A stretch of DNA of 64,000 nucleotides from Marinomonas hwangdonensis (GTDB taxonomy: Bacteria > Pseudomonadota > Gammaproteobacteria > Pseudomonadales > Marinomonadaceae): positions 1-64,000 of the forward strand of contig NZ_RIZG01000003.1 in assembly GCF_003721245.1 (NCBI RefSeq), written 5' to 3'. The stretch's first letter is position 1. Every line of letters begins with the position of its first letter. Positions 1 to 64,000 of this stretch are shown one piece after another. The notes under the pieces are model-generated. The model did no database searches, was not told where the DNA came from, and was given only the letters and a program-made list of their open reading frames with translations. Position numbers and translations under genes: made by a program.

Positions 1-36
1 TTTATGTCAACGTATTTTAGGATGGGACATAGATAT

Positions 37-72
37 AAAAAAAGCCCGCATCCAAGGACACGGGCTTTTTTT
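37..72. terminator. Rho-independent terminator hairpin at the left edge
   Basis: A perfect 12-bp inverted repeat (AAAAAAAGCCCG at 37-48 pairing with 61-72) around a 12-base loop. The A-run and T-run make it able to work in either direction. It probably ends a gene lying left of the window. Confidence 0.85.
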
Positions 73-145
73 CAATTGTCTACAAGGGAGGCTTTAACCC
101 ACGATCCTAGTAGCTCACTGCAAAAGTATAGTTTGATTTTTTCTT

Positions 146-181
146 AATTTCTAGCCTATCTTTGATGTGCTAGAAATTTTT
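146..181 (+). terminator. Possible second hairpin terminator
   Basis: The arms AATTTCTAGC (146-155) and GCTAGAAATT (169-178) are perfectly complementary and run into a short T tract. The stem is AT-rich, so termination would be weak. It lies about 100 bases before the Abi-type gene and could instead sit in its leader. The rest of 73-277 is AT-rich with no gene seen. Confidence 0.4.
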
Positions 182-277
182 GCTAATAAATTTTTATTCA
201 CACATAGTCCAATGGTTGTTCGAATAACATGAATAAATGTAAAGTAACCGGATAATAAGCATCGATAAGGATATCAA

Positions 278-913
278 GTGCCTAACACCTCCATTCTAAA
301 AACGCTCTCTCGTCCGAGAATGGCTACCTATCTGAGTGTAACCAACCAAGATCAGACAAAGGCTCTAGAACTTTACATTTGGAACAGCCAAGTGTCTGCT
401 GCATTGCTTGTACCTATGCATATTTGCGAAATTGTGATTAGGAATGCAATCGCTGAAATTTTTGAATCACAGTTTGGTGGTCAGTGGCCATGGCAACGAA
501 GTTTGGAACTGACATTACCTCGGAGGTACAGAGACGAATTAACAAAAGCTCGTGACAAACGAAGTATCAACAACCGTACAAGCAAAGTTATACCAGAACT
601 CACATTTAACTTTTGGCAACAAATGTTTGTCAGCAACTACGATCAACAGTTTTGGCAGCAGCATTTACATTCACTGTTTCCAAATGCTCCAGTCAACATG
701 CCGTTCAATCAGTTACGAGGCAGTATTTTTAATGATTTGGAGAAAATCAGAAAGTTTCGAAACCGAATCGCACACCACGAGCCAATAATTAATCAAAATA
801 TTAACTCAATTATGGACAAAATCGAGCGATTAACACGTTACCGATGTACCGATACATCAGATTGGGCCTGCCAACACTACCAAGTTAGAAACCTTTTACT
901 CACTAGGCCCTAG
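278..913 (+). CDS. Abi-like protein (predicted HEPN-type RNase fold)
   Basis: A 211-residue protein starting at GTG, with AAGG eight bases upstream. The sequence resembles the Abi family once linked to phage abortive infection: ELYIWN and ICEIVIRNAI near residues 32-60, and KFRNRIAHHEPI near 158-170. The last carries the R-x4-6-H pattern (RNRIAH) that HEPN ribonucleases use for catalysis. The gene stands alone; no antitoxin, methylase or restriction partner is seen. It is more AT-rich than the genes that follow and lies beside gene relics, which fits an acquired segment. The role in phage defence is inferred from family only; many members are untested. Confidence 0.75.
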   Translation: MPNTSILKTLSRPRMATYLSVTNQDQTKALELYIWNSQVSAALLVPMHICEIVIRNAIAEIFESQFGGQWPWQRSLELTLPRRYRDELTKARDKRSINNRTSKVIPELTFNFWQQMFVSNYDQQFWQQHLHSLFPNAPVNMPFNQLRGSIFNDLEKIRKFRNRIAHHEPIINQNINSIMDKIERLTRYRCTDTSDWACQHYQVRNLLLTRP

Positions 914-1018
914 GGGCTTTCAGCAGTATTTAAAGGCTTTTTAAGGATAATCGGTTGGGTTAACAATAGGCGCAAAGGCCGAGACAGATTGACATGTTAC
1001 CGATGTGCCGATACATCA
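834..1018. repeat. Pair of 26-bp direct repeats
   Basis: The block at 834-859 (starting CACGTTACCGATGTACC) recurs at 993-1018 with two differences. The first copy is the 3' coding part of the Abi-like gene, the second is in the downstream gap. Each copy contains the small palindrome GATGTA-N4-TACATC or a one-base variant of it. A related 16-base string lies inside frmA near 4470-4486. Confidence 0.6.
953..992 (-). pseudogene. 40-bp relic of an fghA (S-formylglutathione hydrolase) gene
   Basis: Aligned without gaps to the intact fghA at about 3550-3589, 35 of 40 bases match by hand count. Read on the minus strand it encodes QSVSAFAPIVNPT, against QSVSAFAPIANPT in the intact gene, then runs into a stop. 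The A-to-V change is typical of other FghA/FrmB proteins, so this looks like a piece of a diverged second copy, not a fresh duplication. Nothing else of that gene is recognisable around it. Confidence 0.6.
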
Positions 1019-1037
1019 TACCCGGCATCATCAACCC

Positions 1038-1067
1038 AACCCCAACAGCGAGATCAGGTTTGGGGTT
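1038..1067. terminator. Hairpin at the 3' end of the DedA gene
   Basis: AACCCCAA (1038-1045) pairs with TTGGGGTT (1060-1067) and overlaps the stop codon of the DedA gene. There is no clear T tract on the minus strand, so it may stabilise the transcript rather than terminate it. Confidence 0.35.
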
Positions 1068-1635
1068 TATCATTTGAAGAGACGTTAACAGTCCGCCAGC
1101 CTAAATAGGACAATGCTAAAAAGACAACTAACAGCACAACGCTAAATACGCCCCACTGCTGGCTGACAAGGTTTTCTAACGTTCGACCAAAAACGAAGCC
1201 GGCTCCGGTTAATATGGCTGTCCACAGGGCCGCGGATGCCGCATTGAGGCAAGTAAACTTAATCCATTTTATCTTGGTTAAGGCTACGGGAATGGCGCCA
1301 ATCGTTCTCATACCCTTTGGATAACGATAGATAAACATGTAAATTAGCCCATAACGATTAAGCAAGAGTTTTGCATTACTGGCGAGTTTAGCCAGCCTAG
1401 GTCGAGTCGTAATAAAGCCCTCCCCATAACGTCGCACCCAGTAAAAACGCAACTCATCCCCTAGATAGCCACCACAAAACACCACCAACATCACCAAAGA
1501 TAAATCTAAGTACCCATACTGCGCGCCCATCCCAGCAAACAATGGCAAGGCACCGCTCTTCATCGCGCAATATAAAAAAAGCAGCACATAAGCAAGATGC
1601 CCATATTCGTCGAGTAGATTGAGCAAAACATCCAT
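1054..1635 (-). CDS. DedA family (SNARE-associated/VTT) inner-membrane protein
   Basis: A 193-residue, very hydrophobic protein with about five membrane segments. DedA hallmarks are GDELRFYW at 59-66 and FIYRYPKGMRT at 101-111; the latter matches the F-R-x-x-P-G-x-R-T block with its essential arginine. The acidic N-terminal motif seen in YqjA and YghB is not evident, so it belongs to a divergent DedA branch. Family members are proposed lipid scramblases or flippases that sustain envelope integrity and proton-motive force. It is a single gene, 168 bases upstream of the next minus-strand stop codon. Substrate unknown. Confidence 0.8.
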   Translation of the reverse strand: MDVLLNLLDEYGHLAYVLLFLYCAMKSGALPLFAGMGAQYGYLDLSLVMLVVFCGGYLGDELRFYWVRRYGEGFITTRPRLAKLASNAKLLLNRYGLIYMFIYRYPKGMRTIGAIPVALTKIKWIKFTCLNAASAALWTAILTGAGFVFGRTLENLVSQQWGVFSVVLLVVFLALSYLGWRTVNVSSNDKPQT

Positions 1636-1726
1636 TACAGACCCTTTTTATTGAATTTATCGCATGATGACTTTAGAAAGACATAAGACACGATGTAAAG
1701 TGTAGAGTTCAGGAAATGATTAAGCT

Positions 1727-1807
1727 TTAACGCAATTCAACATCCTTGGGCAGTAAGGCTTTTACATCAGTAAGCTCAGCGGAAGCAGCAACGCGATATT
1801 GAATCAT
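1727..1807 (-). CDS. Tiny coupled ORF, perhaps a truncated GNAT N-terminus
   Basis: The ATG overlaps the stop of the upstream amidohydrolase gene (ATGA), a layout typical of translational coupling. The frame gives only 26 residues, beginning MIQYRVAASAELTDVKALL, then TAA. The pattern of a beta strand followed by A-x-D/E-L-x-x-V-x-x-L resembles the first strand and helix of GNAT acetyltransferases. It may be the stump of a deleted gene. It could also be chance; no other support is available. Confidence 0.3.
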   Translation of the reverse strand: MIQYRVAASAELTDVKALLPKDVELR

Positions 1808-2964
1808 GCAACAACCTCCAAACCATTTATTTGACGAATAATATCCAAAAACAACTCTCGACCAACGGGAAGCAAACCATCAGGAAAATCGTAGTCTGGA
1901 TTATGTAATTGCGGGCTCGTTTGCCCAGCGCCCAAGGCAAACATAGCACCTTCTTTTGCGGTGGCAGTAAACTGACCAAAATCTTCTGACCAACGCATTG
2001 GTTCATTTAATAATACAAAAGGCGTTTGCGTATTATCACAAGCACAGACCACCAAATCACAACCTTGTTGAGAGTTAACGCTGGCTTGAAATACATCATC
2101 GTATTCAAATGAAATACTCAGGTTTTCACTCTTTGCCACAGCATGAGAAAAGCGCTCGGCTTCCTCTACCAGAGTTTGCATACCTTCATTACTTTCACTG
2201 CGCAACGTCACCATCACCACCGCATCGCCCGGTGCAGTACCAAAAGCAATTTCGCCTAATTTGGCGTGGATAACCGTCACCCAATTTCGACCAACGCCTG
2301 CTTGATGCGGAATCTTTGCTGGCAGTGAGTTTAGCTCTTGGATAATTTGGCACATGGCATTGGCAGGACTGACACCGTTTTCCGGATGCGCTGCGTGGGA
2401 AGTTTTACCTTTTAAATGAATAATCATGCCCCGAGATGCACAATTAAACGTACCTGCTCGCACCGCAACTTTGCCTAACTCTAAGCCAGGGTAATTATGC
2501 AGAGCAAAAGCATAATCAGGAATGAGAGCCGCAAAACGCGCATCGTTTACGACTTGAATCGCGCCCATACCGGTTTCTTCTGCCGGTTGAAAACACAACA
2601 CAACACGTCCCTTCTTAGGACGATGTTTCGCAAACTCCGCACCCAATGCCGTCACAATACTCATATGCCCGTCGTGACCGCATTTATGAGAAACGCCTTT
2701 CACTTGTGAGCGATGCGCAAAACTATTGGTTTCTTGGATTGGTAGTGCATCTAGCTCACTACGAATCAAGGTCGTTGGACCACTTTCAGCACCATTGAAG
2801 ACAAACGCCAGCCCCGTTCCACCAAGATCAGTAATAACTTCATCTGGCGAGAAAGCTTGAAATTCGTTCAAAATCCGAACCGCCGTGGCTTGTTCTTGAT
2901 TAGACAGCTCTGGGTTCTGATGAAGGGTTTTACGTAACGCGATTAACTCATCAAAAGATTGCAT
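1804..2964 (-). CDS. M20 family metal-dependent amidohydrolase/aminoacylase
   Basis: A 386-residue cytoplasmic enzyme of the M20D group (hippurate hydrolase, N-acyl amino acid or IAA-amino acid amidohydrolases). Metal-site motifs are CGHDGH at 95-100 and QPAEE at 126-130, followed by the lid domain (about 180-290) that carries the SHAAHPENG block. It removes acyl groups from N-acyl amino acids or related amides; the exact substrate cannot be read from sequence. Length is normal for the family. The stop overlaps the start of the 26-residue frame downstream. Confidence 0.85.
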   Translation of the reverse strand: MQSFDELIALRKTLHQNPELSNQEQATAVRILNEFQAFSPDEVITDLGGTGLAFVFNGAESGPTTLIRSELDALPIQETNSFAHRSQVKGVSHKCGHDGHMSIVTALGAEFAKHRPKKGRVVLCFQPAEETGMGAIQVVNDARFAALIPDYAFALHNYPGLELGKVAVRAGTFNCASRGMIIHLKGKTSHAAHPENGVSPANAMCQIIQELNSLPAKIPHQAGVGRNWVTVIHAKLGEIAFGTAPGDAVVMVTLRSESNEGMQTLVEEAERFSHAVAKSENLSISFEYDDVFQASVNSQQGCDLVVCACDNTQTPFVLLNEPMRWSEDFGQFTATAKEGAMFALGAGQTSPQLHNPDYDFPDGLLPVGRELFLDIIRQINGLEVVA

Positions 2965-3191
2965 GATTAGGCCTGTTAATTAGATTAAAGATTTCTATCC
3001 TTTACTTCCTTACAGTGGACACTAAAGCTATCAAGTAAATCAATACCTTCTTGCCACTATCCAAGATGACTTTCCAATCCAATTACCCATATTCGCCCAG
3101 CACCTTAAACTCACAACCATAGGCTGGGGAACCTGGCTTGTTACCTCCGCTTAGTTTAAGCCTCCTCCTAACAAGCACTACCCCTGACTAA

Positions 3192-3215
3192 AAAAGCGGC
3201 CCGTGGATCGCTTTT
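3192..3215 (-). terminator. Terminator after fghA
   Basis: AAAAGCG and CGCTTTT arms (3192-3198 and 3209-3215) followed on the minus strand by a T-rich stretch, about 30 bases past the fghA stop. The rest of 2965-3246 shows no gene. Confidence 0.6.
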
Positions 3216-3246
3216 GCCTATTCCTATAAAAAAACAAACTCAGTAA

Positions 3247-4077
3247 TTAACCCAAGGCTCTAGAATGATGCTCTAGGTGATCGTCGATGAAGCTGGCGAT
3301 AAAAAAGTAGCTGTGGTCGTAGCCCGGTTGACGACGTAGGGTAATTGGGTGCCCTGCTTTTTCACAGGCCGCTTCTAGGGCTTCTGGTTTGAGTTGTTCT
3401 ACCAAGAAGTTGTCGGCTTCGCCTTGATCGATAAACAAAGGTAAGCGCTCACTTGCTTTCTCTATCAGCAAAGTCGCATCCCATTCGTTCCAAGTGGCTT
3501 TGTCTTCCCCCAAGTATCCGGTGAAGGCTTTTTCGCCCCAAGGACAGTTGGTTGGATTCGCAATTGGCGCAAAAGCCGAGACAGATTGATACTTGCCTGG
3601 ATTCTTTAACGCACAGATCAAAGCACCATGCCCCCCCATTGAGTGACCAGAGATAGAACGCTTGTCTGTCACAGGGAAATTCGCTTCGACCAAATGCGGC
3701 AACTCTTGCACCACGTAATCGTACATGTGGTAGGTGTTCGAATAAGGCTCAACCGTGGCGTTTACGTAAAAACCCGCTGCAGAACCAAAGTCGTAGCTTT
3801 CATGTTCGTTCGGATAGTCCGTGCCGCGTGGGCTGGTATCTGGACAAACAATGGCTAAACCTAACTCGGCTGCTTTACGAAATGCGCCCGCTTTTTGGGT
3901 GAAGTTCTCATCGTTACAGGTCAGACCTGACAACCAATACAAAACAGGGACTTTTTGCGTTTCGGCTTGTGGCGGCAGGTAAATAGCAAAGGTCATTTCG
4001 CTTTTCACTGACAAGCTTTCATGCTTATAACGCTTCAACCAACCGCCGAAGCTTTTGGTGCTGGATAACAATTCCAT
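3247..4077 (-). CDS. fghA: S-formylglutathione hydrolase
   Basis: The 276-residue alpha/beta-hydrolase splits S-formylglutathione into glutathione and formate, the second step of glutathione-dependent formaldehyde removal. The nucleophile elbow GHSMGGHGAL has Ser146; the catalytic Asp and His lie in DQGEADNFL and GYDHSYFFI. The start has a strong AAGGAG site. It follows frmA on the same strand with an 80-base gap that holds a terminator hairpin, so its level may be set below that of frmA. A relic of a related copy lies at 953-992. Confidence 0.96.
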   Translation of the reverse strand: MELLSSTKSFGGWLKRYKHESLSVKSEMTFAIYLPPQAETQKVPVLYWLSGLTCNDENFTQKAGAFRKAAELGLAIVCPDTSPRGTDYPNEHESYDFGSAAGFYVNATVEPYSNTYHMYDYVVQELPHLVEANFPVTDKRSISGHSMGGHGALICALKNPGKYQSVSAFAPIANPTNCPWGEKAFTGYLGEDKATWNEWDATLLIEKASERLPLFIDQGEADNFLVEQLKPEALEAACEKAGHPITLRRQPGYDHSYFFIASFIDDHLEHHSRALG

Positions 4078-4098
4078 CGCTGTCTCCTTAGATGTGTT

Positions 4099-4121
4099 AA
4101 AAAAGCCCGCTTAGCGGGCTT
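4099..4121 (-). terminator. Hairpin terminator between frmA and fghA
   Basis: AAGCCCGC (4103-4110) and GCGGGCTT (4114-4121) form a perfect 8-bp stem with a 3-base loop, followed on the minus strand by six T. It lies inside the frmA-fghA transcription unit, so it would limit read-through into fghA unless fghA has its own promoter. Confidence 0.75.
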
Positions 4122-4157
4122 ATCAATACGGTATCATTACGATCATTTATCGAAAGC

Positions 4158-5390
<1,233 letters not shown>

Positions 5391-5401
5391 AAAAACACTG
5401 A

Positions 5402-5427
5402 ATTGAGTTATAATGTAACAACTCAAT
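5402..5427. promoter_or_regulatory. Second palindrome in the frmA-lysR gap
   Basis: ATTGAGTT (5402-5409) and AACTCAAT (5420-5427) are exact complements spaced by 10 bases, with an inner GTTA/TAAC pair. It lies 39 bases before the LysR start codon and could be the autoregulation site. Confidence 0.5.
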
Positions 5428-5465
5428 CATCACGCCACACATTCATTTATCGGTACAAAAAGACT

Positions 5466-6356
5466 ATGAAGAACTGGGAAGCCATGGAAGCGTTCGTCGA
5501 AGTTGTCAGACAAGGTAGCTTTTCGGCGGCAGCGATTAAGCTCAGCGTGTCGGCGTCTCATATTAGTCGCTTAATCACTCAACTCGAAGCCGAGCTAGGT
5601 ACGACACTGCTATTTCGCACCACAAGGCGTATTCGATTAAGCGAAGCAGGAGAATTGTATTACCAGCATTGTCGAGGCTTACCTGAAGCATTAAGCAGTG
5701 CCGAAGAAGTGATTTCCACGCTTAATCAAGCACCGATTGGTTCCTTTAAATTGACCTGTGCAACCACCTTTGGTGAACGTTACATTGCGCCTTTGATGAA
5801 CGACTTTTTATTGAACCACCCAAAAATTGAGCTGGATTTTCACCTCACCAATCGTTCGGTGGATTTGATCGAAGAAGGATATGATCTGGCTATTCGCATG
5901 GGGGCGATGAAGGATTCCAGCCATTTATCACGACGTTTGTGTGATCGGGTCGAATACCTTTGTGCGTCACGAGAATACATAGATCAGCACGGCATGCCGC
6001 ATACGTTAGCCGAATTAAACAAACACCGTTGCTTGATCGGTTCCAAAAGTCATTGGCTATTTCAACAAGATGGACAACGTAAAGAAGTAAAGGTAAGCAG
6101 CCAGTGGCGCAGCAATTCTGGTCTAGCTTTGCTGGATGCCGTGCGCAAAGGCTTGGGGATCGCACAATTACCAGATTATTATGTATCCGACGATCTCGCC
6201 AGCGGTCAGCTCATCCCTCTACTCACGCAATATCAGTATCCATACAGCGGCGTTTGGCTGGTTTACCCGAAAGTTCGTCAATCATCACCAAAGTTACAAA
6301 GTATTTGTGACTACCTGATTCAGCGTTTTAAACAAGATCCGCCATTTGCCAAATAA
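5466..6356 (+). CDS. LysR family transcriptional regulator (probable frmA-fghA regulator)
   Basis: A 296-residue regulator starting at ATG 5466 (MKNWEAMEAF), where the normal LysR N-terminus begins; an upstream in-frame extension would run through the operator region. The winged helix-turn-helix is at about 5-62 (GSFSAAAIKLSVSASHISR) and the effector domain follows. It belongs to the large CrgA/AaeR-like subgroup. It diverges from frmA with 192 bases and two palindromes between, so control of the formaldehyde genes and of itself is likely. Effector unknown. Confidence 0.88.
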   Translation: MKNWEAMEAFVEVVRQGSFSAAAIKLSVSASHISRLITQLEAELGTTLLFRTTRRIRLSEAGELYYQHCRGLPEALSSAEEVISTLNQAPIGSFKLTCATTFGERYIAPLMNDFLLNHPKIELDFHLTNRSVDLIEEGYDLAIRMGAMKDSSHLSRRLCDRVEYLCASREYIDQHGMPHTLAELNKHRCLIGSKSHWLFQQDGQRKEVKVSSQWRSNSGLALLDAVRKGLGIAQLPDYYVSDDLASGQLIPLLTQYQYPYSGVWLVYPKVRQSSPKLQSICDYLIQRFKQDPPFAK

Positions 6357-6394
6357 GCCACGTATGTTTAAATACACGCACTTATTATTCACGC

Positions 6395-6536
6395 TGAGAC
6401 CTTTGCACGGTGTCATGAGCGAAGGCAAGACGAGGCAAAAATAGACGAGAAAGCGGAGTTTATAGTTATAAATGAGCATTTTGAGTCTGTTTTTAACAAA
6501 GTATTTGCTAAGCGCAGTAATCGTGCAAAGGTCTCA
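6395..6536. mobile_element. 142-bp MITE-like element with 15-bp perfect terminal inverted repeats
   Basis: The ends TGAGACCTTTGCACG (6395-6409) and its exact reverse complement (6522-6536) enclose a non-coding core. The GAGACCTTTGCA terminus resembles ends of IS5-family insertion sequences as recalled, so a transposase supplied in trans could move it. No clear target duplication is visible in the flanks. It lies between the LysR gene and the DUF3820 gene. There is no second copy in this window. Confidence 0.75.
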
Positions 6537-6541
6537 CTCTA

Positions 6542-6823
6542 ATGCATAAAGCGAAACCCATGTTTTCACAACAAGATCTCGTTCAAGTTGCTCGTCAGAC
6601 CATGCCATTTGGCAAATACCAAGGTCGAGTTTTAATCGATCTACCTGAAGCCTATTTACTCTGGTTTGCTCACGAAGGTTGGCCGAATGGCAATCTAGGG
6701 CAATGGTTACAATTAGCGCTAGAAATTAAAATCAATGGCTTAGAAAAGTTGGTCGACCCACTGCGTAAACCAACCGCGGAAAAGCCAAACGAACCGAAAG
6801 TTCGTATTCGCTTTGATGACTAG
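6542..6823 (+). CDS. DUF3820 family small protein
   Basis: The 93-residue protein matches the DUF3820 family: MPFGKYQGRVLIDLP at about 21-35 followed by YLLWFAHEGWPNG and a helical segment. Members are short, widespread in Proteobacteria and of unknown biochemical role; some are annotated as quorum-sensing-regulated virulence factors. The start codon is only five bases past the MITE-like element, so the element probably supplies or has replaced its upstream region. It converges with the GNAT gene, overlapping it by four bases. Confidence 0.82.
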   Translation: MHKAKPMFSQQDLVQVARQTMPFGKYQGRVLIDLPEAYLLWFAHEGWPNGNLGQWLQLALEIKINGLEKLVDPLRKPTAEKPNEPKVRIRFDD

Positions 6824-7305
6824 TCTGCCCTAAAAGAGGCATTAGGATAAACATAGAAGAGCACTCCCTGTTCTTGTTTATCTAAGACAAATCCAGCGCG
6901 TTCAGCGACTTTTATCGATGCCATATTACCAATTTTCACTTGCGCCACCAGCGGCTCTTCAAAGTACAGCACCATTTTGGACAGCATGCGGTGAGCAACG
7001 CCTTTTCCGCGCGCTTCTGGTGCAACCGTCCAAGACAATTCCCAAACACCTGCCATTCGATCTGCTCGACAAGTGCCCACCGCGACACCATCGACTGCGG
7101 CTATCCACAAGCGCCTTTTTGACAGGTCACTTAATGAAGACTCAAGCCAAACAAGATGCGATGCAAGCGTCACTTCATCGGTATTATGAGAGGCTTGGCG
7201 GGTGTCTGGATCATTACGCCACAGTAATAAAAGGTCGGCATCGGCCATCTCAACAGGTCGTAAACTTAATGAATCCATCCTCTTTTTTCCATCATGCTGG
7301 CTCAT
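6820..7305 (-). CDS. GNAT family N-acetyltransferase
   Basis: 161 residues with the GNAT fold: an N-terminal SLRPVEMADADLLLLWRND strand-helix, a central VGTCRAD strand and an acetyl-CoA pyrophosphate-binding loop AVAPEARGKGVAHRML (R-G-K-G-V-A). The target is unknown; the R-N-D near residue 30 is typical of RimJ/PseH-like enzymes. The start ATG overlaps the fumC stop (ATGA), so it is coupled to fumC and falls under the same Fur-box promoter. A later ATG at 7278 is possible but its ribosome site would be too close. Confidence 0.82.
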   Translation of the reverse strand: MSQHDGKKRMDSLSLRPVEMADADLLLLWRNDPDTRQASHNTDEVTLASHLVWLESSLSDLSKRRLWIAAVDGVAVGTCRADRMAGVWELSWTVAPEARGKGVAHRMLSKMVLYFEEPLVAQVKIGNMASIKVAERAGFVLDKQEQGVLFYVYPNASFRAD

Positions 7306-8678
7306 AGCCCACCGTGGGTTAATTTAGCTGGATCAAGCAGAGCCAATAATTCCTCTCGACTTAAGTCCGTTGCTTCTTCGGCCACATCCACCACTGGACG
7401 ACCTTCTTTGTAGGCTTTTTTGGCGATTTCAGCGGCTTTGGCATAACCAATGATGGGATTAAGAGCGGTGACTAAAATCGGGTTACGATGCAGTGCTTGA
7501 TTCAATCTATCGTCATTCACACTGAGCGTTGCAATGGCGTTGTCGGCTAGAAGCTGTCCGCTGTTTGCCAGTAGTTTGATGCTGTTTAGTAGGTTCTTAG
7601 CAATCATGGGCAACATGACGTTTAATTCAAAATTGCCCGATTGCCCGCCGATAGTAATCGCCGCGTCGTTACCAATCACTTGTGCGGCTACCATAGCCGT
7701 GGCTTCTGGTATCACCGGATTCACCTTGCCCGGCATAATAGATGAACCTGGCTGCAGAGCCTGTAAGGTAATTTCACCTAACCCGGCCAATGGCCCAGAG
7801 TTCATCCAACGAAGATCATTGGCAATTTTCATGTAGGTCACTGCTACGGCTTTGAGCTGACCAGACAGAGCCACCGCCGTGTCCTGAGAGCCGATCAGGG
7901 CAAAGAAGTTACGCCCTTTGGTAAAGGTGACTTTGGTTAAGTCAGACAGCTCTTTGGCAAAGACGTCGGCAAATTCTGGATGCGAATTTATGCCAGTACC
8001 AACGGCGGTTCCGCCCTGAGCAAGTTGGGTGGTTTTATTTTCTAAGTAAGTTAAGTTGTCGATGTTGTCTTGCAACTGCGCCGCCCAAGCATGAAACGTT
8101 TGGTCTAACCGAACGGGCATCGCATCCATCAAATGAGTGCGACCTGTTTTTGTGTAGCCCGCAAGCGAATCGCCTTTTTCAATAATGGTGTCCCGTAAAT
8201 GTGTCAGAGCGGGCAGCAAATGACCGGTCAACTCTAACGTGGCGCTGACATGAATCGCACTGGGGATAACGTCGTTACTACTCTGACCATAATTGACATG
8301 GTCGTTTGGATTCACAACAGATCCATAATAGACGCTGGCCAAGGTGGCAATCACTTCGTTGGCGTTCATGTTCGAGCTAGTGCCAGAGCCAGTCTGAAAC
8401 ACATCAACGGGGAAATGCTGCATCAGGTCTTCGCCGTTTAACAGTTCATCGCAGGCGTTTTGAATGGCTTGAGACAGTTTTGGTGTTAAGCATTCTAGGG
8501 CTTTATTGGCCCGAGCAGCGGCGGCTTTTATTAAAATTAAGGCGCGAATAAAGGCTTCTGGAAGCGGTTCATTACTGATGGGAAAGTTGTCTATGGCGCG
8601 TTGTGTTTGCGCGCCATACAGGGCCTTTTCTGGAACCTCTAATTCGCCCATGCTGTCTTTTTCAATACGCATATTCAT
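7302..8678 (-). CDS. fumC: Class II fumarate hydratase
   Basis: This 458-residue, iron-free fumarase interconverts fumarate and L-malate in the TCA cycle. The superfamily signature GSSIMPGKVNP is intact, as are the TGSGTSSNMNANEV and GRTHLMDAMPVRL substrate regions. It is the middle gene of a three-gene unit behind a Fur box, which is the expected design: FumC replaces iron-sulfur fumarases when iron is short. The start lies three bases past the stop of the upstream FagA-like gene. In Pseudomonas a related unit also carries sodA, which is missing here. Confidence 0.96.
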   Translation of the reverse strand: MNMRIEKDSMGELEVPEKALYGAQTQRAIDNFPISNEPLPEAFIRALILIKAAAARANKALECLTPKLSQAIQNACDELLNGEDLMQHFPVDVFQTGSGTSSNMNANEVIATLASVYYGSVVNPNDHVNYGQSSNDVIPSAIHVSATLELTGHLLPALTHLRDTIIEKGDSLAGYTKTGRTHLMDAMPVRLDQTFHAWAAQLQDNIDNLTYLENKTTQLAQGGTAVGTGINSHPEFADVFAKELSDLTKVTFTKGRNFFALIGSQDTAVALSGQLKAVAVTYMKIANDLRWMNSGPLAGLGEITLQALQPGSSIMPGKVNPVIPEATAMVAAQVIGNDAAITIGGQSGNFELNVMLPMIAKNLLNSIKLLANSGQLLADNAIATLSVNDDRLNQALHRNPILVTALNPIIGYAKAAEIAKKAYKEGRPVVDVAEEATDLSREELLALLDPAKLTHGGL

Positions 8679-8681
8679 TGC

Positions 8682-9050
8682 TTAATATTGTCCTTGTTGT
8701 TCAAAAGAAGAAAGAAAGTAGTGACTCAAAATCCGCAGGTTGTGCTCCATTTTGAAGTAGTTTCTGGCGTCTTGATAGGTCACGATTAAGTGTTTGAGAT
8801 GCGACAAAGGAAGATACACCTTGTCTAAACAGGTTTGACGCCAATGCAGCGCAAGGCTGGTGTCACAGACGGTATCCAGTAACACATAAAACACACGCTG
8901 ATGCAGTCGTACCGCATCGTTAATGCTCAAACGTTCAGCGTATTCTTCCGTCACGTTTAAGTAATAGTAGAGCACATCGGGCGAATCTGCACACTGGCCA
9001 GCTTGAATGGTTTGCTCGAGCACTGAAAATGGCACCAAATAATGACTCAT
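8682..9050 (-). CDS. FagA-like iron-regulated protein upstream of fumC
   Basis: 122 residues from ATG 9050, which has GGAG six bases upstream; a longer reading would extend into the Fur box and is rejected. It is a helical protein without membrane segments (SVLEQTIQAGQ, RLHQRVFYVLLD, YQDARNYFKMEHN). Its place directly before fumC and behind a Fur box matches the small fagA gene of the Pseudomonas fagA-fumC-orfX-sodA unit; assignment rests on position and size more than on sequence recall. Biochemical role unknown. Confidence 0.65.
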   Translation of the reverse strand: MSHYLVPFSVLEQTIQAGQCADSPDVLYYYLNVTEEYAERLSINDAVRLHQRVFYVLLDTVCDTSLALHWRQTCLDKVYLPLSHLKHLIVTYQDARNYFKMEHNLRILSHYFLSSFEQQGQY

Positions 9051-9075
9051 CGCTTTCTCCCTATTCGCATATAAA

Positions 9076-9090
9076 TGATAATTATTATCA
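9076..9090 (-). promoter_or_regulatory. Fur box (iron-responsive operator)
   Basis: TGATAATTATTATCA is a perfect 7-1-7 palindrome that fits the core Fur motif. It lies 26 bases before the start of the FagA-like gene, so Fur with ferrous iron should repress the fagA-like/fumC/GNAT unit. Confidence 0.88.
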
Positions 9091-9161
9091 ATAATGTGTG
9101 GGGAACACCAATCTGTCAAGCAGTTGATAACGATTCTTATTAATTTATTTCCCTCGTCCGT

Positions 9162-9207
9162 AAAAACGCCAAAGCCCCTACTCGGCTGTCCGTCGTAGGG
9201 GCTTTGG
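9162..9207 (-). terminator. Terminator after the SlyD-type gene
   Basis: A perfect 13-bp stem (CCAAAGCCCCTAC at 9169-9181 with 9195-9207) followed on the minus strand by CG and five T, placed 22 bases past the stop of the FKBP gene. Confidence 0.85.
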
Positions 9208-9228
9208 TTATGCAGAATAACTCAATGA

Positions 9229-9708
9229 TTAGTGGTGATGACCACCCACACCATGGGCGTGACCATGGGCGATCTCGTCATTGGTGGCTTCTCGCGCATC
9301 CACGATCTGAACATTAAAGGTCAGGTCTTTGCCAGACAATGGGTGGTTCAAATCGACTGTAGCGTGTTTCAAGCCCACTTTAACCACAGTCACCTGACGC
9401 ATACCTTTGTCTGTTTGAACCATGGCGACCATGCCGGCTTTCCAACGTTTTGCGCCTTGTAAGTGTTTTACTGGCACTTGTTGCTGACGATCTTCATGGC
9501 GCTCACCGTAGGCATCGGCACAAGCTACTGTTACTTCAAACTCGTCGCCCACTTCTTTTCCTTCCATGGCTTTTTCAAGTCCTGGAATAACATTACCGTG
9601 GCCATGCAGGTAGGCCGCTGGGTCTTTGCCTGCCGAGGTTTCGATCAGCTCTTCACCATGACGCAAAGTGTAGTGAAATTGAACAACTTGATTGTCTGTA
9701 ATGGGCAT
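9229..9708 (-). CDS. FKBP-type peptidyl-prolyl isomerase, SlyD-like
   Basis: 159 residues. The FKBP domain is interrupted by an insert-in-flap chaperone domain (about 68-130), the SlyD layout. It begins VVQFHYTLRHGEELIETS and contains the YLHGHGNVIPGLEKAMEG core. The C-terminus ends HGHAHGVGGHHH, a short histidine metal tail, much shorter than in E. coli SlyD. It catalyses prolyl isomerisation and assists folding; nickel handling is possible from the tail. It is monocistronic with a good AAGGAAA ribosome site and its own terminator. Confidence 0.88.
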   Translation of the reverse strand: MPITDNQVVQFHYTLRHGEELIETSAGKDPAAYLHGHGNVIPGLEKAMEGKEVGDEFEVTVACADAYGERHEDRQQQVPVKHLQGAKRWKAGMVAMVQTDKGMRQVTVVKVGLKHATVDLNHPLSGKDLTFNVQIVDAREATNDEIAHGHAHGVGGHHH

Positions 9709-9809
9709 CTGGTTTCCTTAATCTTATATTCGATCGTTAATTATCGCGCCATTATAGTGACTATGGATGCACTTACCTAGACTCTTCAGACAGAATCTGT
9801 GCTTGGCGT

Positions 9810-10397
9810 TTAAAAAAGCGACAGCTCTAAAGCATCCTCTTTAATGATGATGCCTTTCACTAAGGAGGCAGCGGTTTTTTCAAAAGGGGAATTATTTAAC
9901 ACATACACGGGATGTTCATCAAAGTAGGTCACTAAGGCTTTTTCAAAGTCACCGTGTAATCCCCCTAAGGTTGAACGCAGCATTTTGTCGCTAAAACTGG
10001 CGCCCTTTACATCAATTTTAGTAATTTTAGGTGCCACTAAATAAATTCGATCTTCTTCGAGACGTACCCCAGATTCAAAAGAGGGATTGACCTCGGTAGT
10101 CAGCGATATAACTTGGCCAAATGCGGTCAAGGTGCCTGTCATGTCGCTGTTTAAATCGACCAATACCAAGCCGCCATCGCGGGCCGTAAAATCGACTTTA
10201 GCGCTGGTAATCTGTAAATCTAAGTTAAGCGCATTGCCTTCTACAAGCAGAGTAATTTGGTGTGTGGATTGCTCTGCCAGTTGTTTTGTGACTTCAGCAT
10301 TGACGTCTTCTTCACTGACAATAAAGCTATTGCAGCCAGTTAACAGCAGTGACAAAACGACCAACAACAGTGCATATATACTCTTGTAATGTCTCAT
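9810..10397 (-). CDS. DUF1439 family lipoprotein
   Basis: The ATG at 10397 is preferred: it has a strong AAGGGGAGAAGG site and gives a normal lipoprotein signal, MRHYKSIYALLLVVLSLLL with lipobox LTGC. The mature part (about 175 residues) is rich in beta strands and matches DUF1439 proteins, related to E. coli YceB. The start overlaps the mscS-like stop (ATGA), so the two are co-translated. Role unknown; probably anchored on the periplasmic side of a membrane. Confidence 0.82.
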   Translation of the reverse strand: MRHYKSIYALLLVVLSLLLTGCNSFIVSEEDVNAEVTKQLAEQSTHQITLLVEGNALNLDLQITSAKVDFTARDGGLVLVDLNSDMTGTLTAFGQVISLTTEVNPSFESGVRLEEDRIYLVAPKITKIDVKGASFSDKMLRSTLGGLHGDFEKALVTYFDEHPVYVLNNSPFEKTAASLVKGIIIKEDALELSLF

Positions 10398-11284
10398 CCT
10401 TCTCCCCTTAGAGCAATCGCGCGCGCGTCGCGTTTTTCGAACCAAAACGCCATAAAAGCTTCGATGACTTTTTGTTCAATCTCAACCGCTTCTTCCGTCG
10501 GGCAAAACAAAGACACGGTAAAGGTGTTAAACCCTTCTGGGGTTGTGGTGATTCGAACTCTGGGTTCGGGCCCTGAAATTTTGATGTCTAATCGCTTTTC
10601 AATCAAGCTGTTATAGCGAATCGCGACGTCATGAAAGTGCTCGCTGTATTCGCGGATTTTTTCCAGGATTTGTTCTTTTATTAAATACAAATTCACATCG
10701 TCGGTTTGTCGAGAAATCGAAAAAGTGTGCGTCACATAACGACGCATGTAATTTAGATTTTGCACCGTATGCACAAGCAACACGCTGTTTGGCACCACGG
10801 TAGTACGGCCGGTATAAGTGTAAGTGCCACCTTTTAAATCCACTTCAAATAAGGTGGTAGATAACCAGTCGCTGTCGGTCACTTCGCCTTCGTAATTGGC
10901 AATGCGTATCCAATCTCCGACTTGATACGGTCGAGTGCTGGCGCGATAAAAAGCCCCAACGATACAGGCGATAAATTCTTTTGTGGCGATCACCAAGGCC
11001 ACCATAAAAGCGGCAATGGAAATGGCGATATTTTGCAATTCGGACGACCAGATTATGATAAAACCCACGACTAGAATCAGGTTATAGATGTTGTCAACCG
11101 AGTTGATGCGTTGGCGCTTTTTGTCGTGTTCAATGCGCTTATTCTGCCGAATTGCGCGCTTTGTATAGCGGCGACCAATGTAAAACATCACCACCCAAGA
11201 CAGCGTTAACACCACTTCTACATGGTCTGTGATGAAAGAAAAATTGAGTTGAGAAAAATCAAATTGTGAGAGGTCAAATTGCAT
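10394..11284 (-). CDS. MscS-like mechanosensitive ion channel
   Basis: With the ATG at 11284 the protein has 296 residues; AAGGAA lies nine bases upstream. A longer frame from GTG 11374 would start inside the LexA box and is unlikely. The N-terminus has a repeat-like MQFDLSQFDFSQLNF, then three membrane segments (about 25-45, 75-95, 100-125) and the MscS beta domain with RPYQVGDWIRIANYEGEV. Such channels release solutes on osmotic downshock. It forms a coupled pair with the DUF1439 lipoprotein and shares its upstream region with SOS gene yebG. Confidence 0.88.
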   Translation of the reverse strand: MQFDLSQFDFSQLNFSFITDHVEVVLTLSWVVMFYIGRRYTKRAIRQNKRIEHDKKRQRINSVDNIYNLILVVGFIIIWSSELQNIAISIAAFMVALVIATKEFIACIVGAFYRASTRPYQVGDWIRIANYEGEVTDSDWLSTTLFEVDLKGGTYTYTGRTTVVPNSVLLVHTVQNLNYMRRYVTHTFSISRQTDDVNLYLIKEQILEKIREYSEHFHDVAIRYNSLIEKRLDIKISGPEPRVRITTTPEGFNTFTVSLFCPTEEAVEIEQKVIEAFMAFWFEKRDARAIALRGEG

Positions 11285-11372
11285 AAACGCGTTTTCCTTT
11301 AGCAAGAGCGCCACTTTACCAATCATTGCTGTGATCAACAAATAAAAAACGCTAGACAAGCAGGAAAACAAC

Positions 11373-11390
11373 ACTGTATATTTATACAGT
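11373..11390. promoter_or_regulatory. LexA (SOS) box
   Basis: ACTGTATATTTATACAGT is a perfect 18-bp palindrome fitting the gammaproteobacterial consensus CTGT-N8-ACAG with AT-rich centre. It lies 21 bases before the yebG start and between divergent yebG and the mscS-like gene. Confidence 0.93.
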
Positions 11391-11411
11391 ATTATTTATC
11401 AGAGGTGGACC

Positions 11412-11867
11412 ATGCCTGTTATTATCAAATATGTTGTTGAACGCGATGGAATCGAAAAAATGACCTTTACTTCGAAAGCAGAAGCCGATGCCTATGACAA
11501 ATTACTAGACACTGCAGACGCTCTATACGAGGTACTAGATCAAAGTGAATTGGTCAGCGATCAAGTTCAAAAAGAAGCGCTGTCTATGTATCTTGCACAA
11601 CAAAAAGACGCGGTTTTAGCGATTTTAAGCGATAAGAAAAAGACATCACAGAATGCTAAAAAAGCGGCCAACAAAAAACCGCCATCCAAGCTAGATGACA
11701 ATAAGCAAGTAGACACCAAACAGGCTAGCCCAAAAACGGCACCACAAAAAGCGCTGGAAGACCTCATCATCGAGCCCGACGAAGATGCCTTGTACAGTGA
11801 AGAAGAAAGTAATGTGGTATTTGACCACGATGACACAATAGAATTTGTTGAGAGCGATGCCGCGTAA
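11412..11867 (+). CDS. yebG: YebG family DNA-damage-inducible protein
   Basis: The first 75 residues match YebG closely in pattern: VIIKYVVERDGIEKMTFTSKAEADAYDKLLDTAD, then helical ALSMYLAQQKDAVLAIL. From about residue 80 a lysine/proline-rich linker and an acidic tail follow, making it 151 residues against roughly 96 in E. coli. YebG is an SOS protein of unclear function. A ribosome site GAGG precedes the ATG, and the LexA box just upstream explains the likely regulation. Confidence 0.92.
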   Translation: MPVIIKYVVERDGIEKMTFTSKAEADAYDKLLDTADALYEVLDQSELVSDQVQKEALSMYLAQQKDAVLAILSDKKKTSQNAKKAANKKPPSKLDDNKQVDTKQASPKTAPQKALEDLIIEPDEDALYSEEESNVVFDHDDTIEFVESDAA

Positions 11868-11922
11868 TGCGGCATAGCTTAGTGGTTCGTTGATAATTCT
11901 GGTACGAAAACCCACGGTCTCG

Positions 11923-12183
11923 CTAGGATCGCCCTTTGTTGGCCCTTATCTTGTATTGGGTTTTGCAATAACCACGAGTAATTTCAGGATTGCGAAGGGC
12001 CATGTGTTTGCTTGCTCGACCAGAGACTCTGGCGCGCCAGTTCTTAAACGTCTTTGACTTAAGATTACGACGCATTAAAAGTATCACATCCGGTTCCGAC
12101 AAGCCGTATAGGGTTTGTATTGCTTCGAATGGCGTGCGATCTTCCCACGCCATTTCAATGATTCTAGAAACATCTGGAGTCAC
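11923..12183 (-). CDS. DUF2805/TIGR03643 family protein
   Basis: An 86-residue basic protein with a GTG start and GAGGA seven bases upstream. The family pattern is clear: IIEMAWEDRTPFEAIQTLYGLSEPDVILLMRRNLKSKTF(x)NWRARVSGR. The first half looks like a helix-turn-helix and the tail is rich in Arg and Lys, so nucleic-acid binding is plausible but unproven. Single gene, convergent with yebG. Confidence 0.82.
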   Translation of the reverse strand: MTPDVSRIIEMAWEDRTPFEAIQTLYGLSEPDVILLMRRNLKSKTFKNWRARVSGRASKHMALRNPEITRGYCKTQYKIRANKGRS

Positions 12184-12288
12184 AATTTGTCCTCAAGTAA
12201 TCGCCATAATGACATTCATACGCAAGGTCTCGACGATCAGATCACCTATTGAATACACTGACCAAGAAAACGCTGTAAGCGTGGGTTG

Positions 12289-12876
12289 TCAGATGTAAAG
12301 AAAAGCCGCTACCCCAGCGGTAAAACGATCTAGATCAAACAAGGTGCCAATAAAAAAGTAAAGGATAAAAATCTAAACTAATAATGGCGTGCCACCAATG
12401 AGCTCGATGTAAGTGATCGATAAATATCGCAGCGCAGGATTGCTAGACAATCGAGCCAAACCTGCAAACAAGCCAATGACCACGGCAAACACTAACGACA
12501 CCACAGACAATTGCAGCGTCATCACTAGGCCCCATGTCAGTGGGCCAATATTCCAATTTTCTATTTCGACCAGCGGGTCGCCTTCGAACACCAAATCACC
12601 GTTACTGACCAGCAAGGTATCAAACTTGTTGAGGATGAGAGGATCATCACCGTAATCCGACGTCACCACCAGCTGATTGCCTTTCTCAAGTGTCGCTGTG
12701 CCGTCAAAAGGCGCTCTGACCGTTGTGGCTTCAGTGTTGATTATATACTGGGGGATACGCTCCCATCGCCAGGTGTAGTCAATGCTTTTACTGGCCGCAT
12801 AAATACCAAAACCCAGCCCGACAAGGATTAGCACGAAGACTGCTTTCCATAAAAGCAGATGAGATTGTTTTTCCAT
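12289..12876 (-). pseudogene. Amino-acid ABC transporter permease, broken by a stop codon and truncated
   Basis: The frame runs 167 residues to GGTPLLV and then hits TAG at 12373. Reading through gives IFILYFFIGTLFDLDRF, which is the normal continuation of HisM/GlnP-type permeases, so a CAG glutamine codon has become TAG. The sequence then loses similarity after TAGVAAFLYI and ends. The intact part has a first membrane segment (10-28), a periplasmic insert and the start of the permease domain (about 108 on). It lies next to a damaged binding-protein gene; no ATPase gene is left. Confidence 0.85.
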
Positions 12877-12935
12877 TAATGAAAGGTTCCAGACCGTGTT
12901 TTAACTCAAAAAACGCATAAAAAAAACGTATAAAA

Positions 12936-12957
12936 AGTGGCGCTTTACGGCGCCACT
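12936..12957 (-). terminator. Hairpin after the binding-protein pseudogene
   Basis: AGTGGCGC (12936-12943) and GCGCCACT (12950-12957) form an 8-bp stem with a 6-base loop, followed on the minus strand by TTTTTA. It lies between the binding-protein and permease remnants. Confidence 0.65.
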
Positions 12958-12963
12958 GTTGTC

Positions 12964-13506
12964 TTACTGAATGTTGTTAATCCAAGACGTGCTCTCAAAC
13001 CATTTTTAGTAAATCTTGTCGTAAGTGCCGTCACCTTTAATTTGCGCGAGGTAATTATTCAAGAAATTCATAAAGTCTGGGTCGCCTTTACGAATCGCAA
13101 AGCCCAGTGGCTCATAAGTAAAGGACTCATCTAAATGCACTATTTTGCCTTCATTCTGAGAGGCGTAGATGGCGTTGTAAGGCAAATCATAAACGAACGC
13201 ATCGGCATTACCGTTGATCACTTCCAATACGCCTTCTGATTCTGTTTCAAACAAGTTCAGCTTGGCCTGACTCATATAACGTTTGACGGCGAAATCTGAC
13301 GTTGCTCCCAGTTTCGTCGCTATGGTGTATTTAGAATCGTTTAAGTCTCGGTAGTTGGTGACTTTGCCTTCTAATTTCGGATTCAAAAGAATGGTTTGCC
13401 CCACAACGATATAAGGATCTGTGAAGTTCACTTTCAGGTTACACTCTGGCGTGATCGTCATAGTGGTATCAACAGCGCAAACAATATTCTCCGCTTGGGA
13501 CATCAA
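12964..13506 (-). pseudogene. Amino-acid ABC transporter substrate-binding protein, truncated at the 5' end and with an in-frame stop
   Basis: From about TMTITPECNLKVNF on, this is the second half of a type-3 solute-binding protein (FTDPYIVVGQT, LGATSDFAVKRYM, PLGFAIRKGDPDF). The frame stops with TAA at 13006 after GDGTYDKIY; the next 13 codons read KWFESTSWINNIQ before the true stop at 12964, the normal C-terminus. The missing Gln codon (CAA or CAG) became TAA. The signal peptide and first lobe are absent. The 5' 16 residues do not look like the family and come from IS-like DNA. Confidence 0.87.
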
Positions 13507-13510
13507 GCGC

Positions 13511-13554
13511 TAGCAGTAGGAATCCCTGTCCTTTAGGTCAGAGAGGATATCAAC
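13511..13554 (+). mobile_element. Right-end remnant of an IS200/IS605-type (TnpB) element
   Basis: GTAGGAATCCCTGTCC then TTTAGGT, CAGAGAGGATATCAAC is the typical subterminal hairpin and tail found after tnpB genes (stem 13524-13531 with 13536-13543, loop TTTA). The tnpB gene itself is gone. The element end adjoins the broken binding-protein gene, so it probably took part in the loss of the 5' half. Recognised from memory of family ends. Confidence 0.6.
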
Positions 13555-13754
13555 TATCTCTCATCTGTCACGACAACACAGCCTGTGTCGATTTTATTGG
13601 CTTTCACTATAGTCAAACGATCAAAACCCGAGAAATCATCTTATCGGGCACTAAGGGATGGTTTTTTTAATGGGTAAAACTCTGACTGAATGATTTATAC
13701 TTGCGACACTGTTGCTTTGACCCTCTGACAATTCTCTGACACTTTGGACTTTTC

Positions 13755-15590
13755 ATGAAACCGACTGCTTCCTCTAATAATATCGTCGATAAAAACATGT
13801 TGGGGGTCTTTCGTTATAGCCGTCGTGCCATTGACTTAGTGTGGAAAACCTCGCCCGCGCTCACGATTGGTTTGGCATTAGCGACCCTAGTGGCCGGTGT
13901 CACGCCCGCGGCCATGGCGTATGTGGGACAGTTGATCGTGGATGCCGTCGTGGCGGCAATGGAAAGTTACAAACAAGATCAAGTTTTGCATTATCAAGTC
14001 GCCCTCAACTATGTGTTACTCGAAGGCATTTTAGTCTTGGTGATTGCCGCCGCGCAGCGTGCTTTAACCGCACAGCAAGCCATTTTGCAAGGCTTGTTGG
14101 GGCAAAAAGTGAACTTATTGATCTTAGAAAAAGCCCAAAATCTCACCTTGTCTCATTTTGAAGATTCTGAATTCTACGACAAGCTGGTTCGTGCTCGACG
14201 CGAGGCTTCCAGCCGACCATTAGCACTGGTCAATAAAACCTTTGCCTTGTTGCAGAACGCGATCACCTTGTCCAGCTTTGCGGTCTTGTTATGGCACTTT
14301 TCCCCTTGGGCGCTGGTGCTTTTGGTGTGTGGCGCACTGCCATCTTTTATTGCTGAAGCCAAGTTTTCTGGTGATGCTTTTTTGATGTTCCGTTGGCGTT
14401 CCCCCGAAGTCCGTCAGCAAAACTATTTAGAAACCTTGTTGGCTCGGGAAGACAACATTAAAGAGGTGCGCCTCTACCAACTGGGTGACCGTTTTTTGCA
14501 GCGCTACACCGAAATATTCATCAAGCTATTCAAAGAAAGTAAGAGGCTGATTTTACGCCGCGAAAGCTGGGGATTCGCACTCGGTGTGATAAGCACACTG
14601 GTATTTTATGGCGCCTATGGCTGGATTATAAGCGACACTATTACTGGCGCGATCACCTTGGGTCAAATGACCATGTATTTGCTCTTATTCAAACAGGGTC
14701 AAAGCTCGGTATCCGCATCACTTACCGCCATTAGTGGCATGTACGAAGATAATTTGTATTTATCCAATCTTTATGAATATCTAGAACAAGAGACGCCGCT
14801 TTCAACATCAGGTTTATTAGCGGGACCCACCCCCAACGATGGCATTCGTTTTGAAGATGTCTCTTTCCAATATCCAGGCAGTGAACGTCCTGCCCTAGCT
14901 AATATCAATCTCCACATTCGTCCTGGCCATAGCCTTGCGATTGTAGGACAAAATGGCTCAGGTAAAACCACGCTAATCAAGTTGCTGACGCGCCTTTATA
15001 ATCCAACACAAGGGCGGATTTTGCTGGACGGATTGGATTTGCTCGAATGGGATGAAGCCACCCTATTAAAACGTGTTGGGGTTATTTTCCAAGACTTTGT
15101 GCGTTATCAATTTATTGTCGGCGAAAACATTGGTGCAGGCGATAACGACAGATTCAACGATGAAAGCGGCTGGAAAAAAGCCGCTGAGCTTGGCAAGGCT
15201 ACCGACTTTATTGACGAGCTAGAACAAGGCTACCAAACTCAGCTTGGTCGATGGTTTAAAGGTGGGCAAGAATTGTCTGGCGGGCAATGGCAAAAAATCG
15301 CCTTAGCTCGGGCTTTCATGCGCAAAGACGCCGATATTTTAGTGCTAGATGAACCGACAGCGGCCATGGATGCACAAGCAGAAGCCAATATCTTTCAGCA
15401 TTTTCAAGAACATACCAAGGCCAAGATGGCGATTCTGATTTCTCACCGCTTTTCCACCGTTCGACTCGCCCACGAAATCATCGTTATGGAACATGGGCAA
15501 ATCAAAGAGCGTGGTACTCACGAATCACTCTTGGCTCTACAAGGACAATACGCGCATTTATTTACCTTGCAGGCTCAGGGTTATCAATAA
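13755..15590 (+). CDS. ABC exporter half-transporter, fused permease and ATPase
   Basis: 611 residues. The membrane domain (about 35-330, six segments) is followed by an ATPase domain (about 355-600) with Walker A GQNGSGKTT, Q-loop IFQDFVRYQF, signature ELSGGQWQKIALARA and Walker B ILVLDEPTAAMD, then the H-loop ISHRF. All catalytic residues are intact, so it can act as a homodimer. The substrate is unknown; relatives export peptides, lipids or drugs. It is a single gene, and no peptide or maturation genes are near. Confidence 0.87.
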   Translation: MKPTASSNNIVDKNMLGVFRYSRRAIDLVWKTSPALTIGLALATLVAGVTPAAMAYVGQLIVDAVVAAMESYKQDQVLHYQVALNYVLLEGILVLVIAAAQRALTAQQAILQGLLGQKVNLLILEKAQNLTLSHFEDSEFYDKLVRARREASSRPLALVNKTFALLQNAITLSSFAVLLWHFSPWALVLLVCGALPSFIAEAKFSGDAFLMFRWRSPEVRQQNYLETLLAREDNIKEVRLYQLGDRFLQRYTEIFIKLFKESKRLILRRESWGFALGVISTLVFYGAYGWIISDTITGAITLGQMTMYLLLFKQGQSSVSASLTAISGMYEDNLYLSNLYEYLEQETPLSTSGLLAGPTPNDGIRFEDVSFQYPGSERPALANINLHIRPGHSLAIVGQNGSGKTTLIKLLTRLYNPTQGRILLDGLDLLEWDEATLLKRVGVIFQDFVRYQFIVGENIGAGDNDRFNDESGWKKAAELGKATDFIDELEQGYQTQLGRWFKGGQELSGGQWQKIALARAFMRKDADILVLDEPTAAMDAQAEANIFQHFQEHTKAKMAILISHRFSTVRLAHEIIVMEHGQIKERGTHESLLALQGQYAHLFTLQAQGYQ

Positions 15591-15631
15591 CCTATGCGGT
15601 TTATTTTTTTGTGTGTCAGCATGCCACAGGC

Positions 15632-16702
15632 TTAGCGAACCTGCTTTTGCAGCAGTTTGTGCACAAAGTTTAACTTGTTGCGCACCGCTGGCACCAGAAT
15701 AAAAGGATACAAATCCGGTTGTCCCATACCTCGGTTCAGGTTATTCACCGCAAAGGTCAAGGGCACGTACTGGGCCAAAATGTCATCGAAGTTGTCGTGA
15801 TGGTAAGGGTCAATGTTGACCATAACAGCCAAGCTTTGTTGATTGGTTCCCGTTGGCTGCAAGCTTAAACCTAGGTCGCTGGCCATTTCTAAGGTATCAA
15901 TAATGTGCAAGTAGTGCGCCCAGGTTTCCGCCCAATCTTCCCATGGATGTGATGAGGCATAAGCACTAATAAACTCGGCTTGCCATTCTGGATTAGGGGT
16001 GTTGTAGTGGGCCTCTAATGCCTCGGCATAACTTTCACGATCGTCGCCAAAAATCGCCCGACATTCTTCTAGCAGCTGTTCGTCTTCGGCCACAATCACT
16101 TCCCAGTAATAATGACCAATTTCATGGCGAAAGTGGCCAATAACCGTGCGGTAAGACTCGTTCATGTCTTCGCGCATTTGCTCACGGTCGGCCGAGTTGC
16201 CTTCAGCAGCATTGATGGTGACCTGACCTGAGGCATGACCTGTCATGGCACTAACGTCTTCTGGTACCACGTTGTTTTCAGAAATAAAGTCAAACGACAA
16301 GCCCTCTTCTGGCGCTTGGCTTTTGCTTATAATAGGCAAACCAAGGCGCAATAGAGAATAGACTAGTCTGTGTTTGGCAAATTCTAATTCTTGCCACGCT
16401 TGACGCTCTTCAATTTTAGCTAAGTTTGGAATGTGACGATTTAAATCACAGGCAATACAAAACGCACTGCCGCCTTCTTCCACCATCCAGTTACAGACTT
16501 GATGTTGGTGGTTTTCGCAGTAGTACCAACGTTTCGGTGTCGCCGACGTATCTGCCAAAGCTTGCCAAGCGCCATCAACAGGGGTTAATGCACTGATCAC
16601 TAACTGGTCTGGCAGGAATCCCAACAAAGACGAACATTGTTCACAATGCGTATTCTCAAACATGACGACTTGGTGACATTCCTGACAGCTAAAAATTTTC
16701 AT
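15632..16702 (-). CDS. Zinc-ribbon putative zinc metallopeptidase (Peptidase_Mx type)
   Basis: 356 residues. The N-terminus has a CxxC pair set (CQECHQ and CEQC, residues 5-22) forming a zinc ribbon; a second cysteine/histidine cluster follows at about 60-90 (CENHQHQVCNW, CIACDLN). The core has HFRHEIGHYYWE at about 192-203, an HExxH-like motif (HEIGH), and a downstream DWAETWAHYLH. This fits the putative zinc-binding metallo-peptidase family PF15887. Substrates are not known. It converges with the ABC exporter gene. Confidence 0.83.
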   Translation of the reverse strand: MKIFSCQECHQVVMFENTHCEQCSSLLGFLPDQLVISALTPVDGAWQALADTSATPKRWYYCENHQHQVCNWMVEEGGSAFCIACDLNRHIPNLAKIEERQAWQELEFAKHRLVYSLLRLGLPIISKSQAPEEGLSFDFISENNVVPEDVSAMTGHASGQVTINAAEGNSADREQMREDMNESYRTVIGHFRHEIGHYYWEVIVAEDEQLLEECRAIFGDDRESYAEALEAHYNTPNPEWQAEFISAYASSHPWEDWAETWAHYLHIIDTLEMASDLGLSLQPTGTNQQSLAVMVNIDPYHHDNFDDILAQYVPLTFAVNNLNRGMGQPDLYPFILVPAVRNKLNFVHKLLQKQVR

Positions 16703-16856
16703 GGCATTTCTTCCCTTAAAACGAGCGCAGACGGGCTAAGCAATTTCACCTAGAGGTAGTGTAAGGATCATAGGGTATACATGCCGGCTTACCTAGACAA
16801 ATATTGTCCATTTGATGGCACGCTAAGCGATGCTAGTGTGCCCATCGCCAGCGTTA

Positions 16857-17093
16857 TTACAGTGGAAAACGCGTGAATCGTGCAGCATCAATAATCGCCC
16901 AAAGATGAAATACCGCCCCCACCAGCCACATGAAAAACAGAATAACCGTCGCTCCGAGTGCATAACTGACAGCGGTACTTAGAAAAAAGAAAAAGGCCAT
17001 AAAAATACGCCCTTGGACTAATTGCCCTAAACCTGGAACAAACACGCTGCAAATAGCTGCAAGCACGTTGCCACCGGAACCTTGACCTGACAT
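16857..17093 (-). CDS. Small TM2-like membrane protein
   Basis: 78 residues from ATG 17093, which has AGGAG five bases upstream; an upstream TTG start has no such site. The pattern is AAICSVFVPGLGQLVQGRI, a long hydrophobic stretch, then a second hydrophobic stretch and LWAIIDAARF. The P-G-L-G-Q-x-x-x-G-R block followed by a membrane hairpin and W-x-I-x-D-A resembles TM2-like proteins. No function can be named. Confidence 0.65.
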   Translation of the reverse strand: MSGQGSGGNVLAAICSVFVPGLGQLVQGRIFMAFFFFLSTAVSYALGATVILFFMWLVGAVFHLWAIIDAARFTRFPL

Positions 17094-17176
17094 AGAAGCT
17101 CCTAATAAAGCTAGTAAAAGAGGTAAGATTAGGGACAAAACCACCAAATGAAAAGCCTATTTTCAGTATGGCTTAG

Positions 17177-18076
17177 CTAAAAATAATCTTTCTTGAGTTG
17201 ATAAGCTTGTTTTAGGTGTTCTATTAGCCGCCTTAATTTTTCAGGCAAATATTTGGTAAAAGGGTAAATGGCATACACGCCAAGTCGACGTGGCTGATAA
17301 TCGGTTAAAATCGCAATGAGTTTACCTTCCTGTAAATCTTCATACACACTACAGCGTGGCACGTACACAATGCCAAACCCTGCCAAAGCAGCCTTGCGTA
17401 ACGCTTGAGCATTGTTAGTGGCAAAGCTGCCGCTAATGCGCACACTTTCTTCCACGCCATTTCGAGTAAAACGCCAATCAAAAGAACCTTGGGCCTGGTA
17501 GGTATAAGCCAGGCAATTATGGTCTTTCAATGCGGCTAGATTCCTGACCTCACCATGACGCTCTAGGTAACTTGGCGAGCAACAGACGATCCAGTTAGAC
17601 TCGATCAAGGGTTTGGCAATGAGGCTGGAGTCTTCCAGCTTGCCGGTGCGGATAGCAAGATCTAGGCCTTCTGCCACAAGATCCACAAAGTCATTTTCTA
17701 GCCGCATGTCTATGGTGATGTTTGGGTACTTGTGACAGAACTCTGCAATCGCCTCTGCCAATAAGAGCTCGCCCGATATCGTCGGCACTGATAGCTTGAT
17801 ATTGCCCGTCAGGCCCTGACTAAACGCCGAGACAGACGCAATGGCGTCGCTGACTTGGCCTTCTATGTTTTTAGCGTGGACATACAAACTCTCTCCCGCT
17901 TCAGTCAAACTCAAGCGTCTTGTGGTACGGTGAATCAACTGTACTCCTAGATCTTGCTCGAGTTTGCTGATCTTTTTGCTCAACGCAGGCGTCGACATAC
18001 CCACGTACCGCGCAGCTTTGTTAAAAGAGCCAGCATCGGCAACGTTCACGAAAAGCGTTAAATCGGCGGCGTTCAA
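17177..18076 (-). CDS. LysR family regulator divergent from lldD
   Basis: 299 residues with a LysR helix-turn-helix (about 3-60, GSFNKAARYVGMSTPALSKKI) and a substrate-binding domain. It belongs to the CrgA-like group. It faces the lactate dehydrogenase gene across a 173-base gap, so control of lldD is the simplest inference; in E. coli lldD is instead controlled by GntR-type LldR. Confidence 0.87.
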   Translation of the reverse strand: MNAADLTLFVNVADAGSFNKAARYVGMSTPALSKKISKLEQDLGVQLIHRTTRRLSLTEAGESLYVHAKNIEGQVSDAIASVSAFSQGLTGNIKLSVPTISGELLLAEAIAEFCHKYPNITIDMRLENDFVDLVAEGLDLAIRTGKLEDSSLIAKPLIESNWIVCCSPSYLERHGEVRNLAALKDHNCLAYTYQAQGSFDWRFTRNGVEESVRISGSFATNNAQALRKAALAGFGIVYVPRCSVYEDLQEGKLIAILTDYQPRRLGVYAIYPFTKYLPEKLRRLIEHLKQAYQLKKDYF

Positions 18077-18249
18077 TGAGTTGATTCCTATTTTATTAGG
18101 TTGTTTTAAGAAAGAGTTTATTAGTTTATGTCGTATTTATTGCAAATGAAACTAAGACTATAGTGTACGTTTATAGTGGCACCTTAAAAGGAGCCAATCT
18201 TAACAATAAAAACAGTTAACTCTATTCCCCCAGAGAACGAGGTAAAGCT

Positions 18250-19395
18250 ATGCGTCTCAAAGATTGTCACAATTTCCAAGACTTTCGCACCTTGGCGAAG
18301 AAACGCCTGCCAGGCCCGATTTTTAATTACATTGATGGTGGCGCTGACGACGAGACAACCTATCGCCGTAATACCGCGGCGTTTGAAACCTGCGACCTAG
18401 TGCCCAATGTGCTCACTGGCGTGAAAGACGTAGACTTGTCTGTGACCGTTATGGGACAAAAGCTGGCGTTACCCATCTATTGCTCACCCACAGCACTACA
18501 ACGCTTATTCCACCATGATGGCGAAAGAGCCGTTGCTGGCGCGGCGGAGAAATACGGCACTATGTTTGGGGTGTCCTCCCTTGGCACCGTGAGCATGGAA
18601 GAAATTGCCAAGCAAACTACCACGCCTCAGGTATATCAGTTTTACTTTCATAAAGATCGCGCACTGAATCGTGCCATGATGCAACGTGCCAAAGACTCTG
18701 GCATACAAGTGATGATGTTAACCGTGGACTCCATCACTGGCGGTAACCGCGAACGAGATCTTCGAACTGGATTCTCTATCCCGTTTCGTCTTAATTTGAG
18801 TGGCATATTGCAATTTATTATGAAACCCATGTGGGGCATTAACTACGTCACCCACGAAAAATTTCGCTTACCGCAATTAGAAGAACACGTCGACATGGGC
18901 AATGGTGCAACCTCGATTGGCGACTATTTTACCAACATGCTCGACCCGTCGATGAACTGGGATGACGTGGCAGAAATGGTAAAATTCTGGGATGGTCAGT
19001 TTTGTTTGAAAGGCGTCATGAGCCGAGAAGATGCTCGTAAAGCAGTGGAAATTGGCTGTACTGGCATTATTATTTCTAACCATGGCGGACGTCAGCTTGA
19101 TGGCTCTCGCAGCTCGTTTGATCAACTGGCGGAAATCGTTGATGAAGTGGGCGATGAAATCGACGTTATCTTCGACAGCGGCGTACAGCGCGGCACCCAC
19201 GTACTCAAAGCCTTATCGCTCGGCGCCAAAGCCGTCGGCATCGGCCGCATGTACTTATACCCACTCGCGGCCGCAGGACAACCTGGCGTCGAACGCGCCC
19301 TAGGCTTAATGAAAGCCGAACTCGAACGCGACATGAAACTCATGGGCAAAACCTCTATTGACCAGCTCAATAGAGACAACCTGCGGTTTCGGTGA
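18250..19395 (+). CDS. lldD: FMN-dependent L-lactate dehydrogenase / alpha-hydroxy-acid oxidase
   Basis: 381 residues, the length of E. coli LldD. It has the N-terminal LPGPIFNYIDGGADDE, the FMN-binding TIM barrel and the active-site block SNHGGRQLDGS with the catalytic His and Arg. It oxidises L-lactate (or a related 2-hydroxy acid) to the keto acid, passing electrons to quinone at the membrane. Ribosome site GAGG. No lactate permease is beside it, so another 2-hydroxy acid such as mandelate cannot be excluded. Confidence 0.88.
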   Translation: MRLKDCHNFQDFRTLAKKRLPGPIFNYIDGGADDETTYRRNTAAFETCDLVPNVLTGVKDVDLSVTVMGQKLALPIYCSPTALQRLFHHDGERAVAGAAEKYGTMFGVSSLGTVSMEEIAKQTTTPQVYQFYFHKDRALNRAMMQRAKDSGIQVMMLTVDSITGGNRERDLRTGFSIPFRLNLSGILQFIMKPMWGINYVTHEKFRLPQLEEHVDMGNGATSIGDYFTNMLDPSMNWDDVAEMVKFWDGQFCLKGVMSREDARKAVEIGCTGIIISNHGGRQLDGSRSSFDQLAEIVDEVGDEIDVIFDSGVQRGTHVLKALSLGAKAVGIGRMYLYPLAAAGQPGVERALGLMKAELERDMKLMGKTSIDQLNRDNLRFR

Positions 19396-19397
19396 CC

Positions 19398-19425
19398 TAA
19401 TGCCCCTCATTACATAGGGGCATTA
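19398..19425. terminator. Hairpin between convergent lldD and glgP
   Basis: TAATGCCCCT (19398-19407) pairs perfectly with AGGGGCATTA (19416-19425) around an 8-base loop, directly after the lldD stop. No T tract follows on either strand. Confidence 0.5.
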
Positions 19426-19459
19426 AATCAAAAGCGCTTCAGTAATCGGTATGATTGAG

Positions 19460-21940
19460 TTACACCGAATGCGCGGGCAATTTCCATATCTCGTCGGCGT
19501 ATTCTTGGATGGTGCGATCCGATGAGAATTTCCCCATGCGCGCTGTGTTGATGACCGCCATGCGTGCCCAGCGTGGTCTGTCTTGGTAAGCGTCTGACAC
19601 CCGTTGTTGGCAATCCATGTAAGCGCGATAGTCGGCCATTACCTTATATGGGTCACCGCCATCGAGCAGGCTGTAGCGGATGTCATCAAAGGCATGTGAG
19701 TTATGTGGCGAGAAATGCCCTGAGCAAAGCCAGTCTAGCGCGGCTTTTAATTCGCTGTCTTGATGGTAATAATGGTGTGGGTTGTATCCGCTTCGGTCTA
19801 AGTCTTGAACCTGATCGACGTTTAGACCAAAGATAAAGATGTTGTCTGGCCCGACCTCTTCAAGAATTTCTACGTTTGCACCATCCATTGTGCCTATGGT
19901 TAAAGCACCATTTAACGCCAGCTTCATGTTGCCAGTTCCAGACGCTTCTTTGCCTGCCGTTGAAATCTGTTCAGACAAATCCGCCGCGGGAATAATATGT
20001 GACGCCAAGGACACTCGGTAATTTGGCAAGAAAGCCACTTTTAATTTACCCTGTGTGCGAGGGTCGTTGTTAATGACTTCTGCCACTGCATTGATGGCAT
20101 AAATGATATTTTTCGCCAATGCGTAACCCGGCGCGGCTTTCGCGCCAAAAATAAACACTCTTGGCACCATGTTCATGTCAGGATTATTCAATACGCGACG
20201 ATATAAGGTCAAAATATTTAACAGGGTGAGGTGCTGACGCTTGTATTCATGCAGGCGTTTAATTTGCACATCAAACAAGGCGGAAGGATCGACCTCGATA
20301 CCGCACTCTTTTTGGATAATGGCAGCTAGTTGTACCTTGTTTTGATGCTTCACGGCCATAAAGGCGTCTAAAAAGACTGTATCATCAAGGAAGTTTTCCA
20401 GCTTACGCAGGTGCTCAAGGTGTTTCGGCCATTCACTGTTAATGCCGTATTGTTTAAAAAGATCGACCAGTCCTGGATTGCAATTAAGCAGCCAACGACG
20501 AGGGGTGATGCCGTTGGTCTTGTTGGTAAATTTGCCCGGATAGAACTGATCAAAGTGTGGGAATAGGTCTGTTTTCAACAATTGAGAATGCAGCGCGGCA
20601 ACACCGTTGACGGTGTGACTGCCTATCACCGCCAAATGCGCCATGCGGATCATCTTGTGATCACCCTCTTCGATGATCGACAAGGCTTGAAGGATATCAT
20701 TACGACCCGGCCAATGTTGGGCAACTTCGCCCATAAAGCGGTGGTTGATTTCATAGATCAGCTGTAAATGTCGCGGTAACACTTTTTCAAATAGTCCCAC
20801 ACTCCATTTTTCTAGTGCTTCCGGCAACAGGGTGTGGTTTGTATAAGCAAAGGTTCGTGTGACGATATCCCAGGTGGTGTCCCAGTCTAGGTGTTTGTCG
20901 TCTAGCAGGATGCGCGTCAGTTCCGCGATGGCAATGGCTGGGTGAGTATCGTTAAGCTGAATGGTGGCTTTTTCTGGAAGTGATGTCCAATTCGAGTTCA
21001 TTTTTTCGAAACGGCGTAAAATATCCGCTAAAGAGCACGCAACAAAAAAGTACTGCTGCACGAGTCGTAATTCTTTGCCATTGGCATTTTGGTCATTAGG
21101 GTACAGCACTTTAGAAATGGTCTCGCCCATGGCTTTAGACCGCACTGCTTCCACATAATCGCCCTTGTTAAACTCTTCCAAATCAAAGTCTTCAGTAGAG
21201 TGGGACGACCATAAGCGCAAGAAGTTCACCGTTTTAGTGTCATAGCCCGCCACCGGAATGTCAAAAGGCACGCCCATCACACTGCGGGTATCAACCCAAA
21301 CAGGACGCGCATTACCAGCACTGTCAAAGACGGTTTCGACTCGGCCGTAATACTGAATCGTTTGAGAGTATTCTGGACGAATAATGTCCCATGGGGTGCC
21401 GTATTTCAGCCAGGTATCTGGGTGCTCTACTTGTTTTCCCTGTTGAAATTCTTGTTTGAACAAACCAAATTCGTAATAAATACCGTAACCAATCGCGGGT
21501 AAATCCAAAGTGGCTAAGGAATCTAAAAAGCACGCAGCCAATCGACCTAAGCCCCCATTCCCCAATCCCATGTCCATTTCTTCATCGCAGATTTGCTCCC
21601 AGTCTAATCCTAACTCTTCAATCGCCTGCTTAGCGTCATCGTAGACCCCAATGTTGTGGGCGTTGTTAATCAACATGCGACCCATCAGGTATTCCATTGA
21701 GAGGTAGTAAACCCGTCTTACATTATCGCGGTTGTGTACTATTTGGGTGTCAGACATGTCGTCTGTAATGCGATCGCGAATCGCCAATGACAGAGCCAAC
21801 CACCAGTCTCTTGGGGTCGCTTGTTCTGGGAGGTGTACTAAGGAATAGCGCAGGTGATGCAAAATGCTTTCTTTAATGTTTTGTTCAGAAACGGTACGAT
21901 TTACCATACCATCGGAGAGCAAACTCGACTTTTTAGACAT
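19460..21940 (-). CDS. glgP: Glycogen/maltodextrin phosphorylase
   Basis: 826 residues, GT35 family. It releases glucose-1-phosphate from alpha-1,4-glucan using pyridoxal phosphate. The cofactor lysine lies in [16 protein letters not shown] near residue 665; the N-terminal part has [19 protein letters not shown]. The start has AAGGTGA upstream. No other glycogen gene (glgA, B, C, X) is in the window, so the phosphorylase is encoded apart from synthesis genes. Confidence 0.95.
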
Positions 21941-22029
21941 AACCTGTCACCTTCTTGTTGGTGGTTGAACATGCGTTAGAGATTCGCTTACAGCCTTTAT
22001 ACTAGGTGAGTTCGCACCGCGCTGACCAT

Positions 22030-23232
22030 CTATTGAGAAAGCGAGTGCGCGTGAGCCGTTCGCTTTAATAGTAGCACCAGTACGACAATCGCGACTAAGC
22101 CCAGCACAGCGCCAGTAAAGCCTACGCTGGCTAAGCCTACTCTATGTAACATCTGCCCACCTATCAAGGCACCAGCGCCAATTCCCAAGTTAATGATGCC
22201 AGAATACAAAGACATTATGATGTCAGCCGCCGTGTTATCGATTTTTAACACGCGAATCTGCATGCTCAAACCTATGATCATGATGGAAGCGCCCCAGAAT
22301 AACACACACACTATTAGCCAACTCGGCGTGGCGGCGACAAAGTATAAGGCCCCCATTCCAATCGAGGCCAATAAGACACTGCTGAGTAATAAGGGTGTAT
22401 TAAATTTATCTCCAAAATAGCTAAATATCACACTGCCTGCGATACCAGCCACACCAAATAACAAGAGAATCAGCGTGGTAAATTGTTCTGTGGCCGAGCC
22501 AATGTTTTTCAAAAAAGGCTCTATATAACTGTAGGCTGAATAATGCGCAGAGAAGGTGACAAAGATAAAAAAGTACATGGCGATAAGCACTTTATTCCCC
22601 AGTACTTCAGGAACTTTTTTCAGCGATCCAGAAAACAAACTGGGCAAACTAGGTAACAACCGATACATGGCCACCATAATAATCACGGCCACTAAAGCGA
22701 TAATCGCGAAGGTCGCTCGCCAATCCAACCATTGACCTATGATACGACCCGCCGGCACGCCAAGCACCATGGCCAAGCCAGTTCCCGTGGCCAGCACACT
22801 GAGCGCAAAGGTTTGCTTTCCTTGTGGCGCCACTCGAATCGCGATAGAGGCCGTAATCGACCAGAAAATAGCATGAGCAAACGCGATGCCAATCCGGCTT
22901 ACTAAAAGTATCGTAAAATTCCAAGCAACCACCGAGAGCACATGGCTAATAACAAATAATACAAACAGGCAAAGTAGTAATTTTTTGCGCTCTATTTTTC
23001 GGGTAATTAACATCATGGGAAGCGACATAAGCGCCACGATCCAAGCATACACGGTCAACATCCACCCTACCTGTGCGGGTGATACAGCAAAGCTGTCTGC
23101 GATATCAGACAACAAACCCACAGGAACAAACTCTGTGGTATTAAAAATAAACGCACTGAGTCCAAGCAAAAACACTCGTATATATTGGGTGCGACGGGAA
23201 ACGTTGTCTTCTAAAGAAGCCATAGTGATCAT
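22030..23232 (-). CDS. sotB: MFS sugar/drug exporter, SotB (YdeA)-like
   Basis: 400 residues with 12 predicted membrane segments. The opening LLGLSAFIFNTTEFVPVGLLSDIADSF is the marker of the SotB/AraJ drug:proton group, and GVPAGRIIGQWLDWRATF matches the loop after segment 5. It probably exports sugars or small drugs by proton antiport. The start could be residue 1 or Met4 (23223). It is a single gene diverging from the iron-binding protein gene. Confidence 0.82.
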   Translation of the reverse strand: MITMASLEDNVSRRTQYIRVFLLGLSAFIFNTTEFVPVGLLSDIADSFAVSPAQVGWMLTVYAWIVALMSLPMMLITRKIERKKLLLCLFVLFVISHVLSVVAWNFTILLVSRIGIAFAHAIFWSITASIAIRVAPQGKQTFALSVLATGTGLAMVLGVPAGRIIGQWLDWRATFAIIALVAVIIMVAMYRLLPSLPSLFSGSLKKVPEVLGNKVLIAMYFFIFVTFSAHYSAYSYIEPFLKNIGSATEQFTTLILLLFGVAGIAGSVIFSYFGDKFNTPLLLSSVLLASIGMGALYFVAATPSWLIVCVLFWGASIMIIGLSMQIRVLKIDNTAADIIMSLYSGIINLGIGAGALIGGQMLHRVGLASVGFTGAVLGLVAIVVLVLLLKRTAHAHSLSQ

Positions 23233-23425
23233 AGGGGCCTGCGGGTTAAAAAGTCTTGATTGAGTAAGCTGCGCTATTGTTCATTTATTGGCCAAGAAGT
23301 GAAGCGGCAAGTTAGGAGAAATATGCATTTTTGCAAGACAAAATCTAAACAGGAATTGTTTACATTAGTGTTTGTAAAATTGTTGGAGAGTCATTACAAT
23401 CCTTCATAGTTGTTATTACAAATCA

Positions 23426-23447
23426 GATTCATTTACATAAATGAGTC
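23426..23447. promoter_or_regulatory. 22-bp palindrome upstream of the ferric-binding protein gene
   Basis: GATTCATTTA and TAAATGAGTC arms around CA, with one mismatch. It lies 36 bases before the start codon. It does not match the Fur box well, so the regulator is unknown. Confidence 0.45.
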
Positions 23448-23482
23448 GCTTAGCCAATTAATCATCTAGAAAGGGAAAAATA

Positions 23483-24553
23483 ATGACGCACTCTGCGAAA
23501 AAAACATTCGTTTCTTCTGTTCGTAAAACATCCACGGTTTGCGCCGTGGTGGGTACTTCTTTGCTGTCTATTGCCAGCGTCTCTGCTCAGGCAGCAGGCG
23601 AAGTGAACATCTATTCTGCTCGCTCTGAAGCGTTAATCGCGCCCCTATTAGACACTTTCTCAAAAGAATATGACGTTAAAGTAAACTTGGTCACTGGCAG
23701 CGCCGATGCCCTATTGAGCCGTCTTCAGTCTGAAGGCACCGCTAGCCCTGCTGACTTATTCATCTCTGTAGACGCTGGTCGCTTATACCGTGCAAAAGAT
23801 GCAGGCGTATTGCAACCGTTTGAAACCAAACAATTAAAGGAAGTGGTGCCTAGCCACTTACAAGACCGTGATGGCTACTGGTACGGTTTGTCTCAGCGTG
23901 CGCGAGTGATTTTCTACAATCCAAATACCGTGTCGGCTTCCAGCTTGTCTAGCTACGAAGACCTTGCTGACCCAAAATGGAAAGGCAAAATCTGTATTCG
24001 CTCTTCTAGCAACATTTACAATCAGTCTATGGTGGCTTCTATGATAGACGCCCACGGTGAGGCCAAAACGTTAGAATGGATCAAAGGTCTAGTAGCAAAC
24101 TTTGCACGTCCACCAGCGGGCGGTGATACGGACCAAATTAAAGCGGCGGCGGCGGGCGTTTGTGATATTGCGGTTGCTAACACCTATTACTTTGGTCGTT
24201 TAGGTCAAAGTGACAAGCAAGAAGACCGTGATGTGTACAACGCGTTATCGGTGTTTTGGCCTAACCAAGGTGAAAACGAACGCGGTACTCACGTTAACGT
24301 CAGTGGTATTGGTATGACAGTATCTTCCAAAAACAAAGACAATGCGATTAAGCTTGTTGAGTTCTTAACCAACAAAGAAAGTCAAAAATGGTACGCCGAT
24401 GTCAATAACGAATACGCGGTTGTGGAAGGCATTACGCCACCCAAGAGCTTAGCCAAATTTGGTAATTTCAAAGCTGACAATGTTTCTTTGAGTGTGTTGG
24501 GTGAAAACAACCGCCTAGCCGTTAAATTGATGGACCAAGGTGGTTGGAAGTAA
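23483..24553 (+). CDS. Ferric iron ABC transporter substrate-binding protein (FbpA/FutA type)
   Basis: 356 residues with a long signal peptide (cleavage near SAQAA-GEVNIY, residue about 38). The mature part begins VNIYSARSEALIAPLL and carries the adjacent tyrosines (ANTYYFGRL) that bind ferric iron in FbpA/FutA proteins, plus SGIGMTVSSKNKDNAIKLVEFL. It captures Fe3+ in the periplasm for an inner-membrane ABC importer. No permease or ATPase gene adjoins; a terminator follows at once, so the partners must be elsewhere. Confidence 0.9.
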   Translation: MTHSAKKTFVSSVRKTSTVCAVVGTSLLSIASVSAQAAGEVNIYSARSEALIAPLLDTFSKEYDVKVNLVTGSADALLSRLQSEGTASPADLFISVDAGRLYRAKDAGVLQPFETKQLKEVVPSHLQDRDGYWYGLSQRARVIFYNPNTVSASSLSSYEDLADPKWKGKICIRSSSNIYNQSMVASMIDAHGEAKTLEWIKGLVANFARPPAGGDTDQIKAAAAGVCDIAVANTYYFGRLGQSDKQEDRDVYNALSVFWPNQGENERGTHVNVSGIGMTVSSKNKDNAIKLVEFLTNKESQKWYADVNNEYAVVEGITPPKSLAKFGNFKADNVSLSVLGENNRLAVKLMDQGGWK

Positions 24554-24599
24554 GCTTTCCACTGACTAGGGTGCCTTAGTTTTATTAAACCTCGTTTTT

Positions 24600-24640
24600 A
24601 ATGCCTTTCTGCTTCGATGTGAACAGAAAGGCATTTTTTT
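24600..24640 (+). terminator. Strong terminator after the ferric-binding protein gene
   Basis: A perfect 12-bp stem (AATGCCTTTCTG with 24624-24635) and a run of seven T on the plus strand. Confidence 0.92.
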
Positions 24641-24671
24641 GCTGTGCGTTTTTCTGGTAACTTTTCAACGT

Positions 24672-25562
24672 CTAAACGCTTTCTTCTATTAGGCTCCAAA
24701 ATGCTTCTACCATAGGGTTTTTTAGACTTTTATTTAGCGCAAATAGGCCAATGTCATAAGGCGCTAGCTCCGGTTTTACGTCCAACACTTGCACCCTTTC
24801 CCTAAGAGGGCTGTTGTCTAACACTATCTTTGGCACTACGCCAATGCCAAATCCCAAACTCACCATGCTCACGATAGCTTCGTTACCCGTCACCTGGGCG
24901 TAGATACGTGGGGTGATGTCCCGCTGACGAAACCAGTCATCCACATGCGCTCTCGACACGCCGCTTTCTGACAAAATCATCGGAATGTTCGCCCATTCTT
25001 GTACGCTTTCTGGCACATGACTGGGCACATTCGGCACCTGCTGGTCTATCGGTGCAATAAACAATAGGGGTGATACTGCCATGGGTTTAAATGCCACGCC
25101 ACGGGGCAAGTTTGCGGGTTTGGCAGCAATGGTAATGTCTTCTTTGCCATCAAGAATATGGGCAATAGCGTGTTCTGGGTCACCAGTACGCAGCTTGATT
25201 TCAATGCCAGGATAAGCCACACGAAATCGACGCAATAATTCATACAAAAAGCTGTAACTGGCCGTAACCGAGCCATACAAACTGATTTCACCACGGAGCT
25301 GGTCGGAATTGTCCGCTAACTCATGACGAATCAAGTTCCACTGACGGCTGGTATCTCGAGCGTATTTTAAGAATTTCTGCCCTTCTTGAGTCAAGGCAAC
25401 CGTACGATTGTCGCGGTTGAACAAGGCAACACCAAGCTCTTCCTCTAACTGTCGAATGTTACGCGACAGGGCGGAAATGCTGATATGGCATTCGTCGCTG
25501 GCACGTCCGAAGTTCAATGTTTCCGCCAAGGCGAGAAATTGCTTTAAGGTTTTTATATTCAT
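24672..25562 (-). CDS. ilvY: HTH-type transcriptional activator IlvY
   Basis: 296 residues, LysR family. The N-terminal MNIKTLKQFLALAETLNFGRAS with HISISALSRNIRQLEEELG is characteristic of IlvY. It activates the adjacent, divergent ilvC in response to acetolactate or acetohydroxybutyrate in enterobacteria. The 221-base gap to ilvC would hold the shared operators. Confidence 0.93.
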   Translation of the reverse strand: MNIKTLKQFLALAETLNFGRASDECHISISALSRNIRQLEEELGVALFNRDNRTVALTQEGQKFLKYARDTSRQWNLIRHELADNSDQLRGEISLYGSVTASYSFLYELLRRFRVAYPGIEIKLRTGDPEHAIAHILDGKEDITIAAKPANLPRGVAFKPMAVSPLLFIAPIDQQVPNVPSHVPESVQEWANIPMILSESGVSRAHVDDWFRQRDITPRIYAQVTGNEAIVSMVSLGFGIGVVPKIVLDNSPLRERVQVLDVKPELAPYDIGLFALNKSLKNPMVEAFWSLIEESV

Positions 25563-25783
25563 GATGGGGCCTTATCTTTATTACCGCTCGATTCTAAATC
25601 ATGTTTGCAAAAAATGGGACACTGTATTGCGAATATATCAATTTACGAAAAGATTGCCCTAGGATACATTAGCCCTACTCGCAGGACGTCATGAAAAACA
25701 TGGCTTGGCGACTGTGTAATCCATTTTTAATATCGGCGTGTTTTTATCGCAGATACCGTAATTTATCTTATAGGATGTGTAAC

Positions 25784-27256
25784 ATGGCTAACTACTTCAA
25801 TACCTTGCCGCTACGTGAACAACTAGCAGAACTAGCAAAATGTCGTTTCATGAACAGCTCTGAATTTGCAGACGGCGTAGAAGCGTTGAAAGGCAAAAAA
25901 ATGGTGGTTATCGGTTGTGGTGCACAAGGTCTTAACCAAGGCTTGAACCTACGTGATTCTGGTCTTGACGTGTCTTACGCGTTGCGTCCAGAAGCCATTG
26001 CTCAGAAACGTCAATCTTGGAAAAACGCTACGGAAAACGGTTTTGTTGTTGGCACTTATGAAGAGTTGATCCCAACCGCAGACGTGGTTTTAAACCTAAC
26101 ACCTGATAAGCAACACACGCCTGTTGTTACAGCCGTAATGCCTTTGATGAAAGAAGGCGCTTGCTTGTCTTACTCTCACGGTTTCAACATCGTAGAAGAA
26201 GGCATGAAAATCCGTGAAGATTTGACTGTCATCATGGTGGCGCCTAAGTGCCCAGGTTCTGAAGTTCGCGCAGAATACGTTCGTGGTTTCGGTGTTCCAA
26301 CATTGATCGCGGTTCACGAAGACAACGATCCTAAAGGCGAAGGTCTTGCGCTAGCAAAAGCTTACGCTGTGGGCACGGGCGGTCACAAAGCAGGCGTTTT
26401 GATGTCTTCTTTCATTGCGGAAGTAAAATCTGACCTTATGGGTGAGCAAACTATCCTTTGTGGTATGTTACAAACGGGTTCTATCCTTTGCTTCGACAAA
26501 ATGGTTGAAGAAGGCATCGACCCAGGTTACGCCTCTAAGTTGATCCAATTCGGTTGGGAAACCATCACAGAAGCGTTGAAATACGGCGGCGTGACCAACA
26601 TGCTAGATCGTCTTTCTAACCCAGCCAAGATCAAAGCGTTCGATCTTTCTGAAGAGCTAAAGGTGATCATGCGTCCTTTGTACAACAAGCACCAAGATGA
26701 CATCATCAACGGCAACTTTTCTTCTGGCATGATGGAAGATTGGGCAAACGACGATGTGAAACTTCACACATGGCGTGCAGAGACAGCCGAAACCAATTTC
26801 GAAAAAACACCGGCTGGCAATGTAGAAATTTCTGAACAAGAATTCTTCGACAACGGTATCTTGATGGTGGCCATGGTGAAAGCGGGCGTTGAGCTTGCTT
26901 TCGAAACCATGACAGCAGCGGGCATTGTTGCAGAATCGGCTTACTACGAGTCGCTACACGAAACACCATTGATCGCGAACACCATCGCTCGTAAGAAATT
27001 GTACGAAATGAACGCGACCATTTCTGATACCGCGGAGTACGGTTGCTACCTATACAACCACGCGTGTGTACCACTATTGGCTGACTTCATGAAAGACATC
27101 AAAACTGACGTAATCGGTAAAGGACTTTCTGTAGAAGACAATGGCGTAGACAACAAGCGCTTGATCGAAGTGAACGCAGCGCTTCGCTCTCACCCTGTTG
27201 AGGCCGTTGGCACAGTGCTACGTGGTCACATGGCGGACATGAAAAAAATCGTTTAA
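25784..27256 (+). CDS. ilvC: Ketol-acid reductoisomerase, class II (long form)
   Basis: 490 residues from ATG 25784 ([17 protein letters not shown]), the normal N-terminus, with AGGA upstream; an earlier in-frame Met lies in the promoter region. The NADPH-binding loop is [20 protein letters not shown] and the two C-terminal knotted domains mark the long, enterobacterial-type enzyme. It converts acetolactate and acetohydroxybutyrate to the dihydroxy acids in valine, leucine and isoleucine synthesis. Regulated by IlvY; followed by a strong terminator. Confidence 0.97.
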
Positions 27257-27277
27257 TTTCTTCTAGAAATTAAATAC

Positions 27278-27308
27278 AAAAAGCCGAGCGTCAAAACTCG
27301 GCTTTTTT
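27278..27308 (+). terminator. Terminator after ilvC
   Basis: AAAAAGCCGAG (27278-27288) pairs with CTCGGCTTTTT (27297-27307), ending in a T run. Confidence 0.92.
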
Positions 27309-27345
27309 GTCTCCACTGGTTCTAAACAAAACATTAGGAAATACC

Positions 27346-28779
27346 ATGGACAGCCTCCGCTTAGACAATATTCTCTTCGAAAAAGTAACGGTGAACTTTG
27401 ATGATCGCTTTACCCTAAGCGAGATTGATTGGACCATTGAACCCAACCAGCATTGGGTGATTACTGGCACCAATGGTGCTGGGAAGTCGGCTTTAGCCGC
27501 TGTATTAGCCGGTGTTGGCGATATTGAACGCGGTACCGTCACTTGCCTTCCTAAAAACGTGGGATTAGTATCCTTTGAGGCCCAAGCGGGGCTGATTGCT
27601 AAAGAACTGAAAAAAGACGACGCCGACATCATGGACGTGATTTCCCTTGGCACGCCAGTACGGGAAATGATCTTTGATTATTGCGCCGATCCAGATCTTG
27701 CACAGGAATTAGTGGAAAAGTTCGGTATTTATCCACTGTTGGATCGCGCCTTTCGCAAACTCTCTACCGGCGAAACCCGCAAAGTCATGTTAATTCGCGC
27801 GTTGGCGAACAAGCCTGACTTGCTGATATTAGACGAACCCTTTGATGGTTTAGACGTCGACACCCTTGCCATGCTGCAAGCTCACCTTGCTTCCATCATA
27901 GACACCACCCCCATGGTCATGGTGCTAAACCGCTTCGATGAAATGCCTGACTTTATTACTCATATTGCGTATGTTGATCATGGACGTTTAGCACTGACGG
28001 TAGACAAAAGCGATGAAAACGCCTTCAACGAGCTGTACCAATTACTGCATTTGAAAACCACAGATCTAGACATCCCAGAGGCCGACCCAGCCAATACACT
28101 GCCCGCACTCGACCCAAGACAGCCACTGGTGACACTCAACCAAGCCACCATCAAATACGGCGATACAATCATAGTAGACAAACTCGATTGGACCATTGAA
28201 CGCGGCCAGCACTGGCAACTCAGTGGCCCCAATGGCAGCGGCAAAACCTGCGTCTTGTCTTTGATCACTGGCGATCACCCGCAATGCTACACCAACGATA
28301 TTTTCGTCTTCGGATTCCAGCGTGGTAACGGCGAAAGCATCTGGCAGATCAAACAATTTATTGGCTATGTTTCCACATCCTTGCAATGGGAATACCGCGT
28401 CAGCACCAGTTGCAAAAACGTGATTATTTCTGGCTTCTACGACAGCATCGGCATGTACACCAAATCCTCCGATAACCAGAAGAAAATCGCCGACCAATGG
28501 CTTGCACTGCTCGGCATGACAGACCGCGCCGACCAACCCTTTAACAAACTATCCTATGGCGACCAGCGCCTACTGCTCATTGCCCGCGCCATGGTGAAAC
28601 ACCCACCACTCTTGATTCTAGACGAACCCTGCCTCGGCCTCGACGACATGAACCGCCAGCTCGTCCTCGCCCTCATCGAAAAAATCTGTGAGGGCAAAGA
28701 AACCACCGTGCTCTACGTCAACCACCACGCAGAAGATAAGATCAAAGGCATAGAGAACTACTTGGGGTTGAAGAAATAG
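27346..28779 (+). CDS. modF: Tandem-ATPase protein ModF/PhrA-like
   Basis: 477 residues from ATG 27346 (AGGAA upstream). Two ABC ATPase domains lie in tandem: the first with GTNGAGKSALAAVLAG and LSTGETRKVMLIRAL, the second with GPNGSGKTCVLSLITGD and LSYGDQRLLLIARAM, each with a DEP Walker B. There is no membrane domain. The arrangement matches E. coli ModF (old name PhrA), linked by position to molybdate transport but of uncertain function. Here no mod genes are near. Confidence 0.87.
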   Translation: MDSLRLDNILFEKVTVNFDDRFTLSEIDWTIEPNQHWVITGTNGAGKSALAAVLAGVGDIERGTVTCLPKNVGLVSFEAQAGLIAKELKKDDADIMDVISLGTPVREMIFDYCADPDLAQELVEKFGIYPLLDRAFRKLSTGETRKVMLIRALANKPDLLILDEPFDGLDVDTLAMLQAHLASIIDTTPMVMVLNRFDEMPDFITHIAYVDHGRLALTVDKSDENAFNELYQLLHLKTTDLDIPEADPANTLPALDPRQPLVTLNQATIKYGDTIIVDKLDWTIERGQHWQLSGPNGSGKTCVLSLITGDHPQCYTNDIFVFGFQRGNGESIWQIKQFIGYVSTSLQWEYRVSTSCKNVIISGFYDSIGMYTKSSDNQKKIADQWLALLGMTDRADQPFNKLSYGDQRLLLIARAMVKHPPLLILDEPCLGLDDMNRQLVLALIEKICEGKETTVLYVNHHAEDKIKGIENYLGLKK

Positions 28780-28855
28780 CACTGACCTGACATTTACTGC
28801 TTACTTCTCCGGTAAGCTAAGTATCTTTCTTCTGATATAATTTTTTTCTGATATA

Positions 28856-28884
28856 AAAAAGCCAACTCAATGAGTTGGCTTTTT
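28856..28884 (-). terminator. Terminator after the dCache chemoreceptor gene
   Basis: AAAAAGCCAACTCA (28856-28869) and TGAGTTGGCTTTTT (28871-28884) are exact complements with a 1-base centre; in RNA the top of the stem opens. It could serve both modF and the chemoreceptor gene. Confidence 0.85.
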
Positions 28885-28908
28885 CTGCTATACAATTGTC
28901 CAGTGTGC

Positions 28909-30780
28909 TTATACTTTGAAGTGATCCAAAATCGATTTTTGCGCTTCCGTATGGGACTTCTGTGTTGCCATCGCTTGGCTGGACTCTTGAGCAAGATCCA
29001 CTACCGAGGTCGACAGGGTTTTAATCTTCACCGCATTTTGATTGATTTCTTCCGCCACATGACTTTGCTGTTGTGCCGCTGACGCTATTTGCGCGTTCAT
29101 ACCACTAATCTGCTCAATCGACTCACGGATACGAATTAATGCCGAATCAGCAAGTTTCGCATTCTCTACTGCTTGGACGGCAGTATTACGACTCTCAGTC
29201 ATTGCATTAGAGACCGCTGCAGAACCATTTTGTAATTGCTCAATCATACCTCGAATCTCAGTGGTTGATTCTTGGGTACGCTGCGCCAGTGTACGAACTT
29301 CATCCGCCACTACGGCAAACCCTCGACCCGATTCACCGGCACGCGCCGCTTCGATCGCCGCGTTGAGTGCCAATAAATTAGTTTGGTCTGCAATTTCATT
29401 TATGACTGCCAAGATGGTTTCTATATTGCTTGTCGCATGTTCTAAACCTCTAACCTGTTCTACTGCCTGGTCAATGCGATTCGATAGAGCGTCAATGGAT
29501 TTCGCGGTTTCACTGACCACAACCGAGCCTTCCATTGTGATACGGTCTACTTCATTTGCTGAGGCAGAGGCTTTTTGAGCGTTTTCTGCTACTTCGTTGG
29601 ACGCTAATGCCATTTCATGAATGGCGGTTACTAGCATTTCGAGTTCTTTGAGCTGTTCCTGCATAGCCTGCGCAGATCGTTGTGAACCGGTGAGCGATTG
29701 TGAGCCACTGGCAGCGACATCCTCACCCAGCCGTTTCAAATGGGTAATGCGACCCTGCAAGCTTTCAGAAAATTGATTAAACCCTTGCGCTAACTCTGCA
29801 AATTCAGGGGTATTGCTCATTGCAATACGTTTGGTTAAGTCGCCCTCTCCTGTCGCAACATCTTGAATGGCTGCATTTAAATCATCTAATGGACGCAGCA
29901 AAGTTCGAATTAATAAAGTCATCACCACGATGCTGATAAGAATGCCCAACACACCAAAGATAAGCGCATTATTTCGCAATGTCGACAGTGCAGAATAGGC
30001 CTTATTTTCATCAACCACCGCGACCACATACCAGCCTTGACTTGCTTCACTTGCAATACCTACAAGGCTCTGAACGCCTTCCACTTGAACATTCTGCAAT
30101 CCTTCTTTGATACTCACATTCGGCAATACGTTAGACACTGACTGACCATTGCTTTCTGGGTTTGGATGGGCAATCACCTGCCCTTTCTCAGTGACTAAAA
30201 ACACATAACCCGCATCAAATAAGTTAATGGAGTTCACAAGTTCAGACAAGCCGCCCAGTTCTAAATCGTAAAACATAGCACCAACAAACGTGCGTTTGTC
30301 ATAGACAGGATTACCAATGGATATAATGGTTTGTTTAGTAGACACATCCACATAAGGCGCTGTCACAATCTGCTTTTTCTCACTCTTGGCGCCTACATAC
30401 CAAGGACGCACTCGCGGATCATAACTGGCATCAGGTGCCCAACCATCATCATTTTCAACAACGACGGCATCAGATTCATAACCCAGCCCTACCGCAAGAA
30501 AGCTCTTCTTAATCGAAGGCTGTTCAAGCAACTGCTTAACGTAATCACGATCCGTTGGGTTCAAAGAGATGCTCTCTGTCATCGTCTGTGCTTGAGCTTT
30601 TTTGTTGCTGATTTCTGCGCTAATGGTACTCCCTACCCCTGCCACCATTTCCTTAAGGCTGCTTTTTACTATGGTTTCGACTTCGGTACGGACAGTTATG
30701 AGCTGCTGTACGCTTAATAAGCCGACTGTCAATGCCAGCAAGAGAGATGACATTGCAACGATTTTTTGGCTAAAGCGCAT
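28909..30780 (-). CDS. Methyl-accepting chemotaxis protein with dCache_1 sensor
   Basis: 623 residues. TM1 (about 8-29), a periplasmic dCache domain (about 35-270), TM2 (about 273-296), HAMP, and the cytoplasmic signalling rod with the hairpin tip [22 protein letters not shown]. The sensor has [15 protein letters not shown] and a later FYDLEL, which fit the amino-acid-binding signature (Y-x4-R-x-W-Y, Y, D) described for dCache_1AA receptors. Amino acids are therefore the likely ligands, by motif only. No C-terminal CheR/CheB tether pentapeptide. The gene stands alone. Confidence 0.93.
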
Positions 30781-30924
30781 AAAGGAACTCCATGATGCAG
30801 AATAAAGATTTAATCATCTGAAACGACACTGGTGACACTAGGCCGCACTCCGAGTATTTTATAAAGAAATTACGAGAATTTATAATCTTATTTTATTAGT
30901 AAATTGAAGGAAGGATTCTTTAAC

Positions 30925-31071
30925 TCAGTGTTTCAGAAGTTTAGACAACTCAGACGAACCTATCAAACCAAATTTCATTCCTTTTTCGCCAAAAGCAGCC
31001 AACTTAGCGGCAGAAGGAGGCGTTAGATCAATTAATGCCAGGCTCTCTTCAGTCGACTGTTGCGCTATGCA
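30925..31071 (-). pseudogene. C-terminal remnant of an unidentified protein gene
   Basis: A minus-strand frame of 48 codons without a proper start, ending in TGA. It reads like real protein: ESLALIDLTPPSAAKLAAFG, then EKGMKFGLIGSSELSKLLKH. It lies in the 393-base gap between the chemoreceptor and AI-2E transporter genes. The frame is closed by TAA at 31072-31074 and no start codon with a ribosome site is visible, so it looks like the tail of a deleted gene. Family not recognised. The rest of 30781-31173 shows nothing firm. Confidence 0.4.
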
Positions 31072-31173
31072 TTAAATTGAGTGAATGTCTTTGTATTCAA
31101 CTGGTATTACTACACTCCTTTCAGTCACAATACCTACCTGTTTGTATTCGCTCATTCTCTAGGGTGTTAAATT

Positions 31174-32292
31174 ATGTACGCAAAACTGGAAACACGAACT
31201 TTTCTTGCCATGCTGGTGGGGGTGTCGTTTGCCTTTATATTACTGATGAAACCGTTTTTTGGCCCAATCTTTTGGGCTGTGGCCGTAGCGCTTATTTTCT
31301 TTCCCGTGCAACAAAGGCTGACTCGTCAACTTGGTAACAAGCCCAATATCAATGCGTTAATTACCTTACTCATTTGTATGGTCATTGTTATTATCCCTGT
31401 GCTTGTGCTGGGAGCGGCACTGATCACAGAAGGGATGGGAATCTATCAAAAGATTCAAGATGGTCAAATTCGCCCTGGAGAATACATTGACCAAATAAAT
31501 CGGTCTTTTCCTGCAATACAAACGTTTCTGGCTCAGTTTGATATTAACTTTGGTGAATTAAGAGATCGTGCTGTCAGTGCCTTTTTGGGTGGCAGCCAGT
31601 TCCTCGCCAAACAGGCGCTTGGTGTTGGGCAAAATACCTTTGAATTTTTTCTTAGCTTGGCGTTGATGATCTATTTGGCCTTTTTCTTGATTCGAGATGG
31701 CAGCAAGCTGGTTGATTTGATGATCAAAGCTTTGCCATTGGGGGATGAACGAGAGCGTTTGCTGTTTGCTAAATTTGCCGAGGTTACTCGAGCGACCGTA
31801 AAAGGCAACTTGCTCATAGCTATTATTCAGGGGGCGCTGGGGGGGATTATCTTCTGGGCTTTAGGTATTACAGGCGCTCTATTGTGGGGCGTGGTAATGG
31901 CGATTGTTTCTTTGTTACCTGCTGTCGGAGCCGCCATAGTATGGGTTCCTGTTGCTGTGTATCTTACCGCTGTGGGTGACTTTGTACCGGCGATGATATT
32001 AACCGCTTATGGGGTTTTGGTGATTGGTCTTGCGGATAACATCTTACGACCAATCCTTGTTGGGCGTGATACGAAGTTACCGGATTATTTGGTGCTTTTG
32101 TCTACATTAGGCGGTATTGCTATGTTTGGTATTAATGGTTTTGTTATGGGGCCCTTAGTTGCCGCCTTGTTTATGGCCTTCTGGGGGATTTTTATTCGTG
32201 AATTCGCAGAAGAAGAGCCAAAAGAGGTGGCATCGAGCCCTCTTGATCTAGATGAGATTCATGAAGACGGAAAAAGAGATACCGATAATTAA
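31174..32292 (+). CDS. AI-2E family transporter (PerM/YhhT-like)
   Basis: 372 residues with about eight membrane segments. It has the AI-2E family layout: N-terminal hydrophobic pair, a central soluble part (about 105-165), and the conserved PAVGAAIVWVPVAVYL and DNILRPILVGRDTKLP blocks. Family members include the TqsA AI-2 exporter and sodium/proton antiporters, so the substrate cannot be assigned. The following oxidase gene begins 17 bases after its stop, suggesting an operon. Confidence 0.87.
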   Translation: MYAKLETRTFLAMLVGVSFAFILLMKPFFGPIFWAVAVALIFFPVQQRLTRQLGNKPNINALITLLICMVIVIIPVLVLGAALITEGMGIYQKIQDGQIRPGEYIDQINRSFPAIQTFLAQFDINFGELRDRAVSAFLGGSQFLAKQALGVGQNTFEFFLSLALMIYLAFFLIRDGSKLVDLMIKALPLGDERERLLFAKFAEVTRATVKGNLLIAIIQGALGGIIFWALGITGALLWGVVMAIVSLLPAVGAAIVWVPVAVYLTAVGDFVPAMILTAYGVLVIGLADNILRPILVGRDTKLPDYLVLLSTLGGIAMFGINGFVMGPLVAALFMAFWGIFIREFAEEEPKEVASSPLDLDEIHEDGKRDTDN

Positions 32293-32309
32293 GATAATGA
32301 GGTAGGGAT

Positions 32310-33542
32310 ATGGCGGATTTTGTCGTGTTAGGCGCGGGTATGGTGGGAGTAAGCAGTGCTTTAGCGCTGCAAGCTCGAGGCCATCAGGTGACGATCGTAG
32401 ACCGAAAAGAGGCGGGGTTGGAAACCAGTTATGGTAATGCTGGCATGATTCAAGTTGAGGCCGCTGAACCTTATGCGTTGCCTAGAGAGCTGGCAACGCT
32501 GTTTAAATATGCCCTTGAGATAAGCAACGACGTGACATGGCAGTTTGATGGTGCGTTGAAAATGGCGCCCGCCTTGTGGTCTTATTTTCGTCATTCCTCG
32601 GCAGCAAAACATGCGCAGATTTCTAAGCTTTATTCTCAGTTAACCTTTCGTTCTACTGCGGATCATGAAGGCTTAATTCTAGCGTCTGGATCGGAAGATT
32701 TGATTCGACGAGATGGCTTGGTGATGTTGCACCGAGAAGAAAAAGAATTTGATAAAGCGGCTCGAAAAGCCGAGTTTCTTTTAAAAGAATATGGTGTCAC
32801 TTCACGCGCTTTAGAAGGAAAGCTTTATCAACAAGAAGAGCCTGCTTTAAACACAACCCCAGCGGGGGTGGTGCATTTTAATCAGAGTTGGGGTTGCTCC
32901 TCGCCAGGCGAATTAACGCAAGCCTATTGTGACTTATTTGTGGCGCGAGGCGGGAAATGCCTCAAAGGGGACGCCAACACACTGCAGCGCAGTGCGACGG
33001 GTTGGCAGGTGATGACCGACGAAGGACAGCTTGACGCAGAACAAGTGGTCGTGGCACTTGGGCCTTGGTCTCCGGCGGTATTAAAGCGTTTTGGTTATCA
33101 CATACCTATGGTCTATAAGCGTGGATATCATGGACATTTCTCTCCAAGTAAGATGCCGAAAAAGCCGTTTTTAGATGTGGCTAACGGCGTGCTTGCTGCT
33201 CCTATGAAACAAGGACTTCGAGTGACAACAGGAGCGGCTCTCGTACCTATGGATGCGCCAATAGACACCCGTCAGCTGAAACGAGGCGAAAAAGCCCTGA
33301 ACGAGCTAATGGATCTTGGTAAACAAGTGGAGGAGCCACAATGGTTGGGCACTAGGCCATGTTTACCCGATATGCTGCCACTGGTCGGTGAAGCACCCAA
33401 CCATAAAGGTCTTTGGTGGCATTTTGGTCATGGTCACCAAGGTTTCACCCTTGGCCCCACGACGTCTGCCTTATTAATACAAGCTATGGACGGTGAAAAT
33501 TCCCCAATGCTAGAGGCGCTTTCCCCCGCCAAGCGTTTTTAA
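32310..33542 (+). CDS. FAD-dependent D-amino-acid dehydrogenase (DadA-like)
   Basis: 410 residues of the DAO fold. FAD-binding GAGMVGVSSALALQARGH is at about 8-25 and the C-terminal GHGHQGFTLGPTTSALL matches the FAD-contacting end of DadA. The reaction is oxidation of D-amino acids (or a related secondary amine) to 2-oxo acids, with electrons passed to quinone. The ribosome site is GAGG. It follows the AI-2E transporter closely. The stop abuts the nfsA-like stop with no base between (TAATTA). Confidence 0.85.
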   Translation: MADFVVLGAGMVGVSSALALQARGHQVTIVDRKEAGLETSYGNAGMIQVEAAEPYALPRELATLFKYALEISNDVTWQFDGALKMAPALWSYFRHSSAAKHAQISKLYSQLTFRSTADHEGLILASGSEDLIRRDGLVMLHREEKEFDKAARKAEFLLKEYGVTSRALEGKLYQQEEPALNTTPAGVVHFNQSWGCSSPGELTQAYCDLFVARGGKCLKGDANTLQRSATGWQVMTDEGQLDAEQVVVALGPWSPAVLKRFGYHIPMVYKRGYHGHFSPSKMPKKPFLDVANGVLAAPMKQGLRVTTGAALVPMDAPIDTRQLKRGEKALNELMDLGKQVEEPQWLGTRPCLPDMLPLVGEAPNHKGLWWHFGHGHQGFTLGPTTSALLIQAMDGENSPMLEALSPAKRF

Positions 33543-34280
33543 TTAGCACTTCAAAAAGCCACGCTGTTGCAAGAAGCCGAGCATGTGCTCGCGCTTCTTT
33601 TTTTGTACAGCTGTCGCTGTTTGTTCTGACCAATTACTGTTCTTTTGATTATCGCCACGGCTCTGATAGTAAGCCTGCATTTGAGCGTCATAAGATTTTA
33701 CATTTTCTGCGCAGCGGCCGCTGTCGTAACTGTCCTTATGAAGAATAACATCGACAGGTAGACGTGGTTTAAGATCCGGTTGCGCATCTGGGTAACCAAG
33801 GCAAAGACCGAACACAGGGTATACTTGGTTAGGCAAGTTCAATAGCTCAGCCACTTGTGCGGGATCATTACGAATACCACCAATAAAGACGGCACCAAGA
33901 CCAACAGACTCTGCACCCAGCATTAGATTTTGTGCAAAAAACGTCGCGTCTGTTGTGGCCGCAATAAAGTGTTCAGTATTGCCCTCTAATTCCCCCAACC
34001 CTTGTGCAAGGCTACAATATTCCACACGAGTTAGATCTGCACAAATAACGAAAAATTCCGCGGCTGATTCCACCCATTTTTGACCGCCCGCCAGTGTGGC
34101 GATCTTCTGACGATTTTCTTTATTAGAGACCTGTACAAGAGAGTAAGCCTGAATAAAACTAGAAGAAGCGGCCCCTTGAGCACATTGGATAAGTTGCTTG
34201 AGTAATACTTCATCAATAGTTTTGTCTGTGTATTGACGAATAGATTTATGATTTAACTGAGCTTGAAGAATTGGGTTCAT
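33543..34280 (-). CDS. Oxygen-insensitive NADPH nitroreductase, NfsA/FRP type
   Basis: 245 residues, FMN enzyme of the NfsA/flavin reductase P group. It starts NPILQAQLNHKSIRQYTDKTI with the Arg-Ser/Arg FMN contact, then AASSSFIQAYSLVQV and GLGAVFIGGIRNDPAQVAELL. It reduces nitroaromatics, quinones or flavins with NADPH in the cytosol. It lies with msrA on the minus strand, both redox genes, but 47 bases separate them and each has its own start region. Confidence 0.88.
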   Translation of the reverse strand: MNPILQAQLNHKSIRQYTDKTIDEVLLKQLIQCAQGAASSSFIQAYSLVQVSNKENRQKIATLAGGQKWVESAAEFFVICADLTRVEYCSLAQGLGELEGNTEHFIAATTDATFFAQNLMLGAESVGLGAVFIGGIRNDPAQVAELLNLPNQVYPVFGLCLGYPDAQPDLKPRLPVDVILHKDSYDSGRCAENVKSYDAQMQAYYQSRGDNQKNSNWSEQTATAVQKKKREHMLGFLQQRGFLKC

Positions 34281-34327
34281 AATGAGCGTCTTTTAAAAAG
34301 TAAAATGATTTGATTTATACGTGCGTA

Positions 34328-34945
34328 TTAGTGACTAACAACCTCGCCCCATAAACTCTCGATTCGGCTGTCTCGTCCACAACTGGCTCGATAATAAGCA
34401 TAGCGAATCGGATTCTTTGTGTAGTAGCTCTGATGATATTCCTCGGCAGGATAAAAGGTTTTTGCGGGAAGAATTGGTGTCACTATGTTTTCTTTAAAAG
34501 GCTTGGTTTTTTCAACTCTAGCAAGAGAGGCTTCAAAAACCGCTTTTTGCTGATCAGTTTGGTAAAACATTGCGGTTTTGTAGGGGGCACCTTTATCACA
34601 GAATTGACCTGTATCATCGGTTGGGTCAATGGTTTTCCAGTAATAGTCTGCTAATGCTTTTAGGGAAACGATGTCATCATCAAAGTAGATGACGGCGACT
34701 TCAAAGTGCCCGGTGTTTCCTGCGGATACTTGTCGATAGGTTGGATTTTTAGTGTGACCTCCAGAGTAACCAGAAACCACATCGCTGACGCCTTTAATTG
34801 ACTCAAAGTCAGATTCCACACACCAGAAACAGCCACCAGCCACCATCATCGTTTGTGGTGCTGCGTATGTCATATTGCTCAGTGTCGCTGTGGCGGTTAA
34901 AAGAGCTAGCCCTAAGGCGTTGCCCAGATTCGATCTTCTTGTCAT
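34328..34945 (-). CDS. msrA: Peptide-methionine (S)-S-oxide reductase MsrA with export signal
   Basis: 205 residues from ATG 34945, which has GAGGAT upstream; it gives a signal peptide MTRRSNLGNALGLALLTAT ending near TYA-AP. A longer reading has no ribosome site. The catalytic motif GGCFWCVESDFESI holds the nucleophilic Cys. It repairs methionine S-sulfoxide in proteins. The signal implies that this copy works in the periplasm, unlike the common cytosolic MsrA; the twin arginines could also suggest Tat export. Confidence 0.9.
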   Translation of the reverse strand: MTRRSNLGNALGLALLTATATLSNMTYAAPQTMMVAGGCFWCVESDFESIKGVSDVVSGYSGGHTKNPTYRQVSAGNTGHFEVAVIYFDDDIVSLKALADYYWKTIDPTDDTGQFCDKGAPYKTAMFYQTDQQKAVFEASLARVEKTKPFKENIVTPILPAKTFYPAEEYHQSYYTKNPIRYAYYRASCGRDSRIESLWGEVVSH

Positions 34946-35179
34946 ATAAAAAATCCTCAGATCATAAAAGGGGATGACCAATGCTGTCATGGGTTTGACG
35001 TATTAGGCCCTGTTTTTCTTACGATGTATTTTCTTCTTACGATTCATTCTAGAGCGAGAGCGTGTGTGCGAGTATGTGTAAAGTGGCGAATACTGTGTTC
35101 TTCCTAGTTAATCCCCCATTGTTTGTGCATTTCAATGTCAGACTGAGGCATCTTTTCGACGGCATGAACGTAGGTCTAT

Positions 35180-35264
35180 ATATGCTGAGCATATTAAAGA
35201 CATCTAGATAATCAATTAAATAAATATAAGAAAGTCCTATAGCATACGTACTAATTGATTATCT
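35180..35264. promoter_or_regulatory. Palindrome cluster upstream of fpr
   Basis: A 15-bp palindrome ATATGCTGAGCATAT (35180-35194) is followed by a 13-bp inverted repeat, AGATAATCAATTA (35206-35218) and TAATTGATTATCT (35252-35264), 33 bases apart. They fill the last 110 bases before fpr and probably include operators or a leader hairpin. The rest of the msrA-fpr gap (34946-35179) shows nothing firm. Confidence 0.5.
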
Positions 35265-35290
35265 TGATCAAATATTTAAACGGAGTAGAC

Positions 35291-36067
35291 ATGAGCGCAT
35301 TTGTTACTGAACGAGTTTTGAGTGTCCATCACTGGAACGACAGTTTATTTAGCTTTAAAACCACACGTAATCCTAGCTTGCGCTTTGAAAATGGTCAGTT
35401 TGTGATGATAGGGTTAGAAACAGAAACGCGCCCCTTGATGCGCGCCTACAGCATTGCAAGCCCAAACTACGAAGAGCACCTGGAATTTTTTAGCATCAAA
35501 GTGCCTAATGGGCCACTAACATCACGGTTACAGCATCTTAAAGTGGGTGACGACGTATTGGTAAGCCGCAAACCGACTGGCACCTTAGTGACACGAGATT
35601 TACTTCCAGGAAAGCACTTATATTTGTTGTCAACGGGTACCGGTTTAGCGCCCTTCTTGAGTGTCATCCAAGATTTTGATGCCTACGATGAATACGAAAA
35701 GATTGTCTTGATTCATGGCGTTCGCCACGTCAATGAATTGGCCTACGCGGATTTCATCGAAAATGAATTACCAGATAATGAATTCTTCGGCGAGCAAGTA
35801 CGTGATAAATTGATTTATTATCCAACGGTCACCCGTGAGCCTTTTCGCAATCAAGGGCGTCTGACCGACTTGATTCGTAGCGGAAAGTTGGCGCAAGATA
35901 TTGGCCTACCGCAACTTAATCCGATCAGCGACAGAGCCATGATTTGTGGGAGTCCGAGTATGCTCAAAGACACGTCTGCCCTACTAGATGAGTTGGGCTT
36001 TAAAGAATCGCCCAAAATTGGTGTACCAGGGGACTATGTGATCGAACGAGCGTTTGTCGAGCATTAA
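35291..36067 (+). CDS. fpr: Ferredoxin/flavodoxin-NADP+ reductase
   Basis: 258 residues from ATG 35291 (GGAG upstream). FAD-binding RPLMRAYSIASPNYEE and the NADP-side STGTGLAPFLSVIQD and GSPSMLKDT are intact; the C-terminus ends VIERAFVEH, with the terminal residues that mark the bacterial subclass. It moves electrons between NADPH and ferredoxin or flavodoxin, often in oxidative stress. Followed 78 bases later by a yghU-like gene on the same strand. Confidence 0.94.
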   Translation: MSAFVTERVLSVHHWNDSLFSFKTTRNPSLRFENGQFVMIGLETETRPLMRAYSIASPNYEEHLEFFSIKVPNGPLTSRLQHLKVGDDVLVSRKPTGTLVTRDLLPGKHLYLLSTGTGLAPFLSVIQDFDAYDEYEKIVLIHGVRHVNELAYADFIENELPDNEFFGEQVRDKLIYYPTVTREPFRNQGRLTDLIRSGKLAQDIGLPQLNPISDRAMICGSPSMLKDTSALLDELGFKESPKIGVPGDYVIERAFVEH

Positions 36068-36145
36068 AATGGCAACTGGTCTTATTACGCGCACTAACAG
36101 GTTACTGATAAACAAGACGACCGAAAAATAATTGAAGGAAACGTT

Positions 36146-37003
36146 ATGAGTTCTGACACAACATCGCATCAAGATTACCTTCCACCCAAAGTTTGGACCT
36201 GGAATACCGAAAATGGTGGTAAGTTTGCCAGTACCAACCGTCCTGTTGCAGGGGCCACTCACGAAAAAGTTTTGCCTGTTGGTCAGCACGCATTGCAGCT
36301 TCATTCGCTCGGTACACCAAACGGTCAGAAAGTTACCATCATGTTAGAAGAACTGTTGGCGTTAGGCATCACAGCCGCTGAATACGACGCTTATTTGATC
36401 AATATTGGCGAAGGCGATCAGTTTGGCTCAGGTTTTGTAGAAATCAATCCTAACTCAAAAATTCCCGCATTGATGGACCACAGCACCAATCCACCGACTC
36501 GCGTATTTGAATCGGGTTCTATCTTGCAATACTTGGCGGAAAAATTTGATGCGCTGGTGCCAAAAGATTTTGCTGCCAAAACAGAGTGCCGCAATTGGCT
36601 TTTCTGGCAAATGGGTTCAGCGCCTTATTTAGGCGGAGGTTTTGGGCATTTTTACGCCTATGCACCGACTAAGATGCAGTACCCTATTGATCGTTTCACC
36701 ATGGAAACTAAGCGCCAGTTAGATGTATTGGATAAGCATTTGGCGGATAAAACCTACCTAGCCGGTGACGAATATTCTATTGCCGACATCGCCATTTGGC
36801 CTTGGTACGGTAACTTGGTACTGGGGAATTTGTATGACGCAGCGGAGTTTCTTGATGTGGCCAGTTATACCAATGTACTGCGTTGGGCAAAAGCCATTGA
36901 GCAGCGTCCAGCAGTAAAGAGGGGGGCTATTGTTAACCGTACATGGGGAGAGGTGTCTCTTGCTGAGCGTCATAGCGCGTCGGATTTCGACGGTCTTCTT
37001 TAA
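36146..37003 (+). CDS. yghU: Glutathione S-transferase family disulfide-bond oxidoreductase YghU
   Basis: 285 residues, the Nu-class GST type. It has the long N-terminal arm YLPPKVWTWNTENGGKFASTNRP seen in YghU, the thioredoxin-like domain (NGQKVTIMLEEL, NPNSKIPALMDH, ESGSILQYLAEKF) and the helical domain. E. coli YghU binds two glutathiones and reduces disulfides and organic peroxides. It lies next to fpr, and two terminators follow. Confidence 0.93.
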   Translation: MSSDTTSHQDYLPPKVWTWNTENGGKFASTNRPVAGATHEKVLPVGQHALQLHSLGTPNGQKVTIMLEELLALGITAAEYDAYLINIGEGDQFGSGFVEINPNSKIPALMDHSTNPPTRVFESGSILQYLAEKFDALVPKDFAAKTECRNWLFWQMGSAPYLGGGFGHFYAYAPTKMQYPIDRFTMETKRQLDVLDKHLADKTYLAGDEYSIADIAIWPWYGNLVLGNLYDAAEFLDVASYTNVLRWAKAIEQRPAVKRGAIVNRTWGEVSLAERHSASDFDGLL

Positions 37004-37015
37004 TAACAAGTGCGC

Positions 37016-37043
37016 CACGATATAGATGAGCTATCGTGTTTTT
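37016..37043 (+). terminator. Terminator 1 after yghU
   Basis: CACGATA (37016-37022) with TATCGTG (37032-37038) and a T5 tail. Confidence 0.75.
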
Positions 37044-37057
37044 CTAGCGTAGTTTTT

Positions 37058-37089
37058 AAAAAGCAGGTCATTGTGTGATCTGCTTTTTT
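37058..37089 (+). terminator. Terminator 2 after yghU
   Basis: AAAAAGCAG (37058-37066) with CTGCTTTTT (37080-37088) and continued T. Together with the hairpin 20 bases upstream it makes a tandem stop. The remainder up to 37317 holds only a presumed promoter. Confidence 0.8.
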
Positions 37090-37317
37090 GTTCAAACAAG
37101 GCGGTTAAAAAATAAACACGTTATTCCTCCTATTCGTCCCTTTGTCACCATATTGTAAGACGGGGATGTGTTAGACTTACCCCTCACGAAATCTGTTGGC
37201 CAGCATGATGCTGCAACCTACTCTTTTTTTATGTCGATGTCTTAGGCGATGTGTGTCCTTTTGCGGATGGCTATAGGGAAGAGAACAGCTCTACGTTCCT
37301 ACAAAGAGAGCACAATA

Positions 37318-38094
37318 ATGCAAAATTTAACGCAAGATGGACAAAACCTCGTTAACTCCCTTTCCAATCGCTACAACCTAAGTTTTGATGCCGTCCTGCA
37401 CATGCTCATTGCCGTGAATAACGGTAGCGGATCCATGGCGCAATTTAACTGTCCAGAGTTGGGCGGTGGTGGCCAGTGGATGCGTGGTGGTATGACCATG
37501 GTGGGTGATATGTTTAATTACGGCCTGAAATCGACTGTGGATAATCTGTGTAATGAATTGGCCAATGGCCTAGCAAATACACAAGTTTTTATGCCAGCAC
37601 CAAAAGGCTCAAGATCCAGCAATCAATGGTGGCCAGGCGACCTAGGACAGCCGTTTAGCAGTGGTGCGCAAAACAGCACGCGTTACGCTATTTTCCCTAA
37701 TCGTCTTGCTGTAGAAGTGAATGGTCAAGTAACGGTTTATGATACGTTAGACAACAATATTGGTGGCATTAGCCAGCAGCAGGGTGGTAATTCGTCGCTG
37801 ACTTTTTCAAGTCAATATGGCACGATCCCGGTCAATACTCTCCCTGTTGTGTCTGGCATTGGTTCTTCGTCTTTTTCTGCACCCGCCCCAGCGCCTCAAA
37901 ATAACTTTATGGAGCCGCCTGCAAGAACTTATTCACCAGCACCAACGATACAAGCCTCGCAGGAGGTTTTAAATACGACCTCGGTAGATGAAGCGATTCA
38001 GTTGATTGAAAAATTAGCCAAATTACGCGACATGGGCGCGATCTCAGACGATGAATACCATTCGAAAAAAACGGATTTACTCAATCGCATTTAA
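37318..38094 (+). CDS. SHOCT-domain protein of unknown function
   Basis: 258 residues from ATG 37318 (MQNLTQDGQNLVNSL), behind a purine-rich AGAGAG. The first 30 residues look helical, then a glycine-rich stretch with GGGGQWMRGGMTMVGDMFN, a disordered Gln/Ser/Pro middle, and a C-terminal SHOCT domain (about 220-258: IQLIEKLAKLRDMGAISDDEYHSKKTDLLNRI). SHOCT domains are short oligomerisation modules. The N-terminal part is found with SHOCT in other gammaproteobacteria but has no known role. No signal peptide. Confidence 0.8.
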   Translation: MQNLTQDGQNLVNSLSNRYNLSFDAVLHMLIAVNNGSGSMAQFNCPELGGGGQWMRGGMTMVGDMFNYGLKSTVDNLCNELANGLANTQVFMPAPKGSRSSNQWWPGDLGQPFSSGAQNSTRYAIFPNRLAVEVNGQVTVYDTLDNNIGGISQQQGGNSSLTFSSQYGTIPVNTLPVVSGIGSSSFSAPAPAPQNNFMEPPARTYSPAPTIQASQEVLNTTSVDEAIQLIEKLAKLRDMGAISDDEYHSKKTDLLNRI

Positions 38095-38114
38095 TTGAAA
38101 AATTCGTGGTAGAG

Positions 38115-38137
38115 AGGCCTATCTAGGCCTTTTTTTT
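38115..38137 (+). terminator. Terminator after the SHOCT gene
   Basis: AGGCCT-ATCT-AGGCCT (38115-38130) followed by eight T. The stretch 38138-38373 shows no gene. Confidence 0.85.
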
Positions 38138-38373
38138 CAACTTCATATTCTTATATTCTGTTGGTTTTTTGATTGTCTTCTATTCACTGGCTCTTTGATA
38201 AGCGCCTTGTATGAAACACGCAACGGTCTCGTGAGAAAATCAACGATACCACTAAAAAGATAACAACAACGAATGCAGTATAGTGTTTGGTTATGACGTA
38301 AACTAAGTTTTATTGAGTACGAGAGTCAGCTACAGTAAAAATTACCTCAACGTTCATCGGAAAGGTTTATGTA

Positions 38374-39654
38374 ATGTTTGTCAGGTTCTTGCGTCCAAAC
38401 AATCTATCCCAAAAAATGATGCGCGTCATTTTTTCAATTTATATGGTCGTTACCTTGGTCATTACAAGCGTGCAGTTTTTGAGTGAATATTTGAAAACAC
38501 AGGCTGTTATTGTTGGTGAATTGCAACAGTTAGAAGTAACCGTACGCGGTCCTATTTCGACGAGCTTGTGGCAATACGATCAAAACCAGCTTGATGTGAT
38601 CACCGATGGGCTGGTACAAATGCCGATTATTGAAGGTGTGGAGGTGTTTGATAAAAATGCGCAAAATATCATATCGAAAACATTCGATGTCGACTCATCC
38701 GTTCCTTTGTCTATTTTTGATTCAAAATTAGAGTTAAACAGGACGCTAAATGGTGAACGTATTCCCCTTGGCACACTAGTACTCTATTCATCGTCTGGTG
38801 TGGTGTTAGATCGAGTTTGGTTTGGTTTTGCCCTGATTGCTTTTACCGCATTCATAAAGCTGACGATCTTATTTTGGCTGTTTATTTGGGCATTTGATCG
38901 ATACTTAGCCACTCCGTTGAAGGAATTAATGTCGCAAGTAAACGAGGTGCAATTAAGCCAAGGCATTAGTAAACGTATTCATTTATCTAACACAGAAAAT
39001 AACGAGCTTAGCCAGCTTCAAGAACACATGAATAGCATGCTGGCTGCTATGTCCTCTGACAGAAAGCGACTGATAGAAGATGAGCAGGCTAAACGGAGTT
39101 GGTTAGAAGATGCCGTTGCAAAACGCACAGAAGACCTACAAGCTCTTAACAAAAAACTCAAATATCTCGCTACGAGAGATTCTCTGACAAATATATTAAA
39201 TAGAGGAAGCTTTTTTGACGCTGCGCAACAGAGGCTTGCTCTTTCTCAACGTCAAGAATCGACTGTGTCCTTCATCTTGATGGATTTAGATTACTTTAAA
39301 CGTATCAATGACAGTTATGGTCATTTTGTTGGAGACAAGGTACTTATTCACTTCACCCAGACGCTTCAGGGATTTTTAAGAAAAACAGACCTTTTAGGTC
39401 GGGTGGGCGGTGAAGAGTTTGCAATTTTGCTTTTTGATACCAAATTAGACGATGCATCTCAGCTTGCCGAAAAGATATGCCAAGCGATTAGTCATTCTGC
39501 ATTAGAAGTAGAAGGTAACACGATCTCTTATACGGTAAGTCTAGGTGTAGAATCATCCGAACTAAGCGATACATCGATTGATGAACTCTTTAAACGCGCT
39601 GATTTGAAATTGTACGGTGCCAAAGATAAGGGGAGAGATCGTGTCGAAAGTTAA
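38374..39654 (+). CDS. Membrane diguanylate cyclase with periplasmic sensor
   Basis: 426 residues: TM1 (about 15-36), a periplasmic domain (about 37-148, with STSLWQYDQNQLDVITDGL), TM2 (about 150-172), a HAMP-like linker, a short coiled coil and a C-terminal GGDEF domain. The active site is GGEEF and an intact inhibitory I-site RKTD sits five residues upstream, so it should make c-di-GMP with product feedback. The 3' end overlaps the start of a periplasmic binding-protein gene, pointing to a joint signalling pair. Confidence 0.9.
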   Translation: MFVRFLRPNNLSQKMMRVIFSIYMVVTLVITSVQFLSEYLKTQAVIVGELQQLEVTVRGPISTSLWQYDQNQLDVITDGLVQMPIIEGVEVFDKNAQNIISKTFDVDSSVPLSIFDSKLELNRTLNGERIPLGTLVLYSSSGVVLDRVWFGFALIAFTAFIKLTILFWLFIWAFDRYLATPLKELMSQVNEVQLSQGISKRIHLSNTENNELSQLQEHMNSMLAAMSSDRKRLIEDEQAKRSWLEDAVAKRTEDLQALNKKLKYLATRDSLTNILNRGSFFDAAQQRLALSQRQESTVSFILMDLDYFKRINDSYGHFVGDKVLIHFTQTLQGFLRKTDLLGRVGGEEFAILLFDTKLDDASQLAEKICQAISHSALEVEGNTISYTVSLGVESSELSDTSIDELFKRADLKLYGAKDKGRDRVES

Positions 39655-40456
39655 CCGTTTTAGTCTTTTGGCTTTTTTAATGTACGCTTTTGCTGGGATA
39701 GCCGTGCCGAATGCCAGCTATGGAATGACATTAAAAGTATGCTATGACCACTGGCCGCCGATGACGATGTTCCCCATACAAGGTGCGCCAGCGCGCGGCG
39801 TGGTGATCGACATGGTAGAACACATATACTCTTCCAAAGGCTATCAATTGGCATTTTATGAAGTGCCTTTGGCAAGAGGACTTGATATGGTCGCAGAAGG
39901 ACTGTGCGATATGTTGCCAGAATACCTTTATTCAGCCGATTCAGACAGCGGCTTTGTTTATGCGAATGAAGCCACTTTTTCTTATGACTCTGCTTTTGTG
40001 ATTAGAAAAGAGGATGATTGGCGTTATCAAGGCATTCACTCTTTGACAGGTAAGCGAATTGCAACAGGGCCAGGTTGGGATTACAGTTCCATGAGTACGG
40101 AATATCAAAGCCATATTGATGATCCGAAAAACGCTGATTTGATTGAAATAATCGCCGGTCACGATGATGTTGTAGACCGCATATTTAAGATGATTAAAGA
40201 CAATCGCGTCGACCTATACGCCGATAATGACCTCGTTCTTCAGCATGTTCTAAACCAATTAAAATTAGACAAAGACCTTCGAATCGTACGCCCCGGCTTA
40301 GAAAAAAAATTGGTCGAAATACCCATCTTTTCAAAAAAGATTCCCGATGATAAAAGACGAGAACTGATCAACCTCTGGAACCATGGTCGTTTGGCGATAA
40401 AAGGCGAAATAGAGCAAGCCTTTCTCAACAAGTACAAGGTTTCCTTGGGAGAATAG
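39641..40456 (+). CDS. Periplasmic solute-binding protein (family 3-like), probable partner of the diguanylate cyclase
   Basis: 271 residues from GTG 39641. GGGGAGA five bases upstream decides this start, which overlaps the cyclase gene by 14 bases. The signal peptide (VSKVNRFSLLAFLMYAFAG, cleaved near SYG) is followed by LKVCYDHWPPM, GVVIDMVEHIYSSKGYQL and LTGKRIATGPGWDY, as in HisJ/TransSub-like proteins. No transporter genes adjoin, so it more likely feeds a ligand signal to the cyclase sensor than to an importer. Ligand unknown. Confidence 0.83.
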   Translation: MSKVNRFSLLAFLMYAFAGIAVPNASYGMTLKVCYDHWPPMTMFPIQGAPARGVVIDMVEHIYSSKGYQLAFYEVPLARGLDMVAEGLCDMLPEYLYSADSDSGFVYANEATFSYDSAFVIRKEDDWRYQGIHSLTGKRIATGPGWDYSSMSTEYQSHIDDPKNADLIEIIAGHDDVVDRIFKMIKDNRVDLYADNDLVLQHVLNQLKLDKDLRIVRPGLEKKLVEIPIFSKKIPDDKRRELINLWNHGRLAIKGEIEQAFLNKYKVSLGE

Positions 40457-40611
40457 CGCAAAATGGATCAGCAAGTTTTTTTGTTTACTGGAAAACGAAA
40501 GAGATGCTTCATTATCTTGTAAGCCTATTGAAGAGTGAATCCATCAAGAATTGACCTGTTCGACGATCAACTTGAACCATTATTACCCTCATCTAAGAGA
40601 CACCTACTGAC

Positions 40612-41604
40612 ATGCTAAGCAATACAACTGAACGCCAACTTGAGCCGATTGATGCTGTTATCACTTGGGTCGATGGAAACGCTGCAACACATCGCCAGAA
40701 GCGCCAAGAATATATGGCTATTGAGTCGTTACCATTGCATGAAAACGCGTCGAATCCTCATCGCTGGATGTGTAACGATGAAATTTTGTACTGCATCCAA
40801 TCAATCGAAAACCATGCTCCCTGGGTCGGTAAAATTTGGATTGTGGTTGATGAGGAAGGGCCCGATTTATCCAGTCTCTCAGAAAGCATTAGGGCTAAGG
40901 TACATCTCGCCTATCACTCGGAAATCTTTGATGGTTACACTCAGGTTTTACCTACGTTTAACTCTTTGGCTATTGAAAGCATGCTGTGGCGGATTGAGGG
41001 ACTGAGTGAACGATTCATGTACTTCAATGATGATGTATTCGTGACTGCACCTCTGGCCCCGACAGATATTTTTGATGGGGTAATGCCTATTTTGCGCGGT
41101 AAATGGGTGGACTACAGCGAGGTGCTCAACAATGACGAAATGCGAGATGACCCTGCGAAGTTTCACCATTATATGCAGATAAATGCCGCCCAAATTATGG
41201 GGTTTTCCTCTACAGAATTGTTTTCCTCTGCCCATGTTGTGCACCCCTTTCGGCGCTCAAAAATGGCTGAGTTGTTTGCTCGGTATCCCGAATACTTCCT
41301 TAGCAACATAAAGCACAGGTTTCGTAACTTGGAGCAATTTCTTCCTCAGGGGCTGCATAATCATGCATGTATCCGCAACGAAGAGGCTAAGCTCAGTACG
41401 CAAAAAGACCACCTTCACATTACCAGTGGACAAGGAAAGGGACAGCCACCCGCTGACACCCTAGCGCTGCTGACCAGAGCGACAGATCCTGACATCAAGT
41501 TTCTCTGTGTGAATGACCTCCCACAACTGGTGGAAATCATTCCTAATGCAGCAGACTGGATAGCCAAAGCGATAGGCGGATTTCCGAGGTCTGTCGCACA
41601 TTAA
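40612..41604 (+). CDS. Stealth-type sugar-phosphate transferase
   Basis: 330 residues with the Stealth conserved regions in order: CR1 IDAVITWVDGN (about 12-22), CR2 CNDEILYCIQSIENHAPWVGKIWIVVD (about 54-80), CR3 RFMYFNDDVFV (about 137-147) and a later HR/NLEQF part. Family members transfer hexose-1-phosphate in capsule or exopolysaccharide synthesis (for example CpsY or GlcNAc-1-phosphotransferase relatives). It stands alone, without other capsule genes, next to c-di-GMP genes. No signal peptide; cytosolic. Confidence 0.85.
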   Translation: MLSNTTERQLEPIDAVITWVDGNAATHRQKRQEYMAIESLPLHENASNPHRWMCNDEILYCIQSIENHAPWVGKIWIVVDEEGPDLSSLSESIRAKVHLAYHSEIFDGYTQVLPTFNSLAIESMLWRIEGLSERFMYFNDDVFVTAPLAPTDIFDGVMPILRGKWVDYSEVLNNDEMRDDPAKFHHYMQINAAQIMGFSSTELFSSAHVVHPFRRSKMAELFARYPEYFLSNIKHRFRNLEQFLPQGLHNHACIRNEEAKLSTQKDHLHITSGQGKGQPPADTLALLTRATDPDIKFLCVNDLPQLVEIIPNAADWIAKAIGGFPRSVAH

Positions 41605-41645
41605 AGAGACTGGTTTGGCTATGAGTGTGGTTGTAAATTCAGTTG

Positions 41646-43661
41646 TTAACTAAAGGGCAGAGTAGTGTTTTCTAATAAAACGGCTTCTATGTCCTTTACG
41701 TCCATTGGCTTGGCGAAATAATAACCTTGTCCACAGAAACAGCCCATCTTTATCAGGATGTCGACCTGAGCTTTTGTTTCAATGCCTTCGGCGATGACTT
41801 GGCAGTTTAATGGTTCGGCAAGAGCAATCGCGGTGGAAACAATGGCGCGCTTTTTAGGGTCATGCTCAAGGTTATCGATAAAGGACCGATCAATCTTGAT
41901 GTGATTGACGTTCAAGTTACTCAAATACGAAAGAGAGCTCATCCCCGTTCCAAAATCATCGATTGCCAATTTTATGCCCGCATTTCTAAAATCAGTGAGT
42001 TTGCTCGCAATATAATCGATATTTACGCTGGTAGCGGATTCAATCAGTTCTATTTCCAGTTGACTGGGTGCTACCTTGTGCTGCTCTAGACTGGTCAGTG
42101 TAAAGCTCAGTAGTTCAGGGTCGAGTAGATTAAACGGCGACAAATTAATGGCAACGGGCGTTAAAATGCCTTGTTGTTGCCAGACCGCCATTTGCTCAAT
42201 AGCAGCGAGAATGATGTACCTTCCGAACTCTTGAACGCGTCCCCCTTGCTCTATCAAGTCAACAAAATAAGCCGGTGATAACTGGCCATCGGTTGGATGG
42301 TACCAGCGCGCTAATGCTTCAACTCCAATCACCTGGCCATTCTGCAACATTACCTTGGGTTGATAGTATAATTTAATCTGCTTTTGAGATAAGGCGTTAT
42401 CCAGATCGGCGCGCAGTTTCAAGCGCTGCTGTCCATTATTTGGACTAACTTCACTGAACATGCTCCAACCACAGCGCTTTTGTTTGGCCTCATACATCGC
42501 CATGTCCGCGTAGATGATTAAGGATTCTGCATCCTGTGCATGACTTGGGTAGTGTGAAAAGCCAACACTGGCCCCTGTATTGATAAAAAAATCGTTAATA
42601 GTGATCGGTTCGTTACAGACAATAACAAGTTGAGCTGCGAGTGTTTCGGCTTCTTTTGCCGACATCTCAGGTGCCCAGATAATAAATTCGTCACCACCCG
42701 TTCGGATCAGAGTTTGAGAAGGAGCTAATATGTCGTTTAATTTTTGCGCGACACTGATGAGTAAAAAATCGCCTGCGGCATGGCCAAATGCATCATTTAC
42801 TTCTTTGAATTTATCTAAATCGATGACGAATAAGCAGCCTTCTTTGACTGGCGTGCTCTTCAATTTTGCGGGTTTACGTTGTTCAGATTGAGAGTGGTCA
42901 GTAATGGAAAGGCGCATTAAATCAGCTAAAAAAAGTCGGTTTGGCAGACCCGTCAGCGAATCATGAGTGGCTAGATGTGCCAACGCATCGTTTTTATCCT
43001 GAACACGCTTGTTCATCCATGACGATAAGGTAAGGGCAAACCAAGTAGCGAGCCAAAAGACAATCACTGACGTAATAGTGAGACGTTTCATCACAAAATC
43101 CAGTGTGTCATCAAGGCTTCTAGCCGTTTTTACCAGTAAAACTTGATAGTCACTCTCGTCAACGATGTACCATATGAATTGAGTTTCACCGACTTTTTTT
43201 ACGCCATTCTGCATAGCGCTTAATGGCATGTTTTCTAGACTGAGTGACAACATTGTTGTTAACGTTTCTATTTGAACTGGGCTGAATTGATGACTGATTG
43301 CCAAGTTTAACCGAGGCCCAGTTATTTTCAGGTACAGCTCATCCGTATGTGAATGATCGTTAAAATACACTCTGTTAACTAAGTCAGATACCTTATCTTT
43401 AAGTGCTTTGCTCTCAAGAGCGGTAACATTTGACAGAGAAGTAGCTGCCACTCTGTTTTTGTCATTGATAATGAGTTCACTATGAATAAGCATGGCTTGC
43501 TTATGAAGTGACTCCAGTTCGGTTTTAATGCCAAGGTCGGCAGCCAATCGGTAAGACACAACCACATAAACAATAGAAACAGAAAGGGCTAAAATGAGGC
43601 AAATAGATATCAGCTTTAAGCGAAAGGATTTGTCTTTTTGCAATTCTAAAAAAGAAGCCAT
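41646..43661 (-). CDS. GGDEF-EAL membrane protein
   Basis: 671 residues: TM1 (about 14-34), a periplasmic region (about 35-185), TM2 (about 188-210), GGDEF (about 230-395, RTGGDEF intact, no I-site RxxD at the usual place) and EAL (about 410-660, GVEALARWYHP and DDFGTGMSSLSYL intact). It can in principle both make and degrade c-di-GMP; the intact EAL residues favour phosphodiesterase activity. It converges with the Stealth gene. Periplasmic ligand unknown. Confidence 0.9.
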   Translation of the reverse strand: MASFLELQKDKSFRLKLISICLILALSVSIVYVVVSYRLAADLGIKTELESLHKQAMLIHSELIINDKNRVAATSLSNVTALESKALKDKVSDLVNRVYFNDHSHTDELYLKITGPRLNLAISHQFSPVQIETLTTMLSLSLENMPLSAMQNGVKKVGETQFIWYIVDESDYQVLLVKTARSLDDTLDFVMKRLTITSVIVFWLATWFALTLSSWMNKRVQDKNDALAHLATHDSLTGLPNRLFLADLMRLSITDHSQSEQRKPAKLKSTPVKEGCLFVIDLDKFKEVNDAFGHAAGDFLLISVAQKLNDILAPSQTLIRTGGDEFIIWAPEMSAKEAETLAAQLVIVCNEPITINDFFINTGASVGFSHYPSHAQDAESLIIYADMAMYEAKQKRCGWSMFSEVSPNNGQQRLKLRADLDNALSQKQIKLYYQPKVMLQNGQVIGVEALARWYHPTDGQLSPAYFVDLIEQGGRVQEFGRYIILAAIEQMAVWQQQGILTPVAINLSPFNLLDPELLSFTLTSLEQHKVAPSQLEIELIESATSVNIDYIASKLTDFRNAGIKLAIDDFGTGMSSLSYLSNLNVNHIKIDRSFIDNLEHDPKKRAIVSTAIALAEPLNCQVIAEGIETKAQVDILIKMGCFCGQGYYFAKPMDVKDIEAVLLENTTLPFS

Positions 43662-43688
43662 ACAACCCTTAACATAATGACAAATATT

Positions 43689-43904
43689 CTACTTTTTATT
43701 GTCAGAAGTATTAATGCCCGCTAGGTGATAAACAGGGCACCAACCGAAAAACAAAGAGATAAGGTTCAGCACACCAAACACACCGATTAAGACTTCTAAT
43801 ACAGGTTCTTCTAAATACGCCCCATTAAAAAGTGCGAAGCCAGTAAAAAGCAGACCAATGATGCCTCGGATTGATCTGTCTATAGGGTGTAAGTTTTTTT
43901 TCAT
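43689..43904 (-). CDS. DUF2892 small inner-membrane protein
   Basis: 71 residues with two hydrophobic segments and the DUF2892 pattern: IDRSIRGIIGLLFTGFALF, then IGVFGVLNLISLFFGWCPVYHLAGINT. The W-C-P-V-Y block is typical. Such domains occur alone or fused to rhodanese (YgaP). It starts 27 bases downstream of the GGDEF-EAL stop-side gap region on the same strand, upstream of that gene. Function unknown. Confidence 0.85.
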   Translation of the reverse strand: MKKNLHPIDRSIRGIIGLLFTGFALFNGAYLEEPVLEVLIGVFGVLNLISLFFGWCPVYHLAGINTSDNKK

Positions 43905-44183
43905 TTGGTTTTCTCAATTATTAACAACAGCCGTATTCAAGTATCAATGGATACCGCAAGGTAAGCAAGCTGAGGATTGTAATGAATTGCAGTCATTTTG
44001 ATCTGACTTTCTGTATGATTGGTTAAGAACGGGCGGTTGTCTGGTCGGTGCCTTGTAGACGTGATGTTAGTTTGTCTCATTTCCTGATTCATTCACGATA
44101 ACCCTTTATTTACTTGACTGAAAAACCATCAGTATGAAATAAATTGCAAGGGATGCAGTGCTGTTTTATAAGGCGAGGTCGAC

Positions 44184-45038
44184 ATGAAAAAGACAAAGTT
44201 ATTATTGGTCATCGCCTTCAGCTTTTTGCTGAGTGCTTGTTCCTCGTCGTTTATCTACAACAACCTAGATTGGTTGTTGTATTGGTATTTGGACGACTAC
44301 ATTATTTTAACTTCAGAGCAAAAATCACAATTGGACGATCGTGTGGAAACATGGCAGACATGGCACCGTACGGTAGAATTACCCAAATATCAGCAACAGA
44401 TAAATCAACTAAGAAGCCAATTACAAACTGGCCCCCTTGACCAAGAAGCATGGTTAAGTGTCTTTAATGAGGTTCAGCAAAGCGCTAAACACTTACGTGA
44501 AAAAATCGCCCCTGAACTGGCGGTGATGGCTCAATCGTTATCGCCAGAGCAAGTGGACGACTTATTATCTGAATGGCAGGAAAATACAACAAAAAGAGCC
44601 GACCGAAGAGCCAATACCAGCCCTGAGAAACGCTTAGCAGAGCGTCAAAAAGAACGCATTGCAGAAGTCGAAGACAACATAGGGACACTTACTTTAGAAC
44701 AGCAAGACATCATTCGAGACCATATCAAGCAACTCTCATCAACATCAGAGTACCGCACAGCCTACCAATATAGACTGCAACTCATTGTCAAAAATCTGTT
44801 TGATAATCGGCCTAGTAACACAACGGACCACCATTTCAACAACAAACTCAGCGACTTAATCATCAACCCAAACCAATACAAAAGCGCCGAACATCTCGCC
44901 ATATCAGAGCAAAACAAAGTGATATACAGCCAAATGATGACAGAACTAAACCGCACTTTGAGTGACAAGCAACAACAGAAACTCGACACAAGCTTGGTCG
45001 AGCTCACGCAACTGATGCAAAGTTTAATGAAAGATTGA
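44184..45038 (+). CDS. DUF6279 family lipoprotein
   Basis: 284 residues with signal MKKTKLLLVIAFSFLL and lipobox LSAC. After the cysteine comes SSSFIYNNLDWLLYWYLDDYIILTSEQ, the mark of DUF6279 lipoproteins, then long charged helices with many Gln and Glu. Function unknown. Single gene, convergent with hutG (14 bases apart). The 279 bases before it (43905-44183) show no other gene. Confidence 0.85.
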   Translation: MKKTKLLLVIAFSFLLSACSSSFIYNNLDWLLYWYLDDYIILTSEQKSQLDDRVETWQTWHRTVELPKYQQQINQLRSQLQTGPLDQEAWLSVFNEVQQSAKHLREKIAPELAVMAQSLSPEQVDDLLSEWQENTTKRADRRANTSPEKRLAERQKERIAEVEDNIGTLTLEQQDIIRDHIKQLSSTSEYRTAYQYRLQLIVKNLFDNRPSNTTDHHFNNKLSDLIINPNQYKSAEHLAISEQNKVIYSQMMTELNRTLSDKQQQKLDTSLVELTQLMQSLMKD

Positions 45039-45052
45039 GGGGAAGAGGCATG

Positions 45053-45868
45053 TTACAAGGCAATTGCTGTTAATGCCTCAATCACGTCTTTCAGTTGTTG
45101 TGTGATCAATGGCTGTTTCTTTCCATCCAGTTGATATTCTGACTGTTTTGCCAGCTCGTCGTTAAGGTACGTGGCTTGGGAAAGTTCAAGCTGAATAGCG
45201 TGAATGCCATCACTTGGTTGGCCGAAATGGCGCGTGATATAGCCGCCTTTAAAACGCCCATTGAGCACTTGCGTGTAGTTTGGCCGCACTATTTGGGTGA
45301 CGACATTGGCCAAGGCTTCATGACACGCTTTGCCTTCGTTGGTGCCCCAGTTAAAGTCTGGCAGCGTACCTTCAAATAACATAGGCACTTCGGCGGCGAT
45401 GCTGTGTGCGTCGAATAAGATAGCGTAGCCAAATTTGGCTTTTAATCGCGCCAGTTCTTGCTCAATCGTGCCGTGATAAGGCTTCCAGATGTGTTCTTTG
45501 TAAAAAGCTTTATGCTCATCTGTTGGCGCTTTGCCATCGACAAAAACAGGACTCTCTTCGAATAAAATATCAGGGAATAGGCCTGTGGTTTTCGTCGCAT
45601 AAAGTGGTTTGTTGTCATAAGGACGATTTAGATCAATCACATAACGAGAATAATTTGCCTTGATGAAACCCACGCCTAATGATGCTAAAAAATCATAAAG
45701 CTCGGGAATAAACCAATCGGTATCCGGCAATTTTTTAGCTTGATCTGTCAATCCAGCTTGCACCTCTGCCGTCAGGTTCAAACCTGAATGCGGCATACTG
45801 ACCAACAAGGGTGAATCCCCTTGCGCAAATTCAAATGCAGGTACGCTTAATGAGGCATCTGTTGTCAT
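45053..45868 (-). CDS. hutG: N-formylglutamate deformylase
   Basis: 271 residues of the N-formylglutamate amidohydrolase family: SMPHSGLNLTAEV near the N-terminus, the metal region LFDAHSIAAEVPMLFEG and DLNRPYDNKPLY. It yields glutamate and formate, the last step of the five-step histidine pathway begun here by HutF. The ATG overlaps the hutI stop by one base (TAATG). Confidence 0.95.
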   Translation of the reverse strand: MTTDASLSVPAFEFAQGDSPLLVSMPHSGLNLTAEVQAGLTDQAKKLPDTDWFIPELYDFLASLGVGFIKANYSRYVIDLNRPYDNKPLYATKTTGLFPDILFEESPVFVDGKAPTDEHKAFYKEHIWKPYHGTIEQELARLKAKFGYAILFDAHSIAAEVPMLFEGTLPDFNWGTNEGKACHEALANVVTQIVRPNYTQVLNGRFKGGYITRHFGQPSDGIHAIQLELSQATYLNDELAKQSEYQLDGKKQPLITQQLKDVIEALTAIAL

Positions 45869-47133
45869 TATGCTTTTTCCTCTTGGCTCTTGTGACCTTT
45901 ATACATATGGCCTTCATACTTTCTACCTTCATAGACTCTTGCTTTCACTAGGTCGCCTCCTAGCCAATAGCTTAGCTCACCCGGACTTTCTACATCCCAG
46001 CAAACAAAGTCCGCGACTTTACCGACCTCTAAACTACCATGAGTATCAGACATTCCCAATGCTTTTGCCGCATGAATCGTCGCGCCAGCAAGGGCTTCTT
46101 CTGGCGTCAGTGCGAACAAGGTACAGGCCATATTCATCATGAGGCGAAGCGATAACGCAGGAGAGGTTCCGGGGTTGGCATCCGTAGCAATCGCCATCGG
46201 CACGCCATATTGACGCAACAAAGCAATCGGCGGACGCTGAGTTTCTTTTAGCGTGAAAAACGCGCCCGGCAATAACACAGCCACCGTGCCGGAATCTGCC
46301 ATAGCTTTTACATCAGATTCTTCAATGAATTCAATATGATCCGCCGACAACGCCTTGAACGACGATGCCATACGAGTACCGCCTAATGAAGACAGCTGTT
46401 CAGCATGGATTTTCACCGGCAAATCTAACGACTCAGCCGTTTTAAAATAACGCATCACTTGCTCGGTACTGAAGGCAATGCCTTCACAGAAAGCATCTAC
46501 GGCGTCGGCCATGCCAAGCTCAGCCACTTTTGGTAGAACCGTGTCACAGAGATAATCAATATAAGCGTCTTTGTCGTCAAATTCTGGCGGCATGGCGTGG
46601 GCAGCCAAACAAGTGCGTTTCACCGTCACTGGAAATTGCTTTTCTAGTTGCGTCGCTACGCTCAGCATTTTCAGCTCTGCATCGAGAGACAAACCATAAC
46701 CTGATTTGATCTCAACTGTGGTTACGCCATCAGCCATCAAACTTTTTAGACGACGAGAAGCACTGGCGATTAACTCAGGCTCGCTGGCGTCACGAGTGGC
46801 TTTCACAGAGGAAGCAATGCCGCCGCCCTGCTTGGCGATCTCTTGATAACTCACACCATTTAACCGCTGTTCGAATTCACCTGCGCGGTTACCACCAAAC
46901 ACAAGGTGCGTGTGGCAATCGATCAAGCCTGGTGTGACCCAACCTCCGCCCAGATCATGCTCGTTTTGAATTTCATAGTCTGGCAGTTCTTGCGCTTCGC
47001 CAATCCAAACGATACGGCCGCCGACGACGCCTATCGCTGCGTTTTCAATCACGCTATACAGGCCATTTTTCATGGTAGCGATATGAGCGCCACGCCATAA
47101 GCTGTCTAATTTCATTGGAGTATCGTTTGTCAT
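45868..47133 (-). CDS. hutI: Imidazolonepropionase
   Basis: 421 residues, amidohydrolase superfamily. Metal ligands are in [12 protein letters not shown]; further marks are [17 protein letters not shown] and [10 protein letters not shown]. It opens the imidazolone ring to give N-formimino-L-glutamate. The tail carries an unusual [21 protein letters not shown], slightly longer than common. Third gene of hutUHIG. Confidence 0.96.
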
Positions 47134-47199
47134 AGCTGTCCTTTCAAATATTTACTTTTCGCTTTACCTATAAGCTTTGTTATTTATGCGCTAGGTTAC

Positions 47200-48744
47200 T
47201 TATAAACTAGGCAAGAGCCCTTCAGGCATAGTCTCGTTATGTACCGCTTCCAATAGTAATTCATTGGCTTTTTCGATGTCTGGCGCGAAGTAACGGTCTT
47301 TATCGTAAAAAGGCACGCGAGCACGTAACGTTGCACGGGCATTCTCTAAACGTTTGCTGGATTTCAAAGGTGCACGGAAGTCTAAGCCTTGTACCGCAGA
47401 CAAAATCTCAACAGCCAAGATACCGCGCGTATTTTCTGCCATGTCTTTCAAGCGACGAGCAGCGAAGGTCGCCATAGAGACGTGATCTTCTTGGTTCGCC
47501 GAGGTTGGTAAACTATCGACAGACGCTGGATGCGCGTAGCTTTTGTTTTCGCTCGCAAGCGCAGCAGCCGTTACTTGAGCAATCATGAAGCCAGAGTTTA
47601 CACCGCCGTTATCCACCAAAAATGGTGGTAATTTACTTAGGTTGCTGTCGATCAACAACGCCATACGACGCTCTGACAAACTACCGATTTCAGCAATCGC
47701 CAAGGCAAGATTATCTGCCGCCATGGCAACAGGCTCTGCGTGGAAGTTACCACCAGAAATGATGTCGCCTTCAGCGGCAAAGACTAATGGATTGTCCGAT
47801 ACCGAATTGGCTTCCACACACAAGACTTTAGATGTACTGCGGATTTGCTCAAGGCACGCACCCATAACCTGTGGCTGACAGCGCAATGAATACGGGTCTT
47901 GGACTTTTTCACAACCTTGGTGAGAATCGCCCAGCTCAGACGTTTCGCCCAATAAATGGCGATACGCCGCAGCGGCGTCAATTTGTGTTTGATGTCCGCG
48001 CACTTCATGAATACGTGCATCGAATGGGCTACGGCTGCCTAGCGCCGCTTCGACAGACAAAGAACCACACACAATGGCAGAAGCGAACAAATCTTCCGCT
48101 TCAAACAAGCCTTCCAGAGCAAAGGCGGTAGACGCTTGCGTGCCATTTAGTAGCGCCAAACCTTCTTTTGGTGCCAACTGAATAGGCTCTAATCCAGCAA
48201 TAGACAAGGCCGCTTGACCGGAAATCACTTCACCACGGTAACGGGCTTTGCCTTCACCTAGCAAAACGGTGCTCATGTGAGCCAATGGCGCTAAATCGCC
48301 CGATGCGCCAACAGAGCCTTTTTTTGGAATGCAGGGGTAAACTTCTTTGTTAATCAAGGTCAACAAGGCTTGGATCACTTCAAGACGAATACCAGAGAAA
48401 CCACGCGCTAGACTGTTTACCTTCAATGCCATGATCAGTTTGACGGTTTTGTCTTCCATCAAAGCACCAATGCCCGCCGCGTGAGACAGCACGATACTGC
48501 GCTGTAACTCATCCAAATCTTCTGGTGCAATGCGCGTATTCGCCAACAAACCAAAACCTGTATTAATACCGTATACAGTGCGGTTCTCTGCGATGACATC
48601 GTTAACCACTTGCGTGCTGGCGTGGATACCAGGGAAAGCGCTTTCGTCTAGCGTCAATTTCACGTGGCGGCGGCTAATCTGACGCAACTCATTTAGAGTC
48701 AATTGACCTGGTTTAATCGTTAATTCAAACATGGTGTTCCTCAA
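47200..48744 (-). CDS. hutH: Histidine ammonia-lyase
   Basis: 514 residues. The MIO prosthetic group forms from the Ala-Ser-Gly in [26 protein letters not shown] is also present. It deaminates histidine to urocanate, the first step. It is preceded by a REP-like hairpin in the gap after hutU and followed by hutI with a 66-base gap. Confidence 0.97.
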
Positions 48745-48766
48745 ATTATTATTCTCAAATCAAAAC

Positions 48767-48798
48767 GCCGGATAACGGTCGTTCCTCCCTCATCCGGC
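48767..48798. repeat. REP-like palindromic hairpin between hutU and hutH
   Basis: The outer arms GCCGGAT (48767-48773) and ATCCGGC (48792-48798) are exact complements, followed on the plus strand by CTACAA. On the minus strand the element begins GTAGGCCGGATG and ends TTATCCGGC, the same edges as enterobacterial REP/PU sequences. It may protect or fine-tune the hut mRNA. Only one copy is in the window. Confidence 0.6.
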
Positions 48799-48823
48799 CT
48801 ACAATTTTTCCATCAACAGCGTA

Positions 48824-50521
48824 TTATTTCGCTTGAGCACCAGTGATCATTGGTAAATTTAGCCCCTGCTCTTTCGCGCAATCGATAGCAATATCATAAC
48901 CCGCATCCGCATGACGCATCACGCCCGTCGCTGGATCGTTATGCAATACACGAGCAATACGTGCTGCCGCATCATCACTACCGTCACACACAATCACCAT
49001 GCCGGAATGCTGAGAGAATCCCATACCTACGCCACCACCGTGGTGTAAAGATACCCAAGTTGCACCAGATGCGGTGTTCAACAAGGCATTCAATAATGGC
49101 CAATCTGAGACCGCATCTGAGCCATCTTTCATGCCTTCGGTTTCACGGTTCGGGCTCGCCACAGACCCAGAATCTAAATGGTCACGACCGATAACAATGG
49201 GCGCAGACAATTCACCGCTGCGAACCATTTCATTAAAGGCTAGGCCAAGTTTGGCACGTTGACCGAGACCGACCCAACAAATACGCGCCGGTAAACCTTG
49301 GAACTGGATACGTTCACGAGCCATGTCTAACCAACGATGCAAGTGCTCATCATCTGCGATCAATTCTTTTACTTTAGCATCGGTTTTATAAATATCTTCA
49401 GGGTCACCAGATAAGGCTGCCCAACGGAAAGGCCCAATACCACGGCAGAACAAAGGACGAATGTACGCAGGCACAAAACCTGGGAAATCAAAAGCGTCTT
49501 CAATGCCCACTTCTAACGCCATTTGACGAATGTTGTTGCCGTAATCGAACGTCGGCACGCCCATTTTTTGGAAGTCCAACATGGCTTGAACATGTTTCGC
49601 CATAGACTGTTTAGCCGCTATCACAACCTCTTTTGGCTGAGTCTGTGATTTTTCACGATACTCTTCCCAGCTCATACCCGCTGGCAAATAGCCATTCAAT
49701 GGATCATGCGCCGATGTTTGGTCTGTCACCATATCAGGACGAATACCACGCTTTACCATTTCAGGTAAAATGTCTGCTGCATTACCGCAAAGCGCAATAG
49801 ACACCGCTTTGCCTTCTGCTGTGTATTTTTTGATGCGAGCCATAGCATCGTCTAGGTCAGTCGCTTGCTCATCCACATAGCGAGTACGCAAACGGAAATC
49901 GATACGGCTTTGCTGACATTCGATATTCAACGAACACGCGCCAGCCAAAGTGGCCGCCAGTGGCTGAGCGCCACCCATGCCACCAAGTCCTGCCGTTAAT
50001 ACCCAACGACCGGTTAGGTTGCCATCATAATGTTGACGACCCGCTTCAACGAAGGTTTCATAAGTACCTTGCACTATGCCTTGGCTACCAATGTAGATCC
50101 AAGAACCCGCCGTCATCTGGCCGTACATGGCCAAGCCTTTCGCATCTAGCTCGTTAAAGTGTTCCCAGTTCGCCCAATGTGGTACCAGGTTTGAGTTAGC
50201 GATCAATACTCGTGGTGCATTACTGTGGGTTTTGAACACGCCCACGGGCTTACCAGATTGCACCAGTAAGGTTTCGTCTTCTTCCAGTTCTTTTAAGGAT
50301 TCAACGATCTTGTCATAACATTCCCAATCACGTGCTGCACGACCGATACCGCCGTAAACCACTAGTTCTTCTGGGTTTTCTGCTACATCAGGATCAAGAT
50401 TGTTCATCAACATACGCATTGGCGCTTCGGTGAACCAAGATTTGGCGGTAAGTGTCGTTCCTGTGGCCGCTTTTACGACCCCTGCGCGGTAACGTTTTTG
50501 AGCGAGTGTTTGCTTAGTCAT
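48824..50521 (-). CDS. hutU: Urocanate hydratase
   Basis: 565 residues. NAD-binding region [17 protein letters not shown] and the active-site segment [15 protein letters not shown] are intact. It turns urocanate into imidazolone propionate, with tightly bound NAD as electrophile. First gene of the minus-strand unit, facing hutF over a 300-base gap with two HutC-type operators. Confidence 0.97.
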
Positions 50522-50577
50522 TTTTCAATCCTCTAAACCTTAAATAAGACGTTTTCGTTCAATCATCCAAACTTACA

Positions 50578-50587
50578 TGTATATACA
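50578..50587. promoter_or_regulatory. HutC operator, hutU side
   Basis: TGTATATACA, the HutC half-site palindrome known in Pseudomonas, 57 bases before the hutU start. Confidence 0.75.
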
Positions 50588-50760
50588 ATTAAAATAAAGA
50601 TAAAATCTAATTTTCCTAGATGCAAGCCATTTTTCAAAAAAAATCTCGCATATCCGATAAAAAATAGGAAAGCGACGTCTTGTAAACGCAAAAATATCTT
50701 AATAAACAAGCAACAAGATACGTCTTAATCGACTAGAAAAAAACACATCAAAAACACACT

Positions 50761-50770
50761 TGTATATACA
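50761..50770. promoter_or_regulatory. HutC operator, hutF side
   Basis: A second exact TGTATATACA, 52 bases before the hutF start. The gap between the two sites is AT-rich and carries no gene. Confidence 0.78.
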
Positions 50771-50821
50771 TTATATTTTCTATTACACTCAAACGATCCA
50801 CACTGAATTAGGAAATGACTT

Positions 50822-52222
50822 GTGACTAGCCAACACTCAACTCATTGCGATAGCACTCAATACTATTTTGCGGAACGCGCTTTGCTCTCTTCAGGCTGGG
50901 CGAAAGGTGTGCTTTTCTCTGTTAAAGATGGTCAATTTCACTCTTTTGAAGCAGACAGTGCACCAACAACAGACTGCCATGTATTATCTGGCCCAGTCTT
51001 GCCTACGCTAGCCAACGTGCACTCTCATGCCTTCCAACGAGTGATGGCCGGTGCTGCAGAAGTCAGCTTAAATCCCAATGATAGCTTCTGGAGTTGGCGC
51101 GATCTGATGTACAAGATCGTACAAAAACTCACGCCAGACGATGCACACATCATCGCTAAACAGCTTTATATCGACATGCTAAAAGCCGGTTATACGCAAG
51201 TCGGTGAATTCCACTACTTGCATCACGATGTTGGCGGTAAGCATTATGGTCAACTCGGAGAAATGTCGAATCAGATCATCACTGCAGCGGACGAGTCAGG
51301 GCTGGGCTTAACCTTGCTACCTGTGCTGTATTCTCACTCGGGTTTTGGAGGACAAGCACCGAACGCCGGACAAGCGCGTTTTATCAATTCCACAGATTCT
51401 TATTTGGCATTACATCAAGCCTGCGAGAAAGCGTTAGCGAATCATACTCGCCACAAGTTAGGCATTTGCTTTCACTCGCTGCGTGCCGTGACCAAGCTAC
51501 AAATAGAAACCGTACTCTCTGCGTTGAAACAAGATGTTCCAATACACATTCATATCGCCGAGCAACAGAAGGAAGTGCAAGACAGTTTAGCCTTCAGCGG
51601 CCAACGCCCTGTGGAATGGCTGCATAATGAAATCGGTTTGAATGAGCGCTGGTGTTTGGTTCACGCCACCCATTTAACAGACGCTGAACGCCACGCCATT
51701 GCCACCAGCCAAGCCGTTGCAGGGTTATGCCCCACTACTGAAGCCAATCTTGGCGATGGTATTTTCCCAGGCGTCGCCTTCGAACAAGACAACGGCCGCT
51801 GGGGAATAGGTTCAGACAGCCATGTGAGCGTATCGATTGTCGAAGAATTACGCACCTATGAATACGGGCAACGCCTACGCGATCAGCAGCGCAACCGACT
51901 GTACCGTGCGGACCAAACCAGTGTGGGTGACAACCTTTATCAACAAGCCTTATTAGGTGGAAATCAAGCATGCGGCGTATCACTGGGCTTAGCCACAGGT
52001 AACCGAGCTGACTTTATGGTCCTGGATGAATCCCATCCTTTCATCGCCGCCAGTGAAGCCAAAGACCTACTTAACCGTTGGCTATTTGCCACCAATGAAA
52101 ACCTCGTGAAAGACGTTTTTGTCGCGGGCAAACACACCATAAAAGACTTCCACCACCAGCAAGAAGAAAGCAGCCGTTTGGCCTTTACTCAAGTCATTAA
52201 AAAGGCCATGTACCATGCCTAA
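50822..52222 (+). CDS. hutF: Formimidoylglutamate deiminase
   Basis: 466 residues, amidohydrolase superfamily. Metal-site NVHSHAFQRVMAG, the middle CFHSLRAVT, HIHIAEQQKEV and GSDSHVSV follow the HutF pattern. It releases ammonia from formiminoglutamate to give N-formylglutamate for HutG; this marks the five-step route. The start is GTG with AGGAA upstream. hutD overlaps its end by eight bases. Confidence 0.95.
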   Translation: MTSQHSTHCDSTQYYFAERALLSSGWAKGVLFSVKDGQFHSFEADSAPTTDCHVLSGPVLPTLANVHSHAFQRVMAGAAEVSLNPNDSFWSWRDLMYKIVQKLTPDDAHIIAKQLYIDMLKAGYTQVGEFHYLHHDVGGKHYGQLGEMSNQIITAADESGLGLTLLPVLYSHSGFGGQAPNAGQARFINSTDSYLALHQACEKALANHTRHKLGICFHSLRAVTKLQIETVLSALKQDVPIHIHIAEQQKEVQDSLAFSGQRPVEWLHNEIGLNERWCLVHATHLTDAERHAIATSQAVAGLCPTTEANLGDGIFPGVAFEQDNGRWGIGSDSHVSVSIVEELRTYEYGQRLRDQQRNRLYRADQTSVGDNLYQQALLGGNQACGVSLGLATGNRADFMVLDESHPFIAASEAKDLLNRWLFATNENLVKDVFVAGKHTIKDFHHQQEESSRLAFTQVIKKAMYHA

Positions 52223-52808
52223 TTTCATTATTATCGAGCAATCACAATACCAGCGAATGCCGTGGAAAAACGGACTTGGTGAAACCCTACAGATTCATCG
52301 CCATGACGATGAGCGCGGCCTACGTTTTCGTATTAGTCAGGCAGCGGTTGTGGAAGATGGCATGTTTTCCGACTTCAGCGGCTTGCATCGCACTCTAGTC
52401 TTGCTGTCTGGTGAAGGCATGACACTCAAACACGCTGACACAAACACAGACACACACAACCGCCAGACTCATGTTTTGAATAATGTGTTGGACATAGCAC
52501 GCTTTTCTGGCGGTGATAAGACTCACGCTACCTTGAAAAATGGCAAGATTGAAGACCTCAATATCATGGTGCGAGAAAGCGATACCCAAGCCAAGGTTGA
52601 AGCATGCGCCGCCCCCTGCTCGCTCTTGCTGTCAGTTAGCGACACCTTGTTCAGTGGTTTCTACGCCTGTGAAGAAGCCGTACTAGATATACATGGTGCC
52701 GATGCGTTCACCATCAAAGCTCATAGCATGGTGATCTTCTCGCAAAACGCCGATGCAAAATTAACTAAAGGCCGTGGCGTTTTTATAAAAACTACTGAGT
52801 TAGATTAA
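52215..52808 (+). CDS. hutD: HutD family protein
   Basis: 197 residues with a double cupin fold: YQRMPWKNGLGETLQIHRH at about 9-27 and DFSGLHRTLVLLSGEGMTL. In Pseudomonas HutD limits hut operon output, perhaps by binding formylglutamate. It overlaps hutF (8 bases) and its stop overlaps the hutC stop by four bases. A CA-rich tract codes HADTNTDTHNRQTH near 75-88. Confidence 0.92.
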   Translation: MPNFIIIEQSQYQRMPWKNGLGETLQIHRHDDERGLRFRISQAAVVEDGMFSDFSGLHRTLVLLSGEGMTLKHADTNTDTHNRQTHVLNNVLDIARFSGGDKTHATLKNGKIEDLNIMVRESDTQAKVEACAAPCSLLLSVSDTLFSGFYACEEAVLDIHGADAFTIKAHSMVIFSQNADAKLTKGRGVFIKTTELD

Positions 52809-53560
52809 CGACCAAAATGTCCGAAAAGCTGGAAACGAGATCCGGGGTGAAGTAAACGCGCGGCCGTGACGATGTCATCACCCGCCCAGGTGCGACGTTT
52901 AATTTGCAAACATGGCTCTGACGCTTGAATACGCAAACGCTCGCACTCTATCGGATTAGGCAATATCGCTTCCACGAGATGCTCGCCCTCTGTCATGGGG
53001 GCGACGCTCATTAAGTACTCATAGGAGGTATGCAAAGAAAAGTCTTGCTTGTCGTAGTCTGGGGCAAGATTGGCATTCACTATGCGTTCTTCTATTTGAA
53101 TCGGTAAGTCGTTTTCAAAGTGCAACACCACAGAACGAAAAATGCCATGGTTAGTACGAACCCCCAGTGTCATGGCTTCCTCTACCGTGGCTTTCGCGGA
53201 CTCTAATACCAATAACTCTGAGCGGTGTTTATGACCACGAGCGGCCACTTCTTCTGCGATATTATGGACCTCAAACAGTGCCGAATGAGCTTTTTTCTCC
53301 GCCACGAAGGTGCCTAAGCCCTGATGGCGTACCAAAAAACCTTCTGCTGTTAATTCGCGTAAAGCACGGTTCACCGTCATACGACTGACGCCCAATGCTT
53401 TCACCACTTCAGACTCAGACGGTATACGCTGGTTAACTTGCCACTGACCAGAGGTGATTTTCAATGAAATCGCCTGTTTTAATTTAGCGTAAATGGGCTG
53501 TGGGGCATCCGGTAAATCATCAAACAAGCTTGCTAAATGTTGGTTGGTTACATCTGACAC
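52805..53560 (-). CDS. hutC: Histidine utilisation repressor HutC
   Basis: 251 residues, GntR/HutC family. The winged helix (about 20-90) has QRIPSESEVVKALGVSRMTVNRALRELTAEGFLVRHQGLGTFVA, then the UTRA effector domain that binds urocanate. It starts at GTG 53560 with GGAA upstream. It should repress both hut units through TGTATATACA sites, and probably itself. Confidence 0.95.
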   Translation of the reverse strand: MSDVTNQHLASLFDDLPDAPQPIYAKLKQAISLKITSGQWQVNQRIPSESEVVKALGVSRMTVNRALRELTAEGFLVRHQGLGTFVAEKKAHSALFEVHNIAEEVAARGHKHRSELLVLESAKATVEEAMTLGVRTNHGIFRSVVLHFENDLPIQIEERIVNANLAPDYDKQDFSLHTSYEYLMSVAPMTEGEHLVEAILPNPIECERLRIQASEPCLQIKRRTWAGDDIVTAARLLHPGSRFQLFGHFGR

Positions 53561-53599
53561 AAAAGATTCCGTATTGATTAATTAAGGTACGATTGCAAA

Positions 53600-53635
53600 C
53601 TGTATGGTACAGGCTCCTAGCAACTTGTCTATACA
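53600..53635. promoter_or_regulatory. Possible HutC sites upstream of hutC
   Basis: TGTCTATACA (53626-53635) differs from the hut operators by one base, and CTGTA-TGG-TACAG (53600-53612) is a perfect palindrome next to it. They lie just before hutC and suggest autoregulation. Confidence 0.5.
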
Positions 53636-53662
53636 TGTTCGTCATTTGACTTATAATTATGA

Positions 53663-54322
53663 CTAAATTGGCATCATCCATAGGGCAGCCAACCAGGCGA
53701 TCCCCATGCTCAAGGAAAAAATCACCCCCCAACGAGGCGTTTTCACGGTGGCGGGTATGCTTTCTGTCTTGGTTTTACGACCGTGTATCATGGCGTTAAT
53801 AAGACGTTCTTTGAGGCAAAGTTCATGGTAAAACACCGCCAATACATGCACCGCCACCATGCCAAGTAAAATATCCGGTAAGAAGCGATGGATGGACGCT
53901 AACTGACTGACCCACTCTTCTGAAATAAGCGTATTAAACGGCCCGAACCAAAATACTTCGTCACTGTTAAATAAGCCTGTTCCCCACTGCACAGTAAGCG
54001 CTACTAGCAGCGCGACCACCATCAAGGCACCCACAGGGTTATGTCCTATGTACTTCTTGGGACGGCCCGATAACAGCGACATGGCGAATCGAAAAGCGCT
54101 TTTTGGCCCTTTTACAAATTGACTAAAACGCGCGTAATAGGAACCATAAAAACCATACAAAACACGAGCAATGATCACCGCAGACAAACCGTATCCCATA
54201 TAAAAATGATACTGCATATAATCCGCGTTTGATTTCCCTGTAAAGATCAAGCCGCTAAACAACACCACCATAAGCCAATGACTCACACGCACAGGCCAGT
54301 CCCACACTAGCGTCGATTTCAT
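53663..54322 (-). CDS. Cytochrome b/b561 family membrane protein
   Basis: 219 residues, four membrane segments plus a C-terminal fifth. Haem ligand candidates are in WPVRVSHWLMV (residue about 15), GYGLSAVIIARVLYG and IHRFLPDILLGMVAVHVLAVFYHE. It resembles hydrogenase-type cytochrome b proteins that carry electrons to or from a periplasmic cytochrome c or quinone pool. No partner gene is nearby. Confidence 0.87.
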   Translation of the reverse strand: MKSTLVWDWPVRVSHWLMVVLFSGLIFTGKSNADYMQYHFYMGYGLSAVIIARVLYGFYGSYYARFSQFVKGPKSAFRFAMSLLSGRPKKYIGHNPVGALMVVALLVALTVQWGTGLFNSDEVFWFGPFNTLISEEWVSQLASIHRFLPDILLGMVAVHVLAVFYHELCLKERLINAMIHGRKTKTESIPATVKTPRWGVIFSLSMGIAWLAALWMMPI

Positions 54323-54504
54323 AAAAAGGATCCTCTTCCTTATAGGGTTTGTTTAAAAAATACACGCAGCCTAAATAGTGACATTAAACTTCTTGGGAGA
54401 AAAGACAATATCCACGTATGCTCAAGGCTTAATCGATTAAAGAATTGGCTTGCAAGCCAATTTATGGGACAGTTTGCTTTTAGTTATCACAGAGAAAAGA
54501 CCCT

Positions 54505-54702
54505 ATGCTTGAATCCCCTAAAGCGACATCCTTGCTCGATAGCATCGTCCGTATTATCTTAATCATTACGATCTTCTACATGTTGAAGCACTTCTACGCA
54601 TTTGAAAACGATTTAATCTTGGCGTTGGTTTCAGTGCTTTGTGGGCATGTCTTACTCAAAGTAGGCAAGGTGTTGTTTAGAAAAGCGAATACAAAACAAT
54701 AA
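54505..54702 (+). CDS. Small two-helix membrane protein, uncharacterised
   Basis: 65 residues with two hydrophobic helices (about 12-28 and 37-52) and a basic tail KVLFRKANTKQ. The ribosome site GAGAAAAG is adequate. Family not recognised. The base use is normal and the frame looks coding. Confidence 0.6.
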   Translation: MLESPKATSLLDSIVRIILIITIFYMLKHFYAFENDLILALVSVLCGHVLLKVGKVLFRKANTKQ

Positions 54703-54825
54703 CTTCCATTGCCTGCCAAATGATCTATGGTTTTTTGTGTTATTTCCCCCTGAAAAAATCAACGCAGACGGCACGGAAGCGGGTCGGCGTTTTAGCTAAC
54801 ACCTATGAATGAAAAGAGTTCTTTT

Positions 54826-56115
54826 ATGACCACATTGTATCAAGAACACCTTGTCGTCTTACAACAGAGATACCAAGACGCCATGGCACACTTTGACCTA
54901 AATGCCATTGTTTTAGCCACAGGGGGCAAGTGCTACTACTTTCAGGATGATCACACCGTCCCTTTTCATGCGTATTCGGGAGCACAGCAATGGCTACCAT
55001 TTACGCTGGGTGCAGACACTTTTGTTGTACTACAAGCCGGGCAAAAGCCGACACTGGTTTGGCCTATACGTGAAGATTTTTGGCACGCTGCCAATCCGGT
55101 ACCAAGCGGTGATTGGCAAAAAGATTGGCATATAGTGCCGGCCAAAAAAGACGATCAATGGTTCAATAGTTTACCGACCAACACGGCTTGGCTTGGTCCA
55201 GAGCCGATGCCTTTTGCCATTCCGTGTGACGGCTTAAAAGCCTATGTGGATTTTTCCAAGGCCGTCAAAACCCCCTTCGAAATCGAGGCTATGCGCCGAG
55301 CCAGCCTTCGAGGTGCAACCGGCCATGTGGCGGCGGAAGCCGCCTTCTTGGCAGGCAAAAGCGAATTAGAGATACATTTGGCGTTTTTACAAGCCAGCCA
55401 ACAATCCGCAATACAAGAACCCTATCCAGGCATTGTTGGCTTAAACGAACACGCCGCCGTATTACATTATGAACACAAAGCCACTGACCACATTCCAAAC
55501 GCTCGTACCTTATTAATTGATGCTGGCGCGAATGAGCACGGTTACGCCAGTGATATTACACGCACATTCACTCGCTACGAGGATGACTTTAGGGCCTTAG
55601 TGGGCGATCTGGACAAAATAGAAAAAACACTCTGCCAAAACGCGGTAACAGGGGTAGCGTTTCGCGACCTGCACCAACAAACGCTGATAGGGATTGCGGA
55701 GTTATTACATGAGCACAAAATCTGCGCATTAAGCGTGGAAGAACAGCTGGCGAAACGCATACCACAGGTGTTCTTCCCCCATGGTTTGGGTCACTTACTG
55801 GGCCTACAAGTACACGATGTAGGAGGCCATCAGATTGACCAAGTAGGCACCTTAAGGAAACCGGATGAAGATGCGCCGTTTTTACGGCTGACCCGCACAC
55901 TGGAAGAAAACATGGTCATCACGATTGAGCCTGGGCTGTACTTCATACCGATGCTCATCGAAAAAATGCAAGCCAATATCCCGCAACATGGTTGTGACAT
56001 GACGCGCATTCAACACTTTATGCCCTATGGTGGCATTCGTATTGAAGATAATGTCGTTGTAAAAAACACCCAGCCTGAAAATCTCACGCGTGACGCGTTT
56101 GAGAAGAGACACTAA
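54826..56115 (+). CDS. pepQ: Xaa-Pro dipeptidase (prolidase)
   Basis: 429 residues from ATG 54826; AAAAGAG lies eight bases upstream. An ATG at 54805 has no ribosome site. The pita-bread fold metal ligands are visible: DAGANEHGYASDITRTF, HGLGHLLGLQVHDVGG, TIEPGLYFIP and GIRIEDNVV. It splits dipeptides with C-terminal proline in the cytosol. Length and N-terminus match E. coli PepQ. Confidence 0.93.
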   Translation: MTTLYQEHLVVLQQRYQDAMAHFDLNAIVLATGGKCYYFQDDHTVPFHAYSGAQQWLPFTLGADTFVVLQAGQKPTLVWPIREDFWHAANPVPSGDWQKDWHIVPAKKDDQWFNSLPTNTAWLGPEPMPFAIPCDGLKAYVDFSKAVKTPFEIEAMRRASLRGATGHVAAEAAFLAGKSELEIHLAFLQASQQSAIQEPYPGIVGLNEHAAVLHYEHKATDHIPNARTLLIDAGANEHGYASDITRTFTRYEDDFRALVGDLDKIEKTLCQNAVTGVAFRDLHQQTLIGIAELLHEHKICALSVEEQLAKRIPQVFFPHGLGHLLGLQVHDVGGHQIDQVGTLRKPDEDAPFLRLTRTLEENMVITIEPGLYFIPMLIEKMQANIPQHGCDMTRIQHFMPYGGIRIEDNVVVKNTQPENLTRDAFEKRH

Positions 56116-56148
56116 ACGCTATTAACCAAAATAACAGCCTAAAACTAG

Positions 56149-56189
56149 ACCATCATTCTGTATTGGTACCATCGCAAGTGAATGATGGT
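56149..56189 (+). terminator. Hairpin after pepQ
   Basis: ACCATCATTC (56149-56158) pairs with GAATGATGGT (56180-56189) around 21 bases. Only a weak T tail. Confidence 0.4.
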
Positions 56190-56230
56190 TTATTCATCTT
56201 TTAGCGTGATGCTGGCTATTTTAAGTCAAC

Positions 56231-56274
56231 TATAAAAACCGCCTCTCATTTTTAGATGAGAGGCGGTTTTTATA
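56231..56274 (+). terminator. Strong terminator downstream of pepQ
   Basis: A 19-bp perfect stem (core ACCGCCTCTCAT with ATGAGAGGCGGT) and 6-base loop, with T tract. Very stable, usable in both directions. Confidence 0.92.
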
Positions 56275-56412
56275 TGCTCTCACATCCCAAAATTCGTCTT
56301 ATTTTCTTTTGGCTGGATGCTCTCTTTATCTCTAAAAGCCCCATATCATTGCCCATTTCCATCATATCGAACCAAAAAAGAGCAATTTAACACCAAAAGT
56401 TACCAAATGAGT

Positions 56413-56525
56413 GCAACTTGAAAAGTTGCCTATTTTAAATAAATCACTGCTTACAAAAGCTTATACAGAAGAATGATAAGGTATTCTTATAAGACCGCAG
56501 TTCATCAAACTAAAGTTTGATTTTT
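56413..56525 (+). promoter_or_regulatory. Leader with two short hairpins before the second chemoreceptor gene
   Basis: GCAACTT-GAA-AAGTTGC (56413-56429) and ATCAAACT-AA-AGTTTGAT followed by five T (56504-56525). Within the 499-base gap after pepQ these are the only structures besides the terminators. The second looks like a terminator and could attenuate the gene. Confidence 0.4.
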
Positions 56526-56614
56526 AAAAAACAATGGCAAAAAACTTGCTTCTCTCAGAGTTCCACAAAGTGCCTGCAACAAAGTAGTGCTTAACGTAAC
56601 GGAGCAGTAAAGAT

Positions 56615-58789
56615 ATGAGTTTGAAGAGCAATCAGATGTTACTTTCCACAAAAGAACGTCGTTGGTTACCTTGGTTTGGCAACAATGGTCGACTCTCTCT
56701 TTATTGGTCATGCTACTTAAATAAAGAAACCTACCCCAATATTGAAAAGACCTTTGAAAGCATCGCCAACACAAGGGTAAAACTGCTAAACACTTGGGTG
56801 AATAATCAATGGTCACAATTAGAAGTTTTATTAGAAATAATAACTAGCTCATTCCCTCATATTGAACAAGAAGCGCTAGAAGAACGTCTAAACATAGTAC
56901 CTGATGTGTCTGAATACTTTGTGATTGATACGCAAGGCAAAGTGCTCAGCTCCACCACAAAAAACCGTATCAACAAAACAGATTTACAAGCCAAAGCGGT
57001 AGAAGCAGGGTTAAATCAACAGTTTCTCCATGGACCATACTTGGACCAAAACACGCTTAATATCGGCGCTTCTAGTTCAAATTTTCATGACGCCGTCACC
57101 CTGATGTTCTACCTGCCAATTAAACAAAATGGCGTCAGTGTTGGTGCCATTTGCGCACGTGTCCCCAATGATGTGGTCGGCGATCTGATTCAACGCGAAG
57201 CCGGACACATTTATAAAGAATCCGGTGACAACTATTTGTTCATGGTGAAGTCTGAGTTCGATAAATCCATACTCCCCGGAACAGCGCTTTCCCGTTCACG
57301 TTTTGAAGACAATGCCTTCAGCCATGGCGAAAACCTAAAAGGTGGAATAACCACTAACTGGGGTACCGTTAAAGTTCAGCAACACACCGAATTTGAAATC
57401 CGCTTTACTGACCCAGCGACAAAAGAATTGCACCCTGGTGTAAGAGAAACCATCAAGAACGGCCAGAATCTTTTTGTGACTTATCCAGGTTATTCTGACT
57501 ATCGACACATTCCTGTTATCGGTAAAGGCGTTACCTTTCAGTTAAAAGGCAGCCCAGACACATGGGGAATGATGTGCGAAGGCGATTTGGAAGAAGTTTA
57601 CCGTCGCCGCTCTATCAATTTAAAATTAATGAAAAGCTACCTCTTGGCTTCCAGCGTGCCTCTTATCGTCAGCACTTCATTACAGGCTTACACCAACTTA
57701 TCCATTGTCTTGACTAGCGTAGCGGCTTTCGCCAGCTTGGCTGTCGCAGGGCTTCTGTTTAATAGGCTCAGTACCAAAAAAATAAGCCGTAGCATGAGCC
57801 AAATGACGGAAGTCATTCAAACCATCGCCGAAGGCGAAGGCAACCTTAAGCAGCGCCTTGACGACGATCTTGCCAACGACGAAACCGGCGATATGGGACG
57901 CTGGATGAACAGCTTTATAGATAATCTTGATACCACTATGGGACAAGTTATCTCTGCCAGCACCAACGTCAAAAAGTCTAATGACTTTATGGTTCGCACT
58001 AATGAAGAAGCAAGCCAAGCCTCGCACTATCTCGAATCTACGGTTGAAAGCATGCTGACAGTGTTTCAGCAACAAATAGACGAAGTGCAAAACGCATCGA
58101 AAACCGCGGATGATTTGAAGCAAGCGATGAATCAAGTGGCAGCAGAAACACAATCTCGCTTGCTAGACGCCAAAACAGGCACACAAGAAATACGCGATGT
58201 AGTGCGAGCAACAGCTGAATCGGTAAAGTCACTAGATCAAAAAACCAATGAAGTTGCCGGTATCATAACCACCATCTCGGACATCACCAACCAAACTAAT
58301 TTATTGGCATTAAACGCCGCTATAGAAGCCGCAAGAGCCGGCGAACATGGACGTGGATTTTCCGTCGTGGCCGATGAAGTACGCAGCCTAGCGTCCAAAA
58401 CAGCCGCTGCAGCAGAAGAGATACAAGCCATGCTAGAAGGCATTCAGGAAGAAACACGAAGCGCTGTGAATTTTATGGAAAAAGGCGCCGAAAACGTCGA
58501 TAAAAACCTGATAGCAAGTGAGCAAACTAACACGGGCGACAGTGCTTTGTACGCCTTAGTCGACACCATGTTTGAGGCTATTTTATTGCTCAATGAAAGT
58601 AATAAAGAAAACGCAAAAACTGTCCATGAAATGGGTGCAGCCACAGAACAAATGCAACGTTCGATTGCGGCACTACAAAGGCGTTCGTCCCGCGTTGGAT
58701 TATCTGCCTTGAAACTCAACTCGCTGGTTGGTCAATTTCAAGTGACAGCAAAACAGCCCAAAGACGCTCCTTCCTCTTCCATTCATTGA
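56615..58789 (+). CDS. Methyl-accepting chemotaxis protein near quinate genes
   Basis: 724 residues. A long extracytoplasmic-type sensor (about 40-335, Cache-like, [15 protein letters not shown]), one clear membrane region (about 340-378), HAMP ([18 protein letters not shown]) and the signalling tip [24 protein letters not shown]. The usual first membrane helix is missing: residues 15-35 are [18 protein letters not shown]. Another frame here reads [10 protein letters not shown], so a frameshift or deletion may have damaged it. Its neighbour quiC suggests a quinate, shikimate or aromatic ligand, as inference. Confidence 0.87.
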
Positions 58790-58792
58790 AGT

Positions 58793-58824
58793 AAAAAAAA
58801 CCGGAGGAAGTTTTCTTCCTCCGG
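58793..58824 (-). terminator. Terminator after quiC
   Basis: CCGGAGGAAG-TTTT-CTTCCTCCGG (58801-58824), followed on the minus strand by eight T. Confidence 0.9.
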
Positions 58825-58883
58825 CATAATTTCCTCACAAATGAATACGCCTAAAATACATCATTCCCCGCAATGACAATGAT

Positions 58884-60737
58884 TTATTTTTTCTCTTGGC
58901 GCGCCTGTGAGGCAAGACGGACAAATGCATTCGCTTCGCCATAACGGCTGTAATCACCGACACGTTGGATCACTTCAAAAAAGACGCCATGCACTTCTTC
59001 AGTGTAAAAATGAAAGAATTCACCTTCGTCATTTTGGTCATACATAATGTTATGTGACTGCAGTTTCTTAATCATCTCTGAAGACAAGCCAAAACGCGCT
59101 TCAATATCACGATAATAGTTCTGTGGGATTGGCAGCTGCTTCTCGCTATCAATGTTTTTTGCCGCAGCAAAAATATCATCACAAGCGAACGCAATTTGAT
59201 GCACACCAGAGCCTTTGGATTTCTGAATAAAACGCTGTGCTGAAGCATCACGAGCATTGGTCATGTTCAATGGAATACGCACACGTTTGTCTTTGCTCAG
59301 TGCGGTACGACTTACCACTAACCCGTGAATATCGGGCAAATCTTGGCTGGCATCGATATCGAAACCAAACACGGATTTATAGAAGAAAGACGCCGACAAA
59401 AAGTCAGTATTGGAAACCGTCTGGCCAATGTGGTCAAAGCGCGTTAAGCCAACGCCTGTTTCACCTTGAATGCCTTGAATGGGTTTAAAGTCCACTTCGA
59501 AAAAGCGTACTGCGGCGTCTGCTGAAACAAGGTACACCAAGCTATCGCCAATACCGCGAAGCGCTGGGATATTTAATTCACCTGGACCAGCTTGATTATC
59601 AAAACGCTCAACTCGATAACGCTCGGCAAGAGACAAAGTCGCTTTGACATTTTCAGAGGCAAACGCCATCGCACAAACTGACACACCGTGTTTCTGGTAA
59701 TGTTCGTGGGCTTGGCTTTTCGGCTCACGGTTGAGGATCAGGTTAATATTCCCCTGACGCATCAAGCTAACGTTTTTAGAGCGATGATGGTGTGTTTCAT
59801 GGAAACCTAACTGAGCCAAAGTATTGGTCAGCGCTTCTCCGCTTTCACCTTCGATCGCAAATTCAATAAATTCAACATCGCTGACTTGTGGCGCCACAAT
59901 CGGAGCAGTTTTTTCTTCACGCTTACTCACCGTTTGATCATCAAGCCAAATCAATGAACGCATGCCATCAATGGCTTTCTCCAGTGGAGAAGAAGAGCGG
60001 AATTCGTCATTGAAAATTTCATGAGACAAATAGTCATCAAACCCTTTGTCTTTCAAAACTTGTAAAAACTCGACCACTGGCATGTCGCCTTGACCGGGGA
60101 AACAACGGAAATGTCGGCTGTATTGCAACACGTCCATTTGCAGACTTGGCGCATCGGCCACTTGCACCAGCGCGATCTTGTTTAGCGGAATCTCATCACG
60201 CAAAACATCTAGGGTATTACCACGGGAAAACATGTGGAAAGTATCTAAAATAATACCCAAATTCGGGTGATCAACACGCTTAACTAGATCCCATGCTTCA
60301 TGATAATCAGCAATATGGTAACCCCAAGCTAGGGCTTCATAACCCAGCATGATGCCTTCTTTTTTGGCTATTTCAGCAAGAGCAAATAAGTCCGCCGCGC
60401 AAACGTCACGATCCGCAGATGAGTATGACTGCACGTTACTGCAAAACAACAAACGATTGGTACCCAAGTCATGAGCAACATCGATTTTGTGTTGCAGCAT
60501 CTTGGCCTTTTGCGAGCGCATTGGCTCAGGCATACCTTCCATATCACGGAATGGTTGCAAAGCAATAATTTCCAAGCCTAGATCTTGCGCCATACGACGC
60601 ACATCTTTCGGCGAACCATCGAACTGAGTTAAGTCATTTTCGAAGATTTCCACGCCTTGGAAACCGGCTTTTGCCGCCGCTTCGAATTTTTCTCTCAGCG
60701 TGCCAGATATGGTTACGGTTGCGAGTGCTGTTTTCAT
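58884..60737 (-). CDS. quiC: 3-Dehydroshikimate dehydratase, fused to HPPD-like domain
   Basis: 617 residues. The N-terminal TIM-barrel (1 to about 275; GFQGVEIFENDLTQFDG, metal ligands in GYEALAW, DTFHMFSRG and SHEIFND) is the dehydratase that makes protocatechuate from dehydroshikimate. The C-terminal part (about 290-610; GEGVHQIAF-like and FFHFYTEEVHGVFFEV) is a VOC/hydroxyphenylpyruvate dioxygenase-like domain. This two-domain form is known in Pseudomonas QuiC1. It feeds the beta-ketoadipate pathway. A regulator pcaQ diverges from it. Confidence 0.93.
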   Translation of the reverse strand: MKTALATVTISGTLREKFEAAAKAGFQGVEIFENDLTQFDGSPKDVRRMAQDLGLEIIALQPFRDMEGMPEPMRSQKAKMLQHKIDVAHDLGTNRLLFCSNVQSYSSADRDVCAADLFALAEIAKKEGIMLGYEALAWGYHIADYHEAWDLVKRVDHPNLGIILDTFHMFSRGNTLDVLRDEIPLNKIALVQVADAPSLQMDVLQYSRHFRCFPGQGDMPVVEFLQVLKDKGFDDYLSHEIFNDEFRSSSPLEKAIDGMRSLIWLDDQTVSKREEKTAPIVAPQVSDVEFIEFAIEGESGEALTNTLAQLGFHETHHHRSKNVSLMRQGNINLILNREPKSQAHEHYQKHGVSVCAMAFASENVKATLSLAERYRVERFDNQAGPGELNIPALRGIGDSLVYLVSADAAVRFFEVDFKPIQGIQGETGVGLTRFDHIGQTVSNTDFLSASFFYKSVFGFDIDASQDLPDIHGLVVSRTALSKDKRVRIPLNMTNARDASAQRFIQKSKGSGVHQIAFACDDIFAAAKNIDSEKQLPIPQNYYRDIEARFGLSSEMIKKLQSHNIMYDQNDEGEFFHFYTEEVHGVFFEVIQRVGDYSRYGEANAFVRLASQARQEKK

Positions 60738-61068
60738 TCTTACGCCCTGACTGTCTACATTTCATAACGAAAACGATATATGAGAAACAAAGCTGTTTTT
60801 TGCTTCTATATTTACTAACATTGATGCTAGCACAAGATTTTTATATTGAGCGTCATATTAAGAATGAAATAAAGCGCTAAAAATATATCGAAAAAGGAAT
60901 ACATAACTCCTTTCCAAAGACGGGATATAGGAGTGTAATATAGGAAAATCATTCCCTTATTAGCGCTTATAATGAGCCTGATTCCTTAGTGTTTCTTACT
61001 TAGTGGCTGACTACCTAATAGCCAATTAGCAGCGACTGAAACCATGCGTGTACGATGGGAGACTTTTT

Positions 61069-62034
61069 ATGTTAGAAAACCGTATTAAATATCGCCACCT
61101 TCAATGTTTTTTAGAAGTCACTCGCCAAGGCAGCGTTGTTCGCGCCGCCGATGTATTAGCGCTCACCCAGCCCGCCGTATCAAAAAAACTCAAAGAACTA
61201 GAAGACATTTTGGGCGTCAGACTCTTAGAGCGCAGTAAAAAAGGCGTTGAACTGACACCGTTCGGCAATGTGTTTCTAGAGCATGCCAGCACCAGTGTTG
61301 CTGCATTACGAGAAGGCACAGAACGTATCGCCCAAGCGCAACAAAAAGGCATCAGCCGTATTAGTATTGGTGTGTTACCGACCGTCGCGACCAGTATTTT
61401 GCCAGAATCCGTGAAGCGCTTTCGCACGGGGGGAATTGATGTACGCCTGCATTTAGTCTCAGGCCCAAACGCCTTGTTAATGAGTCAATTACGCGTTGGT
61501 GAGTTAGATTTAGTGGTCGGACGATTAGGCGTTCCGGAGGCCATGTCTGGCTTATCGTTCCAGCATTTGTATTCCGAGCAAGTCACTTTTACCGTTCGCC
61601 CAAATCATCCATTGCTGACAAAAGAAAACTTCCAGATCAGCGATATTGCTAGTTACACAGTACTCTACCCGCCAAAAGGTTCCATTACCGCGCCCTATGT
61701 AGATCGTTTTTTATTGTCCCAAGGCGTTAGTACTCTCACCGATCGAATCGACACTGTGTCCGATTCATTTGGTAAGGAATTTATCCGTAACAACGATGCG
61801 GTGTGGATCATTTCTCGTGGCGTAGTCGCTCGGGAGATTTCCGATGGTGAGCTGGATGAATTGCCTATCGACACAAAAGAAACATTAGGCGCAGTTGGCC
61901 TCACAACACGCGCAGACTCGGTTCCATCTATGGCGCTTAAGATGTTTATGAATGCGATTCGAGATACTGCACAAACCTTAGACAGCTATTACAAGCCGAT
62001 TGATCATTACCATAAAGACGGCCCTGCCATTTAA
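61069..62034 (+). CDS. pcaQ: LysR regulator PcaQ-like
   Basis: 321 residues from ATG 61069 (GGGAG upstream). It starts LENRIKYRHLQCFLEVTRQGSVVRAADVLALTQPAVSKKLKELEDILG, the PcaQ/GalR-like N-terminus, followed by an effector domain with FTVRPNHPLL. PcaQ activates protocatechuate genes; here it faces quiC across 331 bases, so quiC and perhaps distant pca genes are targets. The gap holds GGAA-N5-TTCC near 60942 but no clear ATAACC-N4-GGTTA box. Confidence 0.85.
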   Translation: MLENRIKYRHLQCFLEVTRQGSVVRAADVLALTQPAVSKKLKELEDILGVRLLERSKKGVELTPFGNVFLEHASTSVAALREGTERIAQAQQKGISRISIGVLPTVATSILPESVKRFRTGGIDVRLHLVSGPNALLMSQLRVGELDLVVGRLGVPEAMSGLSFQHLYSEQVTFTVRPNHPLLTKENFQISDIASYTVLYPPKGSITAPYVDRFLLSQGVSTLTDRIDTVSDSFGKEFIRNNDAVWIISRGVVAREISDGELDELPIDTKETLGAVGLTTRADSVPSMALKMFMNAIRDTAQTLDSYYKPIDHYHKDGPAI

Positions 62035-62134
62035 TGAGCAATAGATCATCGCCACAATAGGAAAGAAAGTTAATATATTTTGCTTTGCTGCCCCTACCCT
62101 CAGAGACAAGGAGCAGCATTCCACTAACAAAACA

Positions 62135-62587
62135 CTAAGCTTTAAGCTTATGCACTAAGCCCTGAATACCTAATACATAGCCTTGTACGCCCATACCAAC
62201 AACAATCCCTGCTGCTGCAGGCGATATATAAGAATGATGACGGAAAGCTTCACGAGCATGTACGTTGGATATATGAACTTCAATCACTGGTACATCCGCG
62301 CCTTTTATTGCATCGTGAAGGGCAACAGAGGTGTGAGTATAAGCACCTGGATTGAATACTACGCCCAACACTTCGCCCTCTTTAATACGACGACCCGCTT
62401 CATGAATGAGATCAATCAATACACCTTCATGGTTAGATTGATGACATTCCACCTCATGACCAAATGACAATGCCGCTTCGCGACACATCACTTCCACATC
62501 CGCTAGGGTCTCATAACCATAGGTTGCTGGCTCACGAGTACCCAGTAGGTTTAAATTTGGGCCGTTCAATACCATGATGGTAGACAT
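62135..62587 (-). CDS. aroQ: Type II 3-dehydroquinate dehydratase
   Basis: 150 residues, the dodecameric type II enzyme. LNGPNLNLLGTREPATYG has the catalytic Tyr/Arg loop, and FNPGAYTHTSVALHDAI and EVHISNVHAREAFRHHS have the active Asn and His. It interconverts 3-dehydroquinate and 3-dehydroshikimate. Its place by quiC and pcaQ points to a catabolic copy (quiB-like) supplying QuiC rather than the biosynthetic enzyme. AGGAG precedes the start. Confidence 0.93.
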   Translation of the reverse strand: MSTIMVLNGPNLNLLGTREPATYGYETLADVEVMCREAALSFGHEVECHQSNHEGVLIDLIHEAGRRIKEGEVLGVVFNPGAYTHTSVALHDAIKGADVPVIEVHISNVHAREAFRHHSYISPAAAGIVVGMGVQGYVLGIQGLVHKLKA

Positions 62588-62642
62588 AATAATTTCTCCT
62601 ATAAATCAGTGTAAATATTCAATCAATCACATTGCCATATTT

Positions 62643-63575
62643 TCATACAACAAAGCGCAGCAAGACACTTAAGGTAAAAAATGACAACACAGTAGTAATT
62701 AGCAAAGTACTCGCACAGAAGCTGCGCGATCCATATTCCCCACATATTATGGGATAAGAACTGAACATGGATACCGACGCAAAAATTACCAATGCAATTT
62801 TTAATTCGTTTGGCATAGTGGGTGTCAGTAATAAGAGCAAGGTGACAATCACCGGAAATAAGACCAACTTGCCAACCGCCACGAGTAAAATAGGCGCCCA
62901 TTGACCTTTAATTGTCACACCAACCAAAGATCCACCAATAACAATCAAAGCCACCGAGGAAGCTGCTGTTGCCAACAAATCAAACCCTTTGCCTATAAAG
63001 CTCGGCAAACGCAATTCAAACACAGAAAATACTAACCCTACGACCAAGGCAATTAATAGCGGATTTGTTGAAATACGCTTTAGAACGGTCATAAGTAGGC
63101 TTTGCCCAGTACTTTCTTTCTTACCCAGCATGGTTTCGATAAAAATTAAGCCAACCGGTAATAGAATAATATTTTCGACCATCAATGCCATCACAAAGGC
63201 CTGAGTCAAAGGGTAATCAAAAAACTGCAATAAGACAGGAAAGCCAATAAAAGCGCTGTTTGACATAGTCGCCCCAACGCCTCTCACACCAGCATCCACC
63301 AAACCACTTTTAAGTAATCGCCAGCTCAGTAACACAGTAATAAGAAAGGTCGCTAGACCACTCGCGGCATACACGGCAAGATAGTCAAAATGCAGGACTT
63401 CATTTAGAGCCATACTGGATAGCTTTATAAAGATCAACGCAGGCATAGCAAGGTATAAAACAAAGCGACTTAAGCCGAGTATCGCCGCTTGAGGAAGAAC
63501 AGAGTAACGAACACTAAGAAAGCCTATGAAGATCAGAAAAAAGATCGGAGCGATGATGCTGATTACGGCTTCCAT
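62643..63575 (-). CDS. AEC (auxin efflux carrier) family transporter
   Basis: 310 residues with ten predicted membrane segments in two halves. Typical blocks are GLSRFVLYLAMPALIF, MSNSAFIGFPVLLQFF and a C-terminal LKIALVIFASVSMFSSYPIICGEYG. AEC members move malate, malonate or other organic acids. It is 55 bases upstream of aroQ on the same strand, so it may carry quinate, shikimate or an aromatic acid. Confidence 0.85.
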   Translation of the reverse strand: MEAVISIIAPIFFLIFIGFLSVRYSVLPQAAILGLSRFVLYLAMPALIFIKLSSMALNEVLHFDYLAVYAASGLATFLITVLLSWRLLKSGLVDAGVRGVGATMSNSAFIGFPVLLQFFDYPLTQAFVMALMVENIILLPVGLIFIETMLGKKESTGQSLLMTVLKRISTNPLLIALVVGLVFSVFELRLPSFIGKGFDLLATAASSVALIVIGGSLVGVTIKGQWAPILLVAVGKLVLFPVIVTLLLLLTPTMPNELKIALVIFASVSMFSSYPIICGEYGSRSFCASTLLITTVLSFFTLSVLLRFVV

Positions 63576-63661
63576 GTCACGGTACCCTCTTGGTTATATG
63601 CAGTAGATTGACGTTAGGGTTCTGTGTTTTTCATTGGTTAAAATACCCTGATAGATGAGTA

Positions 63662-64000
63662 TTAAGCGATGGCTTTAGATTTCATTTCTAATGGTGTTTT
63701 TTCAGAGTCCGGTAAGAACAAGCCTTTTTGAATATGCGAATATAAAATAGCTAATACAGACTCTGTTTCATCATCAAGAAGGTGTTGAAGCAACTTTTGG
63801 TGCTCTTCTACGGATGCTTGCCCGCGAAATGGCCGACGGTGCAACGCTAACACCTGATAACGCATGTAAAGTTCAATCACCGAAGCATGATAGCGAATAA
63901 GCTGCTGAGAACCACAATGAGACACCATGGTAACGTGAAAATCTCGGTCGGCTTTTTCCCACGCCTGAACATGACTACCTTCATCTTCCATCATCAGCTT
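63662..64000 (-). CDS. GntR-family regulator, FCD domain (5' end beyond window)
   Basis: Only the C-terminal 112 codons lie in the window and the frame stays open to the edge. WEKADRDFHVTMVSHCGSQQL, VEEHQKLLQHLLD and ILYSHI match the helical FCD effector domain with metal-binding His residues. The DNA-binding part is missing because of the window end. Probably regulates the downstream AEC/aroQ genes on the same strand. Confidence 0.83.
   Translation of the reverse strand, partial: KLMMEDEGSHVQAWEKADRDFHVTMVSHCGSQQLIRYHASVIELYMRYQVLALHRRPFRGQASVEEHQKLLQHLLDDETESVLAILYSHIQKGLFLPDSEKTPLEMKSKAIA

Follow-up and report, generated by a model that had tools for sequence, protein, structure and literature searches.

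A diguanylate cyclase and a periplasmic binding protein (hereafter SBP), encoded by two overlapping genes of Marinomonas hwangdonensis, probably form one two-protein sensor, in which the SBP would sense a ligand, dock on the CHASE5 domain of the cyclase and set cyclase activity. The two genes lie in a stretch of 64,000 nucleotides that was analysed as a whole and is called the window here. The partnership of cyclase and SBP is strongly supported. At the level of sequence, the overlap of the genes, a ribosome site of the SBP's own within the cyclase gene and the joint inheritance of both genes are established, and we infer physical binding between SBP and CHASE5, together with the ligand and the sign of control. 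Beyond this pair, we consider it fairly likely that CHASE5 generally docks next-door exported SBPs on kinases, cyclases and phosphodiesterases, that SBP families are swapped as detectors, and that the present pair is a mobile c-di-GMP version of this arrangement.

The first gene (38374..39654, + strand) encodes a membrane diguanylate cyclase of 426 aa, as judged from its translation, Pfam and an AF2 model. Its domains are arranged in the order TM1, CHASE5, TM2, HAMP-like/coiled linker and GGDEF, with membrane helices read from the sequence and a weak HAMP match in Pfam. The periplasmic CHASE5 sensor domain (PF17149; aa 49-139, 38518..38790, + strand) was found above the Pfam cut-off (33.1 bits vs 27, E 5.9e-8) and was also matched by a custom CHASE5 profile (E 5.6e-11). 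The GGDEF catalytic domain (aa 266-423, 39169..39642, + strand) scored 147.9 bits against a cut-off of 23.8 (E 2.8e-43) and identifies the protein as a diguanylate cyclase. It contains a GGEEF signature (aa 345-349, 39406-39420, + strand), which is invariant in 15/15 aligned sequences, and an inhibitory-site-like RKTD motif was read from the alignment at aa 336-339. A Pfam scan of the 426 aa returned no EAL match, so that the protein is not a GGDEF-EAL receptor of the NspS-MbaA type. The AF2 model, based on 15 sequences (pLDDT 78.3), presents a long helix, a short helix, four strands and a second long helix; the 50 cyclase-fold matches listed were driven by GGDEF and are therefore uninformative on the fold of CHASE5. 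The 3.46-Mb genome of M. hwangdonensis gave 45 GGDEF matches at E <=1e-10, indicating a rich c-di-GMP network.

The second gene (39641..40456, + strand) encodes a periplasmic type II SBP of 271 aa, assigned by Pfam, AF2 and structure comparison. Its N-terminus (approximately aa 1-28), read from the sequence, is hydrophobic and signal-peptide-like and has no lipobox. Against Pfam SBP_bac_3 (PF00497) the protein scored 19.9 bits (E 6.4e-4), under the cut-off of 26.4, and it is therefore called SBP_bac_3-like. The AF2 model (pLDDT 91.2) is a confident two-lobed SBP fold that aligns with 6h30_A (Z 22.0, rmsd 2.9, 221 aligned) and 4kpt_A (Z 21.9, rmsd 2.9, 219 aligned), and Foldseek returned 1367 matches at E <=0.001, which places it in the type II periplasmic binding protein fold. 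The SBP alignment profile matched amino-acid SBPs in the PDB (best E 3.2e-40); a PDB sequence search with the SBP sequence alone gave no match.

Across 25 ortholog pairs, 84 SBP positions are invariant, including W38, R79, W146, Y148 and D195, which fold and alignment would place in or near the cleft; R79 is also near-invariant across 40 aligned SBPs. In a distant profile alignment with an ancestral arginine-binding protein, an Arg and an Asp position, which we take to hold the alpha-carboxylate and the alpha-amino group, respectively, fall on the variable residue 102 and on N196 of the SBP. Judged by this alignment, the residues that hold alpha-amino acids may have been lost from the cleft, and the ligand may, very tentatively, be something other than a standard alpha-amino acid. 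Two cysteines, C34 (39740-39742) and C89 (39905-39907), are invariant in the 25 ortholog pairs and possibly form a disulfide or a redox switch; the two are not retained together in the other aligned CHASE5-linked SBPs, in which single cysteines occur.

According to the original prediction, a GTG start with a ribosome site inside the 3' end of the cyclase gene couples the two genes, and this arrangement was recovered and found to be conserved beyond chance. The genes overlap by 14 bp, including the SBP GTG start (39641..39654, + strand), and a Shine-Dalgarno-like AAGGGGAGA (39628..39636, + strand), recognised by sequence, codon rarity and conservation, lies within the cyclase Lys-Gly-Arg codons near the end of GGDEF, 4 nt ahead of the GTG. 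The SBP reading frame has an earlier in-frame GTG at 39617; 39641 is the start retained in relatives. Across 19 genes of the window, AAG, GGG and AGA make up 0.246, 0.098 and 0.058 of the codons of their own residues, which gives a chance of about 0.0014 for the AAG-GGG-AGA triple. Among the 12 same-genus loci with both genes, window counted, AGA is kept in nine and GGG in ten, and an ATG or GTG stands at exactly -14 in 11 (one read from the junction). The same spacing was found in 22 of the 24 intact loci from named genomes (three read from the junction; seven loci are common to both sets), where the start is mostly GTG and in four loci ATG, at a constant position. End codons were examined at 30 of the 45 GGDEF places in the genome; the end motif was readable in 16 of these 30, two with GGG and three with AGA, and only the window cyclase had both. 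We read the rare codons and the fixed -14 start as selection for coupled translation. A promoter scan at the pair gave fewer sites than in shuffles, and a terminator scan found none on the + strand behind the SBP gene.

Co-occurrence of the two genes in other genomes had been proposed as a check, and the outcome was favourable: many genera have retained the sequence of the pair, its gene order and the exact overlap. Among 143 genomes searched, window's counted, the SBP ortholog (64-74% identity) was identified, apart from the window's own, in 12 genomes, each of the same genus, and 11 of these 12 also contain the sensor ortholog. In the 48 genomes G000-G047, of which listed ones are marked as the same genus and unlisted ones were taken to be, the SBP ortholog is present in 13, and 12 of these 13, but no other genome, have the sensor ortholog (Fisher 1.9e-10). 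A profile of 12 SBP orthologs was then used to search 84,980 species genomes and yielded 28 loci, with an intact cyclase directly ahead of the SBP gene in 24. Hosts of the intact pairs include Marinomonas, Pseudomonas, Methylophaga, Neptunomonas, Colwellia, Gilvimarinus, Psychrosphaera, Paraglaciecola, Saccharospirillum, Pseudohongiella, a MAG named Rhodobacteraceae and the alphaproteobacterium Thalassospira. The SBP match is partial only in L287, and the cyclase frame is broken in L282, with an open SBP frame, and in L286, with a short one. In Marinomonas fungiae (G040, L047 = L271), the one same-genus genome with the SBP ortholog but not the sensor ortholog, the cyclase lacks approximately aa 22-300 and the SBP frame is open.

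SBP identity to the window's protein is 66% in a Pseudomonas and 64% in Marinomonas phaeophyticola, and host kinship is thus not closely tracked. The conserved pair, its differing flanks and this pattern of identity together look like a mobile two-gene cassette. A distant pair in reverse order (SBP first, CHASE5-GGDEF second) was found in G003, G031, G040 and G042 of the same genus; its sensor is about 30% identical to that of the window cyclase, and its CHASE5 in L049 scored 24.8 bits, just below the cut-off of 27. The occurrence of the same two protein kinds in two gene orders argues for a functional link. The cyclase remnant of M. fungiae (L047:6573-7024) has a large internal deletion and a frame change and is followed by TRAP transporter genes, and this species, G040, keeps the distant reverse-order pair.

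Cyclase and SBP distances were found to correlate across the 25 ortholog pairs (Mantel r 0.868, reached in 0/5000 permutations) and across 54 sensor-SBP pairs (Mantel r 0.817, against at most 0.24 in 2000 shuffles). L139, L142, six same-genus pairs and all loci lacking a profile match were dropped from the latter set. Swapping the SBPs between two pairs of one genome lowered r in 14/14 genomes, and among 8000 random within-genome exchange patterns none exceeded the true pairing and one equalled it, presumably the true pairing itself. Since adjacent genes are co-inherited by linkage, which alone can give such r, the correlation supports co-inheritance more than contact and is by itself no proof of the latter.

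To place the pair among other CHASE5 receptors, 369 gammaproteobacterial genomes were surveyed, 36 of which contain CHASE5. Three of the 53 CHASE5 places are in the window's genome, and 49 of the other 50 were analysed, one near a contig end being omitted. A first SBP profile, made from 26 SBPs similar to the window's and none from the 49-locus sample, identified an SBP gene adjoining 38 of the 49 class CHASE5 receptor genes, which mostly encode kinases. The frames of these 38 neighbours overlap the receptor gene or are separated from it by a gap of at most 301 bp, and 35 lie upstream on the same strand. A follow-up raised the class count to 42/49 by adding L125 (Peripla_BP_4) and L133 (Phosphonate-bd) from Pfam, and L126 (99.9%) and L110 (92.7%) from hhalign. 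Seven of the 49 class loci are without an SBP, including L122, whose upstream side ends at a contig end. Nine extra loci (L135-L143) are outside the class sample and were excluded from the 49. The outputs of 52 receptors, 51 with CHASE5, comprise HisKA (38), GGDEF (10), EAL (8) and MCPsignal (1), the last belonging to L142, the one receptor of the 52 that is not a CHASE5 protein.

For comparison with other sensor types, loci with equal 1.5-kb flanks were searched with the same profile, either strand being counted. An SBP was present in 24/30 CHASE5 class loci, in 13/29 CHASE5 loci sampled phylum-wide (L144-L172, the best 29 of a longer list), and in 0/27 CHASE8 and 0/30 dCache_1 loci (0/57), giving Fisher values of 3.5e-16 for the class and 7.8e-8 for the phylum against the CHASE8 and dCache_1 loci. 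A second profile, partly trained on class neighbours and therefore circular there, returned the same 24/30, 13/29, 0/27 and 0/30. Besides the 13/29, the phylum sample contains L171 with Peripla_BP_6 and L151 with a weak ABC_sub_bind match, and the SBP families beside CHASE5 other than that of the profile are Peripla_BP_4, Phosphonate-bd, Peripla_BP_6 and, weakly, ABC_sub_bind. Non-SBP neighbours recur in the same sample as well, such as SieB and epimerase genes at three loci each. The neighbours of L154 and L159 were rejected as SBPs because Pfam matched neither of them and hhalign gave L159 a probability of 4%, and that of L150 because it matched no SBP family.

When Pfam alone was used and any SBP family counted, SBPs were found in 10/50 upstream neighbour ORFs of CHASE5 (29 loci; 50 of the 53 neighbour ORFs were aligned and scanned), in at least 6/54 CHASE8 neighbour ORFs (27 loci) and in at least 2/47 dCache_1 ORFs (25 loci, the best 25 of 57 families). 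The CHASE8 neighbours comprise Phosphonate-bd (5/54), ABC_sub_bind (1/54) and the YfiR-like DUF4154 (13/54, 27 loci), and the dCache_1 ones, within the best 25 of 57 families, one Phosphonate-bd and one SBP_bac_11. SBP neighbours are therefore not unique to CHASE5, and CHASE8 apparently has its own partners. The Phosphonate-bd ORFs beside CHASE8 receptors (L173-L199) suggest PhnD-type partners for some of these.

In the mechanism that we propose, translation of the SBP would be coupled to that of the cyclase, and the SBP would be exported, bind a small ligand in its cleft and close. Either its open or its closed form would dock on the cyclase dimer at the small CHASE5 domain, and the resulting movement of TM2 and of the HAMP-like linker would turn c-di-GMP synthesis on or off. 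For CHASE5 itself, protein docking is the probable role rather than ligand binding. In the original prediction the cyclase sensor probably receives a ligand state from the SBP, a step that we likewise infer, and its interpretation of the pair is well supported overall. Several observations weigh against the mechanism: the cyclase is broken beside an SBP frame in M. fungiae, L282 and L286, seven class loci show no SBP, the phylum-wide share is lower (13/29), transport proteins lie near some copies, and two Pseudomonas aeruginosa kinases did not bind the SBPs encoded near them (PMC11113362).

A different kind of control is exemplified by YfiN, which is controlled by YfiR. YfiR-YfiN couples (CHASE8 cyclases) resemble the present pair in having a small periplasmic sensor domain and a partner encoded beside it, and the link between YfiR and CHASE8 was recovered here; they differ in that the YfiR/HmsC-like partner is not an SBP and the domain is CHASE8, not CHASE5. 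By analogy, a ligand-free SBP-fold protein might restrain the cyclase and release it on a redox or envelope signal, perhaps via C34 and C89. We consider such repression unlikely. The two cysteines are invariant in the 25 ortholog pairs, which favours it, but as a pair they are absent from the other aligned CHASE5-linked SBPs, where single ones occur; the canonical amino-acid contacts look lost, but there are 84 invariant positions, some of which would lie in or near the cleft; and CHASE8 receptors do pair with YfiR-like proteins, but neither CHASE8 nor DUF4154 (YfiR) appears among the Pfam matches of the present pair up to E 1. The several SBP families beside CHASE5 also suit a diversity of ligands.

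Folds of the SBP_bac_3 kind mostly serve importers, and the SBP could instead feed an unlinked ABC importer, with adjacency reflecting shared regulation by the same nutrient and no contact with the cyclase. This appears very improbable to us. The original prediction had noted that no transporter is nearby, and Pfam indeed detected no ABC or TRAP importer component among 14 flanking window proteins (28909-54322, a subset of the genes), which include an AI-2E family permease at 31174-32292. In 3-kb flanks, considering frames of at least 130 aa, no further gene family is common across genera except frames shadowing the pair, and the neighbour of a receptor is predicted by its sensor type. A few copies of the pair do have transport proteins nearby: among 10 flanking proteins at 9 loci, some of them picked for their transport-like looks, TRAP was found in M. 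fungiae, DctP in Thalassospira and SBP_bac_8 in Gilvimarinus. Moreover, SBPs near kinases can be functionally unlinked, as the accessible text of one report describes for two Pseudomonas aeruginosa kinases that showed no interaction with the SBPs encoded near them (PMC11113362); a review cited in that text counts 10 of 11 characterised SBP-kinase couples as encoded by neighbouring genes. In longer stretches from the same genus, Stealth-type and GGDEF-EAL genes recur in 8/13 loci and others in at most five. In the window, the Stealth-type gene (Stealth_CR2 in Pfam; 40612-41604, + strand) follows the pair, and the GGDEF-EAL gene (41646-43661, - strand) is located behind it. Short gene overlaps are common in bacteria, but a chance overlap retained by vertical descent only has next to no probability and is largely refuted by the identical 14-bp junction in distant orders, the differing flanks and the related pair in reversed order; chance adjacency was likewise rejected, as junction and order are the same across genera with different flanks.

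The reading of cyclase and SBP as one sensor can be compared with several described systems, and SBP-driven c-di-GMP receptors as such are already known (NspS-MbaA, ScrB-ScrC). NspS-MbaA of Vibrio cholerae and Sinorhizobium meliloti likewise combines a periplasmic SBP with a c-di-GMP receptor encoded by overlapping genes; according to the accessible text of the reports, the overlap is 3, 13 or 16 bp in most hosts and receptor activity is set by SBP occupancy (PMC9993111, PMC8967002). In that system the SBP gene comes first and encodes a PotD-like protein, and MbaA, whose periplasmic portion measures about 230 aa, carries GGDEF and EAL in tandem. In the window pair the SBP is second and SBP_bac_3-like, and the cyclase, with a CHASE5 portion of about 110 aa, has a GGDEF domain but no EAL. 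ScrB-ScrC of Vibrio parahaemolyticus is described, in the accessible part of its source, as a periplasmic signal-binding protein that switches a c-di-GMP enzyme encoded in its own operon (PMC10269520); it differs in that the operon includes the signal synthase ScrA and ScrC is bifunctional. SBP-type domains also feed a c-di-GMP enzyme in CdgH and RmcA, where, in the text available from the two reports, the SBP domain is built into the enzyme (PMC5431781, PMC8846402). In IsmP-ImcA a CHASE-type domain takes part in protein-protein control of a cyclase, but CHASE4 binds its ligand, iron, by itself, and the accessible text of the source mentions no SBP (PMC10904736).

In a literature search that took in few subscription papers, the matches listed contained no title on CHASE5 in bacterial signalling, and nothing joining CHASE5 with a diguanylate cyclase was found within the same scope. 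If true, the present reading would provide a function for CHASE5, for which these searches found neither a function nor an assigned ligand. For most membrane receptors the signal has yet to be identified, and one reason given in the accessible text of one source is that the ligand site may reside in an SBP (PMC11113362). Should CHASE5 prove a marker of receptors driven by SBPs, the search for the ligand of an orphan kinase or cyclase could turn to the small soluble protein encoded next door, and such SBPs are easy to purify and screen. The broader link between CHASE5 and SBPs is thus a point of specialist interest beyond the single pair, and the window pair, whose overlap is constant even between distant hosts, offers a compact system for testing it.

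Other receptors beside SBP genes were recorded in the course of the survey. The second CHASE5 receptor in the window's genome is a hybrid histidine kinase (L130:2502-5776, - strand; G000:C19 near 232 kb), with an SBP_bac_3 gene immediately upstream and overlapping open frames; a further CHASE5 match, under the cut-off, is a GGDEF-EAL protein (L134) without an adjoining SBP. The chemoreceptor of L142/L018 was rejected as a CHASE5 protein, as neither Pfam (up to E 0.5) nor the custom CHASE5 profile matched it. This HAMP-MCPsignal chemoreceptor (L142:4084-6372, - strand) has a short sensor and abuts an SBP_bac_3 gene, and may be an SBP-driven chemoreceptor.
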